A stretch of 44,742 bases of DNA from a virus. The translations under genes and the position numbers were made by a program. The notes under the pieces are model-generated. The model made no database searches and was not told where the DNA came from. It saw only the letters and a list, made by a program, of their open reading frames with translations. The stretch is taken from positions 1 to 44,742 of the IMG/VR virus record IMGVR_UViG_3300044712_002304; one strand, 5' to 3'. Shown here in pieces: positions 1-44,742 of this stretch (positions within the stretch are counted from its first letter, which is position 1; every line of letters starts with the position of its first letter).

Positions 1-180
1 ATACTATGTTATAAATAACCTCTAAACGGGGTAATCTGTTTTGTTCAATTACTTTTTTTGTTGTTTGTTTTTTAGGCACACTCTCCAATACACTCAATTT
101 TTCCCTAAGTCTATCATTATCATCCTCTAATAGTTTAACCTGTTTCGATAAGCTTTCTATTAACAGGTTCGACATTGCTT
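1..180. repeat. Terminal overlap, left copy
   Basis: These 180 bases recur at the other end of the window (44564-44742). The only difference is the T-run at 53-59: seven T here, six in the right copy. A direct terminal repeat of this size in a phage-sized contig most simply means that a circular map was linearised with an overlap. It could also be true terminal redundancy of packaged DNA. The overlap lies inside the leftward repressor gene, so it is not a separate element. Confidence 0.95.
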
Positions 181-460
181 CATTTCTATTATAACTCGCC
201 TCTGGTTCGTTAAGCTTTGTTATCTGTTCTTGTTTTTCTTCATAATTATCCAGTTTCATTTTCCCGGTACCACAGATGAGCCAATTAAGATTTATTGATA
301 ATTTTTTATGGAGATTCTCTAAAAGCGCAATGCCAATTTTCTTTTTATCATTTTCTACATCTGCAATGCTTTGTCCATTGGTATCAACCATTGAGGCGAA
401 ATCTGCCTGAGTACAATCGTACGTTTTTCTTATTTTTAATAATCTCTGACTTATAGACAT
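1..460 (-). CDS. Phage repressor (HTH), gene runs across the contig ends
   Basis: Leftward gene starting at the ATG at 460-458. Read on the minus strand it begins MSISQRLLKIRKTYDCTQAD and continues with a helix-turn-helix of the Xre/CI type around residues 17-37 (TQADFASMVD...SIADVENDKK). A charged, probably coiled, C-terminal half follows, with no LexA/S24 peptidase domain. The frame stays open to base 1. With the six-T copy of the overlap the protein ends ...KKQTTKK at about 135 residues. With the seven-T copy it reads on to a stop at 44508 (about 170 residues). It lies back to back with the Cro-like gene at 577, across an operator region, as expected of a lysogeny repressor. Confidence 0.8.
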   Translation of the reverse strand, partial: MSISQRLLKIRKTYDCTQADFASMVDTNGQSIADVENDKKKIGIALLENLHKKLSINLNWLICGTGKMKLDNYEEKQEQITKLNEPEASYNRNEAMSNLLIESLSKQVKLLEDDNDRLREKLSVLESVPKKQTTKKVIEQNRLPRLEVIYNIV

Positions 461-480
461 TTATATAATAAATTAAAATA

Positions 481-525
481 TTTTCTAAAATATTTAGAAA
501 ATCTCTTGACAATTTAGAAAATCTC
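481..525. promoter_or_regulatory. Repressor operator: inverted repeat plus a third half-site
   Basis: Bases 481-489 (TTTTCTAAA) and 493-501 (TTTAGAAAA) form a perfect 9-bp inverted repeat around a 3-bp centre. The 13-mer TTTAGAAAATCTC at 493-505 recurs exactly at 513-525, 20 bp away or about two helical turns. The third half-site lies between the -33 and -7 elements of the rightward promoter, so protein bound here would block it. This fits operators for the adjacent repressor and Cro-like proteins. Confidence 0.75.
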
Positions 526-535
526 ATTACATTTG
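506..535 (+). promoter_or_regulatory. Early rightward promoter (Bacteroidota type)
   Basis: TTG at 506-508, a 19-base spacer, and TACATTTG at 528-535 match the Bacteroidota housekeeping promoter pattern (-33 TTTG or TTG, -7 TAnnTTTG). It points at the Cro-like gene and the early operon. An operator half-site (513-525) fills its spacer, implying direct repression. Confidence 0.75.
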
Positions 536-576
536 TTCAATCAATTTATGAATTAACATCTAAAAAAACAAATAAT

Positions 577-798
577 ATGCCAACCATTTCAGAACTCTAT
601 AAATCAACGCCTAAGGGTAAGAAACGCGAAATTATTTCTTCCATTGCAATAGAGTGCGGTATATCCGAAGCTACTGTATTTCAAAAGATTTACGGTAACG
701 TTAAATTTTCTAAACTCGAAAAAGAGCGCGTTAGCGAAATTTTACATATTACGGTGGATGAACTTTTTCCAACCGAATTGAACTGTGTTAAACTTTAA
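577..798 (+). CDS. Cro-like small HTH regulator
   Basis: A 73-residue protein, first gene of the rightward early operon and divergent from the repressor. Residues 21-50 (SSIAIECGISEATVFQKIYG) read as a helix-turn-helix: CGISEATV is the turn and recognition helix. The small size, position immediately downstream of the operator-overlapped promoter and divergence from the repressor suggest a Cro-type or early regulatory role. The leader is A-rich (AAAAAAACAAATAAT before ATG) with no Shine-Dalgarno sequence, as usual in Bacteroidota. Confidence 0.7.
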   Translation: MPTISELYKSTPKGKKREIISSIAIECGISEATVFQKIYGNVKFSKLEKERVSEILHITVDELFPTELNCVKL

Positions 799-809
799 TA
801 CTTAACGCC

Positions 810-1103
810 ATGCGTATGGAATTCTTCAAACCAGCCCCCGGTATTTTTACCGAAACTACTTTTTTTCGCGAACTCGGTTCCGATAAGTATATTCCTGTTA
901 GTAGTCTAGACGAAAACAAACAACGAATTATTTACATGTTATTCATCGATAACAAAACCATAGCGCCATACATCAAATATCTAAAACAGCGCGGTATCGA
1001 TAACATGCTCGAAGTAATATCGATGTGCATTGTAAGATATTTCCCAAAACTTAACAAAACATGGGATATCGACGGTAATAATCTGAACATCGAAACAAAT
1101 TAA
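810..1103 (+). CDS. Hypothetical early protein
   Basis: A 97-residue protein 11 bases after the Cro-like gene, probably in the same operon. I do not recognise a family. It is soluble, with no signal peptide or membrane segment; the centre (residues 37-75) is mostly predicted helix with aromatic residues and a single Cys. An ATG two codons downstream (MEFFKPAPG) is an alternative start. Early position suggests a host-takeover or regulatory role, but nothing in the sequence shows which. Confidence 0.6.
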   Translation: MRMEFFKPAPGIFTETTFFRELGSDKYIPVSSLDENKQRIIYMLFIDNKTIAPYIKYLKQRGIDNMLEVISMCIVRYFPKLNKTWDIDGNNLNIETN

Positions 1104-1108
1104 TAAAC

Positions 1109-1125
1109 CCGCGTCCCCCAACGCT
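1109..1125. repeat. 17-bp repeat, copy 1
   Basis: This 17-mer (CCGCGTCCCCCAACGCT) is also present exactly at 43869-43885, just upstream of the integrase start. Here it lies in the leader of the 1139 gene. On the circle the two copies bracket about 1.8 kb holding attP, the small leftward gene, the repressor and the first early genes. Confidence 0.8.
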
Positions 1126-1138
1126 AAAAACTATAATT

Positions 1139-1381
1139 ATGAAAACTAACTCCGAACAATACTACAATCGCAATAGAAACCTTAATTATAAGCTGACTTT
1201 ATGTTGCTATATACTTGCAATATTTATAATTGCCTTTTTAGCAATACGGTCATACGTTAAAAAATACCCCGAAAAAGTTTTTAAAACCCGTTTCGCACAG
1301 GAGAGGCATTCTGATGTGAACAATTTGCGCATTCAAAACTCCTCACGATGCGAATCGCGGGAGTTCTTTTCCATCGGCTGA
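1139..1381 (+). CDS. Small membrane protein, hypothetical
   Basis: An 80-residue protein with one clear membrane segment at about residues 18-36 (LTLCCYILAIFIIAFLAIRS) and a basic C-terminal tail. The last part of the reading frame overlaps a terminator-like hairpin (1337-1370), so the C-terminus may not be under strong protein-level selection and the functional part may be the N-terminal anchor. Function unknown; small early membrane proteins of phages often act in superinfection exclusion, but that is only a possibility here. Confidence 0.5.
   Translation: MKTNSEQYYNRNRNLNYKLTLCCYILAIFIIAFLAIRSYVKKYPEKVFKTRFAQERHSDVNNLRIQNSSRCESREFFSIG
1337..1370 (+). terminator. Candidate terminator inside the end of a gene
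   Basis: AACTCC (1337-1342) pairs with GGAGTT (1360-1365), an inner CGAT/ATCG pair extends the stem, and CTTTT follows. It falls within the last codons of the small membrane-protein gene. The U-tract is short, so attenuation rather than full termination is possible. Confidence 0.45.
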
Positions 1382-1444
1382 TATTTCACCCATCATAGTG
1401 ACAGCATATTGAGCATTTGTTATATAATGTTTAAATCCTGAACT

Positions 1445-1468
1445 CCACTCTCCTTAACCGGAGAGTGG
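1445..1468. terminator. Strong stem-loop between early genes
   Basis: CCACTCTCC (1445-1453) and GGAGAGTGG (1460-1468) form a perfect 9-bp stem with a 6-base loop, 15 bases before the next start. Only TTTAAAT follows, so the U-tract is weak; it may be an mRNA-processing or attenuation structure rather than a terminator. Confidence 0.45.
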
Positions 1469-1483
1469 TTTAAATCTCACAAC

Positions 1484-1903
1484 ATGCGCACAATGGAAAC
1501 TACAGATAAAACAGCAATTTCAACCGATAGCGAACGTATTAGCTATCTACAAAAAGAAATTTTAACACTTAACCAATACATATCCGAAATACCCGAAGAT
1601 GTTAAGGCAGTGTGTAAACGCAATGAACTAACAGATGAATTAACCGCATTGCAAAACAAAAATCTGTTCGAAAACGAACTGAAGAAATTAGGTAGAAATA
1701 GGATTGAAGAAATAATAACTCCGGCGCCAGATCCTGCGGTTATCTTGATTCTGGAACCTACCGATATGGCTATATTAAAAGCATGTTTTAATTATGCCAT
1801 TGGCGTGGCAGATTGTATCGATTGCGAAGAAAGTAGCTTAAAATTTAAGATGCTAAAAACCAAGATAGCCACCCAGGCTTTTGCTCAAAATAAAATACTC
1901 TGA
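1484..1903 (+). CDS. Hypothetical protein
   Basis: 139 residues, or 136 if translation starts at the second ATG (1493, METTDKTAIS). The N-terminal half (residues 17-72) looks like a helical coiled coil; the C-terminal half contains a short Pro-rich link (ITPAPDPAV) and a helical segment with two nearby Cys (DCIDCEE). No family recognised. The gene is followed two bases later by the next start, so the two are probably co-translated. Confidence 0.6.
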   Translation: MRTMETTDKTAISTDSERISYLQKEILTLNQYISEIPEDVKAVCKRNELTDELTALQNKNLFENELKKLGRNRIEEIITPAPDPAVILILEPTDMAILKACFNYAIGVADCIDCEESSLKFKMLKTKIATQAFAQNKIL

Positions 1904-1905
1904 TT

Positions 1906-2430
1906 ATGGAAAAGTATAAATTTTATAAAAGCATAAATACCGAAAAGGGTTACGAAAAATATATTCGCACAACCAGCGAACGATGTACTGTTATACTTTT
2001 GGGCGGAACGGCACCCATAATTGAGCGCTTCGAAAAACCATACCCTGTGTTTGACGACGAAGCTTTAGAAGATTGCTCTGGTTCTGAATTTTACGAAAAG
2101 GCCGATAACGTAAGGCAACGTAAATTAAATTTTACATCGAAAAGTAAAAAAGCCAATGCGTATAAATCCTTACTTGTTTTTGCAATATTCATTTGTTTTA
2201 TAGGCTTATTGCCATCCTGTACAGTTAAAAAATTTACCCAAAAACCATATATTCTATATAATATATACCCTTCAGCTAACTGCGTTGTACATCAATTCAT
2301 TTCATTTTCTTATACCGAGGGGCGCGACGAATATCTGGATACAGCCATTTGCGCACCCGGCGACACGCTTTTAATAAAAGATTACAGATTACCATTCAGG
2401 GGTAAAAGAACCTGCTTTATTAAACCTTAA
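1906..2430 (+). CDS. Membrane-associated hypothetical protein with internal lipobox-like sequence
   Basis: 174 residues. The first ~85 residues are hydrophilic, then a hydrophobic segment at about 88-103 (SLLVFAIFICFIGLLPSC) ends in LPSC, which resembles a lipobox, and a ~70-residue C-terminal domain follows. A lipobox so far from the N-terminus is not a normal lipoprotein arrangement; a single-pass membrane protein with the C-terminal domain outside is the simpler reading. No start codon close before the hydrophobic segment was found. Function unknown. Confidence 0.6.
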   Translation: MEKYKFYKSINTEKGYEKYIRTTSERCTVILLGGTAPIIERFEKPYPVFDDEALEDCSGSEFYEKADNVRQRKLNFTSKSKKANAYKSLLVFAIFICFIGLLPSCTVKKFTQKPYILYNIYPSANCVVHQFISFSYTEGRDEYLDTAICAPGDTLLIKDYRLPFRGKRTCFIKP

Positions 2431-2443
2431 AATATTAATACCA

Positions 2444-3412
2444 ATGAGTACAAAAATAGAATGGTGCGACGAAACCATTAACCCCATTGTTGGATGCACA
2501 AAAATAAGCCCGGCATGCGATCATTGTTATGCCGAACGTATGGCAAACAGGTTGGCAGGTATACGACATTCCGCTTACAAATATGCTCCGGTAGTTACCA
2601 ACGGAAAATGGAACGGTAAAACAGTATTTGACCGTGCCGAACTTCAAAAACCAAAACTATGGAAGAAACCCAGGAGAATATTTATTTCCAGCATGGGCGA
2701 TTTATTTCACTCGGACGTTAGCGATTCCGATCTGGTAGAAATTCTCTTCATGGTTAAAGAAAACCCGCAGCATACTTTTATTATGCTAACAAAACGTCCC
2801 CACCGGATGAATGAATTTTTTAATAATTGTGTAATTAATCCGTTTTTGGAGCCATTACCAAACTTATGGTTAGGCGTTACAGTCGAAAATCAGAAACAAG
2901 CAGATATACGGATCCCATTTTTATTAGATATTCCTGCAGCCATTCGATTTATTTCAATCGAACCCATGTTAAGCAATATCGATTTAAGACCATTCCTATA
3001 TGAAGGTCCTCTTTTAAAAATTTTGGTTATTGCCGAAAAAATGAATATTTCTCCATACGATGCTGCCAATGAACTTTATAAATCACAACCTGAACAATTT
3101 ACCCTAACCAACAAATTGAATTGGGTTATTGTTGGTGGTGAGAATGGACCAGGTTCCAGGGGAATGCATTCCAGTTGGGTTAATAATATTCTTATACAAT
3201 GTATAGCTGCCTGCACTCCCTTGTTTTTTAAGGGTTGGGGCGGTAACTCTAAAACAAGTATTAAAACTATTGATGGTAAATATTACAATCAATACCCAAT
3301 TCAAGATTGCAAGAATTATCAATCAGGCGAACCGGAAAAAAATAGGGGATTTATGCATTGTGATGGCGATGGGCATCCCATGTGTTACGAATGTAAATTT
3401 TTCAAACAATAA
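2444..3412 (+). CDS. Phage Gp37/Gp68 family protein (DUF5131-like)
   Basis: 322 residues. The N-terminus TKIEWCDETINPIVGCTKIS followed by PACDHCYAERMA is the hallmark of the phage Gp37/Gp68 (DUF5131) family. Its spaced Cys (C19, C25, C28 region) resemble an Fe-S cluster site of radical-SAM-like TIM barrels. MLTKRP and WLGVTVENQ, then IEPML and WVIVGGENGPGSRG, are further conserved blocks of the family. The C-terminus carries a second Cys cluster (HCDGDGHPMCYECKFF). The reaction is not established to my knowledge; nucleic-acid or nucleotide modification has been suggested for such phage proteins. It sits upstream of the replication genes. Confidence 0.8.
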   Translation: MSTKIEWCDETINPIVGCTKISPACDHCYAERMANRLAGIRHSAYKYAPVVTNGKWNGKTVFDRAELQKPKLWKKPRRIFISSMGDLFHSDVSDSDLVEILFMVKENPQHTFIMLTKRPHRMNEFFNNCVINPFLEPLPNLWLGVTVENQKQADIRIPFLLDIPAAIRFISIEPMLSNIDLRPFLYEGPLLKILVIAEKMNISPYDAANELYKSQPEQFTLTNKLNWVIVGGENGPGSRGMHSSWVNNILIQCIAACTPLFFKGWGGNSKTSIKTIDGKYYNQYPIQDCKNYQSGEPEKNRGFMHCDGDGHPMCYECKFFKQ

Positions 3413-3416
3413 GTTT

Positions 3417-3848
3417 ATGAATGAGCTCGAACAACTATTAAAACGCCTTATCGAATTTGGTTTATTAACTGATTCCGAAGAAAAAACGGTTCATAAATCA
3501 CTCTTAACAATCGAAATTCAATTAACTCCCAAAACCAGGTATATCGAATTTATTGAAGAGTTTAATCTGATTACAGGCAAAAAATATAAACCTGAAATTG
3601 AATCGCGCGAAATGTTTTACGAAAACGATTCATTATACAGTAATTCCGATCGATTAACTGCCCTTAAAAATGCAATAACCGATCCATGGATTAAAGAAAA
3701 TTCGACTGTATTAACACCTAAATGGGCATTGAAATCAGAAACAATTGGTAAATACATAAACTATGCAGCACCTAAACCAACAACAGATAAATCAGGCATT
3801 GGAAGTAAGGAATTGTCAGCAACCGACTATACCAAAGTTACCATATGA
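3417..3848 (+). CDS. Hypothetical protein upstream of the helicase loader
   Basis: 143 residues starting at ATG 3417, four bases after the previous stop. A longer in-frame extension exists but lies wholly inside the Gp37/Gp68-like gene. The N-terminus is helical (ELEQLLKRLIEFGLLTDSEE); the rest is mixed with no motif I recognise. The end overlaps the following ATPase frame by 86 bases. Its place just before the DnaC-like ATPase hints at a replication role. Confidence 0.6.
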   Translation: MNELEQLLKRLIEFGLLTDSEEKTVHKSLLTIEIQLTPKTRYIEFIEEFNLITGKKYKPEIESREMFYENDSLYSNSDRLTALKNAITDPWIKENSTVLTPKWALKSETIGKYINYAAPKPTTDKSGIGSKELSATDYTKVTI

Positions 3849-4515
3849 TACGGCATCCAGAACAGTAGCCGAAATTGCCAAAGATTTTTTACGTAAACAG
3901 GATCCAAATATCGTTTTTCGTCTCGATCCTGAAACTTCAAGATTATATCGATTACTTACGCTTTATTTTACCAGTAATCCCGAATTTGAATCTCATTTTT
4001 TACAAGTGGAAGGTGGTAAAATTCCGTATTCACTGCGTAAAGGCAATCTATTGATAGGCCCCACTGGCAGATCAAAAACATTTTGTTACGAAAAAGTATT
4101 CCGATTGTTTACTAACCGTTTTGCTCCTAAGTTAAAATACCGGGTTATTAGTTCTCATGCTATACAAACAGCCTTCGAAAGTGAAGGAATGAAAGCGCTT
4201 AGTATGTTCAGAAAAAACGCAAACAGCGATACCGATAATATCTATATCGACGAAATAGGTATAGAAGAACTCAATGTTCAGCATTTTGGTAATAAACAAA
4301 GTCCTGTAAATACATTTCTACACGAACGGCACAGATTATTTACATCCGGAGGATTTCTCACCCATGCCTCTTCTAATTTAAAATTAGCCTCTAATGACAA
4401 GGAGCTTAATTTTAAAGCAGCATACGGAGAGCGAACCTATTCAAGGCTTTTCGAAATGTTCAATATTATTACTATCGCTGGTCCCGATTTACGAATAAAT
4501 ATAATACCCGACTAA
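3763..4515 (+). CDS. DnaC-like AAA+ ATPase
   Basis: 250 residues. A P-loop at residues 99-106 reads GPTGRSKT, with Ser where the usual GxGK[ST] has Gly. A clear Walker B follows (IYIDEIG, 160-166), and HASSNLK around 204-210 is in the sensor-1 position. This is the layout of phage DnaC/IstB-type ATPases that load or assist the replicative helicase. The ATG at 3763 overlaps the preceding gene by 86 bases; no other in-frame Met lies before the P-loop, so the long overlap is accepted. The stop overlaps the helicase start by one base (TAATG), indicating translational coupling. Confidence 0.7.
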   Translation: MQHLNQQQINQALEVRNCQQPTIPKLPYDTASRTVAEIAKDFLRKQDPNIVFRLDPETSRLYRLLTLYFTSNPEFESHFLQVEGGKIPYSLRKGNLLIGPTGRSKTFCYEKVFRLFTNRFAPKLKYRVISSHAIQTAFESEGMKALSMFRKNANSDTDNIYIDEIGIEELNVQHFGNKQSPVNTFLHERHRLFTSGGFLTHASSNLKLASNDKELNFKAAYGERTYSRLFEMFNIITIAGPDLRINIIPD

Positions 4516-5912
4516 TGAGCCATTACAACTATACTGCTTTTTTTCAACGATATACCGTTGCCATTGAATTAAATATCAAAACGGATAAACGATCGTTTGT
4601 TATTCAACGGGCTTGTAAATTGCTTAATAAATTCGATAAATATTTACAATACCAGGCAATATCCAATTGGTGCGAAAAATTTAAGCTCTCCGAAAAAATA
4701 TTAAGAGCATACCTTACTGGCATTGAAATTAAGAACTTAAGCAATACCGAGAAATTACGCGAATTCTTAAGCACTTTTGTAATTACCGAAAATGAAATAA
4801 CCGGGCACATAGGCATATCAAGAGGAGAAACAAAATATACCTACGACGAACTTACAATACTTTGCGAAGAAGAAGATTTGCATGTATACAACTTAAAAAA
4901 GTTACTGGATTCGAGCAATAAAAATATAACTGTTGTTAATATTTTCAATCCATTAAACGGATTATTTAAAAACCTTGCCGATAGTTATCGTGGAGAGCCT
5001 TTAATACATCAACTGGCCGATTGTGTAAAAGCGTACGATTTTAGCGATAATGAACCTGGTTTTTACCAAAACAGATTACAATACTATTTTCATAAGTGGT
5101 TATGCAAAGCCGCAGGCCAGGCAATGCATATTTCTTCAAACGATGTAATGTTATTATGGGTTGAACCACTTGGCGGATCTGGTAAAAGTTACCTTAACCG
5201 CTGGTTATTTTCGTTACCAGAAATAAGTAATTACTATATCCGTATATCAGAAAACGAATCGTTTATGGATATGAAAGGCATTTCCAAGGCAAAATTTGCA
5301 ATTGATTGGGACGAATTGCCGCTATCACGTAAACGTTATATTTCATTCAAATCTCATATTGCTGCGGAGGGTGGTCAACAATATAACAAGAAAAATAAGT
5401 TATACGAACCCTATACTCGCCAGGTTAATTTTTTAGGATCTACAAATAAGGCTAACCGGGAAAAACAAAACGGTTATTTACTCGACGACGATTCGGCAAT
5501 GATGCGCCGTATAGCTCCAATAGAAATACAGGGGCGTATTGATTATAGTAAATATACCAAGGATATTGACCTTTCTCAATTATGGGGTCAAGCAGCTTCC
5601 GAAATTATATCCGCCCAGGAAACAAATAATACAAACCTGCTTACATGGGAATGCGATTATGCCGATTTACGCCAACAAAACAGCCGCTACATTAACTTAA
5701 ACATAAAGGACAACCGCGAGGCCATAAAAAATTATTTCTTTCCGTCTAACCCGGCAGAAGGCCGTTTACTTACCGCCTCGCAAATGATTGCCGAAATAAA
5801 AAAGCGGGGAATCAAAATTTCGATGAATGAATGGGAATTGGGGAATTTTTTTGCACAGCATAATTATACACCAGGACGCAATCACAATTCTCGTGGTTGG
5901 TGGGTCAAATAG
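4515..5912 (+). CDS. Replicative helicase, SF3/DUF5906-like
   Basis: 465 residues. The first ~160 residues show no primase motif I can identify. The ATPase core has Walker A GGSGKS (residues 220-225, in LLWVEPLGGSGKSYLNRW), Walker B around KFAIDWDELP, and a sensor-1 block VNFLGSTNKANRE, the order seen in phage and plasmid superfamily-3-type helicases. The C-terminal ~80 residues (NYFFPSNPAEGRLLTASQMI) resemble a winged-helix tail. It is coupled to the DnaC-like ATPase and is followed immediately by the iteron array, so it is the likely origin-melting helicase. Confidence 0.75.
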   Translation: MSHYNYTAFFQRYTVAIELNIKTDKRSFVIQRACKLLNKFDKYLQYQAISNWCEKFKLSEKILRAYLTGIEIKNLSNTEKLREFLSTFVITENEITGHIGISRGETKYTYDELTILCEEEDLHVYNLKKLLDSSNKNITVVNIFNPLNGLFKNLADSYRGEPLIHQLADCVKAYDFSDNEPGFYQNRLQYYFHKWLCKAAGQAMHISSNDVMLLWVEPLGGSGKSYLNRWLFSLPEISNYYIRISENESFMDMKGISKAKFAIDWDELPLSRKRYISFKSHIAAEGGQQYNKKNKLYEPYTRQVNFLGSTNKANREKQNGYLLDDDSAMMRRIAPIEIQGRIDYSKYTKDIDLSQLWGQAASEIISAQETNNTNLLTWECDYADLRQQNSRYINLNIKDNREAIKNYFFPSNPAEGRLLTASQMIAEIKKRGIKISMNEWELGNFFAQHNYTPGRNHNSRGWWVK

Positions 5913-6210
5913 CTTCTTATTACTATTCTTTTTTTTAATTATATAATATAAAAAGGAAAAAAAACGATAAAAAGGAAAAAGATGAAAAAGAAAAATACAC
6001 TGTCGAAATGTACAAAATGTACAGGGATATTATCACTCAATAAGTTAAGCGTGTACATTATGCTTTTAAAATGTACGCAAATGTACGCAAGCCGCGTACA
6101 TTATGAAAGTAAATGTACGCACCTAATGAGTTGATATACAGAGCCTACGTACATTTTGTACATTTTGTACATTATTTTAAATATGCTATATAAACTAAAA
6201 ATTATCCATC
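5913..6210. other. Probable replication origin: GTAC iterons next to an A-rich tract
   Basis: About 300 bases without a gene between the helicase and the DnaA-domain protein. Bases 5935-5995 are very A/T-rich with repeated AAAAAGGAAAAA runs. From 6010 to 6170 there are ten GTAC cores, starting at 6010, 6019, 6053, 6073, 6083, 6096, 6115, 6149, 6158 and 6167. Most are within ATGTACG or its complement CGTACAT. The left outer pair (6006-6023) and right outer pair (6157-6173) are inverted copies of each other. An iteron array beside an easily melted tract, flanked by a helicase and an initiator-like gene, fits an origin; transcriptional autoregulation is an alternative or additional role. Confidence 0.7.
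6010..6170. repeat. Array of ten TGTAC-centred iterons
   Basis: Core GTAC with flanks AAT on one side and G/A on the other, in both orientations. Spacings between successive cores are 9, 34, 20, 10, 13, 19, 34, 9 and 9 bases, nearly mirror-symmetric about the centre, so the array as a whole looks like a large imperfect palindrome. Confidence 0.85.
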
Positions 6211-6762
6211 ATGAATGCAAAAATTACATTAAGCAGAATTAATACAACCAGAGAAAACTGGATGTCGTTAATAAATTATTTGATAGAATTTCAAACTCGC
6301 AGGCCAAATGGAATGAGCATATCTGTTTATTCAAAACTCATTATTCAAAATGTTCTTATTAAAATAAATTACGAAAATACAGCTAACCACATTAGTTTTT
6401 TACAGCAGTTTATACAAACATTTAAACAGTTGTATAAGCCAAGCGTGTTAATGCGTATAAAACGATTTCGTAAAAGTCCGGTTTACACACCCGAATATTT
6501 CAAAGAGTTTATCTCTCAACGTCGGAATATTTCAATTGAACTAATGGATTCAAATACGCGAAAGCGAGAAGTTGTTCTGGAACGACAATTAGCCATGTAT
6601 TTCTCTAAGAAAAAAACAAGAAATAGCCTTACTGAAATTGGCAGTATTATAGGTAATAAGGATCATGCCACGGTATTACATGCATGTAAAACAATAAGCA
6701 ATCTCATGGATACAAATAAAAAATTTAGAAAAGAGGTCGAAAATTTAGAGGCTTTGATTTAA
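6211..6762 (+). CDS. Replication initiator-like protein with DnaA domain IV
   Basis: 183 residues. Residues 124-162 (ERQLAMYFSKKKTRNSLTEI followed by GSIIGNKDHATVLHACKTIS) match the DNA-binding domain IV of DnaA, whose signature is [ILMF]G..[FI]G.RDH.TV.HA...I. The AAA+ part of DnaA is absent; the N-terminal ~110 residues are an unrelated basic helical region. The gene directly follows the iteron array, so the natural model is an initiator that binds those iterons. A host-DnaA decoy or a transcriptional regulator are alternatives. Confidence 0.75.
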   Translation: MNAKITLSRINTTRENWMSLINYLIEFQTRRPNGMSISVYSKLIIQNVLIKINYENTANHISFLQQFIQTFKQLYKPSVLMRIKRFRKSPVYTPEYFKEFISQRRNISIELMDSNTRKREVVLERQLAMYFSKKKTRNSLTEIGSIIGNKDHATVLHACKTISNLMDTNKKFRKEVENLEALI

Positions 6763-6776
6763 AACGAAAAATGTAT

Positions 6777-6792
6777 GGTGCGTTGTTGCACC
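6777..6792. terminator. Short hairpin before the DGR
   Basis: GGTGC (6777-6781) and GCACC (6788-6792) form a 5-bp GC-rich stem with a GTTGTT loop, just after the initiator gene stop and about 30 bases before the first DGR target gene. There is no U-tract, so it may be an mRNA leader structure rather than a terminator. Confidence 0.35.
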
Positions 6793-6824
6793 GAACTAAA
6801 TTTCAAACTTAATACTTAAAAATT

Positions 6825-7289
6825 ATGTCACTAGAAATTACAAAAGAAAAAGCAAGGAAGCTATATCCAACGGCTCCGGATTGGTTAAAAGAAGAACTAG
6901 TAAGCGCATTTGGCGAAGAATATTTTAAACCAAAAACCTTTGAAAACTTCAAAACATTTGAAGATGCATGTAAGCAACTGGGATTAAACCCGGATGAAGT
7001 AATAACTGGAAATGATACTTCGGACGAAGTTGCTTATAAGAAACTAAAAATTATTGCGATTGCCATTAATGAAGGTTGGATTCCTGATTGGAATAATGAC
7101 AATCAAAAAAAATGGTGGCCATGGTTTAATTTGTCTTCCGGGTTCGGTTTTTCGCATTCGTATTACGACTGTACGCGCACGTTTGCGACTGTCGGTTCCC
7201 GCCTTTGTTTTGAAACACAGGAAAAATCAGACTATGCAGCACAACAATTTATTGAAATTTACAAGGAATTTTTAACCATAACAAAGTAA
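6825..7289 (+). CDS. DGR target protein 1
   Basis: 154 residues. The C-terminal half contains PDWNNDNQKKWWPWFNLSSG followed by the variable segment (about residues 103-128: SSGFGFSHSYYDCTRTFATV then GSRLCF) and a helical tail of about 25 residues. The GW.PDWN...PWF...GSRLC framework is typical of small Bacteroidota DGR targets, probably a C-type-lectin-like ligand-binding fold. The N-terminal ~60 residues are helical (KTFEDACKQLGLNPDEV). No signal peptide, membrane segment or tail-fibre domain is visible, so how it reaches a ligand is unclear. It is a paralogue of the next gene, four bases away. Confidence 0.85.
   Translation: MSLEITKEKARKLYPTAPDWLKEELVSAFGEEYFKPKTFENFKTFEDACKQLGLNPDEVITGNDTSDEVAYKKLKIIAIAINEGWIPDWNNDNQKKWWPWFNLSSGFGFSHSYYDCTRTFATVGSRLCFETQEKSDYAAQQFIEIYKEFLTITK
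7130..7207 (+). repeat. DGR variable repeat 1 (VR1)
   Basis: Aligned without gaps to the template repeat from 7132 to 7207 (76 positions, against TR 7741-7816). VR1 differs at 16 positions and all 16 are adenine in the template; all 53 non-adenine positions are identical. Codons diversified include AAT to CAT, AAT to TAT, AAC to GAC, TAT to TGT, AAC to CGC and AAT to TTT. Confidence 0.97.
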
Positions 7290-7292
7290 GCC

Positions 7293-7703
7293 ATGACAAC
7301 AAAAACAAAAAAAACAGCTCCCGTAAAATTTGATTACAAAACAATCAAAACATTTAAAGATGCCTGCGAAAAATGTGGGTTGGATCCTGCAAACTTACCG
7401 GATGTTTCGCTTATTCCCGATGATTTAAGAAAAGTAATAGTAGCAAACTATAAACTTACAATCATTTACAGGGCAATAAATAACGGTTGGAAACCAGATT
7501 GGAACAATTACGATCAATATAAGTACTACCCTTGGTTTGGGGTTTTGTCTTCCGGGTTCGGTTTTTCGGGTTCGGATTACAACTTTACGTGCACGACTAC
7601 GACTGTCGGTTCCCGCCTTTGCACTGATACCTCAGGAAAGGCATTATACATAGCAAAACAGTTTGAAGCTGAATACAAGGATTATCTCCTTTATTCGGAA
7701 TAA
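7293..7703 (+). CDS. DGR target protein 2
   Basis: 136 residues, a paralogue of the preceding protein. Shared blocks are TFKDACEKCGLDPANLP, YKLTIIYRAINNGWKPDWNN, YYPWF, the variable segment (about residues 85-111, SSGFGFSGSDYNFTCTTTTV then GSRLC) and a C-terminal helix (YIAKQFEAEYKDYL). A Lys/Thr-rich N-terminus replaces the longer one of target 1. The gene sits directly upstream of the template repeat (TR begins about 35 bases after its stop). No export signal is visible. Two targets served by one template and one reverse transcriptase is a known but less common DGR arrangement. Confidence 0.85.
   Translation: MTTKTKKTAPVKFDYKTIKTFKDACEKCGLDPANLPDVSLIPDDLRKVIVANYKLTIIYRAINNGWKPDWNNYDQYKYYPWFGVLSSGFGFSGSDYNFTCTTTTVGSRLCTDTSGKALYIAKQFEAEYKDYLLYSE
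7543..7621 (+). repeat. DGR variable repeat 2 (VR2)
   Basis: Aligned to TR 7741-7816 from 7546 to 7621. VR2 differs at 14 of 76 positions, every one an adenine in the template. Eight of the substituted adenines carry the same new base in VR1 and VR2 (including template offsets 9, 15, 63, 70, 74 and 75). These outer ones probably mark fixed framework or initiation-of-mutagenic-homology differences, whereas the inner ones differ between VR1 and VR2 and mark hypermutated codons. Confidence 0.97.
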
Positions 7704-7737
7704 GAATATTACGGTTGTATGTTGCAGAACTGCCAGT

Positions 7738-7817
7738 TTTGTCTTCCAGGTTCAGTTTTTCGAATTCGAATTACAACTATACGAACACGAATACGAATGT
7801 CAGTTCCCACCTAAGCT
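7738..7817 (+). repeat. DGR template repeat (TR)
   Basis: Non-coding donor for both variable repeats, 35 bases after target gene 2 and about 100 bases before the reverse-transcriptase start. It has 23 adenines in 76 positions, clustered in AAT/AAC codon positions when read in the target frame (N-rich: FSNSNYNYTNTNTNV). AAY codons allow very many amino acids but no stop codon under adenine mutagenesis. Similarity to the targets ends at 7816-7817. The open frame through it (7663-7857) is incidental. Confidence 0.96.
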
Positions 7818-7922
7818 AAAACTGCAATGTAAACCCTGCCAACACGGCAAAAAATAAACATAAATGAGGGAGCGTTGGTAGTTTCCATCCGGAAGCGAAA
7901 GCGATTCTTAAAAAGCAAAGGC
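7818..7922 (+). ncRNA. DGR spacer region of the template RNA, with hairpins
   Basis: Between TR and the reverse-transcriptase start. TGCC (7838-7841) and GGCA (7847-7850) form a small hairpin, followed by an A-run. A second short stem, AGCG-AAAG-CG around 7893-7902, closes with a GAAA-type loop. In the Bordetella DGR the RNA just downstream of TR is needed for cDNA priming; by analogy this stretch would be part of the functional template RNA. The structure itself is inferred by eye. Confidence 0.45.
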
Positions 7923-8891
7923 ATGAAAAGAATAGGTAATCTATACGAACAAATTTGCAGCGTTGAAAATCTTCAACTGGCCGATACAATTGCCAGAAAA
8001 GGAAAATTAAAACAACCAGGAGTAATTAATCACGATAAAAATAGGGATAACAATCTACTTGTATTACACGAAATGCTTAAGAATAAAACATATCGCACAT
8101 CAGCATATACAACTTTCACGATCTTTGAACCCAAAGAACGTGAAATTTTCAGGTTGCCATATTATCCCGATCGAATAGTACATCATGCCGTAATGAATGT
8201 ATTGGAACCTTTATTCGTATCAACATTTACAGCTGACACATACAGTTGCATTAAAAAACGAGGCATCCATGCAGCCGCTAACGCAGTAAAAATTTCGTTA
8301 AAGGAGTTACCTGGCACACAATATTGTCTAAAGCTGGATATAAAGAAGTTTTATCCGAATGTAAACCACGATGTTTTAAAAGCTTTGTTGCGAAAAAAGA
8401 TTAAGGATAACGATCTTCTATGGTTACTCGATGAAATTGTTGATAGTGCCGATGGCCTTCCAATTGGCAACTATCTTAGCCAGTACTTTGCAAATTTCTA
8501 TCTCACATATTTCGATCACTGGATTAAGGAAAATTTGAAAGTAAAATATTACTTCAGATATGCAGATGACATCGTAGTGTTATCCGATAATAAACCCTAT
8601 TTACACCAGCTGCTATTCGATATTAAAAACTACCTGCAGGAAAATTTAAAGCTTACTGTAAAGCATAACTACCAAATTTTCCCTGTTGACGAGCGGGGAA
8701 TTGATTTTGTTGGCTATGTTTTCAGACATACCCATACATTACTTCGAAAAAGTATTAAAAAGAGCTTTGCCAGGATGCTTTATAAAAATAAGAATTTACA
8801 ATCTATTGCTTCATACAAAGGATGGGCGATACATTGTGATAGTATAAACCTTTTAAAGAAATTGTTAAATGAACAGCTTCAGCCAATTTAA
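7923..8891 (+). CDS. DGR reverse transcriptase
   Basis: 322 residues starting at ATG 7923 (MKRIGNLYEQICSVENLQLA, the usual beginning of DGR reverse transcriptases). A TTG-started extension to 7875 is possible but unlikely. Motifs are LKLDIKKFYPNVNHD (first catalytic Asp), IGNYLSQ at residues 181-187, YADD at 213-216 in YFRYADDIVVLSD, and FVGYVF. The [IL]GxxxSQ form, in place of the retroviral and group-II QGxxxSP, is the DGR hallmark. It copies the TR transcript with errors at adenines and feeds the product to both target genes. Confidence 0.95.
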   Translation: MKRIGNLYEQICSVENLQLADTIARKGKLKQPGVINHDKNRDNNLLVLHEMLKNKTYRTSAYTTFTIFEPKEREIFRLPYYPDRIVHHAVMNVLEPLFVSTFTADTYSCIKKRGIHAAANAVKISLKELPGTQYCLKLDIKKFYPNVNHDVLKALLRKKIKDNDLLWLLDEIVDSADGLPIGNYLSQYFANFYLTYFDHWIKENLKVKYYFRYADDIVVLSDNKPYLHQLLFDIKNYLQENLKLTVKHNYQIFPVDERGIDFVGYVFRHTHTLLRKSIKKSFARMLYKNKNLQSIASYKGWAIHCDSINLLKKLLNEQLQPI

Positions 8892-9174
8892 TATAAAACA
8901 AACGCAAAAGGCTTTTGAAGGAGACAAAATAAAAATTTCGAAAGTACTTGATAAGGAAATAGTAATACATAATTATAAAATAGAAGATTCTAAAGTATTT
9001 AAAGATAGAGGTACGGGTAAATGTTTGCATCTTCAAATTTCCATTAACGACTCAAAACATATTGTTTTCACGTCCGCAGGAGGTTTGATAGAAACTATTC
9101 AGCAGGTACCTGAAAATAGTTTCCCTTTTAGTACAATAATAATTGAGGAAAATGAGAGGTTTAAGTTCACTTAG
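8869..9174 (+). CDS. OB-fold-like small protein, possible DGR accessory
   Basis: 101 residues, starting inside the last 23 bases of the reverse-transcriptase gene and so probably translated with it. The segment from about residue 22 (KISKVLDKEIVIHNYKIEDS then KVFKDRGTGKCLHLQISIND) is a run of beta strands ending in PFSTIIIEENERFKFT, resembling single-strand-binding or OB-fold domains. It is not the helical-bundle Avd accessory protein known from Bordetella phage. A role in holding template RNA or cDNA for the DGR is inferred from position only; a general replication ssDNA-binding protein is the main alternative. Confidence 0.55.
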   Translation: MNSFSQFNIKQTQKAFEGDKIKISKVLDKEIVIHNYKIEDSKVFKDRGTGKCLHLQISINDSKHIVFTSAGGLIETIQQVPENSFPFSTIIIEENERFKFT

Positions 9175-9200
9175 TATAATATAACAATACACCTTTTTAA

Positions 9201-10787
9201 ATGGAAAATTATAAAATAATAACAGGAGATTTTTTAGCCGGTGGTGGTGGTGTTACTGAAGGTATGACAAAAATACCAGGTGTAGAAGTTAAATGGGTTT
9301 TAAACCATGACCAAATGGCTATCCGTACTAATATGTTTAATCATAAAGGGGTAAAACATTTCTGGGTTGATATGTACAAGCAAGATGAACATAAAATGGA
9401 TTATGTTGATTTAGCCTGGGCATCCATAGAATGTACACAACATTCAAGAGCCAACGGGGGCCGTGACAAAAAAATGGGTAGTTATACTCTTGGTTGGGAA
9501 TTAATTAGATATATAAAGCATTTAATGCCTTATGTGTTGGGTATTGAAAATGTTCCAGAATTTAAAGAATGGGGTCCCGTAGATGAAAATGGTCAGCCAA
9601 TAAAAGAAAGAAAAGGAGAAGAGTTCACCAGGTGGAAAAATACCATTTGTGCCCTCGGTTATGATTATCACGAATCTATAAGAAATGCTGCCGATGATGG
9701 CATCCCAACACGTAGGGTAAGATACTTTGCTTTTTTCACCAGAAAAGAGTTAGGAATGCATATTGTTTGGCCTAACCCTACTCATAATAAAAATGGTACT
9801 AATGGTTTGAAGAAATGGGTTGCATGTAAAAATTATATTGACCTAACAAAAGAGGGCAATAGTATATTTGGCCGATCACTTAATCCTAATGTAAAAAAAG
9901 GGAAACGAACCCCATTAACTTCAAATACGTTGCGGAGAATTGCCGGAGGTATAAAGAAATATGCACCGGAACTTAATTTTATTTTTCAGTATTACGGTAA
10001 TGGTGACAATGTTCAAAAAACAGATGTTCCTTTAAATACTATCACAACAAAGGATCGTCATGTACTTGTATCAATGGAAAAATTACAATTCATCGCGGAC
10101 CATTGCCATAATGACAATTTTAATTTAACCGATGAACCTTCGAATCCTATTTTAACCTGGCAAACAAAACAATTTGTAACACTTGAAAAGAAACAATTTT
10201 TAGCAGATTACTATACCCGTGATGATACTGCTCATAGTTTGGATGGCCCAGCCAATACTATCACCTGTGAAAATTCAAAGCATATTGTAACTTCAAAATT
10301 AATGGTTCAGCATTTTTCAGGTGACCATAGTTCCGATATAAATTCACCTTTACCGACAATAACAACAGTTGACCATAATACAATGGTTACAGCTCAGTTT
10401 ATCAGTAAGCAATACAATTCTAATGGAAAACCGGAGGCAAATAATCAGAGTATTGAAGAGCCTTGCGGTTCATTAACAACACAGGAAAAGATTCAATTTA
10501 TTACAGCTTATTTCAGCAATTCGGGTAAAGAACAGAATTTAATTACTGCCCTAAAAAATGGAGAGATAGATTTTGATGTAAAAATGAGGTTTTTGGAACC
10601 GGAAGAGCTAAGCCGAATCAGCACCTTCCCTAAAGGATATTTTACTAACCCTCTTCTTAAGCTTACTAAAAAGGAACAAGTTCGGTTAATTGGAAATGCC
10701 GTGCCTCCGGATTGGGCAAAAATATTAATTGAACCAGTAATAAAGCAATTACAGCAAATATTATCAGTAAAAAAGATTGCAGTATAA
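9201..10787 (+). CDS. DNA (cytosine-5) methyltransferase
   Basis: 528 residues. Motif I is FLAGGGG (residues 11-17), the catalytic motif IV reads IECTQHS with Cys78 (ECT instead of the common PCQ), motif VI is ENV (116-118), and the C-terminal motifs X/IX end in RLIGNAVPPDWAKIL. Between about residues 270 and 450 lie four to five repeats of a ~40-residue unit of the type P-x-x-TITT-x-D-x-H-x-LV...FI, in the target-recognition region. Phage C5 methylases with such repeats are known. It probably protects phage DNA from host restriction; no partner restriction enzyme is present in the window. Confidence 0.85.
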   Translation: MENYKIITGDFLAGGGGVTEGMTKIPGVEVKWVLNHDQMAIRTNMFNHKGVKHFWVDMYKQDEHKMDYVDLAWASIECTQHSRANGGRDKKMGSYTLGWELIRYIKHLMPYVLGIENVPEFKEWGPVDENGQPIKERKGEEFTRWKNTICALGYDYHESIRNAADDGIPTRRVRYFAFFTRKELGMHIVWPNPTHNKNGTNGLKKWVACKNYIDLTKEGNSIFGRSLNPNVKKGKRTPLTSNTLRRIAGGIKKYAPELNFIFQYYGNGDNVQKTDVPLNTITTKDRHVLVSMEKLQFIADHCHNDNFNLTDEPSNPILTWQTKQFVTLEKKQFLADYYTRDDTAHSLDGPANTITCENSKHIVTSKLMVQHFSGDHSSDINSPLPTITTVDHNTMVTAQFISKQYNSNGKPEANNQSIEEPCGSLTTQEKIQFITAYFSNSGKEQNLITALKNGEIDFDVKMRFLEPEELSRISTFPKGYFTNPLLKLTKKEQVRLIGNAVPPDWAKILIEPVIKQLQQILSVKKIAV

Positions 10788-10855
10788 CGTTGAGTATTGG
10801 CATTTGTTGCCGACTTATCAACACATAATTATCAATTTAATAAACACTTTATAAA

Positions 10856-11260
10856 ATGGCAGAAACTTTGAACACGCAAGAAAACGGCAATAACGCTAAT
10901 ACCGTGTTAGGCACTGTGCTTCATTTGACGTTAAAAAAGAAATGGTTTGATATGATTCTTTCTGGTATAAAAAAAGAAGAATACAGAGAATTGAACTCGT
11001 ATTGGGGGAATAGACTAACAAAACTCATCAACTTCCAATATATTGAAGGAATGGAAGATTTATTTAAAGACAATAGAATGTTTTTTAAACAATTTGATTA
11101 CATACATTTTTACAACGGTGGTTCGCCATGTTTAAAATATCCAAATTTTTTAATAGAAAGCAAAGGAATTGACATTGGAACTGCTGTGCCTGAATGGTCT
11201 GATAATTTGAAAGGCAAAACTTTTAGATTAAAGCTTGGTGCTATCTTGCATAGTGCCTAA
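10856..11260 (+). CDS. ASCH-domain protein
   Basis: 134 residues. LHLTLKKKWFDMILSGIKKE followed by EYRELNSYW is the characteristic beginning of phage ASCH proteins (EYR/K motif after the SG-x-K loop). FDYIHFYNGG and the final FRLKLGAIL strand complete the small beta barrel. ASCH/PUA-like domains bind RNA or modified nucleotides; several have nuclease or hydrolase activity. The first ~20 residues are an Asn-rich extension. It follows the methyltransferase with a 68-base gap. Confidence 0.7.
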   Translation: MAETLNTQENGNNANTVLGTVLHLTLKKKWFDMILSGIKKEEYRELNSYWGNRLTKLINFQYIEGMEDLFKDNRMFFKQFDYIHFYNGGSPCLKYPNFLIESKGIDIGTAVPEWSDNLKGKTFRLKLGAILHSA

Positions 11261-11285
11261 CACATATATTATGCAGAAAGTTCGA

Positions 11286-11315
11286 TTGCCAACATAAAAA
11301 ACCGAGGTATAATTG
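11286..11315 (+). promoter_or_regulatory. Candidate promoter before the late-regulator candidate
   Basis: TTG (11286-11288), a 19-base spacer and TATAATTG (11308-11315), one mismatch from TAnnTTTG. The spacing equals that of the early promoter at 506-535. It points to the gene at 11365. Confidence 0.4.
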
Positions 11316-11364
11316 ACCTTTACCCTACAAAAACTAAACGCTAACTTTAAAAAACCTATAAATT

Positions 11365-11904
11365 ATGAGCAGCCAAATTACCGTAGCCATCAAAGTTAAA
11401 CCTTACCTGAAAGATTATATTATCGCAATTTATGGAGCCGAACCCGTTAAAATAACAGAATCTAATAAGCTGGCGCCTCTTTTTATTAAACGCCTTTGCA
11501 AGGTTCCGGAAAATTATAAGCCTATTAAGGATTACTCGGATTATATATTATTTGAGTTACCGTTTAATGGCGATAAAAATATACGGTATAATAATTATAT
11601 ACCCGACGCAAAACAGAAATATGTGGCTGAGTTTTTTGAAAGTGAGTGTAAATCGCAATTTAGGATGTTTATGAACGAAAATCAGGATAAATTTTCTGGG
11701 GTATTGAAGGATGTTATTTTCGAATTTATGCGCATTTACGATATTAACTCTGGTGAGGACACATACGAAACCTTTAAAAAGGATTATTACCGTTTCCGCA
11801 TTAAAATAAAAAAACCACTCAGAAAAACCCGAGGAACTAAAATTTTTAAAGAGGTTTTTTTGAAAAAAAATACGACCACTCCAGACCCTATATTGTCCCT
11901 ATAA
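11365..11904 (+). CDS. Unknown protein; candidate late regulator
   Basis: 179 residues, no recognised family. A compact mixed N-terminal part (PYLKDYIIAIYGAEPVKITE) is followed by helices and a very basic C-terminus (YRFRIKIKKPLRKTRGTKIF...FLKK) suited to nucleic-acid binding. The N-terminal block resembles short DNA-binding-domain proteins found near late regions of Bacteroidota phages, but I cannot assign it firmly. It has its own candidate promoter, is the last gene before the late region, and its stop codon lies within a four-copy 11-bp repeat whose motif recurs before the late units. That makes it the best-placed candidate for the late activator; the link is inference. Confidence 0.5.
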   Translation: MSSQITVAIKVKPYLKDYIIAIYGAEPVKITESNKLAPLFIKRLCKVPENYKPIKDYSDYILFELPFNGDKNIRYNNYIPDAKQKYVAEFFESECKSQFRMFMNENQDKFSGVLKDVIFEFMRIYDINSGEDTYETFKKDYYRFRIKIKKPLRKTRGTKIFKEVFLKKNTTTPDPILSL

Positions 11905-11938
11905 CGTCCCCAATATGTCCCTATAATGTCCTTAACCG
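11895..11938 (+). promoter_or_regulatory. Late motif site A: four tandem 11-bp repeats
   Basis: GTCC recurs at 11895, 11906, 11917 and 11928, exactly 11 bases apart. The units are GTCCCTATAAC, GTCCCCAATAT, GTCCCTATAAT and GTCCTTAACCG. An 11-base period puts all copies on one DNA face. The site overlaps the end of the preceding gene and lies 33 bases before the next start. Probable activator or repressor binding site for the first late gene. Confidence 0.65.
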
Positions 11939-11970
11939 TATAAACAATTGTAAATTAATAAAATAACACT

Positions 11971-12450
11971 ATGAGTACAATATCAAAACCCGCTCTTATA
12001 AATTTGGCCGGTATAAAAATTGCCAGGTATATTTTTGCCGATGAAATAGAAAGTATGCCAATCCCATCAAATGGGATAATAAACGAAACGGATGTAGTAT
12101 TAAAAACCGGATCAGCTTGGTACGATCTATATTTTACACCTGGTACTATTAAAGGTAAAGTTCAGCAAAAGCAAACTGATGCAGGTAAATTATATAGTAT
12201 AGAATTTTCGTTAGGCATACCCCGCGAATCATTTGAGAATACCAATAAAATAGATTTAGCCAGCCGCCGCCCAATTGTATTTAAAATAACCGATAATAAT
12301 AATGTTACTAAAATATATGGTAGTAATAGTAAACCATTAACTATTGATTACGATATAAATAAGGATGGGTTACCGGGTGGCGCCAATGGGTATGATATTT
12401 CGATAACCGGTAAAACCAATTTTGCACCCGCTGATATAGTTAATTCATAA
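11971..12450 (+). CDS. Probable structural protein, first late gene
   Basis: 159 residues, predicted all-beta (many short strands separated by Asn/Gly turns, e.g. ITDNNNVTKIYGSNSKPLTI). No family firmly recognised. Its position just before the protease/scaffold and capsid genes, and its composition, fit a virion component such as a head-decoration or tail-tube protein. It has its own upstream motif site and a second site follows it, so it may be transcribed separately from the head genes. Confidence 0.55.
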   Translation: MSTISKPALINLAGIKIARYIFADEIESMPIPSNGIINETDVVLKTGSAWYDLYFTPGTIKGKVQQKQTDAGKLYSIEFSLGIPRESFENTNKIDLASRRPIVFKITDNNNVTKIYGSNSKPLTIDYDINKDGLPGGANGYDISITGKTNFAPADIVNS

Positions 12451-12457
12451 AACTAAA

Positions 12458-12472
12458 GTCCTTTATTTACAA
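12458..12472 (+). promoter_or_regulatory. Late motif site B
   Basis: GTCCTTTATTTACAA, followed by TTTTTG at 12475-12480, about 20 bases downstream of the GTCC. It lies in the short gap before the protease gene and matches the other late sites. Confidence 0.55.
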
Positions 12473-12520
12473 GGTTTTTGCATATAACATTGTATCGTAA
12501 ATCATGCAATATTATATGCG

Positions 12521-13774
12521 GTGAATAGACTTTTAATAGAAATAACAGGATCGTATTGGTTAATTGACAAAGAGCGTGCCAACGGGTATGCTGCTTTGTT
12601 TTTGTCGTTACTTAAAGGCGAAAAAGCAAGCGATATAGATTTCTCGCAACAACGTGCCGCAAATAAATCATTTGTTGTAAATGCCGCAAACAAAGTAGGT
12701 CGGTACGAATTATCCGATACCAATATTCCGGAGGGGAGTACTGCCGTTATTCCTATTCGCGGCGAAATAATGAAATACGATCAATCGTGTGGCCCTCGTG
12801 GTACAATGACTATTACCAACGAAATTAAACAAGCCGATTCAAACCCAAAAATAGCATCTATTATATTGGTTGTTGACTCTCCCGGAGGGCAGGTTTCTCA
12901 TACCGATATTTTAGCTGAAGCCGTTGCATCTTCAAAAACTCCAATTATTACTTATATTGAGGGTATGGCTGCCAGTGCTGCTTATTGGATTATTTCGGGA
13001 TCTAAAAAGATTATTGCATCAAGTAAACTGGATAAAATTGGGAGTATTGGTACTATGTTATCGTTTGCCGATATGCAACCCTATTATGAAGCGCAAGGCG
13101 TTGTTTTTCACGAAATATATGCTACTAAAAGCACTGATAAGAATAAGGACATAAACGAGGTAATTGATGGCAAGTACGATAATTATATAAAAAATACGCT
13201 CGATCCAATAAACGAGCAATTTCATGCATCCGTTAAAAGTAACCGCCCCGATTTAAAAAAGGAGGTACTTACTGGTAAGCTTTATTTTGCTAATGATGCA
13301 ATTGGCATGGGTTTAATTGACGAAATAGGATCCATGGATTATGCTATAGAGGAAGCTTCGCGCATTGCAAACGAACAAAACATTAATTCTAAAACCAATA
13401 CAATCGATATGAAAATTAAAATGAACGCCGCCTGGGTGGCTATAGCTTCTTTCTTTGGTTTCGATTCTGCCAAAGAAAATGAACTAACCGAGGAATCAAT
13501 TGAAAAGCTTAATGGAGAGCTCCAAAGTAGGGGAGATAAAATTACGCAATTAGAAACTGATTTGCAGGCCGCAAATGCTGCTAAAGTAACTGCCGAACAG
13601 AATTTGGCAGCCTCCGAAAGCGCATTGGCCGAAACTACCCGTCAATTCGAAGCTTTTAAAGCTTCCGATGCCGACGATGAAGCAAAGGCAAAAAAAGAAA
13701 AGGACGAATTAGCATCACAGACAGCCGCTAAGTTCGACAATGCCGATTACAATAAAGCTGCTGATAAACTGTAA
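12521..13774 (+). CDS. S49-type head maturation protease fused to a scaffold-like tail
   Basis: 417 residues, GTG start; the upstream ATGs run into a TGA. The N-terminal ~285 residues are an S49/SppA-type serine protease: LVVDSPGGQV, then YIEGMAASAAYWIISGSKKI with the nucleophile Ser in the MAASAAYW block, then KIGSIGTM. The last ~120 residues are a charged Ala/Glu/Lys coiled coil (ETDLQAANAAKVTAEQNLAA), typical of scaffolding proteins. Phage prohead protease fused to scaffold immediately before the major capsid gene is a common arrangement. Confidence 0.85.
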   Translation: MNRLLIEITGSYWLIDKERANGYAALFLSLLKGEKASDIDFSQQRAANKSFVVNAANKVGRYELSDTNIPEGSTAVIPIRGEIMKYDQSCGPRGTMTITNEIKQADSNPKIASIILVVDSPGGQVSHTDILAEAVASSKTPIITYIEGMAASAAYWIISGSKKIIASSKLDKIGSIGTMLSFADMQPYYEAQGVVFHEIYATKSTDKNKDINEVIDGKYDNYIKNTLDPINEQFHASVKSNRPDLKKEVLTGKLYFANDAIGMGLIDEIGSMDYAIEEASRIANEQNINSKTNTIDMKIKMNAAWVAIASFFGFDSAKENELTEESIEKLNGELQSRGDKITQLETDLQAANAAKVTAEQNLAASESALAETTRQFEAFKASDADDEAKAKKEKDELASQTAAKFDNADYNKAADKL

Positions 13775-13793
13775 CCAATAAAATCTAAATAAA

Positions 13794-14771
13794 ATGGGAA
13801 TTGAAGTTACAACCCTAAAGTCTGAATTTGGAACGTACATAGGTACAAACCAACAGCAAATTATGAAACTGTTAACTCAAAAAACAGTTTCCCAGAATTT
13901 TATGACCACCATAATGAGCAAAGATTTAAAATGGCGTGCCGCAAAAGCCGTTATTGATGATCTGGTTCAGGGTTTCCAAAAAGCGTGGACCGCAAAAGGT
14001 ACCGCTACATTTACTCCACTTTCGTTGGAGCAAAGAAGGCATAAAATCGATTTTGAATTCTATCCGGATGATGTATTCGAATCGTGGTTGGGTTTTTTAA
14101 CCGACGAAAAAACCGATCGGAAAACATGGCCCATTAGCCGGTACATTATTGAACAGTTAATTGTTCCTAAAGTAGCCGCAAACCGCGAACTTTTACTTAT
14201 TGGTAAGGGTGTTTATGCTGAACCTGCTGAAGGTGTAGCACAAGCCACTGGCCTTTCAATGGATGGGTTCTGTACAATACTAAAAGCAAAACGCGCTTTA
14301 GGTACTTCTAATATCAATTTCTTTAACGATGCAACAACTTTCCCAGGTGTGCCAACAGCTGCAAATATTGTTGATTTTCTTGAAGCTTTTGTCGATTGGA
14401 TTGGAGTTTTGTATCAGGGTATGAACCTTCCGATATTCGAATCGAACGATTGGTACAAAAAATACCAACGTAAATACCGCGAATTGTATGGTATTAATAT
14501 GGATTATTCAAAAGCTGGTGCAGGCCAAATTGATTTTGCAAGTAATCCATTGCAACCATTACCATCTATGGCTGGCGAAAATGTATTTTTCGTAACTCCA
14601 AAAGAAAACTTCATCCGCCTTATCAATGCCAACGAAGGAGCTTCTAATATTACAGTTGAAAGTATCGATCGTAAAATTAAAGTTTTTGCCGATTGGCACG
14701 AATCCGTTGGATTTGGTATTGAGGAAGCAATTTTTGCTTATGTTCCGGACGAAACATCCGCATCCGCATAA
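13794..14771 (+). CDS. Major capsid protein
   Basis: 325 residues, directly after the protease/scaffold and followed by a strong terminator. The composition (WRAAKAVIDDLVQGFQKAWT, then FYPDDVFESWLGFL, IVPKVAANRELLLIGKGVYA) is that of HK97-fold major capsid proteins of Bacteroidota phages; the N-terminus lacks a long cleavable delta domain, consistent with the scaffold being on the protease. Position and size are the main evidence. The late-site B transcript would make protease and capsid together. Confidence 0.8.
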   Translation: MGIEVTTLKSEFGTYIGTNQQQIMKLLTQKTVSQNFMTTIMSKDLKWRAAKAVIDDLVQGFQKAWTAKGTATFTPLSLEQRRHKIDFEFYPDDVFESWLGFLTDEKTDRKTWPISRYIIEQLIVPKVAANRELLLIGKGVYAEPAEGVAQATGLSMDGFCTILKAKRALGTSNINFFNDATTFPGVPTAANIVDFLEAFVDWIGVLYQGMNLPIFESNDWYKKYQRKYRELYGINMDYSKAGAGQIDFASNPLQPLPSMAGENVFFVTPKENFIRLINANEGASNITVESIDRKIKVFADWHESVGFGIEEAIFAYVPDETSASA

Positions 14772-14776
14772 TTAAC

Positions 14777-14802
14777 GGGAGCCACAAGGCTCCCATTTTT
14801 TT
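14777..14802 (+). terminator. Rho-independent terminator after the capsid gene
   Basis: GGGAGCC (14777-14783), loop ACAA, GGCTCCC (14788-14794), then A and seven T. A textbook terminator six bases after the capsid stop codon. The next gene has no late-motif site of its own, so it probably depends on read-through. Confidence 0.9.
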
Positions 14803-14823
14803 AACTCAATAAAATATTTAAAT

Positions 14824-15552
14824 ATGAAAATACTTCGCATAATAATGGTACTGGCATTTTCGGCAATAATAGGCCCCGCGCTGGCTTATGGTTTTAGTCC
14901 CGATGCCGGATTGATAACTACAGCTGTATTTACAGGGGCTGTTTTTGCAGGTTCATTTATTCCAATGCCTTCGGGCATTTCGCTCGCTACATTTGCGTTA
15001 ACTGATCTCGAAAAACCTGCCGGAGCAATGCCCGGTACCGGAGGTGGAATACGATCTATAATTTACGCGGCACTAGAGGACGATATAGAAATTGCTAATT
15101 TCCCTTCGAGACAAACGGATAAGGTTACTATATTAACCGATTTACCATTTAAAGCAAATAAGTATCTTCACCGTATTTATGGCACAGAAAAAACAATAGA
15201 GCCTATTGAAAAGAAACTAAAAGGACCTAATCGGGATTCGGGTGGGTATGAAATTTCGCTTAAATATTTTCACCCGGCCGTAAGTGTAGCGGTTCAGGAA
15301 TTTAAAGCAAAGCATTCCAATTCAAATTTCTTTCTTATTTTAAAGGTATACCAGAATGGCGCCTTTACCAATTATCTTATTGGTGAGCCTTATAATACAG
15401 CGTGGATGGACGATTACGAAACTAAGTTTGGTAAGGATCAGACCGAAGCTAAAGGAACCGATTTTACATTCTTATGTTACCAGGGATTGCCAATGGCAAT
15501 TTACCAAGGTGCAACGGATGCGTTAACCGATAACCAATCATCGTCATACTAA
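14824..15552 (+). CDS. Probable virion protein with hydrophobic N-terminus
   Basis: 242 residues. The first ~57 residues hold two hydrophobic segments (IIMVLAFSAIIGPALAYGF and LITTAVFTGAVFAGSFIPM), looking like a signal/anchor pair. The remaining ~185 are a soluble beta-rich domain (NFFLILKVYQNGAFTNYLIG, FTFLCYQGLPMAIYQG). It lies between two terminators right after the major capsid gene. A structural role (decoration, spike or tail tube) is likely from position; an N-terminal membrane region is unusual for one. Confidence 0.55.
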   Translation: MKILRIIMVLAFSAIIGPALAYGFSPDAGLITTAVFTGAVFAGSFIPMPSGISLATFALTDLEKPAGAMPGTGGGIRSIIYAALEDDIEIANFPSRQTDKVTILTDLPFKANKYLHRIYGTEKTIEPIEKKLKGPNRDSGGYEISLKYFHPAVSVAVQEFKAKHSNSNFFLILKVYQNGAFTNYLIGEPYNTAWMDDYETKFGKDQTEAKGTDFTFLCYQGLPMAIYQGATDALTDNQSSSY

Positions 15553-15590
15553 AATTCATAGGTAGGTAGTATATAAAGGTAGTAGATGTA

Positions 15591-15618
15591 AAACCCGGAC
15601 AATGTTCCGGGTTTTTTT
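15591..15618 (+). terminator. Rho-independent terminator
   Basis: AAACCCGGA (15591-15599) pairs with TCCGGGTTT (15606-15614), loop CAATGT, continuing into a T-run. It closes the capsid-side unit; late motif site C begins three bases later. Confidence 0.9.
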
Positions 15619-15620
15619 AT

Positions 15621-15654
15621 GCCCTTTTAAGTCCTTTAAATTACAATTGATTTG
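15621..15654 (+). promoter_or_regulatory. Late motif site C, probable promoter
   Basis: Two 10-base half-sites in tandem, GCCCTTTTAA (15621-15630) and GTCCTTTAAA (15631-15640), then TTACAA. TTGATTTG at 15647-15654 is one mismatch from the -7 consensus TAnnTTTG, with no -33 TTG where one is expected. The site directly follows a terminator and precedes the glycosylation genes. Confidence 0.6.
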
Positions 15655-15684
15655 CTTCAACTTCGCATCAATATTAACTTTTAT

Positions 15685-16440
15685 ATGATCGACGTTTATT
15701 ATCCATATTTACATAACGAATCGAAATGGAATGAGTTAAAATACTCGTTACGTTCCATTGATAAACATCTTAAAGAGGATTATAGGGTTGTAATTGTAGG
15801 CGATTGTCCGGATTGGGTAAAAAACGTTACCCATATACCCCATACCCGAAACCATCACATAGAGGAAACAAGCACGTTTGATGCTGTTAGTAAGCTAATC
15901 TTATACCTTAATCACGAATCTTCATCCGAATATTTTATTAGGATGTACGATGATATTTATCTGCTTCAGGATGTAACTATTTCAGATATTGATGTAATAA
16001 GGGCAATGTATGATATTAATGGTTTTCCGGCAGATGGTAAAAGCGTATGGTTTGAGCAGTTAAAGCGAACTATGTTAATACTTAAAAAAAATGGGCTTAC
16101 AACATGGAATACCGAAACGCACATGCCAGAGTATTTTAAGAAGAACAATATGTTATCTATTATTGATGTTTTTAAACCTCTTGAAAATAGGTTATTAACC
16201 AGTACATTATATTTTAATGTGTTATATAGCTACTTAGGATTAGAACCCATAATTGAAAAACGAACCCACGGCGCCAAATTTTATGGCGATAAACGGGAGT
16301 GGAATTATCCTCCCGAAGCTGATCCGGCAGAATGTTGTGTCGGTAAGCTATTCCTTAACCACAATAATGCTGGGTTAACGGATAAATTAAAAGCATTTAT
16401 TGAACATAAATTTCCTGAAAAATCGAGGTTTGAAAAATGA
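15685..16440 (+). CDS. Stealth-like sugar(-phosphate) transferase
   Basis: 251 residues from ATG 15685; a TTG-started extension upstream would overlap the promoter-like site. DVYYPYLHNESKWNELKYSL, VIVGDCPDW, then SEYFIRMYDDIYLLQDV with an Asp-Asp pair, and a later KRTHGAKFYG block resemble Stealth/capsular-polysaccharide phosphotransferases and GT-A transferases. It is the first gene of a three-gene cassette (next start overlaps by four bases, ATGA). Probably transfers a sugar or sugar-phosphate to a virion or surface glycan; the acceptor is not visible from sequence. Confidence 0.6.
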   Translation: MIDVYYPYLHNESKWNELKYSLRSIDKHLKEDYRVVIVGDCPDWVKNVTHIPHTRNHHIEETSTFDAVSKLILYLNHESSSEYFIRMYDDIYLLQDVTISDIDVIRAMYDINGFPADGKSVWFEQLKRTMLILKKNGLTTWNTETHMPEYFKKNNMLSIIDVFKPLENRLLTSTLYFNVLYSYLGLEPIIEKRTHGAKFYGDKREWNYPPEADPAECCVGKLFLNHNNAGLTDKLKAFIEHKFPEKSRFEK

Positions 16441-17087
16441 ATTGGAACGATGGTATAGCTGATGAATTATCATTTTGGAATGATTGGTACGAAACAAAAG
16501 GTTGTACATGGCCCGACGATTATAAGTTCAGGATTAACCCTGATACTGAAATACAATCGCGAATATCCGAACACCTGGTAAATGGTAACGAAAAAATAAT
16601 GGACGTTGGCGCCGGACCGTTAACCATTTTAGGTAAAAACTGGAAGGGTAAAAAGTTAAATATACGGGCGTGCGATGCTTTGGCGGTTTCGTATGCTAAA
16701 ATAAACGAACGCCATGCAATTAACCCAATAATTGTAACTGAGGAATGCAAAGCGGAGGAACTTGTAGTAAAATACGGGTATTGCTCCTTTAATATAATAC
16801 ATGCACAAAATTGTATCGATCATTGTATCGATCCGGTTAAGGCTATTATACAAATGGTTTCACTGGCGGATATTAAGGGTATTATTTTGCTACGGCACGA
16901 AGTAAACGAAGGTAAAAATGAAGGTTATAAGGGTTTACACCAGTGGGATTTTTACGAAAAAAACGGCGATTTTATGATATCTGGTAAAGGGATGGATTGT
17001 AATATAACCAGATTATTAAAATACGATGCGTTAGTTAAAACAAAGGTTCAGAGTGGATATATTGAAAATACAATTTTAGTAAGATGA
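16437..17087 (+). CDS. SAM-dependent methyltransferase
   Basis: 216 residues. IMDVGAGPLTILG (about residues 53-65) is a class I SAM-binding motif, NIRACDALAVSYAKINER is the ribose-binding strand, and NIIHAQNCIDHC is motif IV. The family is that of small-molecule or sugar methyltransferases. It overlaps the genes on both sides by ATGA, so the three are translationally coupled. Terminal methylation of a glycan made by the flanking transferases is the obvious idea, inferred from context. Confidence 0.7.
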   Translation: MNWNDGIADELSFWNDWYETKGCTWPDDYKFRINPDTEIQSRISEHLVNGNEKIMDVGAGPLTILGKNWKGKKLNIRACDALAVSYAKINERHAINPIIVTEECKAEELVVKYGYCSFNIIHAQNCIDHCIDPVKAIIQMVSLADIKGIILLRHEVNEGKNEGYKGLHQWDFYEKNGDFMISGKGMDCNITRLLKYDALVKTKVQSGYIENTILVR

Positions 17088-19159
17088 AAATTGCGAAACT
17101 TATTCTGCATTATAATACTCCAAAACTAACGGCGGATTTATGCCGTATGGTACCCGATGCCATAATTATTGATAATGGTAGCGATAAGCAGCCTTTAGCA
17201 ACCGGCAATATGGTTATTAGCCTGGCAAAAAATTACGGTTTTACAATCGGTTGGAACTTAGCAATTAAAATGTTATGGAACGATTACGATGCCTTTTGGT
17301 TAATGAATTCAGATATTACAATTACTCCGGAATCGGTTAATCGGGTATGCAAGTTAATAGAAAACGAGGATATTGATATACTTACCCCGGTTTATAATTG
17401 TTGGATGAAACATTGCCAACAGCAAATTACTAAAGGATTACGATCTACCAATATAATTGAATTTACGGCGCCGGTTATTAAAAAATCGGTATTCGAAAAA
17501 ATTGGATTATTCGACGAACGTTTCGCGATGGGTTATGGGGTTGAGTTTGATTTCTGTTATAGAGCACGACAAAAGGATTTAAAAATATGGGTAGACGATG
17601 GAAGCTCGTTTCATCATATCGGCCACCAAACAATTAAAGCAAACGATGGTATTATAGCCTACTCGAAAAAAGCAAATTTTGAACTCACACACGGGCTACT
17701 TAATAAATATGGTTGGGATTGGATGGGTATTGTATTAAAGGATGTGGATATTAAAACCGATTTTGACATGAATATTGCCGTTTATACCACTTTATTCGGC
17801 GATTACGATACGCATAAGCAATGGCCAGAACAAAATATAAAAGCCAAATATTATATAATTACCGATAATCCAAACTTAAAGGTACCCGGATGGGAAACTA
17901 TTGTGCCAAATTTTCCACGGCACGATTTAAACGCACGTTTACGAGCTAAATATTTTAAGATGTTTCCATGGGAAATACCCCAATTAGACGCTGCCAGTAT
18001 TACTGTTTATATCGATGCATCCATACAGGTTGAATCGGAGCATTTTATAGATTATTGCATTCGTAATTTAACTGCCGATATGTTACTGTATAAACATCCA
18101 CAGCGCACGTGTATTTACGACGAAGCAAAAGCCTCTATGGATTTGCTTAAATACAAAACAGAGCCAATAAAACAGCAAATTGAATCGTATAAACCGTTTT
18201 TTCCATCAAAACAGGGGTTATATGCTTGTGGAGTAATGATTCGAAAACATACTGATATTGTTAAAAAAGTAATGTTCGATTGGTGGTGGGAAAATATTAA
18301 ATATTCGTACCAGGATCAATTATCGTTTCCGGTTGTATGTAAACTAAATGACTTTAAACCGGCTACATTTGCCGAAAACCAGTACAAAAACGAGTATTTT
18401 AAGGTGAAATGGCACGACGATACGATTAAACTGAATCCGGAAATTACTGTTTTAATGCCTATTTATAACACACCAGTTGAATACATTAAAATCGCCATTG
18501 ATTCCATATTAAAACAAACATTTACAACCTTCGAATTGCTTATTGTGGATGATAACAACAGCGATCAATCAATAATTACCTGTATTAACGATTTTGAATT
18601 ATCGGATAAACGAATCAGGGTAATATCTACAAATGAAAATAAAGGTATAGCAGCTGCTTTAAATTATGGAATAGAAAATGCGGCATGTAACCTTATTGTA
18701 AGAATGGATGCTGACGATATTGCTGAGCCAACCCTTTTACAAAAGCATTTCAATTGGTTTGCTGCCAATCCCGATAAAAATATATGTGGTGTGCAAATTG
18801 AGCTATTTTCGCCCGAAAAAGTATGGCAAAGTCATCACGAAAGTATAATTACCAAACAAAAGGCCATTAATAATAAAGGTTTTTGGGTAGTTAATCATCC
18901 TGGTATTGGTTATAGGACAGAATTTATTAAAAAATTTGGATCCTATGGAAATTCTAAACAAGGGCAGGCAGAGGATTATGCGTTATGGTGCAAAATACTT
19001 GCTTCAGGTGAAATAATTTATAATATGCCGGATGTGTTAATCCATTACAGGGTTATTACCAATAAAAAATATAACCAGGACCGTAAATCGCCTGAGTGGT
19101 TTGAATTTTTGGAACAATGTAAACAACAATTATATGAACGATATAACAGCATGGCTTAA
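17084..19159 (+). CDS. Three-domain glycosyltransferase (GT2 + DUF616-like + GT2)
   Basis: 691 residues, three catalytic-type domains. Residues 1-220 are a GT2/rhamnosyltransferase-like domain (AKLILHYNTPKLTADLCRMV, AIIIDNGSD, FWLMNSDITI). Residues about 228-430 resemble DUF616/TOD1-type glycosyltransferases (NIAVYTTLFGDYDTHKQWPE, DASIQVESEHF, QLSFPV). Residues about 450-691 are a canonical GT2 (PEITVLMPIYNTPVEYIKIA, LLIVDDNNSD, RMDADDIAEP). One protein could thus add several sugars in turn. It is coupled to the methyltransferase and precedes the terminase genes. Confidence 0.75.
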   Translation: MKIAKLILHYNTPKLTADLCRMVPDAIIIDNGSDKQPLATGNMVISLAKNYGFTIGWNLAIKMLWNDYDAFWLMNSDITITPESVNRVCKLIENEDIDILTPVYNCWMKHCQQQITKGLRSTNIIEFTAPVIKKSVFEKIGLFDERFAMGYGVEFDFCYRARQKDLKIWVDDGSSFHHIGHQTIKANDGIIAYSKKANFELTHGLLNKYGWDWMGIVLKDVDIKTDFDMNIAVYTTLFGDYDTHKQWPEQNIKAKYYIITDNPNLKVPGWETIVPNFPRHDLNARLRAKYFKMFPWEIPQLDAASITVYIDASIQVESEHFIDYCIRNLTADMLLYKHPQRTCIYDEAKASMDLLKYKTEPIKQQIESYKPFFPSKQGLYACGVMIRKHTDIVKKVMFDWWWENIKYSYQDQLSFPVVCKLNDFKPATFAENQYKNEYFKVKWHDDTIKLNPEITVLMPIYNTPVEYIKIAIDSILKQTFTTFELLIVDDNNSDQSIITCINDFELSDKRIRVISTNENKGIAAALNYGIENAACNLIVRMDADDIAEPTLLQKHFNWFAANPDKNICGVQIELFSPEKVWQSHHESIITKQKAINNKGFWVVNHPGIGYRTEFIKKFGSYGNSKQGQAEDYALWCKILASGEIIYNMPDVLIHYRVITNKKYNQDRKSPEWFEFLEQCKQQLYERYNSMA

Positions 19160-19808
19160 TGGCCCAAGAAATTACGCGGAAGGGTTGGAGCTATATAATA
19201 AACATGGGCATTCACCAAGTTTAAAGCGTATTTTAACGATAAGTGGGGACACAAAACGCAATGCCGAAACACTAGCTTATGAGCTAAGTAAAATAAGCGC
19301 AACCTTACATATTGAACCTGTAAAAATTCAAATTAAAAAGCCAGTACTGGTAAAACCCGTAATTGAATACAAACCAATACCCACCATTGATCGTAATAAT
19401 GCCGATATACAAACAACCATTGAGGCAAAAAACAGGTTGTATAAACAATATGTTGCCTTATTTCATCAATTAGAGCACTTACAGCAACCCGACAGGTTAA
19501 AAGCGGCACTCGATTGTTTAACCATTATGGATGAAGTGCAACGGTTGTGGGGTATTATAGATTACCATCGCCAACATGGCGCGTTACCACCGGTTACAAT
19601 TAGTGTTTCAAAGGAAAATAAGGTAAACGAAATGGATAAGGCCGATTTGTTACAATACCGTAATAATAGCCTTCGCCCGGCCATAAGTCAGTTAAAAAAG
19701 AAGCTTACAAATGCAAAAGGAGGCGCAAAACGCGCCGAATTGCAGGACCAAATAGATAAAAAAGAATTATTACTCCGGCAGGTTGAACTTAAGATACAAA
19801 CGGTATGA
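19134..19808 (+). CDS. Conserved phage protein upstream of the terminases
   Basis: 224 residues from ATG 19134 (MNDITAWLNGPRNYAEGLEL); an earlier ATG at 19101 adds 11 residues and lengthens the overlap with the glycosyltransferase gene. The N-terminal WLNGPRNYAEGLELYNKHG block recurs in Bacteroidota phages, in my recollection always near the terminase. The rest is helical: AKNRLYKQYVALFHQLEHLQ and a C-terminal coiled coil (LRPAISQLKKKLTNAKGGAK). Probable DNA-packaging or regulatory role; function unknown. Confidence 0.6.
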   Translation: MNDITAWLNGPRNYAEGLELYNKHGHSPSLKRILTISGDTKRNAETLAYELSKISATLHIEPVKIQIKKPVLVKPVIEYKPIPTIDRNNADIQTTIEAKNRLYKQYVALFHQLEHLQQPDRLKAALDCLTIMDEVQRLWGIIDYHRQHGALPPVTISVSKENKVNEMDKADLLQYRNNSLRPAISQLKKKLTNAKGGAKRAELQDQIDKKELLLRQVELKIQTV

Positions 19809-20434
19809 ATGTATTAGCTTTAGATACAACAATGGATCGTATTAGAGCGTTTTATGCTCCCGGTGGCGAAAATATTAAATTAACCAAACATGAGGATGAT
19901 ACACGTGAAATATGGGAAGCCGCATGGGTTAATATGCTGAATAATAAAGACGGAGGCACCAAAGAAAGGACTGTGGAATTGCTTAAACGCTTGTATAAAC
20001 GATCTACGGCACAAGCTTACCGAGATATATCCAATGCAGAAATACTATTCGGCGATGTACGCAAAAACCATAAAGAAGCTATTCGGTATATAGTTACCGA
20101 ATGGGCAAAGGAAATGTTTATCGATGCTAAAGAAAAAAAGGATATGGATGGTATGGCTCGTGCCCTCCGGGAGATAAACAGGGCAAATTTATTGTATAAG
20201 GAGGATATTGATTTACCGGATCCGGATAAAATTCAACCGCCTATCCAGGTACTTCAAATTAACATCGATTTTCTTACCTCACAGTTTAGTAATATAATAG
20301 ATCCAAAGGCAAAAGCCAAAATTAACCGCCTTATGGAGCAAATTACGGCCATGGTAGAAAAAGGAAAAATAAACGATTACCTCGATCAAATAATTGATAT
20401 CCCAATGCTAAATGCAAACAACCAGGAGGATTGA
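19805..20434 (+). CDS. Terminase small subunit (probable)
   Basis: 209 residues. An N-terminal region (MLNNKDGGTKERTVELLKRL then YKRSTAQAYRDISNAEILFG) reads as an HTH-like DNA-binding part; helices DAKEKKDMDGMARALREINR and a C-terminal oligomerisation-type segment follow. This layout, and the overlap of its end with the large terminase gene, identify it as the small subunit that recognises the packaging site. The preceding gene overlaps it by ATGA. Confidence 0.7.
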   Translation: MNVLALDTTMDRIRAFYAPGGENIKLTKHEDDTREIWEAAWVNMLNNKDGGTKERTVELLKRLYKRSTAQAYRDISNAEILFGDVRKNHKEAIRYIVTEWAKEMFIDAKEKKDMDGMARALREINRANLLYKEDIDLPDPDKIQPPIQVLQINIDFLTSQFSNIIDPKAKAKINRLMEQITAMVEKGKINDYLDQIIDIPMLNANNQED

Positions 20435-21917
20435 ACCGGCACCATTTTATAATAACCTGCAGCTGGGCATAAAATTAAGCTCAGTACCTAATAAAATGAT
20501 AATTGCAGGCCGTGGAGTTGGTAAAACTACCATTCACGCCGAGGATTTTATAGACGATATTATATCCATGCCGCGTGGTAAATTTTCGTTTGGTGGGTTA
20601 ACGTATTTCCATATTCGCACTAAATCGATGCCCGCAATTATCGACCAATGGGAACGCCGTAAATTATACCGCGATATTCATTATTTTATTGGGCATAAAG
20701 CTCCTAAAAAATTCGATTGGAAGGAACCGTTTCAACCGCCTTTAGATTATTCAAATTGTATCCATTTTTATAATGGCAGTGTAATTGAGTTCATTAGTTT
20801 CGATAGACCTGAAATGGCACGCTCAGGTAGTTACGATACTATGAAATTTGACGAAATACAGCGCCTTAAAAAATCTGCTATTGATAGCGATGTTATGCCG
20901 GCAAATAGGGGTAATCGAGATAGATTTGGACACATTCGGCGGCACCATGGTACACTTTTTACGGGTACTATGCCACTTACCCAGGAAGGCGAATGGGTAT
21001 TTGAATATCAGGAATTAATGAATCAACATCCCAAAGATTACCTATATCTTGAGGCTTCCGCCCGCATTAATGAAAATATATTAGGTAAGGATTATTTTCG
21101 CAATCTAAAACGCACACTCCCACAGCTTATATATGATGCAGAAATAGAAAATATACGCCCTAATTTTAACAAACAGGGGTTTTATCCTATGTTAACAGAT
21201 AGGCATTTATATTACGATTCGTACGATTATAGTTTTTATGAATCATTAGGTTATGAAATACCAAAGGATGGAGGTTTGGATAGTCGCGGAGACAAGGATT
21301 GTTTAAAAGATCAACCGTTATATGTAAGCCTCGATTTTGGCTCACGTATTAATTGTATGGTAGTATGTCAGGAGCTCCTTAGCATAAGCGAATTTAGGCT
21401 AATAAAGAACTTCTATATAGAGAACGATATATTCCAGACTATTATTAAGGAGTTTATTGATTACTACCAATACCATCGTGATAAGACTATATACCTGTAT
21501 GGCGGTAGTGATGGGATGAAGCGCACTAACGCATCGAGCCACGAAACATATTTCGATGTGGTTATTTCCATGTTACATAAAGCAGGGTGGACAGTTAAAC
21601 TAATGGCACAGTTATTAGAGATAAGTCACTTAGATAAGTATCTATTCTATAACATAGCATTATCAGAAGATGGAATGATACCCGCATTACGCATCAATCA
21701 GAACAATGCTAATGAATCCTTTATAAGCATGAAGGAGGCACCCATAATGCCAAGTGATATACAAAAGGATAAGAGATCAGAACGTAACGATAACATCCCA
21801 CAATGGAAAGCTACACACTTAAGCGATGCTATAGATAATATATACTATTGGCTATATGCCCACATGATAGGTGACAATACAACCTATACACACGACATAA
21901 TGATATTGGGTAAGTAG
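20412..21917 (+). CDS. terL: Terminase large subunit
   Basis: 501 residues. Walker A GRGVGKTT at residues 33-40, Walker B-like YDTMKFDEIQR about residue 155, and an RNase-H-type nuclease domain beginning YVSLDFGSRINCMVVCQ, with later acidic residues (YGGSDGMKR; the final HLSDAIDNIYYW). It translocates DNA into the head and cuts it. The start overlaps the small subunit by 23 bases; the AGGAGG near 20424 lies after the ATG, so is not its ribosome-binding site. A strong terminator follows. Confidence 0.9.
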   Translation: MQTTRRIEPAPFYNNLQLGIKLSSVPNKMIIAGRGVGKTTIHAEDFIDDIISMPRGKFSFGGLTYFHIRTKSMPAIIDQWERRKLYRDIHYFIGHKAPKKFDWKEPFQPPLDYSNCIHFYNGSVIEFISFDRPEMARSGSYDTMKFDEIQRLKKSAIDSDVMPANRGNRDRFGHIRRHHGTLFTGTMPLTQEGEWVFEYQELMNQHPKDYLYLEASARINENILGKDYFRNLKRTLPQLIYDAEIENIRPNFNKQGFYPMLTDRHLYYDSYDYSFYESLGYEIPKDGGLDSRGDKDCLKDQPLYVSLDFGSRINCMVVCQELLSISEFRLIKNFYIENDIFQTIIKEFIDYYQYHRDKTIYLYGGSDGMKRTNASSHETYFDVVISMLHKAGWTVKLMAQLLEISHLDKYLFYNIALSEDGMIPALRINQNNANESFISMKEAPIMPSDIQKDKRSERNDNIPQWKATHLSDAIDNIYYWLYAHMIGDNTTYTHDIMILGK

Positions 21918-21940
21918 TCTCCATCAACTTATAATATGCA

Positions 21941-21971
21941 AGCCATCTCATAATACGGGATGGCTTTTTTC
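21941..21971 (+). terminator. Rho-independent terminator after terL
   Basis: AGCCATC (21941-21947) pairs with GATGGCT (21959-21965), followed by a T-run. The rest of the gap up to 22190 holds a GC-rich patch (CCCGACCGACAGGGCGGGGC, 22006-22025), an A/T-rich stretch with a TATTTTTG (22104-22111) that fits a -7 box, and late motif site D. Confidence 0.85.
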
Positions 21972-22140
21972 ATATATCCTCAATAAAATGGGGTATGCAA
22001 TTGCACCCGACCGACAGGGCGGGGCGGAATGTGACGTCTGATTTTTGATAATAAAAAAATTATTTAGTTGGTTAATAGCTTTTTATATAAAATTTTAACT
22101 AAATATTTTTGAGAATAGCCATCTTATCACCTGGTTTAAT

Positions 22141-22160
22141 ATCCCTTAATGTCCTTTATA
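22141..22160 (+). promoter_or_regulatory. Late motif site D
   Basis: ATCCCTTAAT (22141-22150) followed by GTCCTTTATA (22151-22160), two half-sites 10 bases apart, 30 bases before the ATG of the portal-side unit. It follows the terL terminator. Confidence 0.55.
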
Positions 22161-22189
22161 GCCTTCGTACATACTATTATTATTGTACT

Positions 22190-22516
22190 ATGAATAATAT
22201 AATAAGCTATAAAGAAATTATTGAAGAAATGGATCGGACCGACACGGAAGGCAAACCCGTGCGTTTTTCAATAAAGTTTGTTACTGCCGATCGGATCCGC
22301 AAAACAGGTGGCGAAATTATTACTGTGGATAAAGCTGAAAAATGTGTGGGTAAAAAAGCCGAAAAGGTTATACACGCCACCCCTATAAATACTAATAGAG
22401 AGCCAAACCATAAGGATAACCAAACCCGAAATATTTATATACCCGATAGCGGACAGGTTAGAAAGGTACACACGCGGTTAATTATCGAATTTAACGGACT
22501 TAAAGTAATACCATAA
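22190..22516 (+). CDS. Hypothetical protein preceding the portal
   Basis: 108 residues from ATG 22190; a TTG-started extension to 22109 would run through the late motif site and is rejected. The protein is basic, with a strand-rich C-terminus (RNIYIPDSGQVRKVHTRLII). The stop overlaps the portal start by one base. Unknown; by position a head-assembly protein. Confidence 0.6.
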   Translation: MNNIISYKEIIEEMDRTDTEGKPVRFSIKFVTADRIRKTGGEIITVDKAEKCVGKKAEKVIHATPINTNREPNHKDNQTRNIYIPDSGQVRKVHTRLIIEFNGLKVIP

Positions 22517-23862
22517 TGAGTAGATTTGACAAAGTAGGTGATGGAGTTTACATTACTAAAGGCACAAGCGCCCTTGTAACTTTAACAGGCGATAAGGAAT
22601 CTGCCTCTAAACCATCCGTTGAAATAAAAAAGGAAACCACAACCTCTAAATGGAGCGTTTGGGGCGACGATAATTTATTCCCACAAAATGTATTAACCGA
22701 TCTCGAAAAAAGCTCAGTCGGTTTGAGGGCGCTCGAAAAAAGAAAAAACGTTCATTATGGCCGTGGCATTATACCGTATGTATTGGATGAAACTGGTAAG
22801 CAAATTTCTGTTATCGATCCAAATTCTAAAAAATATAATAAGGAAATTGCAGATTTTTTTAAAGTTAACCAAGTTAATTTACAGCAAATTGATGTTATTA
22901 ACTCCCTCGAAATATTTGCAAACGGTTGGTTAGAGCTCATTCTTAACAAAGAGCAAACCAAAATTAACCGGATGTTTGCAAAGGATCCTGCATATTGCCG
23001 TTGGGAAGTAATGAACCAAACCAATGGCCGCATAGAAAATATGTATTATTATGCTTCGTGGGATATTAATACGAACCCCTCCGAAAGTGATTTACAAATA
23101 ATACCAACTTACGATCCTGGCAAATACGATGGCAATAAATACTCTGGTAAAAAGTTTATCTATCCATTGTTTTACAAGAGCTTTAATAAAAGTTATTATC
23201 ATTTAGCCATTTGGAATAGTGTGCGCGAAAACTCATGGATGCAAATTGCCAATAAGGTACCAACCATGAAGCTGGCCATTATGAAAAACCAAATGACCAT
23301 TAAGTATCATATAGAAATACCATCCGATTATTTTGTTAGCCGCTACCCATCGCCAAAATATAACGATGAGTATCGCGAAAAGAGACTAAGCGAAAAAATA
23401 AATGAGCTCGACGAATTTCTTTCCAATATCGAAAACTCTGGAAAGGCGTTGGTTACACTATCGTATTACGATAAAATGACAAAAGCCAGTTTCCCGGGAT
23501 GGAAAATTAATGTTATCGAAAATAAACTTAAAGACGATGCATATCTTCCCGACTCGCAAGCTGCCAACTCCGAAATACTTTTCGCAATAGGTGTAGATCC
23601 TTCCTTAATTGGAGGTAGTGGAGTGCCAGGCGGAAAACTTGGCGCCGGATCCGGATCAGATAAACGCGAAGCCTTTTGGATGCTTAATGCCGAAATGGGG
23701 ACGTACCGCACTATATCCTTGTCATGGTTATATTTTGTTAAGGAGTTTAATAAATGGCCGGATGAAGTAAACTTCGATTATATGGTTGTAGATACTTCTC
23801 AAACTCAGGATCAACACCCAACAAAAATTAACCAGAATGTTGATACAACTTCAAACAAATAA
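22516..23862 (+). CDS. Portal protein
   Basis: 448 residues. Features of portal proteins: SKWSVWGDDNLFPQNVLTDL near the start, the aromatic-rich body (YYYASWDINTNP, AIWNSVRENSWMQIANKVPT), then a Gly-rich loop (DPSLIGGSGVPGGKLGAGSG) before the final helical region. Coupled to the previous gene and followed by head-tail adaptors. It forms the packaging vertex. Confidence 0.8.
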   Translation: MSRFDKVGDGVYITKGTSALVTLTGDKESASKPSVEIKKETTTSKWSVWGDDNLFPQNVLTDLEKSSVGLRALEKRKNVHYGRGIIPYVLDETGKQISVIDPNSKKYNKEIADFFKVNQVNLQQIDVINSLEIFANGWLELILNKEQTKINRMFAKDPAYCRWEVMNQTNGRIENMYYYASWDINTNPSESDLQIIPTYDPGKYDGNKYSGKKFIYPLFYKSFNKSYYHLAIWNSVRENSWMQIANKVPTMKLAIMKNQMTIKYHIEIPSDYFVSRYPSPKYNDEYREKRLSEKINELDEFLSNIENSGKALVTLSYYDKMTKASFPGWKINVIENKLKDDAYLPDSQAANSEILFAIGVDPSLIGGSGVPGGKLGAGSGSDKREAFWMLNAEMGTYRTISLSWLYFVKEFNKWPDEVNFDYMVVDTSQTQDQHPTKINQNVDTTSNK

Positions 23863-23864
23863 CC

Positions 23865-24863
23865 ATGCTGTTTAGTACTATTGCTCAAATACGCGAATAT
23901 GTTGCCATTAATGTTGGTAACGAGTTTAATGCCATTAAACCGTACATTAAACAGGCCGAAACTAAGTTTATTAAACCTATTATTGGTAAGGATGTATACG
24001 ATTCTTTAAACGATTACCTTCAGGCCAGCGACCAAACCACCGCAATAATGAACGAGTTAGTTGAAAAGGTACGGTTACCGCTTATATATTATGCCTATTA
24101 TCTGTATGCTCCAATTGGAAACGTGCAGGTTTCATCTTCCGGGATCCATATAGTTACCAACGAAAATAAAAAAACAGCATTCGAATGGCAGATTGATAAG
24201 CTAGAAACATCGTGGCTCAATACCGCTCACGATTTTATTGAGGATCTGTTAGAATTTCTTGACGAAAATCAATCCGATATCGATGGCTGGAAAGATTCTG
24301 TGGAATATACAAAAGCACACTCCCTGTTTATTTTATCGGCAAAGCAGTTTAACGAGTATGTTTTTATAAATCAATCGAGGAGGCTATATACCGCTATGGT
24401 TGGAATTATAGCCGACATAGAACGCAAATATATTCTCCCGCAAATTGGCGCGGATATGTTTAATGCATTAAAAACAGAAATGCAGGCAAGCGATGGGCCA
24501 TCACCGGCAAACCAAACCCTTATCGATAAAATTGCATCCTGTGTGGCCAAGTATACTATGGCTCGTACTGTTAAGGAATTTTCGATTGAAATAATACCAC
24601 AAGGTCTATTTGAAAAAGTAGTGCAGGTAAGTATGAACGCCAAACAATCTGCATCGGCAGATAAAATATCGATGTATACAAACGAGCTTACCGATAATGC
24701 CCGTGGTGAACTTAAAGGCATTCAGGAATTTTTAGACGAAAAGGCAACCTCCGAGGTATATGCAGAATATTTTAATTCCGATTTATATATAGCCCCATCG
24801 GTAGATAATCCCAATCGCGGCGAATTTGTAAACGCATCAACCAAAGGTTTATTTGTAGCATAA
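23865..24863 (+). CDS. Head-tail adaptor-like protein, internally duplicated
   Basis: 332 residues made of two related halves. The first has IKPYIKQAETKFIKPIIGKD then VYDSLNDYLQASDQ; the second has VGIIADIERKYILPQIGADM then FNALKTEMQASDGP. Repeated I.PqIG.d.f..L...m.aSD motifs show a duplication. DUF6712-type structural proteins of Bacteroidota phages have this form. Position after the portal indicates a head-tail connector. The stop overlaps the next start by one base. Confidence 0.7.
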   Translation: MLFSTIAQIREYVAINVGNEFNAIKPYIKQAETKFIKPIIGKDVYDSLNDYLQASDQTTAIMNELVEKVRLPLIYYAYYLYAPIGNVQVSSSGIHIVTNENKKTAFEWQIDKLETSWLNTAHDFIEDLLEFLDENQSDIDGWKDSVEYTKAHSLFILSAKQFNEYVFINQSRRLYTAMVGIIADIERKYILPQIGADMFNALKTEMQASDGPSPANQTLIDKIASCVAKYTMARTVKEFSIEIIPQGLFEKVVQVSMNAKQSASADKISMYTNELTDNARGELKGIQEFLDEKATSEVYAEYFNSDLYIAPSVDNPNRGEFVNASTKGLFVA

Positions 24864-25738
24864 TGAATACACTCGAAATTAAAATAGGCGCTAAATCGGA
24901 AACGATACTATATCCATCCTCATGGAATGAGTTAACCAGGACACAACTTATTGATATCAGTAAACTTTTTCTGCATAAAAAAAATGAAACTCTTTTTCGT
25001 GTGGAGTCTGTAATGCTGCTAATTGGCCGCAAAACCATGTTATTTAAAAAGTGGGTTAATCTACGGTTTACAATTGCCTCTATGCGCAATAGCAAAAACA
25101 CAGAATTACTTGTACAGTTAACCGATCAGCTCGAAGGATTAAACGTATCCATATACCGCATATCCGAAACACTCGATTTCCTGTTTAAGGAAAATGCACT
25201 CACTAAAAACCTTATAGAAAAGTTTAAGGGCTTGCATGGCCCATCCGATTTATTTGGAAACGTTTCGTTAATTGAATATTTAAAAGCCGATATACGTTGC
25301 AAAAGCTACGAAAATACAGGCGATGAAAAGTATCTTAACGAACTTATTGCCGTTATGTACCGACCGGCGAAATATTTCTGGTGGTTGCGTAAGTACTTAA
25401 CATCCGACGACGATCCCCGTCAACAGTATGGAGATAAGTTTATAAAAAACTCGGTAAAAATATCCCGTTGGCCATTACCCTTACGAAATGCAATTTACCT
25501 ATACTTTAAAGGATGCATGGCTGGTTTAATGGAACGTTACCCCAATGTATTTAAAGAGGATAATAGTAGCGGTGAACAAAGCGGTTATGGTATGGCCGGA
25601 TTAATTACTGCTTTAGCTGGCGAAAAGTTCGGTAATCCGGAGCAAACAGCATCTACTATGTTGCATCATATACTTATTTACCTGGAGCAGGACGCCATTA
25701 TAGCCGAAAAAATAAAAAGTAAAAACCAACAGGAATGA
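24863..25738 (+). CDS. Structural or assembly protein, hypothetical
   Basis: 291 residues, mainly helical; conserved-looking stretches are LYPSSWNELTRTQLIDISKL and AVMYRPAKYFWWLRKYL. The shape and position between adaptor and tail-completion proteins fit a tail-assembly chaperone or connector. No motif that decides it. Its stop overlaps the next gene by ATGA. Confidence 0.6.
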   Translation: MNTLEIKIGAKSETILYPSSWNELTRTQLIDISKLFLHKKNETLFRVESVMLLIGRKTMLFKKWVNLRFTIASMRNSKNTELLVQLTDQLEGLNVSIYRISETLDFLFKENALTKNLIEKFKGLHGPSDLFGNVSLIEYLKADIRCKSYENTGDEKYLNELIAVMYRPAKYFWWLRKYLTSDDDPRQQYGDKFIKNSVKISRWPLPLRNAIYLYFKGCMAGLMERYPNVFKEDNSSGEQSGYGMAGLITALAGEKFGNPEQTASTMLHHILIYLEQDAIIAEKIKSKNQQE

Positions 25739-26217
25739 ATATTACAGAACTAAGTAATTATTTTAAAGCAATGGCGGTGGCTCATAAATTGGTAAGGCAT
25801 ACCGATAATGAGAAACATTTCTTTAGAGATCATACGGAAGCCATAGAGCTATTACGCGATGCATTTAATTGCCCTGCTGTAATTATGGGACCTCCCGATT
25901 TTACTCCATACGAACGCCACCGCGATAACCAACAGGAAACAACAGGCATATCGCTTATTATAGTTACACAAGTATCGGTTAACGATACCGACCAAAAGCA
26001 AAGCGCAATGGATACGTGCAAACAAATTGCAAACGATTTCGTTAGCCGCATGATTCGCGACGAACAAAATCAGGATCCCATTATCGCTTTTGAACCCGAC
26101 AATTGTGTAATCGATCCCGTTGGACCTATACTCGATAACTTTTATGGCGTATCGCTCGATATTACTTTCAATACAATACTTAGCCTCGATTATAATTCAG
26201 ATAACTGGTTAGACTGA
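25735..26217 (+). CDS. Tail completion-like protein
   Basis: 160 residues, alternating helix and strand. Order (portal, adaptor, this, small protein, tape measure) and size fit a tail-terminator/completion protein. Strand-rich core with LIIVTQVSVNDTDQKQSAMD and a C-terminal GVSLDITFNTILSLDYNSDN. The family is not recognised with certainty. Overlaps the next start by one base. Confidence 0.55.
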   Translation: MNITELSNYFKAMAVAHKLVRHTDNEKHFFRDHTEAIELLRDAFNCPAVIMGPPDFTPYERHRDNQQETTGISLIIVTQVSVNDTDQKQSAMDTCKQIANDFVSRMIRDEQNQDPIIAFEPDNCVIDPVGPILDNFYGVSLDITFNTILSLDYNSDNWLD

Positions 26218-26636
26218 TGGCCAATTTAAACATACAAGGTACACTCGAAGCCTGGCAAAAATTTACGGTTAAGGATTGGCAAAAGTCAATACAAAAAATG
26301 CGTATTGGCGTTACAAACGATTTATACAATAGTTTTATCAATAGCCTTGTACAACAAAGTGGCGGCGATGTAGAAAAGCTAATATTCATATATAAATATT
26401 ATGGTAAGTTTCCCGATATGGGTGTGGGGCGTGGTGTTAAAGTTGGCGATATAGCCGAAAACAGAACAGTACGCGGATTAACCGGGCAGAAAATTGGCAG
26501 GGGACGCCGTGCAAAAAAATGGTATAATAAACCATTTTATAGTAACCTAAACCGATTATCTGTAATACTTGCCGAAAAATATGGCACTCATATAGCCAAT
26601 ACCATTGTAAACGAAATAGAATTTAAAGCAGTATAG
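26217..26636 (+). CDS. Small tail protein, hypothetical
   Basis: 139 residues. The centre contains GKFPDMGVGRGVKVGDIAEN and a basic GRGRRAKKWYNKPFYSNLNR stretch, a pattern I associate with conserved Bacteroidota phage proteins located just before the tape measure. Probably a tail component or chaperone. Confidence 0.6.
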   Translation: MANLNIQGTLEAWQKFTVKDWQKSIQKMRIGVTNDLYNSFINSLVQQSGGDVEKLIFIYKYYGKFPDMGVGRGVKVGDIAENRTVRGLTGQKIGRGRRAKKWYNKPFYSNLNRLSVILAEKYGTHIANTIVNEIEFKAV

Positions 26637-26638
26637 CC

Positions 26639-29362
26639 ATGGCAAATAAAAAAGAACAGGCACAGGTAGATGTAATTGTTAACGGACAAAAGGCAAACGC
26701 ATCTATTAAAGATATGGAGGCCGTATCTCGTGCTTTACGTGCTCAATGGCGTGGATTAAATACCGATAGTCCCGATTTTAAAAAGGTAGATGCCGATTTA
26801 AAAAAAGTTAATAAAAGCTTAGCTGAAGCAAAAGGAGCATCTGCAAAGATGAATTCATCATTTGGAGAGTTAAAATCTCTTTTACCTACCATTAGCCTTG
26901 CTACTCTTGTTAGAGGTTTGGTTTCAATTGGTAAGCAAATGTTCAACGTTCGCTCCGAATTCCAAAAGTATGAGGCCGTTTTAAAAAATACGTTTGGTAG
27001 CGAGGAGCGTGCGCGTCAATCAATGAATATGTTGCAGGAAACCGCTGTATTATTGCCAGTAAGTGTAAAAGATTTAACCGAAGCTTTTGTAAAATTGGCC
27101 AATCGTGGTTTCGTACCTACTCAAAAGGAAATAATTAAATTAAACGATATTGCCTCCAGTACGGGTAAAAGTTTGGATATGTTTGTCGAAGCCATGCTCG
27201 ACGCACAAACGGGAGAATTTGAACGATTAAAAGAATTTGGTATAAGGGCCAAATCTGAAGGCGACAAGGTTACATTTACATTTAAAGGCCAGGCGACTAC
27301 GGTAGAAAAAACCGATGAAGCTATAAAAAATTACATGTTAAGCCTTGGCGATTTGAAAGGTGTTTCCGGATCATCCGCGGCAATTATGGATACGTTTGCG
27401 GGAAAGGTATCGAATATTGGCGACTCCTGGGATAATTTACTTAATAACATGGGTAAAAATACCGAAGGTTTTGTTTCTCAAATGGTAAGTTCTGTAGGTT
27501 ATTGGGTTCAGGTATGGGCTGAAGGATCAAAAAGTATTAAGCAAATACAGGAGGAAGTTAACGATAAGCAAGCGGCTGCGAATTACGAAAATGCAATGAA
27601 AGAAATTGATATTATTGCAGACGGACTTGTTAAAAGAGGAATGGAACGCCAAGCCGCGCAATCTCATGCAGCCGATTTATATCGCAGTGAACTGGAGCAA
27701 TCAATACAAATTGCAAAAGATGCGTTAACAACTGAGGTGGGTGTAGAAAAAGAAAAATTAGCAGAACGTGTGCGAACTCAACAAGGAGAATTAGATTCTG
27801 TAAATGCACACTTTATGAAGCTCAAAGAAATTGAGGATAATAAATCAAAATTAACCGACCAACAGAAAAAAGAATATCAAAAGCAGCTCGACGATAAAAA
27901 GAAATTTTTAGAAGATATACTTAAATCTGGCCTTACAGCTACAGAAAAAGAAAATGCCGATTACCAGGAGAAACTTAAAAAAGCGGAAGGTAATGCACAA
28001 GCTATTGAAATTATTGAGAGGTTGCATAAGGAAAATCTGGCAAAAATTGCTGAAGATGGCGCCGAAAAAATAAAATCAGCCCGGGCAAAACATATTCAGG
28101 ACGAATTAAAAGATTATGATGAAAGCGATCAGGCTGTATTAAATCTGCTCAAACAACGATATGTTGAAGAGCTTAAAGCAGCCGGCGATAATGTAGACAA
28201 GCGTAAAGCGATTGAAGAAAAATACCAGAATGATGTTTTAACTACTGAGTTAGCACAGCTTGAAGGCCGAAGAGCAACTTTAGTTACATTTGGAGAATCA
28301 ACAATAGCAATAGAGAAGGCTATTAATGATAAAAAACTCGAAATACTAAAAGGTAGCTGGAAGGACCAGGATCAGGCTGAAAAAGATACAAAAGCTATTC
28401 GAAAGGAATATAATCTACAATCTACTGTAGAACAGGAAGCGGAAGAAATTGCAGCCTTACAAGCCCATTATGCCAATAAAGAACTCACCACACAGGAATA
28501 TGAACAGGCTTTATTACAAATAAAACTTCAATATGCACAGGAATATGTATCGCAGTACCAGGGAATACTTAATCAATTATCGGAATATATTGCATTAAAA
28601 AAACAATCGGAACTCGATGGTTTTAATACAGAAAAGGATGCCGAATTAAAAAAACTGGAGGAACAACACAATCAAAAACTTATTTCTGATGATGTTTACG
28701 AGAAGAAAAAAGGCACTCTCGACGAAAAGTATAAAAAGAAGGAAAACGATCTTCGGAAAAAGTATGCCGATAAGGAATTTGCTGTAAAAGCTGCTAGCAT
28801 TATTGCATCGACTGCACAGGGTATTATGATGGCTTTTGCAACATTGCCAACCATAGCCGCTATAGCCGCTGCTGTATTAGTTGGAGCTACGGGAACATTA
28901 CAATTAGCTAATGCCAATGCCGAACGGCAAAAAATTAAACAATTAGCAAAAGGCCAATACGATGTAATAGGCGCCTCCGATAACCAATTATATACCGATG
29001 TACCTTTTGGTGGACAAATGCAAACCGGAATATATAATCGCCAGGTATTATTAGCCGAAAACGATAAGCCCGAACTAGTGGTTGATAACCCAACCCTCCG
29101 CAATATTCAATTTAACGCACCCGATATTATACCTCGTATAATGGCAAACCGTGTTACACAGTATGCCGATGGTAAATACCCGGAAACTGGAAAGCAAACA
29201 TCCCAAACCGACGTACAATTAATCCAAACTATTACAGCCCTTGTAGTGGTTATGAACCGCCTAAACGGCAAAATAGACAATATATACGCCAAAGTTATTA
29301 TGGACGAATTCAAGCAAGTAGAAGCCGATTGGAATGCGCAAAAACAGGATGTAGCAAAATAA
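26639..29362 (+). CDS. Tape measure protein
   Basis: 907 residues, the longest gene of the window. The N-terminal ~300 residues hold the usual tape-measure start (NGQKANASIKDMEAVSRALR, then VKDLTEAFVKLANRGFVP and GEFERLKEFGIRAKSEG). A long, highly charged coiled coil spans about residues 320-710. A hydrophobic segment (AVKAASIIASTAQGIMMAFA...) lies near residues 715-760, and a C-terminal globular end follows. The length sets tail length; a long, non-contractile or contractile tailed virion is implied, but no sheath protein was seen, favouring siphovirus-like morphology. Confidence 0.85.
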   Translation: MANKKEQAQVDVIVNGQKANASIKDMEAVSRALRAQWRGLNTDSPDFKKVDADLKKVNKSLAEAKGASAKMNSSFGELKSLLPTISLATLVRGLVSIGKQMFNVRSEFQKYEAVLKNTFGSEERARQSMNMLQETAVLLPVSVKDLTEAFVKLANRGFVPTQKEIIKLNDIASSTGKSLDMFVEAMLDAQTGEFERLKEFGIRAKSEGDKVTFTFKGQATTVEKTDEAIKNYMLSLGDLKGVSGSSAAIMDTFAGKVSNIGDSWDNLLNNMGKNTEGFVSQMVSSVGYWVQVWAEGSKSIKQIQEEVNDKQAAANYENAMKEIDIIADGLVKRGMERQAAQSHAADLYRSELEQSIQIAKDALTTEVGVEKEKLAERVRTQQGELDSVNAHFMKLKEIEDNKSKLTDQQKKEYQKQLDDKKKFLEDILKSGLTATEKENADYQEKLKKAEGNAQAIEIIERLHKENLAKIAEDGAEKIKSARAKHIQDELKDYDESDQAVLNLLKQRYVEELKAAGDNVDKRKAIEEKYQNDVLTTELAQLEGRRATLVTFGESTIAIEKAINDKKLEILKGSWKDQDQAEKDTKAIRKEYNLQSTVEQEAEEIAALQAHYANKELTTQEYEQALLQIKLQYAQEYVSQYQGILNQLSEYIALKKQSELDGFNTEKDAELKKLEEQHNQKLISDDVYEKKKGTLDEKYKKKENDLRKKYADKEFAVKAASIIASTAQGIMMAFATLPTIAAIAAAVLVGATGTLQLANANAERQKIKQLAKGQYDVIGASDNQLYTDVPFGGQMQTGIYNRQVLLAENDKPELVVDNPTLRNIQFNAPDIIPRIMANRVTQYADGKYPETGKQTSQTDVQLIQTITALVVVMNRLNGKIDNIYAKVIMDEFKQVEADWNAQKQDVAK

Positions 29363-29402
29363 AATTTTGTATATTCGTGGAAACTAAATAACAAACCTAT
29401 TT

Positions 29403-29618
29403 ATGGACAATCCTGCAATGTCAATTTTTGCAATAGTAATGGGATTACTATTCGCTGTATTTATTTTTCTAATTTTTAGAGGCATTATGTTATGGTATTA
29501 TCGTATTAACGACCGTATAGACATTGCCAACGAACAAACGTTTTTATTGCGAAAAATAGCTGAGAAGCTAGGCACACCACCCGATGAATTGGTTTATAAG
29601 CCAATAAAAAAGAAATAA
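29403..29618 (+). CDS. Small membrane protein, hypothetical
   Basis: 71 residues with one membrane segment at about 7-30 (MSIFAIVMGLLFAVFIFLIF) and a soluble C-terminal tail (NEQTFLLRKIAEKLGTPPDE). It lies between the tape measure and a terminator. Possibly a lysis-related or tail-tip membrane protein; no family recognised. Confidence 0.55.
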   Translation: MDNPAMSIFAIVMGLLFAVFIFLIFRGIMLWYYRINDRIDIANEQTFLLRKIAEKLGTPPDELVYKPIKKK

Positions 29619-29624
29619 CACACC

Positions 29625-29650
29625 AACCCGGTTTCCCACCGAGTTTTTTT
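29625..29650 (+). terminator. Terminator with one stem mismatch
   Basis: AACCCGGT (29625-29632) pairs with ACCGAGTT (29638-29645) apart from one C-A mismatch, loop TTCCC, followed by a T-run. Separates the tail unit from the lysis unit. Confidence 0.75.
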
Positions 29651-29674
29651 ATTCCCTTTTTCCATTGCCCAATT

Positions 29675-29694
29675 ACCCTATTGTCCTTTAAATA
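29675..29694 (+). promoter_or_regulatory. Late motif site E
   Basis: ACCCTATT (29675-29682) and GTCCTTTAAA (29683-29692), followed by TAC at 29693-29695. It lies after a terminator and before the holin gene, as with sites C and D. Confidence 0.5.
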
Positions 29695-29747
29695 CTAACC
29701 ACCTTTCTCCACTTTTGGCTTAATAATTTTAACTAAAAAATTAAGCC

Positions 29748-29978
29748 ATGGCCGATTTAAAAAACAAAATTACCAACATCTGCGGTGTTGTTTTCGCAGT
29801 ATGTTCTGCCATTTTAACAGCAACAACAAGCGGAATGCTTGTTTTGCCCGAACCTGTTAACCTTGCTGCCGGTTTATTAATAGCTATAAGTGGAGGTGTT
29901 ATAGGCTATTTAACCGGAAAGAAACCCGATGGTGGAGTTAAGTCCGATAAAGCCGTTAACGAGATTAACTCCAAGTAA
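29748..29978 (+). CDS. Holin (two membrane segments)
   Basis: 76 residues. Two hydrophobic segments, CGVVFAVCSAILTATTSGML and LAAGLLIAISGGVIGYL, joined by a short Pro turn (VLPEPVN), with a charged C-terminal tail. The size and layout match phage holins, and the gene opens the lysis block (amidase and spanin follow). Confidence 0.75.
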   Translation: MADLKNKITNICGVVFAVCSAILTATTSGMLVLPEPVNLAAGLLIAISGGVIGYLTGKKPDGGVKSDKAVNEINSK

Positions 29979-29983
29979 CGATA

Positions 29984-30400
29984 ATGAAAGGGGAAGCTTC
30001 TCTCTCAATTAAAGCTATTGTGGCCATTGTTATTTCTACGGTTGGTATTGCCTGGGGAATATCCTGGACAATAAACGCCTATTTGTTTTCCGAGAAACAA
30101 GAAAAACAAGCCACATCGCAGCAAATTATTGAGATTTCGAAACAACTATCGAAAATTTCCACCGATATGCAAAAAATTAATAAGCTCGATAGCATTATAG
30201 CCACGCAAAAACAGCAAGGCCGTGCTATAAACGGGATTATTAAAGCAACACAATGCATATTAAAAACAACGGTAACAAATCGAAATACCCTCATTAATAT
30301 ATGGGAGCAGCTTCCCCCTCTATTATCCGAAAAAAAAAAGGAGCCCCAAAGATCGACACCACTCCAAAACCAAACCGCAAGCTTAGGAAGTACACCATAA
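29984..30400 (+). CDS. Membrane-anchored coiled-coil protein, lysis block
   Basis: 138 residues: N-terminal membrane segment (AIVAIVISTVGIAWGISWTI), then a coiled coil (EKQEKQATSQQIIEISKQLS...) and a Pro/Gln-rich end. This is the layout of an inner-membrane spanin subunit or of a holin regulator (antiholin). It begins five bases after the holin stop. Confidence 0.55.
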   Translation: MKGEASLSIKAIVAIVISTVGIAWGISWTINAYLFSEKQEKQATSQQIIEISKQLSKISTDMQKINKLDSIIATQKQQGRAINGIIKATQCILKTTVTNRNTLINIWEQLPPLLSEKKKEPQRSTPLQNQTASLGSTP

Positions 30401-30413
30401 TAGGAACTGAAGA

Positions 30414-31031
30414 ATGAAAAAACTACTAGTAATACTCGATGCCGGCCACGGTGGAATGATAGACGGCGTGTATACCACCGCCCCTTCAAAAATGCACAAA
30501 TTTCCTAACGGAGAAATTGCATACGAAGGCGTTATAAACCGAAACGTAAAAAATCAACTTATAAGTTTACTTTTAAAGGAAGGCATTGCTTTTACTGATG
30601 TTACTAAAGGAGATATTGATTACACGCTCGGTTTTCGTGTATCGCAGGCAAATAAAATATATAATCAATTTAAGGAAACGCACGAATGCCTTTATTTAAG
30701 CATCCATTCTAATGCCGGAGGCGGTACAGGTTTCGAAGTATGGACCTACATTGGCCAAACAAAATCCGATAAATATGCCGAAATATGGTCCGAGGAAATT
30801 AAAAAATCGTTTCCCGAATATCCCTTCCGTGCCGATACTGCCGATGGCGACCTGGATAAAGAAAGTAAATTTTACGTTTTAAAAGAAACCCACATGCCCG
30901 CCGTACTGGGAGAATTACTATTTTTTGATAATTGGAAAGATTACCGCACCCTTTGCGATCCCAATTATCCCAAACGTGCAGCACAAACTATTTTGAATTT
31001 TCTTAATCGCTCTAAAAACGAACTACTATGA
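30414..31031 (+). CDS. N-acetylmuramoyl-L-alanine amidase (endolysin)
   Basis: 205 residues, Amidase_3 type. Zinc ligands: His in VILDAGHGG near the start, Glu in IAYEGVINRNV, His in LYLSIHSNAGGG, and catalytic Glu in PAVLGELLFFDNW. No separate cell-wall binding domain, and no signal peptide, so release depends on the holin. Stop overlaps the next start by ATGA. Confidence 0.9.
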   Translation: MKKLLVILDAGHGGMIDGVYTTAPSKMHKFPNGEIAYEGVINRNVKNQLISLLLKEGIAFTDVTKGDIDYTLGFRVSQANKIYNQFKETHECLYLSIHSNAGGGTGFEVWTYIGQTKSDKYAEIWSEEIKKSFPEYPFRADTADGDLDKESKFYVLKETHMPAVLGELLFFDNWKDYRTLCDPNYPKRAAQTILNFLNRSKNELL

Positions 31032-31570
31032 AAAACCTTTTAAAAATTGGCATATTGGCATATCTATTAATTGCTATATCCTCCTGCGCAAACTACAAAT
31101 GGAACTTTGTTTACAACAACGAAGACCTGGTGCGCGAAAAAATTTGCCACCCCGATACCATTTCCGAAACCATCGTTAAGGATACCTTAATACCAGTACT
31201 GGAAATTGATAGTTTTCTCCTGGCACAACTTAATGCCTCCGACGTGGAATTAATGGCGCTAACCGATAGCGTACAAAAACTACAACTTTACGGCACTAAA
31301 GCCGATAGCATTACCATAAAGCTTTTTGCCTCCATCACAAAATTAAAGTATGCCAATGCGGAGTTGCGTAAACTGGCAACAAATAAGAAAATACGCGTAA
31401 TTACAAAATTAAAGCCGTATGCTGTTTACCAGGACAAGACATCGACCCTAAACGACCTTATAAATACACAGCAAAAACTGGCAAAATTTAAAACATACGT
31501 ATGGGCATTGTCCTTTGCCTTCGCCTTCTTATTGTTCATTTTAGCAGTATTATTTATCAGAAAAAAATAA
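31028..31570 (+). CDS. u-spanin-like lipoprotein
   Basis: 180 residues. Signal peptide with lipobox (ILAYLLIAISSCANY, Cys about residue 20), a middle helical region, and a C-terminal membrane segment (YVWALSFAFAFLLFILAVLF) followed by IRKK. An outer-membrane lipid anchor plus an inner-membrane C-terminal segment in one chain is the definition of a unimolecular spanin, which fuses outer and inner membranes at lysis. Coupled to the amidase gene. Confidence 0.8.
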   Translation: MKNLLKIGILAYLLIAISSCANYKWNFVYNNEDLVREKICHPDTISETIVKDTLIPVLEIDSFLLAQLNASDVELMALTDSVQKLQLYGTKADSITIKLFASITKLKYANAELRKLATNKKIRVITKLKPYAVYQDKTSTLNDLINTQQKLAKFKTYVWALSFAFAFLLFILAVLFIRKK

Positions 31571-31574
31571 CTGA

Positions 31575-32408
31575 ATGTCGGACCGAGGTAACATAAACGC
31601 CCTTAAAACAATAATAACCAACATCTGGAAAACCAATAACCGGCAGGAAATTACCGGCCCTGTTGGCGGCAGTACCTTGCACGACATTGTAGACACACTT
31701 GGAAATTTAATACAAACCTCCGGAAAACTAATACAGTATTCGGTTAACCTAAATGCCGGAGTAACCCGCATAAACGTAGGCCTTACAGCCGATAAAATAA
31801 TAGTAATAGGCCGCTATGCTGCCGAATCTGCCACAAAATTCCAATCGGGACGCTTAACCCTTTCCATAACCGGTGGATCGGTATATGTTATTTTTTCAGA
31901 CACATTCGACAATAACCAGGGCAATGGCATCGGCCTCGATATTACCGGAGAAATCGACAGCGTGGATACCAGTAAAGTAAACCTGGTATTAAATAACACC
32001 TCCGGAGACATATTAATTTTTACATACAGTTTATACCAAGCCGATGCCACTTTGCAAGGTGCCGGAGTTACAAGCATTAACGGACAAACCGGAGCTGTAA
32101 ATTTCAACGAAATACCCATTACCCTCATTGCTTTTCCAAGCAATGGCGCCATAAGCCTCGCAAAAGATTGCACAGGGTATAATTCTAAAACTGTAACAGC
32201 TCCTTTAACAATTACCCCTGCAACCGGAGCCATTGAAGGCGGAACCGCCTACGGAGTAATTATAGCAGATGGCACAAACGTACCCGATATAACTGCCTTT
32301 TCGCGTTGGGATTACAACGACTATGTAAATACCAATGGCGTATCAAACCACTGGTATGCCGCTCGCAAAAACGGGATAAATATTTTCAGATGGAATCAAT
32401 TACCTTAA
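31575..32408 (+). CDS. Tail-associated structural protein
   Basis: 277 residues. An N-terminal helical segment (MSDRGNINALKTIITNIWKT) with ITGPVGGSTLHDIVDTL, as often found at the start of Bacteroidota phage fibre proteins, then beta-rich repeats including VTSINGQTGAVNF, a motif common in fibre shafts and tips. Probably a tail-fibre or tip subunit; the exact role is not shown. Confidence 0.6.
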   Translation: MSDRGNINALKTIITNIWKTNNRQEITGPVGGSTLHDIVDTLGNLIQTSGKLIQYSVNLNAGVTRINVGLTADKIIVIGRYAAESATKFQSGRLTLSITGGSVYVIFSDTFDNNQGNGIGLDITGEIDSVDTSKVNLVLNNTSGDILIFTYSLYQADATLQGAGVTSINGQTGAVNFNEIPITLIAFPSNGAISLAKDCTGYNSKTVTAPLTITPATGAIEGGTAYGVIIADGTNVPDITAFSRWDYNDYVNTNGVSNHWYAARKNGINIFRWNQLP

Positions 32409-32420
32409 TAATATAATACT

Positions 32421-32699
32421 ATGTTAATACACGGCAGACAAAAATTAGAAGAAACAGGAAATCTATCCATTTGGGGAGATGTAGATCTAACCGCAGATGT
32501 TCCTAAACTCGATACAGATGGTTTTTTTGTAACCGTAGAGGGTAATGCCGGATGGTTAATGGTAATACCCTTTGGTGCAGACGATGATTCTACGGCTGTT
32601 AAAACTTGGTTTCGCGAAGGCGATAATCCTAAGTTAATCAAAGAAATTAAAAAGGATCTTGCGAACAACTCCGCTACCCTTGTTAAATGGGCTAAATAA
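32421..32699 (+). CDS. Small virion-region protein, hypothetical
   Basis: 92 residues; acidic, with GNAGWLMVIPFGADDDSTAV and a Lys-rich C-terminus. No family recognised. It lies between two fibre-type genes, twelve bases after the first, so is likely a fibre-associated component. Confidence 0.55.
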   Translation: MLIHGRQKLEETGNLSIWGDVDLTADVPKLDTDGFFVTVEGNAGWLMVIPFGADDDSTAVKTWFREGDNPKLIKEIKKDLANNSATLVKWAK

Positions 32700-32721
32700 T
32701 TAATATTTAAAAGTTTTGGTT

Positions 32722-34593
32722 ATGAGTGGAACGAGAATTGGTATTAAGAATGTGATTGGTAATAGTGGTGGTTTAAAATCCCCAGTATTCCGTATTGCAG
32801 ATATGTCTGTTATTGTAAACGGTTATTTTGTTGATAGCTCCGGTAATGGAAAAAGAATACAAGCTGCAACCACTGCTATTGAAAACGACAGTTTAATTAT
32901 GCCGGCAAATGATAGGGATATTATTTTGGCATTAAAGAAAATAGGGGAATACAGTAAATACTATACAAGCGATTCAAGTCCTAAAACAGTTCTGATTCGT
33001 AATATATCACAAGTTTCACGTATCCAATCAGCCCCAGTTTGTTCAAATTTGACAGTTGGCGAAACATATAATGTTAAAAAAGATACAATTATACATAATG
33101 GAATAACTTATGGTGTAGGATCTTCATTTGTTGCTGTTAATACGCTATGGTTAGGAGTCGGTATGGTTGTTAAAGGATTGGATAATGCTTCTTTTTTTAA
33201 CGCAAAAAACAAAACCAATTTTTATTTATTCAATCGTACTCAAACCGAAGCAGAATGTCAAATATTATACGCTAACATATTTGATTACTTCCCGATTACG
33301 CAAGATGCTGATGCTTTCAGCATTTATTTAGGAACTAATCCATATCCGACAAATATAATTATTGATTGGGATGATGATACAACACCAGAAACAAAAGCTA
33401 TTGGCACAAGTGACACCCTTGTTAGTCACACTTATACAGCTAGAACTGGACTAACAAAAAATATTAAAATCACAAGTAATGCTGATAAGATAAGGTACAT
33501 TTATGCAACATCTGCTAGTTTAGCATGTACTTTTTACGTGAGTAATTTGACGGTATTAAATAATGTTCAAACTGCATCAGCACCATTATTATCAATAACA
33601 GGGGAAATAAAATCGGCAATAATTAACAACTTCTCAAGTTTGATTTTAGCCTCAAATGGGTTATCCACAATTAAAACTACTTTATTAAGTCCATCCAGAT
33701 GGACTAAAATAGGAATTTACCAACCATCTATGGCCGATATTGCTGGATCGTTTGGAAATTTTGTATTTACGCCAACAATGATTACAAGTAACAATAAGAT
33801 TATAACTTACAATGGTGGAACATTGACGGCTATTAACGCAAATCTAGAAATTAAAAATAATTGGCCAACAGAGATGGTGGATGCATTTTTAATAACATTA
33901 GCAGCATCTTCCCCAACTGTTACTTCCAAAACTCTCGATTTGAGAGGAAGCAATCAAGGACGGAGTTCTGCTAGTGATAGTGCAGTTACTACATTACAAG
34001 GCAAAGGTTGGACTGTACTTACATCAAATGGATGGATATTTAGAGGTGATTCAATAACTAGAGGGTCGCAAACTAGTGATCCTGTTACCAAAAGATGGCC
34101 TTATTTACTTTGCGCAAATAAAGGTAAAGTCGAATTAAATCACGGTAACGATGGGCAAGCGTTATGCAGAACAACTGGATACCAATCAACAATTGAAAAA
34201 GAATATGTATATACACCTAGTACTAAAATATTTATTGCATATGGCGTAAATGATGCGTTTGCCAATAATTCATTTCCGGGAAGTTGGACAACTACAGAAT
34301 TTTTAGCAAATCTTGAAAGTATTATTTTATACTTGATATATAAAAAAAATTGGCTTATTACAGAGATTGTATTAGTTAGTTGTACTTATGCTACAAATGC
34401 TACTTTACTAGCGAGATTACCAAATTATAATGCCGTAATACAATCTTTAGCAATCAAATATGGAATACAGTATTGTGATGTGTATACTTATATGATGAAT
34501 AATGGTGGTGCGTCATTATTAGCGGACGGTACACATCCAAATGATGCCGGTCATCAAGTAATCGCGAATTACATGATTGCTAATGTTTCTTAA
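32722..34593 (+). CDS. Fibre/spike protein with SGNH (GDSL) esterase domain
   Basis: 623 residues from ATG 32722; a TTG two codons earlier is rejected. N-terminal ~200 residues are structural, then a PKD-like stretch (IIDWDDDTTPETKAIG...), a leucine-rich beta section, and from about residue 435 an SGNH hydrolase: block I GDSITRGS (Ser about 443), GVNDAF, and DGTHPND (Asp/His about 601-604). Such enzymes de-acetylate or cleave esters of surface polysaccharides. Arg is mostly AGA here, unlike the CGN-rich capsid, terminase and neck genes. Confidence 0.8.
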   Translation: MSGTRIGIKNVIGNSGGLKSPVFRIADMSVIVNGYFVDSSGNGKRIQAATTAIENDSLIMPANDRDIILALKKIGEYSKYYTSDSSPKTVLIRNISQVSRIQSAPVCSNLTVGETYNVKKDTIIHNGITYGVGSSFVAVNTLWLGVGMVVKGLDNASFFNAKNKTNFYLFNRTQTEAECQILYANIFDYFPITQDADAFSIYLGTNPYPTNIIIDWDDDTTPETKAIGTSDTLVSHTYTARTGLTKNIKITSNADKIRYIYATSASLACTFYVSNLTVLNNVQTASAPLLSITGEIKSAIINNFSSLILASNGLSTIKTTLLSPSRWTKIGIYQPSMADIAGSFGNFVFTPTMITSNNKIITYNGGTLTAINANLEIKNNWPTEMVDAFLITLAASSPTVTSKTLDLRGSNQGRSSASDSAVTTLQGKGWTVLTSNGWIFRGDSITRGSQTSDPVTKRWPYLLCANKGKVELNHGNDGQALCRTTGYQSTIEKEYVYTPSTKIFIAYGVNDAFANNSFPGSWTTTEFLANLESIILYLIYKKNWLITEIVLVSCTYATNATLLARLPNYNAVIQSLAIKYGIQYCDVYTYMMNNGGASLLADGTHPNDAGHQVIANYMIANVS

Positions 34594-34604
34594 TTTAAAA
34601 CTTT

Positions 34605-35252
34605 ATGAAAAAACTAATCCTCTTAACCCTTACCCTTACAATATCCCTCACCACATTTGCCCAATCGCAAAAAACCATACTACCCATAAACAACCCGGTA
34701 GTTGCCAAATACTATATACACGCAAAGGATAGTTTAAGCGCGGCATTGATACGCATTGGAAGCGATACGGCAACAACTAAGAGAGAATTGCGTGATATAG
34801 CTAACGCATTATTGGAAATAATTAATAATATTGATGTTGTTAATCCGGACAGTTCCTGGAATAAAATAAAAACAGGAATTGACAACGATAGTATTACTAT
34901 AGATTCATTATTAAAACAATATCACAACGGCATTTTAGTGATTCAAACCTATCCTGATGGTGGATTGAAAACATCCGGAGGTCGAATTGCAAAAATTAAA
35001 ACTGTTACCGATACGTATAATGTATTAAGCGACGACTATACCGTTATTTGCAATAAGTCTACATCCTTTACAGTTACACTTCCAGTGGCAGTAATTGGAC
35101 AAATATTTAATATAAAAAATATAAATATTGGAGAAATTACATTGGATGCAAATTCAACTGATACGATTGATGGAGATTTGACAATTACTTTATTACAATG
35201 GGACAGCGTAACAATACAATGTTACGAAGCTAATAAATGGATAATACTTTAA
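34605..35252 (+). CDS. Exported protein of the tail-fibre region
   Basis: 215 residues. A clear signal peptide, MKKLILLTLTLTISLTTFA followed by QSQ; Gln after the Ala cleavage site is typical of Bacteroidota secreted proteins. The mature part is helical then beta-rich (TVICNKSTSFTVTLPVAVIG, NINIGEITLDANSTDTIDGD), resembling a fibre tip fold. A signal peptide in a virion gene cluster is odd: it may be a surface or periplasmic product of the lysogen rather than a virion part. Confidence 0.6.
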   Translation: MKKLILLTLTLTISLTTFAQSQKTILPINNPVVAKYYIHAKDSLSAALIRIGSDTATTKRELRDIANALLEIINNIDVVNPDSSWNKIKTGIDNDSITIDSLLKQYHNGILVIQTYPDGGLKTSGGRIAKIKTVTDTYNVLSDDYTVICNKSTSFTVTLPVAVIGQIFNIKNINIGEITLDANSTDTIDGDLTITLLQWDSVTIQCYEANKWIIL

Positions 35253-35262
35253 TAATTAGGAT

Positions 35263-35664
35263 ATGAGCTATAAAAAAGTAGAAGAGCGAACATATAGAGC
35301 TACTATTCAATTTACAGACGTAAATCAGTTTCAAACTATTTTACCGGCCAAAGCTGGGAAATACTTTTTATTAACTGGTATTTATTGGATAAATACCAAT
35401 AATATAGATGTAAATACAGATTGCATTATAGTTCCAACATACGGTAGCGCAGATACTCAATATTCTGGACAGAATGTTTTTTTAACAAACGGAATGAAAG
35501 CTAATTCTGCTAATAGAGGTGGATTTTGGAGCCCATATTTTGGTGGTGATGCGTATGGGGCTTTAATTGATTTAACCTATCCTTTAAGGCTAAAAACGAT
35601 AGGAACATATACTGCGGGCAAAACAACAAATCTAAATATTTTCGTAAAGGGCATAATGTTTTAG
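35263..35664 (+). CDS. Fibre-region hypothetical protein
   Basis: 133 residues, beta-rich, aromatic (YFLLTGIYWINTNNIDVNTD, FWSPYFGGDAYGALIDLTYP). Looks like a small jelly-roll or receptor-binding tip domain. No family recognised; it is one of a series of short accessory genes between the two spike proteins. Confidence 0.55.
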   Translation: MSYKKVEERTYRATIQFTDVNQFQTILPAKAGKYFLLTGIYWINTNNIDVNTDCIIVPTYGSADTQYSGQNVFLTNGMKANSANRGGFWSPYFGGDAYGALIDLTYPLRLKTIGTYTAGKTTNLNIFVKGIMF

Positions 35665-35666
35665 AT

Positions 35667-36377
35667 ATGAAAATAATTGCATTAATACCATCTATTAACA
35701 GAGGTTATGTTTTATACAAAACCATTGCTGATCTTGAAACGTTAAATCAAGTAGATGATATTATTGTATTGAGTGAAAAAATACCACAAGGTGTTGCTAA
35801 AGCTCGCAGACAATTAGTAAATATAGCCTACGAAAAATATGGAGATGGATGTATTTTTCTAATGCTAAATGACGATTGCACATTCACCGATCAATCGAAC
35901 ATTAAATGGGCTGCCGAATATTTCAACGAAAATCCAAATTTAGGGTTACTCCAATTTCCGGTAAAAGCTCCGCATAAAGATGTGTTTTTAGAAAAACCAA
36001 CCGCTTTTCATTGTTTCATGTTCCGGTCCGATTTAGTAGGAAAAGGGATTAACTATACCGATGGAGAACATTTGGACGAAATTTTATTCTCGCTGGATAT
36101 TTTTTTTGCCGGCTACGATATAGGAATGACATTACGTTGCATAATTCCGCATCACGTGGCAATCAATGAAAGTAATGCAATTCAAGGCGGCATATTCAAT
36201 AGTATAAAAGATGGTTTTATTAAGCCTCAATCGTTTATAACAAAAAAATATGCCGGATTAATAAAATGGAAAAAAGGGCATTATATGTTTTCTGATTTAC
36301 CTGATATTTTTAGTATAGTTCCAAATAACAAAGGATACGAATTGCATCAAAAAAACAATAATCTAATAAGTAAATAA
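35667..36377 (+). CDS. Glycosyltransferase-like (GT-A fold) protein in the fibre region
   Basis: 236 residues. KIIALIPSINRGYVLYKTIA, then DDIIVLSEKIPQG, CIFLMLNDDCTF (DDC in place of DxD), and a later HCFMFRSDLVG block follow the order of GT2-type sugar transferases. It lies directly after a predicted receptor-binding gene and before the beta-helix spike gene, so it may decorate a fibre with sugar. It is not adjacent to the 15.7-19.2 kb cassette. Confidence 0.6.
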   Translation: MKIIALIPSINRGYVLYKTIADLETLNQVDDIIVLSEKIPQGVAKARRQLVNIAYEKYGDGCIFLMLNDDCTFTDQSNIKWAAEYFNENPNLGLLQFPVKAPHKDVFLEKPTAFHCFMFRSDLVGKGINYTDGEHLDEILFSLDIFFAGYDIGMTLRCIIPHHVAINESNAIQGGIFNSIKDGFIKPQSFITKKYAGLIKWKKGHYMFSDLPDIFSIVPNNKGYELHQKNNNLISK

Positions 36378-36378
36378 C

Positions 36379-37857
36379 ATGAAAACACTATCATTATTTC
36401 TCATCCTATTATATCCCTTACTCTGCTCAGCCAATACATATTATGTAACAAAATCCGGTAACGACACCAATACAGGATTATCAATAGATAACGCCTGGTT
36501 ATCAATAGCCTATTCAGCAACAAAAGTAAAACCGGGCGACATTGTTTATATTAAAGCCGGATTATACCCCGATGAATTTATTGATGTAAAAAATTCGGGA
36601 ATAGAAAGCGCGCAAATAATTTTTCAGGGTTATGAAAATACTCCTGGTGATGTACCATCTATTATGCCAGTTATACAAGGAAAAGCGGGCATTATATGCA
36701 TGGGCATTGATAAAAGGAGTAATATAGAGATTCGTAATTTATCATTTGAAAATTGCTTTAGGGCCATATATTGCTATGGTTCCAATCATATTGTATTTGA
36801 TAATATAACAATGAATAATATCGGCATTGAAAGTTCCGATGGCGAAGGAATATCGTTATACCTTACTGATAATTTCACAATAAAAAACTGCAAAATTACC
36901 GATGCCGGTATGGTTAATTTTGCGGCTGTTAGGTGCAATAACGGACTTATTGAAAATTGCACCAGCTATGCCATTGAATACATTAAAGGATCTACCGACT
37001 ATCACATAATACTTCAGGATTCAAAAAATGTTATCATTAAAAACTGCGAGGCTTACAATCTTCACTCCTTAAATGGTGGCCATCCCGGTCACGGTATCGG
37101 AATTAAGGATACGTATAGAGGTGGTTATCAATATCCCCATAGTAACAATAATAAAATTATAAATTGCTCTGCCTACGATATGGGCGAATACTTTTTTGTG
37201 GCTCACGAAGCATACAACAATGAATTTGAAAATTGTACGGCCATCGGCCACTACGAAAATCCTTTACAAAACTATTGGAGTGAGGGTATCAATATTCGGG
37301 ACGGTGCGCACGATAATATGTTTAAAAATTGCATCGTAAAAAGCACCCGGACAAGTATAGCAATTCAGAATACGGAAGAAGGCCCAGTAAATACAGATGG
37401 CGTTCCCATAGTGCAGATATGTTATGGAAATCTTATCTATAACAGCAAGTTTGTTAATTCAATCTCTGCGATAGAAATGTGGAGCTCCAACAATAACACC
37501 TTTCGAAAATGTGAATTTGATAGTGTTAACGGTTCGCTTATCCGCATTGTTTGGGAAGCCGGGAACGATTTCAATGTAATTGATAGTTCCAACATTTTAA
37601 ACGCTAAAAATTTACTTAGCGACAACTGGAAAAGTGGTACTACTGTTTCTATCACAAATAGTAATTTTTGGAACAATGGTTTTACAACTCCTGCCGGAAA
37701 TACTGCCATTAATCCATATATACCAGTTATACCGGAAATAGAGTGTCAAGCTTATAAGGATTTGTTGAACGAATGCCTTACTGTATTTTATAAAACAACA
37801 ATCTCAGCAAAGCTTAAAAAAACTATGCGCGGGAAAATAATTTCCATCTTAAAATAA
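36379..37857 (+). CDS. Beta-helix (pectate-lyase-like) spike protein with signal peptide
   Basis: 492 residues. Signal peptide MKTLSLFLILLYPLLCSA, then TYYVTKSGNDTNTGLSIDNA (a common start of Bacteroidota parallel-beta-helix enzymes). Ladder-like Asn/Cys repeats follow (FDNITMNNIG, FTIKNCKITD, VIIKNCEAYN, KIINCSAYD, FENCTAIG). A helical C-terminal end closes it. Likely a polysaccharide-binding or -cleaving tailspike; the signal peptide is unexpected for a protein that assembles into phage particles in the cytoplasm. Confidence 0.75.
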   Translation: MKTLSLFLILLYPLLCSANTYYVTKSGNDTNTGLSIDNAWLSIAYSATKVKPGDIVYIKAGLYPDEFIDVKNSGIESAQIIFQGYENTPGDVPSIMPVIQGKAGIICMGIDKRSNIEIRNLSFENCFRAIYCYGSNHIVFDNITMNNIGIESSDGEGISLYLTDNFTIKNCKITDAGMVNFAAVRCNNGLIENCTSYAIEYIKGSTDYHIILQDSKNVIIKNCEAYNLHSLNGGHPGHGIGIKDTYRGGYQYPHSNNNKIINCSAYDMGEYFFVAHEAYNNEFENCTAIGHYENPLQNYWSEGINIRDGAHDNMFKNCIVKSTRTSIAIQNTEEGPVNTDGVPIVQICYGNLIYNSKFVNSISAIEMWSSNNNTFRKCEFDSVNGSLIRIVWEAGNDFNVIDSSNILNAKNLLSDNWKSGTTVSITNSNFWNNGFTTPAGNTAINPYIPVIPEIECQAYKDLLNECLTVFYKTTISAKLKKTMRGKIISILK

Positions 37858-37862
37858 GCAAC

Positions 37863-40382
37863 ATGCCTAATACCGCTTTTCTATCCACACCCGGACTCGT
37901 TTCTTTAGCAGGAAATCCAGTGAACTTTAAATTGGCTGGAAGAAATGCGTTTACTGGCAATGGTTATGCTGCTACAGCACAAATTATCCTATACAAATAT
38001 GCAGCCTTTTCGAACGATCAAACAAAAACCATAACCTGGGGGAACGGATCGTTAACCCTTACAGCTAAAACAACACCCACAGCCTACAACCATATTGCTA
38101 CTACTGCCGTAGATGAAGATATTCTCGCGGCACTTTTACAGGATCCCAATTTCGTCAACGATTTCACCGCCGAAATAGATGAGGGAGCTCTTTTAATTAC
38201 TGCCCGAAAATCAGGATTTGCTTACAATATAGAAGTAACAGGTAATCTATCTATTAATGATTATATACAAGTTTCCGGAGGTGATAATACTCCTGTTTCG
38301 TTTTATAAATTAGTAGCTAAATTAGAGGTGGATGGTCAGGTATTGCCAGAACTTACCCTACCTGTTGAAGGGGGTGCTTCCGAAACTTACCCAGCCGGAT
38401 GGAATAATTACAAAGCAGGTGTAGCCGATATTGATGTGGCCGATATGCTAAGCGAAGAAAACCGCGGACATTTCACCCTCATTTTCGAAACAAATGTTCG
38501 GCACCAGGTTCATAACATTCTAAAAGCATTCAGGATGTATGCCTACGAACAAAATGGCATACCTCCGGTTACAGGGGGCGGATCCTATTCCGATACTTTT
38601 TACGCACTCCAGGGCAAACTGGAAAACTTTCGCCAGGGAGAATTAAATTATTTAGAAAAGAATGTTACCGATTTACTTACAGAAACACGCATGTTTCTAT
38701 CATTTGCTCCGGTAACGAAACAAACCGATATTTATGCTCCGGAACGATTATCCTGGTTATTTCAAAATGCAGGAACTTACAGGCTATGGGCTACAGAATA
38801 TTATTCAAACGGCACAGTTTTCACTGCCGCCCGGGACGAAGTTGTAATTACGGGTTTAGGTGTATGCGAATTCGACACATCCTATAAAAGCATTCGCACC
38901 AATTTCGATCGCGATTTGGTATCGTACAAAGTGTGGATCGCAAATTCATCCGGCGAAGCAATTTCTGAGGAGCGCACTTACGTTATTGATTATAATTTTT
39001 TTAATAATGCCAGGTACTTCTTTTTTAAAAATTCTTTAGGTGTATACGAGTGTATGCGCACCACTGGCGTTGCTGTAAAAAGTTTAAATGTTAAAAAGGA
39101 TTTCATTAATATTCCGTACGATAAACGGTTCACCAATTTGGATACGCAGGAAAAACAATTGTCTGCTACCTCCGAATTGGCTTACGAAATAAACAGCGGG
39201 TATTTTACCGATAAATACTGGGCCGATTATTTCCAACAATTTCTATTATCCTCAGATGTGTATTGGCTTAAAAAAGGAACTGCTTACCCTGCCAGCATCC
39301 GCGATAGTAAAAATAAAGTTTCGGAAGATGGCGAATATACCCAATACGCAACCTTTAATCTGGTGCATTCAATCCACGACGATTTTACCGAAGAATTTAT
39401 CGCAACGGCGCCAATTTCAATCGGTGATTTCAGTTTCGACTTCAGCACAGATTACTTTATCGGATCCGGAATTTTGTTTTTATCCGATTTACAAGTTGGA
39501 TATTTCACAAAACAAGGTTGTGGTAGTGGTTTTAGCGGTACAGACGAAAGTTATATTATTGCTGCCGGGACTTATTCGAGCTATATTTCGCAGCAAGATG
39601 CAAACGATAAAGCGCTGGCCGATATAGCTGCAAACGGGCAAAATTATGCCGATTTACACGGATCGTGCATATTTACAGGTAATGTAACCGAATTTCTTGC
39701 AAGTATTGAAAGCTTTACAAACCCAACTGTATACGGTGCGCATGACGGTACTATTAATATAATAGTTTCCGGAGGTTTGTCACCATATACATTTGCGTGG
39801 AACGATGCTGTAACAACCCAAAACCGAACAGGATTAGCAGATGGTAATTATAGCGTTACAGTTCGCGACTCACTCGGTCAGGAAATTATACTTAGTCAGG
39901 AACTACAGGAACCAGTTCAATTATACTGGAACACCGTACAAACATGGCGTGCTCGTAAAAATAATTGCGGATCTGGTTATTACGGATCAATCGAAACCAT
40001 GACAGCTTTGGCAAATACATTTTCGTCTACTATATCAGTTGATAATGCAAATGCATTAGCGTTAGCATACCTACAAGCTAATGCACAAGCTTACGCAAAT
40101 TCTGTGGGTACATGTGAACTATATGCTGAAGGTACACTGGATATTATTAAAGATGCAGGTGCAGTATTCCAATTGGATATTACCTATAGCGATCAAACAA
40201 CGCAAATGATTAATCAAAATACTCCCAATCCGGTAGATATTAAACAAATGGCAGCAACGTTATTACTCACCGGCAGTAATATCGATCATGGCTATTTTCA
40301 ACCGGATACCAACGATCGTGTAAATAAAAATACCAATCGGTTATATACATTCACCACCATTCAACATTTAGTAATTGTATAA
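37863..40382 (+). CDS. Large tail protein with SprB repeat and two DUF5977-like domains
   Basis: 839 residues. The first ~540 residues are a beta-rich baseplate or tip body. Near residue 550 GYFTKQGCGSGFSGTDE opens a DUF5977-like domain (…A..YSSYISQQDANDKALADI); at about 614-685 lies one SprB repeat (TNPTVYGAHDGTINIIVSGG, SPYTFAWND, GLADGNYSVTVRD); near 698 a second DUF5977-like domain begins (RARKNNCGSGYYGSIETM). SprB repeats come from gliding-motility adhesins of Bacteroidota. Stop overlaps the next ATG (ATAATGG). Confidence 0.75.
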   Translation: MPNTAFLSTPGLVSLAGNPVNFKLAGRNAFTGNGYAATAQIILYKYAAFSNDQTKTITWGNGSLTLTAKTTPTAYNHIATTAVDEDILAALLQDPNFVNDFTAEIDEGALLITARKSGFAYNIEVTGNLSINDYIQVSGGDNTPVSFYKLVAKLEVDGQVLPELTLPVEGGASETYPAGWNNYKAGVADIDVADMLSEENRGHFTLIFETNVRHQVHNILKAFRMYAYEQNGIPPVTGGGSYSDTFYALQGKLENFRQGELNYLEKNVTDLLTETRMFLSFAPVTKQTDIYAPERLSWLFQNAGTYRLWATEYYSNGTVFTAARDEVVITGLGVCEFDTSYKSIRTNFDRDLVSYKVWIANSSGEAISEERTYVIDYNFFNNARYFFFKNSLGVYECMRTTGVAVKSLNVKKDFINIPYDKRFTNLDTQEKQLSATSELAYEINSGYFTDKYWADYFQQFLLSSDVYWLKKGTAYPASIRDSKNKVSEDGEYTQYATFNLVHSIHDDFTEEFIATAPISIGDFSFDFSTDYFIGSGILFLSDLQVGYFTKQGCGSGFSGTDESYIIAAGTYSSYISQQDANDKALADIAANGQNYADLHGSCIFTGNVTEFLASIESFTNPTVYGAHDGTINIIVSGGLSPYTFAWNDAVTTQNRTGLADGNYSVTVRDSLGQEIILSQELQEPVQLYWNTVQTWRARKNNCGSGYYGSIETMTALANTFSSTISVDNANALALAYLQANAQAYANSVGTCELYAEGTLDIIKDAGAVFQLDITYSDQTTQMINQNTPNPVDIKQMAATLLLTGSNIDHGYFQPDTNDRVNKNTNRLYTFTTIQHLVIV

Positions 40383-42643
40383 TGGATAGCATTACAATTA
40401 ATAACACGGTTATCGATTTCGACGGAAAACTGGCAATGGTGCTTAACAATCCCATGTTTTCCGACGAAATAAGCTATTCGTTACAATCCACCGCAGTAGA
40501 TTCTGTTAATAACCGCAAAGCCTTTGGTTACATAAACCGCATTGATATTAAAGACAATAAAACCCGTGAATTGCCTGGGTATATCAATTTTGGTTCCATA
40601 CGTTACGATGGCATTTTTGTAGTAAAATACCAGGGCGGCGCCTTCCCTTTTTACTTCAAAATTACAGGCGATTTTTGGAGCGCAATTAAAGATAAATATC
40701 TGGCCGATTTGCCTTTCGATGTTGTAACCTTCCCATCCGAATTAAATTACAATACCATTGCCAATGCCATTGCAGCCTATAATAATGATAATTGCGAGCA
40801 GCCATTTTGCTTCCCGCAGGTAACAAACAAAAAGGTTTCCGAAACATTTTCAATTATAACGCCCACAGCAGATCTTATAAATGTAATCGATCAGCAGGAT
40901 AAACAGTTTGCGTTTATCCCATTCCCTTTTATACACTATATCCTTCGAACTATCTTCGAAAAAAACGGGCTGTTTATCAAACAAAATGCGTTTGATAAAT
41001 ATATGTTTTTAAAGCGGCTTGTGGCTCCGAGCAATTTTTTGATTAATGAATTAGCTTTAAACCATACTCCAACATCAGAAACAGATTATATAATTACTAA
41101 AATTACAAATACGCAATCTCCAGAGGTTACAACTCTTATTCCTCATAATTTAACGACCGGATCATTAATTAAAATTTTGAATTGTGGAGACGATACCGAT
41201 AATGGAAGCCCCGAATTTGCAAATGTAGAAACAAGAGTATTTCAAGTAGAAGTAACAGACGCCTATAATTTTACTTTACTAAATGAAGACTTTTCTGGTT
41301 TTACAAAAGAGTTTAACAGATTATCATATTCTCCAACTGCTATAACTAAGCAAACAATTGGCACTACAAAGCAAATAAAATTTACAAGAATAGGGGAGCC
41401 ATTAGACCCAGCCACATACGAATCAAATAATTTATTCTATATTAGAAGTGACGATTTCAGTGGAATAGTACCTGGAGGGTATGGCCAATATTATGAGGAA
41501 TACTACATTACTTTAGCATTGAATTGGGATTCAGAATATGAAATTTATTTAGAAGACGAACTTCCATATATTACTAAGGATCTAAATTACGATTCTCATT
41601 CTTATGCTAATTTAAAGGTTTATCACATTGATAAAAAGAATTCACAGCAATTGCATTCTATTTATTATGTACCTCAAGGCAGCCTGCACATCTTGCCAAA
41701 ACCAGACTGTACTTTTAAAACAATCAACCCGGCAAATCACATGCCGTATATGCTTATTAACGATTTTATAAATGCGTTAAAAGATATTGGCATATACACT
41801 TTTCTTCGCAAAACATTTGCGGAGATTAAAACAATTGCAGATATTCTCAACAGCACGGAGGTTGAAGATATTTCGGCAATCTCAACGGCATTCAATGCAA
41901 TCGAAAATCCTGATAAACCCGGTTACTCCTTAAAATTTACAGCCGATGGAAACGATGCCTTTTATAAGGAAAAAATGCCCGTTTCTTTTATCGATCCTAA
42001 ATATAATATTAAGGATCCGGTAGCAACAAAATCGGCACTCTCACCAACCGGATCGGAAACAAACGATGTTCGGCTAGTGCTAGACGAGGATACATATTAT
42101 GTATTTAATAAATCGTTCCTCAATGCCGATAATAACTGGAAATTACTTTGTTACAATAATGTTGATTTATTATCCGGAGAAGGCGATATAAAAATACAGC
42201 CTAAATTATCTCCATTAATGCGCAATAGTCAGTACAATCAGTACGACGTTGCATGCGGTTGCTTAACGTTTCCAAGTGAGGTTAAAATGAACCTTCGCCT
42301 TGCTTCATATTATAATTTGTATAGCGGTACAGTTCCATTTGCCTCAAGTTACGATCTTGTACCTAATGGTAACATCAATCCCGATGCCGAATTGATTATA
42401 AAATGGGATGGCCTAAAAGGTATCTATAACCTACTTTTAAAAGAATACCTGGAATGGGAAACAAATATAAGGAAGGACTGCAAAAAAGTAGTTCTATGGC
42501 CCGCTAAAAACCTTAATGATTTCGATTTTGCAAAAAAATACCGCGACCGAGGCACCAATTACCTGGTTAAATCGGTTAAGTATGAGATGGATTTTAAAAC
42601 AGGGGAAATTGAGCACAATGAGACTGAGGTAGCGAGGTGTTAA
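40382..42643 (+). CDS. Baseplate or tail-tip protein with inserted domain
   Basis: 753 residues. The N-terminus (DSITINNTVIDFDGKLAMVL then NNPMFSDEISYSLQSTAV) starts a host-specificity-type tail protein. At about residues 235-300 lies an insert of the FCCH-like kind: ITNTQSPEVTTLIPHNLTTG, RVFQVEVTDAYNFTLLNED. The stretch from about 41040 to 41670 uses AGA and other codons unlike the flanks, suggesting a separate origin. Final gene of the late operon, ending at the convergent integrase without an intervening base. Confidence 0.7.
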   Translation: MDSITINNTVIDFDGKLAMVLNNPMFSDEISYSLQSTAVDSVNNRKAFGYINRIDIKDNKTRELPGYINFGSIRYDGIFVVKYQGGAFPFYFKITGDFWSAIKDKYLADLPFDVVTFPSELNYNTIANAIAAYNNDNCEQPFCFPQVTNKKVSETFSIITPTADLINVIDQQDKQFAFIPFPFIHYILRTIFEKNGLFIKQNAFDKYMFLKRLVAPSNFLINELALNHTPTSETDYIITKITNTQSPEVTTLIPHNLTTGSLIKILNCGDDTDNGSPEFANVETRVFQVEVTDAYNFTLLNEDFSGFTKEFNRLSYSPTAITKQTIGTTKQIKFTRIGEPLDPATYESNNLFYIRSDDFSGIVPGGYGQYYEEYYITLALNWDSEYEIYLEDELPYITKDLNYDSHSYANLKVYHIDKKNSQQLHSIYYVPQGSLHILPKPDCTFKTINPANHMPYMLINDFINALKDIGIYTFLRKTFAEIKTIADILNSTEVEDISAISTAFNAIENPDKPGYSLKFTADGNDAFYKEKMPVSFIDPKYNIKDPVATKSALSPTGSETNDVRLVLDEDTYYVFNKSFLNADNNWKLLCYNNVDLLSGEGDIKIQPKLSPLMRNSQYNQYDVACGCLTFPSEVKMNLRLASYYNLYSGTVPFASSYDLVPNGNINPDAELIIKWDGLKGIYNLLLKEYLEWETNIRKDCKKVVLWPAKNLNDFDFAKKYRDRGTNYLVKSVKYEMDFKTGEIEHNETEVARC

Positions 42644-43852
42644 TTAAATAATACCTCGCAGAATATCTGGTTTAAAATTCAATACTTTCTCCGATTTCTC
42701 CCCAAAATGCCTGCGAATGTAGCTATATGTACTTTCCATAGATGTGTGGCCAAGGTGTGACATTAACTCCGATAATGTTGCTCCACTCTCCAATAATTTA
42801 CCCGCTCCGGTATGTTTAAATGAGTAAAATTTGTACAATTTTGGCATTTTTAACTCTTCCCTGTATTGAACAAACCTCCTTTGAAAGAAGTTTTTACCCA
42901 GGGCAATTAAGCCTGGTTTACCACCCCTGGAAAATATGTAATAATCTTTCGGGTAATTAACTATTTTAAAATTAGTTAGCAATTCTACCAGAGCTGCAGG
43001 AATAGTAATTTTTCGGGCCCCCGTTTTACCGCTTTCCTGAGTAATATGAACCATATTATTATATAAATCAATATCCTGAACCTTTAACAAACGTAATTCA
43101 TTACCCGGACGACAACATAAAAAGAATTGCATTAAACAAGCAATAAAAAACTGTTCATCCCTTGACGAAACATGATTTAAAAATGTGCGCATATCCACAT
43201 CCATTATCGGACGGGCTGCCATATCCTTAGTTTTTGGAGGTCTGACAATTCCCTCCAGGGGAATGCAGTCTGTTAATTTTTTATTCTTAAAATAACGGAA
43301 CATTTGCCCCAAATTCTGCTTGTATTTGTCAATAGTCCGCGGATCCAGTTTGCGATTATCAATAAGATTTGCAAAGAATTTTTTAACTACCTCATTATTA
43401 ATCTCGAAAATACGGTATTTTTCAAACCCATTATTTTCAAGCCATTCTCTAAATAAACGAGTTTTGGACTGGTACGATTCATATGTTTTTGGAGATACAC
43501 GTCTTTTTGTTTCTAGGAGAAATCCTGAAAGGTGTTTACGAATGTGCGAATTATTATGTTTTTCGTTACCTAACCGAGCGGTTACGTTTCGATATTGCGT
43601 TTCGTCAGCATAGATATACTGACTCGGATCCCAAGGTCGCCATCCTGCAGTAAGCTTTTTTGAATAAATGGATATTAATCTATTAGCATACTTTCTGCGC
43701 TCATTAATATCTTCAATATTTTTGAGCCCTTTATAAATACGGAACTTCTCAAGCCTATCCGTTTTCGGATAATAGCATAAATACTCAATATGCCACTTTT
43801 TCCCTTCAACCAGGTGTGGCATTACAACTTCAACATCTTTAGACTTTTTCAT
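42644..43852 (-). CDS. int: Tyrosine-recombinase integrase
   Basis: 402 residues. N-terminal arm-binding and SAM-like regions, then the catalytic domain: Arg in FFLCCRPGNELRLLKVQDID, Lys in SGKTGARKITIP, the box usually written H-x-L-R-H here YSFKHTGAGKLL, and GHTSMESTYSYIRRHFG with the Tyr nucleophile. The Tyr/Lys replacement of the first His/Arg is common in Bacteroidota phage integrases. It lies next to the candidate attP and is transcribed leftward with the repressor side. Convergent with, and abutting, the last tail gene. Confidence 0.9.
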   Translation of the reverse strand: MKKSKDVEVVMPHLVEGKKWHIEYLCYYPKTDRLEKFRIYKGLKNIEDINERRKYANRLISIYSKKLTAGWRPWDPSQYIYADETQYRNVTARLGNEKHNNSHIRKHLSGFLLETKRRVSPKTYESYQSKTRLFREWLENNGFEKYRIFEINNEVVKKFFANLIDNRKLDPRTIDKYKQNLGQMFRYFKNKKLTDCIPLEGIVRPPKTKDMAARPIMDVDMRTFLNHVSSRDEQFFIACLMQFFLCCRPGNELRLLKVQDIDLYNNMVHITQESGKTGARKITIPAALVELLTNFKIVNYPKDYYIFSRGGKPGLIALGKNFFQRRFVQYREELKMPKLYKFYSFKHTGAGKLLESGATLSELMSHLGHTSMESTYSYIRRHFGEKSEKVLNFKPDILRGII

Positions 43853-43868
43853 AGTGTTTTCCTGTTAT

Positions 43869-43885
43869 CCGCGTCCCCCAACGCT
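43869..43885. repeat. 17-bp repeat, copy 2
   Basis: Exact copy of the 17-mer at 1109-1125, 17 bases upstream of the integrase start codon, within its leader. Might be an integrase arm site or a remnant of module exchange. Confidence 0.8.
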
Positions 43886-43922
43886 TTCAAACAGACTTTC
43901 ATCTATTTTAAGTCTACCTTTT

Positions 43923-43970
43923 AAACTCCATAAATGTAATGCGTTGATTTGCATTGCATTTATGGAGTTT
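43923..43970. repeat. Long inverted repeat beside the integrase
   Basis: Arms 43923-43942 and 43951-43970 are 20 bases each with a single mismatch (position 43937 against 43956), around an 8-base centre GTTGATTT. The first 14 bases from each end (AAACTCCATAAATG / CATTTATGGAGTTT) are perfect. It abuts the tmRNA-like sequence at 43973. A recombination-core or accessory site for the integrase, or a hairpin terminator, are the main possibilities. Confidence 0.8.
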
Positions 43971-43972
43971 TG

Positions 43973-43986
43973 TGGAGCTGGCGGGA
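43973..43986 (-). other. Candidate attP core: 3' end of tmRNA
   Basis: On the minus strand 43986-43973 reads TCCCGCCAGCTCCA, and one more base on (C) extends it to 15. This matches the conserved 3' end of bacterial tmRNA (ssrA), as in E. coli. Phages and islands often integrate at the 3' end of ssrA or tRNA genes and carry that end in attP, next to int. Here it lies about 120 bases upstream of the integrase start and beside a long inverted repeat. No complete tmRNA is in the window. The target is inferred. Confidence 0.55.
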
Positions 43987-44040
43987 ACCTCGTTTTTTGT
44001 TATAATAAGCTCATTATCAATTCAAATTTTCAATCTATTT

Positions 44041-44063
44041 AGGCTATTTTTTTAAAATAGCCT
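44041..44063. terminator. Hairpin between attP and the small leftward gene
   Basis: AGGCTATTTT (44041-44050) and AAAATAGCCT (44054-44063) form a perfect 10-bp stem with a TTT loop. A/T-rich towards the loop and able to act in either direction; it may terminate the leftward transcript before attP or isolate attP from transcription. Confidence 0.5.
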
Positions 44064-44089
44064 ACCTGTTATTCTATTTTTTATTTTAT

Positions 44090-44299
44090 ATGGTATTGTC
44101 CTTCTTAGCTTATTTATTGGTAATTACATTTACAATAAAAATCATGAAAATATTTAACCGTATTATTAAGGCTATTGCCCGCGAAACGGCAAAGGAAGTT
44201 GTAGAACAATCCAATAATAAACCCTTAACTGCAAAGTTTACTTTTGATTCTTTTCGTCAGAAGGACAGTACTTATTTACAAAATCCGCCATCTGTTTAG
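44090..44299 (+). CDS. Doubtful small membrane ORF
   Basis: 69 residues, hydrophobic N-terminus (MVLSFLAYLLVITFTIKI) then a basic/amphipathic stretch (MKIFNRIIKAIARETAKEVV). A second ATG at 44144 would give 51 residues without the membrane part. It overlaps the leftward 85-residue gene tail-to-tail by 62 bases, so only one of them may be real. Kept at low confidence because the amino-acid composition looks protein-like. Confidence 0.3.
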   Translation: MVLSFLAYLLVITFTIKIMKIFNRIIKAIARETAKEVVEQSNNKPLTAKFTFDSFRQKDSTYLQNPPSV

Positions 44300-44495
44300 C
44301 ATATTCTGCATTCATATCATCTACAACCATTTTATAGAATTCTTTATTATCCACACCTTTAATGTTAGCAAGTATATTGCTCAATAAATGAATTATTGTG
44401 TCATTAGCCACATTGTTTCTAACTGAATAATGTAGCAGATCGCTATAAACATCATTTACATTTTTAAACGCCAGATCAAAACTTAATTTATCCAT
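44238..44495 (-). CDS. Small leftward protein downstream of the repressor
   Basis: 85 residues, acidic and helical (MDKLSFDLAFKNVNDVYSDL, LLSNILANIKGVDNKEFYKM). No family recognised. It starts 12 bases after the stop of the longer form of the repressor or 116 bases after that of the short form, so it is in the lysogeny operon. Expression from the prophage is likely; a role in immunity or exclusion is possible but not shown. Confidence 0.55.
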   Translation of the reverse strand: MDKLSFDLAFKNVNDVYSDLLHYSVRNNVANDTIIHLLSNILANIKGVDNKEFYKMVVDDMNAEYAKQMADFVNKYCPSDEKNQK

Positions 44496-44563
44496 TCCGT
44501 TTACCCTTTAATTAATGCTGTTAAACATATATATTAAACAATCTAATTTTACTGCAACCCGTA

Positions 44564-44742
44564 ATACTATGTTATAAATAACCTCTAAACGGGGTAATCT
44601 GTTTTGTTCAATTACTTTTTTGTTGTTTGTTTTTTAGGCACACTCTCCAATACACTCAATTTTTCCCTAAGTCTATCATTATCATCCTCTAATAGTTTAA
44701 CCTGTTTCGATAAGCTTTCTATTAACAGGTTCGACATTGCTT
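44564..44742. repeat. Terminal overlap, right copy
   Basis: This second copy of bases 1-180 is 179 long because one T is missing from the run at 44616-44621. Joining the copies gives a circular unit of about 44,563 bp. The missing T changes the reading frame of the repressor gene that crosses this point. Confidence 0.95.
44612..44742 (-). CDS. 3' part of the repressor gene (overlap copy)
   Basis: This is the same gene as the leftward repressor at the window's left end, seen again in the overlap. In this copy the shorter T-run puts a TAA stop at 44614-44612 directly after codons for KQTTKK. If the left copy is correct, translation instead continues to a TAA at 44510-44508, about 12 bases before the next leftward start at 44495. 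Confidence 0.7.
   Translation of the reverse strand, partial: AMSNLLIESLSKQVKLLEDDNDRLREKLSVLESVPKKQTTKK

What the first reader, a model, noticed from the sequence alone, without database searches (positions are those of the whole stretch)
6825..9174. Complete diversity-generating retroelement with two target genes and one template
TR (7741-7816) aligns without gaps to VR1 (7132-7207) and VR2 (7546-7621). Of 76 positions, 16 differ in VR1 and 14 in VR2, and every one is an adenine in TR; all 53 non-adenine positions are the same in all three. The RT has the DGR-type IGNYLSQ and YADD. The adenine-only pattern is diagnostic. Two VRs with different inner substitutions mean both have been retargeted from one template.
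Basis: seen in the sequence. Interest (0 to 1): 0.85.

Follow-up and report, generated by a model that had tools for sequence, protein, structure and literature searches.

The report
Phage gene-diversifying retroelement, two targets
A virus of Bacteroidota-type bacteria carries a self-editing cassette that copies one small template, with errors at the A letters only, into two of its own genes; comparison with relatives suggests how the copying machine may tell the gene it must rewrite from the template it must spare.

Summary
TR 7740-7815 (the finding's TR coordinates are one base too high) aligns without gaps to VR1 7132-7207 and VR2 7546-7621. All 16 and 14 mismatches fall on TR adenines, and 53 of 53 other positions are identical. 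It is a diversity-generating retroelement (DGR). The same cassette lies in most of 80 related viral contigs, usually with two VRs. In five near-identical contigs, 34 of 36 variable VR positions are TR adenines.

Beyond the finding:
(1) No Avd gene adjoins the RT. There is a structured spacer RNA (Rfam RT-17 region) with strong covariation, and a 101-aa OB-like protein after the RT in 79 of 80 loci, fused in frame to the RT in two lineages.
(2) The last 8 nt before the RT start codon (GCAAAGGC, 7915-7922) are complementary to the conserved VR 3' end (GCCTTTGC). The TR copy mismatches, mostly at conserved adenines. In BPP-1, Sp 48-56 matches VR 118-126 at 9 of 9 positions and TR at 6 of 9.

I propose that this RNA element is a target guide that explains IMH/IMH* directionality. 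That is inferred, not shown. The DGR itself is a known kind.

The parts
6825..7289 (+). target gene T1 (154 aa), VR1 near its C-terminus
   Evidence: phrog_11581 E=3e-33; homologues in 77 of 80 loci, always upstream of the RT
7132..7207 (+). VR1
   Evidence: 16 of 76 differ from TR, all at TR-A
7201..7207 (+). VR1 IMH-like motif GCCTTTG (followed by T7208)
   Evidence: motif CGCCTTTG in 105 of 124 VRs, 0 of 62 TRs
7293..7703 (+). target gene T2 (136 aa), VR2 near its C-terminus
   Evidence: phrog_11581 E=6e-29; 64 of 67 T2 proteins fall in one well-supported group (99/99) with few T1
7546..7621 (+). VR2
   Evidence: 14 of 76 differ from TR, all at TR-A
7615..7622 (+). VR2 IMH-like motif GCCTTTGC
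   Evidence: perfect complement of 7915-7922
7740..7815 (+). template repeat TR
   Evidence: single copy in the record
7809..7816 (+). TR counterpart of the motif, ACCTAAGC (IMH*-like), with sentinel adenines 7809, 7813, 7814
   Evidence: no TR among 62 distinct ones has the VR motif
7832..7919 (+). spacer RNA between TR and RT, Rfam RT-17 (RF03020)
   Evidence: 40.7 bits vs gathering 40.4; helices 7837-7840/7846-7849 and 7870-7875/7901-7906 covary in 58 relatives
7915..7922 (+). proposed guide/primer element GCAAAGGC of the template RNA
   Evidence: complementary to VR 3' ends: VR better than TR in 119 of 122, never worse; per-position counts
7923..8891 (+). DGR reverse transcriptase (322 aa, ATG 7923)
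   Evidence: RVT_1, phrog_1423; start by comparison with relatives
8869..9174 (+). 101-aa RT-linked small protein, predicted OB-like fold
   Evidence: present after the RT in 79 of 80 loci; fused in frame to RT in L193/L213 and L186/L190; model pLDDT 87; viral-library match to RT-domain proteins E=1.6e-7 and 1e-4

Best explanation
A phage DGR. Transcription across TR, the spacer and the RT gives a template RNA whose folded spacer binds the RT. The RT copies TR into cDNA with random errors at A. The cDNA replaces the matching stretch (VR) in T1 and T2, which diversifies roughly ten residues in each of two small paralogous proteins while TR itself stays intact. Shown here: the adenine-only relation of TR to both VRs; conservation of the cassette; population variation at TR-A positions in relatives, with transfer of two non-A template markers; a conserved, covarying spacer RNA; a conserved RT-linked small protein. 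Inferred from the BPP-1 model system: cDNA priming from the spacer and retrohoming. Inferred from my comparison only: that GCAAAGGC at the spacer's 3' end serves both as an imperfect pairing partner of the TR end and as a guide to the VR ends, and that the small protein handles the cDNA.
For: (mismatches only at A). (77 loci including the window with a TR upstream of the RT; 64 with two VRs, 8 with three, 5 with one). (near-identical contigs: 34 of 36 variable VR positions at TR-A, the other two are TR bases written into the VR; 0-4 changes in about 1,700-2,100 bases elsewhere). (interior TR-A positions read A 793, G 559, T 386, C 216 in VRs; sentinel A positions read G in 405 of 410). (non-A TR positions identical in nearly every VR). 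(spacer RNA). (small protein).
Against: No activity was measured. No Avd beside the RT and no hairpin after the VRs (best stem 4.0 vs 3.95 in shuffles, while BPP-1-like loci give 6.15 vs 3.70), so two features important in BPP-1 are missing or replaced. The C-type lectin fold of the targets was not demonstrated. The window is a metagenomic virus record, so host and expression are unknown.
Confidence: 0.94

Rival explanations
1. Inactive relic: a DGR that worked in the past but no longer diversifies, with VR1 and VR2 as frozen copies.
For: No polymorphism data exist for this exact phage; only this one record of it was examined.
Against: RT, TR, RNA, both VR frames and the small protein are all intact; the 53 non-A positions are still identical in three copies; relatives vary almost only at A positions.
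Confidence: 0.04
2. The GCAAAGGC-VR complementarity is incidental: GCAAAGGC serves RT translation initiation or pairs only with the TR in the template RNA, and the VR motif is fixed by the protein (Arg-Leu-Cys). This rivals the guide part only, not the DGR itself.
For: The element abuts the RT start codon; it also pairs at about 5.5 of 8 positions with TR; VR encodes a conserved G-S-R-L-C; in BPP-1-like loci the outer guide positions follow the TR rather than the VR.
Against: VR fits better than TR in 119 of 122 comparisons and never worse. CTA to CTT and CGA to CGC between TR and VR are synonymous yet nearly fixed (105 of 107; 6 of 6). The element changes together with a VR in L061 (GCAAGGC/GCCTTGC) and L052 (ACAAAGG/CCTTTGT), and partly in L076 (GAGGC/GCCTC). 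Different sequences but the same rule in Versailles-like and BPP-1-like DGRs.
Confidence: 0.35
3. TR, VR1 and VR2 are ordinary repeats homogenised by recombination, not by reverse transcription.
For: Three repeats lie within 700 bases and share synonymous bases within one phage.
Against: Differences confined to the A of one designated copy are not expected from gene conversion; the copy next to the RT is the template in all loci where a pair was found.
Confidence: 0.01

Closest known systems
Avd-less DGRs of the TG-VR-TR-RT layout, 'lineage 3 / CLec3', e.g. crAssphage LMMB (PMC7290462)
   Same: Order target-VR-TR-RT, no Avd in the cassette, related RT (crAss RTs up to 58% identical); the VR end codes for the S-R-L-C motif that the paper gives for lineage 3.
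   Different: Two (sometimes three) short paralogous targets of about 120-160 aa instead of one tail-collar fibre; a conserved OB-like ORF overlapping the RT end; located beside a DnaA-type and a methyltransferase gene rather than tail genes.
Bordetella phage BPP-1 DGR (NC_005357; PMC3240598, PMC12875486)
   Same: Adenine-specific TR to VR transfer; structured spacer RNA between TR and RT (Rfam Phage_DGR in BPP-1); IMH in VR differs from IMH* in TR; spacer element perfectly complementary to VR and imperfectly to TR.
   Different: BPP-1 has Avd, one large target (Mtd) and a hairpin after VR; none of these was found here.
Phage DGRs with two targets: tentaclins nd4/nd12 (PMC10743442), Bacuni phages (PMC8143477)
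   Same: One TR serves two target genes.
   Different: There the two targets differ in architecture (tentaclin plus another protein) or lie far apart; here they are adjacent paralogues conserved as a pair.
Bacteroides phage Versailles DGR (ON453897)
   Same: RT 44% identical; guide-like AACGGCACAA right before the RT matches VR TTGTGCCGTT; a distant T1 homologue (28%) elsewhere in its genome.
   Different: Its target next to the RT is a larger 'tail protein'.

Membership tests
Diversity-generating retroelement | Template and variable repeats that differ only at template adenines | tested here: met
   16 of 16 and 14 of 14 mismatches at A; same in relatives
Diversity-generating retroelement | RT of the DGR class adjoining TR | tested here: met
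   phrog_1423 E=2.5e-125, IGNYLSQ and YADD; TR end about 110 nt upstream of the ATG
Diversity-generating retroelement | VR near the C-terminus of a target gene | tested here: met
   codons 103-128 of 154 (VR1) and 85-110 of 136 (VR2)
Diversity-generating retroelement | IMH in VR distinct from IMH* in TR | tested here: met
   CGCCTTTG in 105 of 124 VRs, 0 of 62 TRs; its function as IMH was not tested
Diversity-generating retroelement | Mutagenic retrohoming activity | tested here: inconclusive
   sequence signs of activity in near-identical relatives; no experiment
BPP-1-type DGR | Avd accessory gene | tested here: inconclusive
   no gene fits between TR and RT, and the adjoining ORFs have no Avd match in Pfam or PHROGs; not all window ORFs were scanned
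BPP-1-type DGR | GC-rich hairpin/cruciform after VR | tested here: not met
   with BPP-1-like loci as positive control
Rfam RT-17 RNA | covariance-model match above gathering score | tested here: met
   40.7 vs 40.4 bits, marginal; of 11 relatives searched with a loose threshold 10 match at the spacer but below gathering, 25.7-39.4 bits; L039 reaches 44.1
C-type lectin fold target proteins | CLec fold of the VR domain | tested here: inconclusive
   model confident outside, poor inside the VR (pLDDT <50 at 105-110); no PDB fold match
OB-fold single-strand DNA-binding protein (8869-9174) | OB fold and ssDNA binding | tested here: inconclusive
   mainly beta model, pLDDT 87; viral-library hits include SSBs only at E 0.03-0.05; PDB hits not significant

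The most novel reading that the evidence does not exclude
DGR template RNAs carry a short guide. The spacer segment thought to prime cDNA synthesis pairs imperfectly with the TR end (IMH*) and perfectly or nearly so with the VR end (IMH), so guide plus cDNA form one continuous antisense strand on the target. The TR/VR mismatches that set the one-way flow of information include the positions where the guide matches VR and not TR. In BPP-1 the guide (Sp 48-56) ends exactly at A56, and its VR partner starts at 118, just after G117; from memory these are the published priming and first-templated nucleotides.
Probability: 0.55. Interest if true: 0.82.

Novelty: new variant of a known kind. Interest (0 to 1): 0.6.

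Why it matters
How a DGR finds its target and why its template is never overwritten is described as incompletely understood in the newest paper I could read (PMC12875486, 2026). A guide element in the template RNA would answer both with one rule. It can be tested by compensatory mutations in the BPP-1 system already rebuilt in E. coli. The RT-fused OB-like protein is a candidate stand-in for Avd, or a cDNA-binding partner, in Avd-less DGRs. The orphan Rfam family RT-17 gains a role as the spacer part of DGR template RNAs.

Tried and rejected
The finding's TR coordinates gave no match until shifted by one. I considered that the fixed TR-A/VR-G differences were RT sequence-context bias: judged unlikely, since inner template adenines vary widely while five flanking sites read G in 405 of 410. 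I considered A-to-I editing: rejected, because other flanking adenines are fixed to T or C. Hairpin after VR: not found. Target fold: no match. PDB and Pfam for the small protein: nothing significant. The plain RNAalifold consensus on the tool alignment found only one helix; a structure drawn by eye and by column scan from the same alignment was then counted, so its support is partly circular, though the shuffles and slides are far below it. A crAss RT scan failed because of in-frame stops in that locus under the standard code, so crAss DGRs were checked on single records only, with mixed results (no guide match in cr52 or Perkons; overlapping TR and VR matches in cr115). Papers on BPP-1 cDNA priming and on RT-17 RNA are not in the library, so earlier reports of spacer-VR pairing cannot be ruled out.

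Full report
WHAT IS THERE. Recomputing the alignment gives TR 7740-7815, VR1 7132-7207, VR2 7546-7621. TR has 23 adenines in 76 positions. VR1 differs at 16 and VR2 at 14, all at adenines, and the 53 other positions agree in all three. The finding's TR coordinates are one too high; in that register nothing aligns. The RT is a DGR-class reverse transcriptase by family match and by motif. Its start is very likely ATG 7923, since nearly all relatives have the matching ATG.

CONSERVATION. A scan of viral contigs gave 80 relatives with RTs 67-80% identical. With the window counted, 77 loci have a template just upstream of the RT: 64 with two VRs, 8 with three and 5 with one, some of these five on contigs that end near the cassette. 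Target homologues and the RT lie in a fixed order, and a 101-aa ORF overlapping the RT end is found in 79 of 80, whereas every other gene of the window recurs in at most 11 loci (flanks were limited, so this is a lower bound). So the unit is T1, T2, TR, spacer RNA, RT, small protein, carried by otherwise different phages. Of 67 T2 proteins 64 fall in one well-supported group (99/99, with four T1), so the duplication is old and the two copies have stayed distinct (few columns, rough support).

ACTIVITY SIGNS. Five contigs from different samples are nearly identical (98.7-99.9%) in this region. Pairs of them differ at 0-21 TR-A positions in their VRs, 0-3 other VR positions, 0 TR positions and 0-4 of about 1,700-2,100 positions elsewhere. 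Three separate VRs were rewritten, each in a different contig. Of 36 variable VR positions 34 are TR adenines; in the other two one contig holds the TR base. That is the signature of recent template-to-target transfer.

TWO CLASSES OF TEMPLATE ADENINE. Across 62 distinct TRs the inner adenines read A, G, T, C in VRs at 793, 559, 386 and 216 cases. Five flanking positions where the TR has A read G in 405 of 410 cases. At the VR 3' end the motif CGCCTTTG is present in 105 of 124 VRs and in none of 62 TRs. Some of these fixed changes are synonymous (CTA to CTT, CGA to CGC), so the constraint there is on the DNA or RNA and not on the protein. This is how IMH and IMH* differ in BPP-1, where a 21-bp element with five mismatches sets directionality (PMC3240598).

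THE PROPOSED GUIDE. The spacer RNA ends with GCAAAGGC immediately before the RT start codon, the reverse complement of the VR motif GCCTTTGC (42 of 61 loci have this exact octamer). Scoring complementarity of the last 35 spacer bases to each 3' end, VR beats TR in 119 of 122 comparisons, ties in 3 and never loses. By position, the two sentinel sites pair with VR in 88 of 114 and 111 of 115 cases, and with TR in 2 of 57 and 2 of 58. Where the spacer element differs, a VR sometimes differs with it: L061, L052, partly L076. The control for chance is the TR itself, which has the same length and nearly the same sequence.

GENERALITY. In BPP-1, Sp 48-56 (AGGTGGTCA) pairs at 9 of 9 with VR 118-126 and 6 of 9 with TR, and three of the five IMH/IMH* mismatches lie inside. 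From memory, the published priming nucleotide is Sp A56 and the first templated base is TR G117; the match ends exactly there. I could not check this, since the papers are not held. In 54 BPP-1-like loci position 122 pairs with VR in 53 and with TR in 6, while outer positions 125-126 fit TR as well or better. That suggests both pairings are used, TR for priming and VR for homing. With a separate measure, VR beats TR in 32 of 42 BPP-1-like and 48 of 63 Versailles-set comparisons. Grouped by similar VR ends, 94 clusters favour VR, 9 favour TR and 14 tie. The Versailles set contains some relatives of the window's own family, and clusters are not fully independent, so these counts are not probabilities.

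SPACER RNA. Rfam RT-17 matches 7832-7919 just above its cut-off and weakly at the same place in relatives and in crAss-type and Perkons DGRs. In an alignment of 58 spacers my proposed helices have 121 cells with changes on both sides against 28 in shuffles, and sliding the partner destroys this. In the TR-guide helix the sentinel pair fails in 55 of 58.

SMALL PROTEIN. The model has pLDDT 87, with a strand order like an OB fold. Sequence searches find only phrog_19665, of unknown function. It is fused in frame to the RT in two lineages (L193/L213, L186/L190; an internal start is not excluded), and the viral structure library gives RT-domain proteins as best matches. A role in cDNA handling is an inference.

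WHAT REMAINS OPEN. Why the 5' sentinel sites keep A in the TR although VRs nearly always have G is unexplained; in one relative the transferred tract reaches that far. The target's function is unknown. It sits beside a DnaA-type protein and a methyltransferase, not beside the tail genes, so receptor binding is a guess by analogy. The absence of the VR hairpin means target opening must work differently here, or without it.

VERDICT. The DGR as such is a known kind, in an Avd-less layout with a conserved pair of short targets and an RT-linked small protein. The transferable result is the guide-like complementarity, which I rate at 0.55 to be functional.

Noticed in passing
window 8869-9174; L193:1082-2356, L213:3983-5257, L186:355-1650, L190:3992-5287: The 101-aa ORF after the RT is conserved in 79 of 80 loci and is fused in frame to the RT in two lineages; candidate accessory protein of Avd-less DGRs.
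   Followed up: partly
window 7748, 7754 and the same sites in relatives: Conserved template adenines at two 5' sites where VRs almost always have G; not explained by the guide model.
   Followed up: partly
L016 about 4.3 kb and L031 about 5.6 kb upstream of the RT: Third VR in a distant target gene served by the same TR.
   Followed up: no
L040, L048, L057, L029 spacers: Rfam RT-14 also matches weakly over the same spacer as RT-17; the two families may both be DGR template RNAs.
   Followed up: no
window 42644-43852 (-): Integrase (phrog_1, E=3e-35): the phage is probably temperate.
   Followed up: no
window 17084-19159: 691-aa protein with glycosyltransferase and GtrB-like O-antigen conversion matches.
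   Followed up: no
window 37863-40382: Large protein with DUF5977 and SprB-type repeats, suggesting a Bacteroidota host.
   Followed up: no
L083 (crAss cr52_1) RT: RT reads with six in-frame stops under the standard code, perhaps because this phage recodes a stop codon.
   Followed up: no
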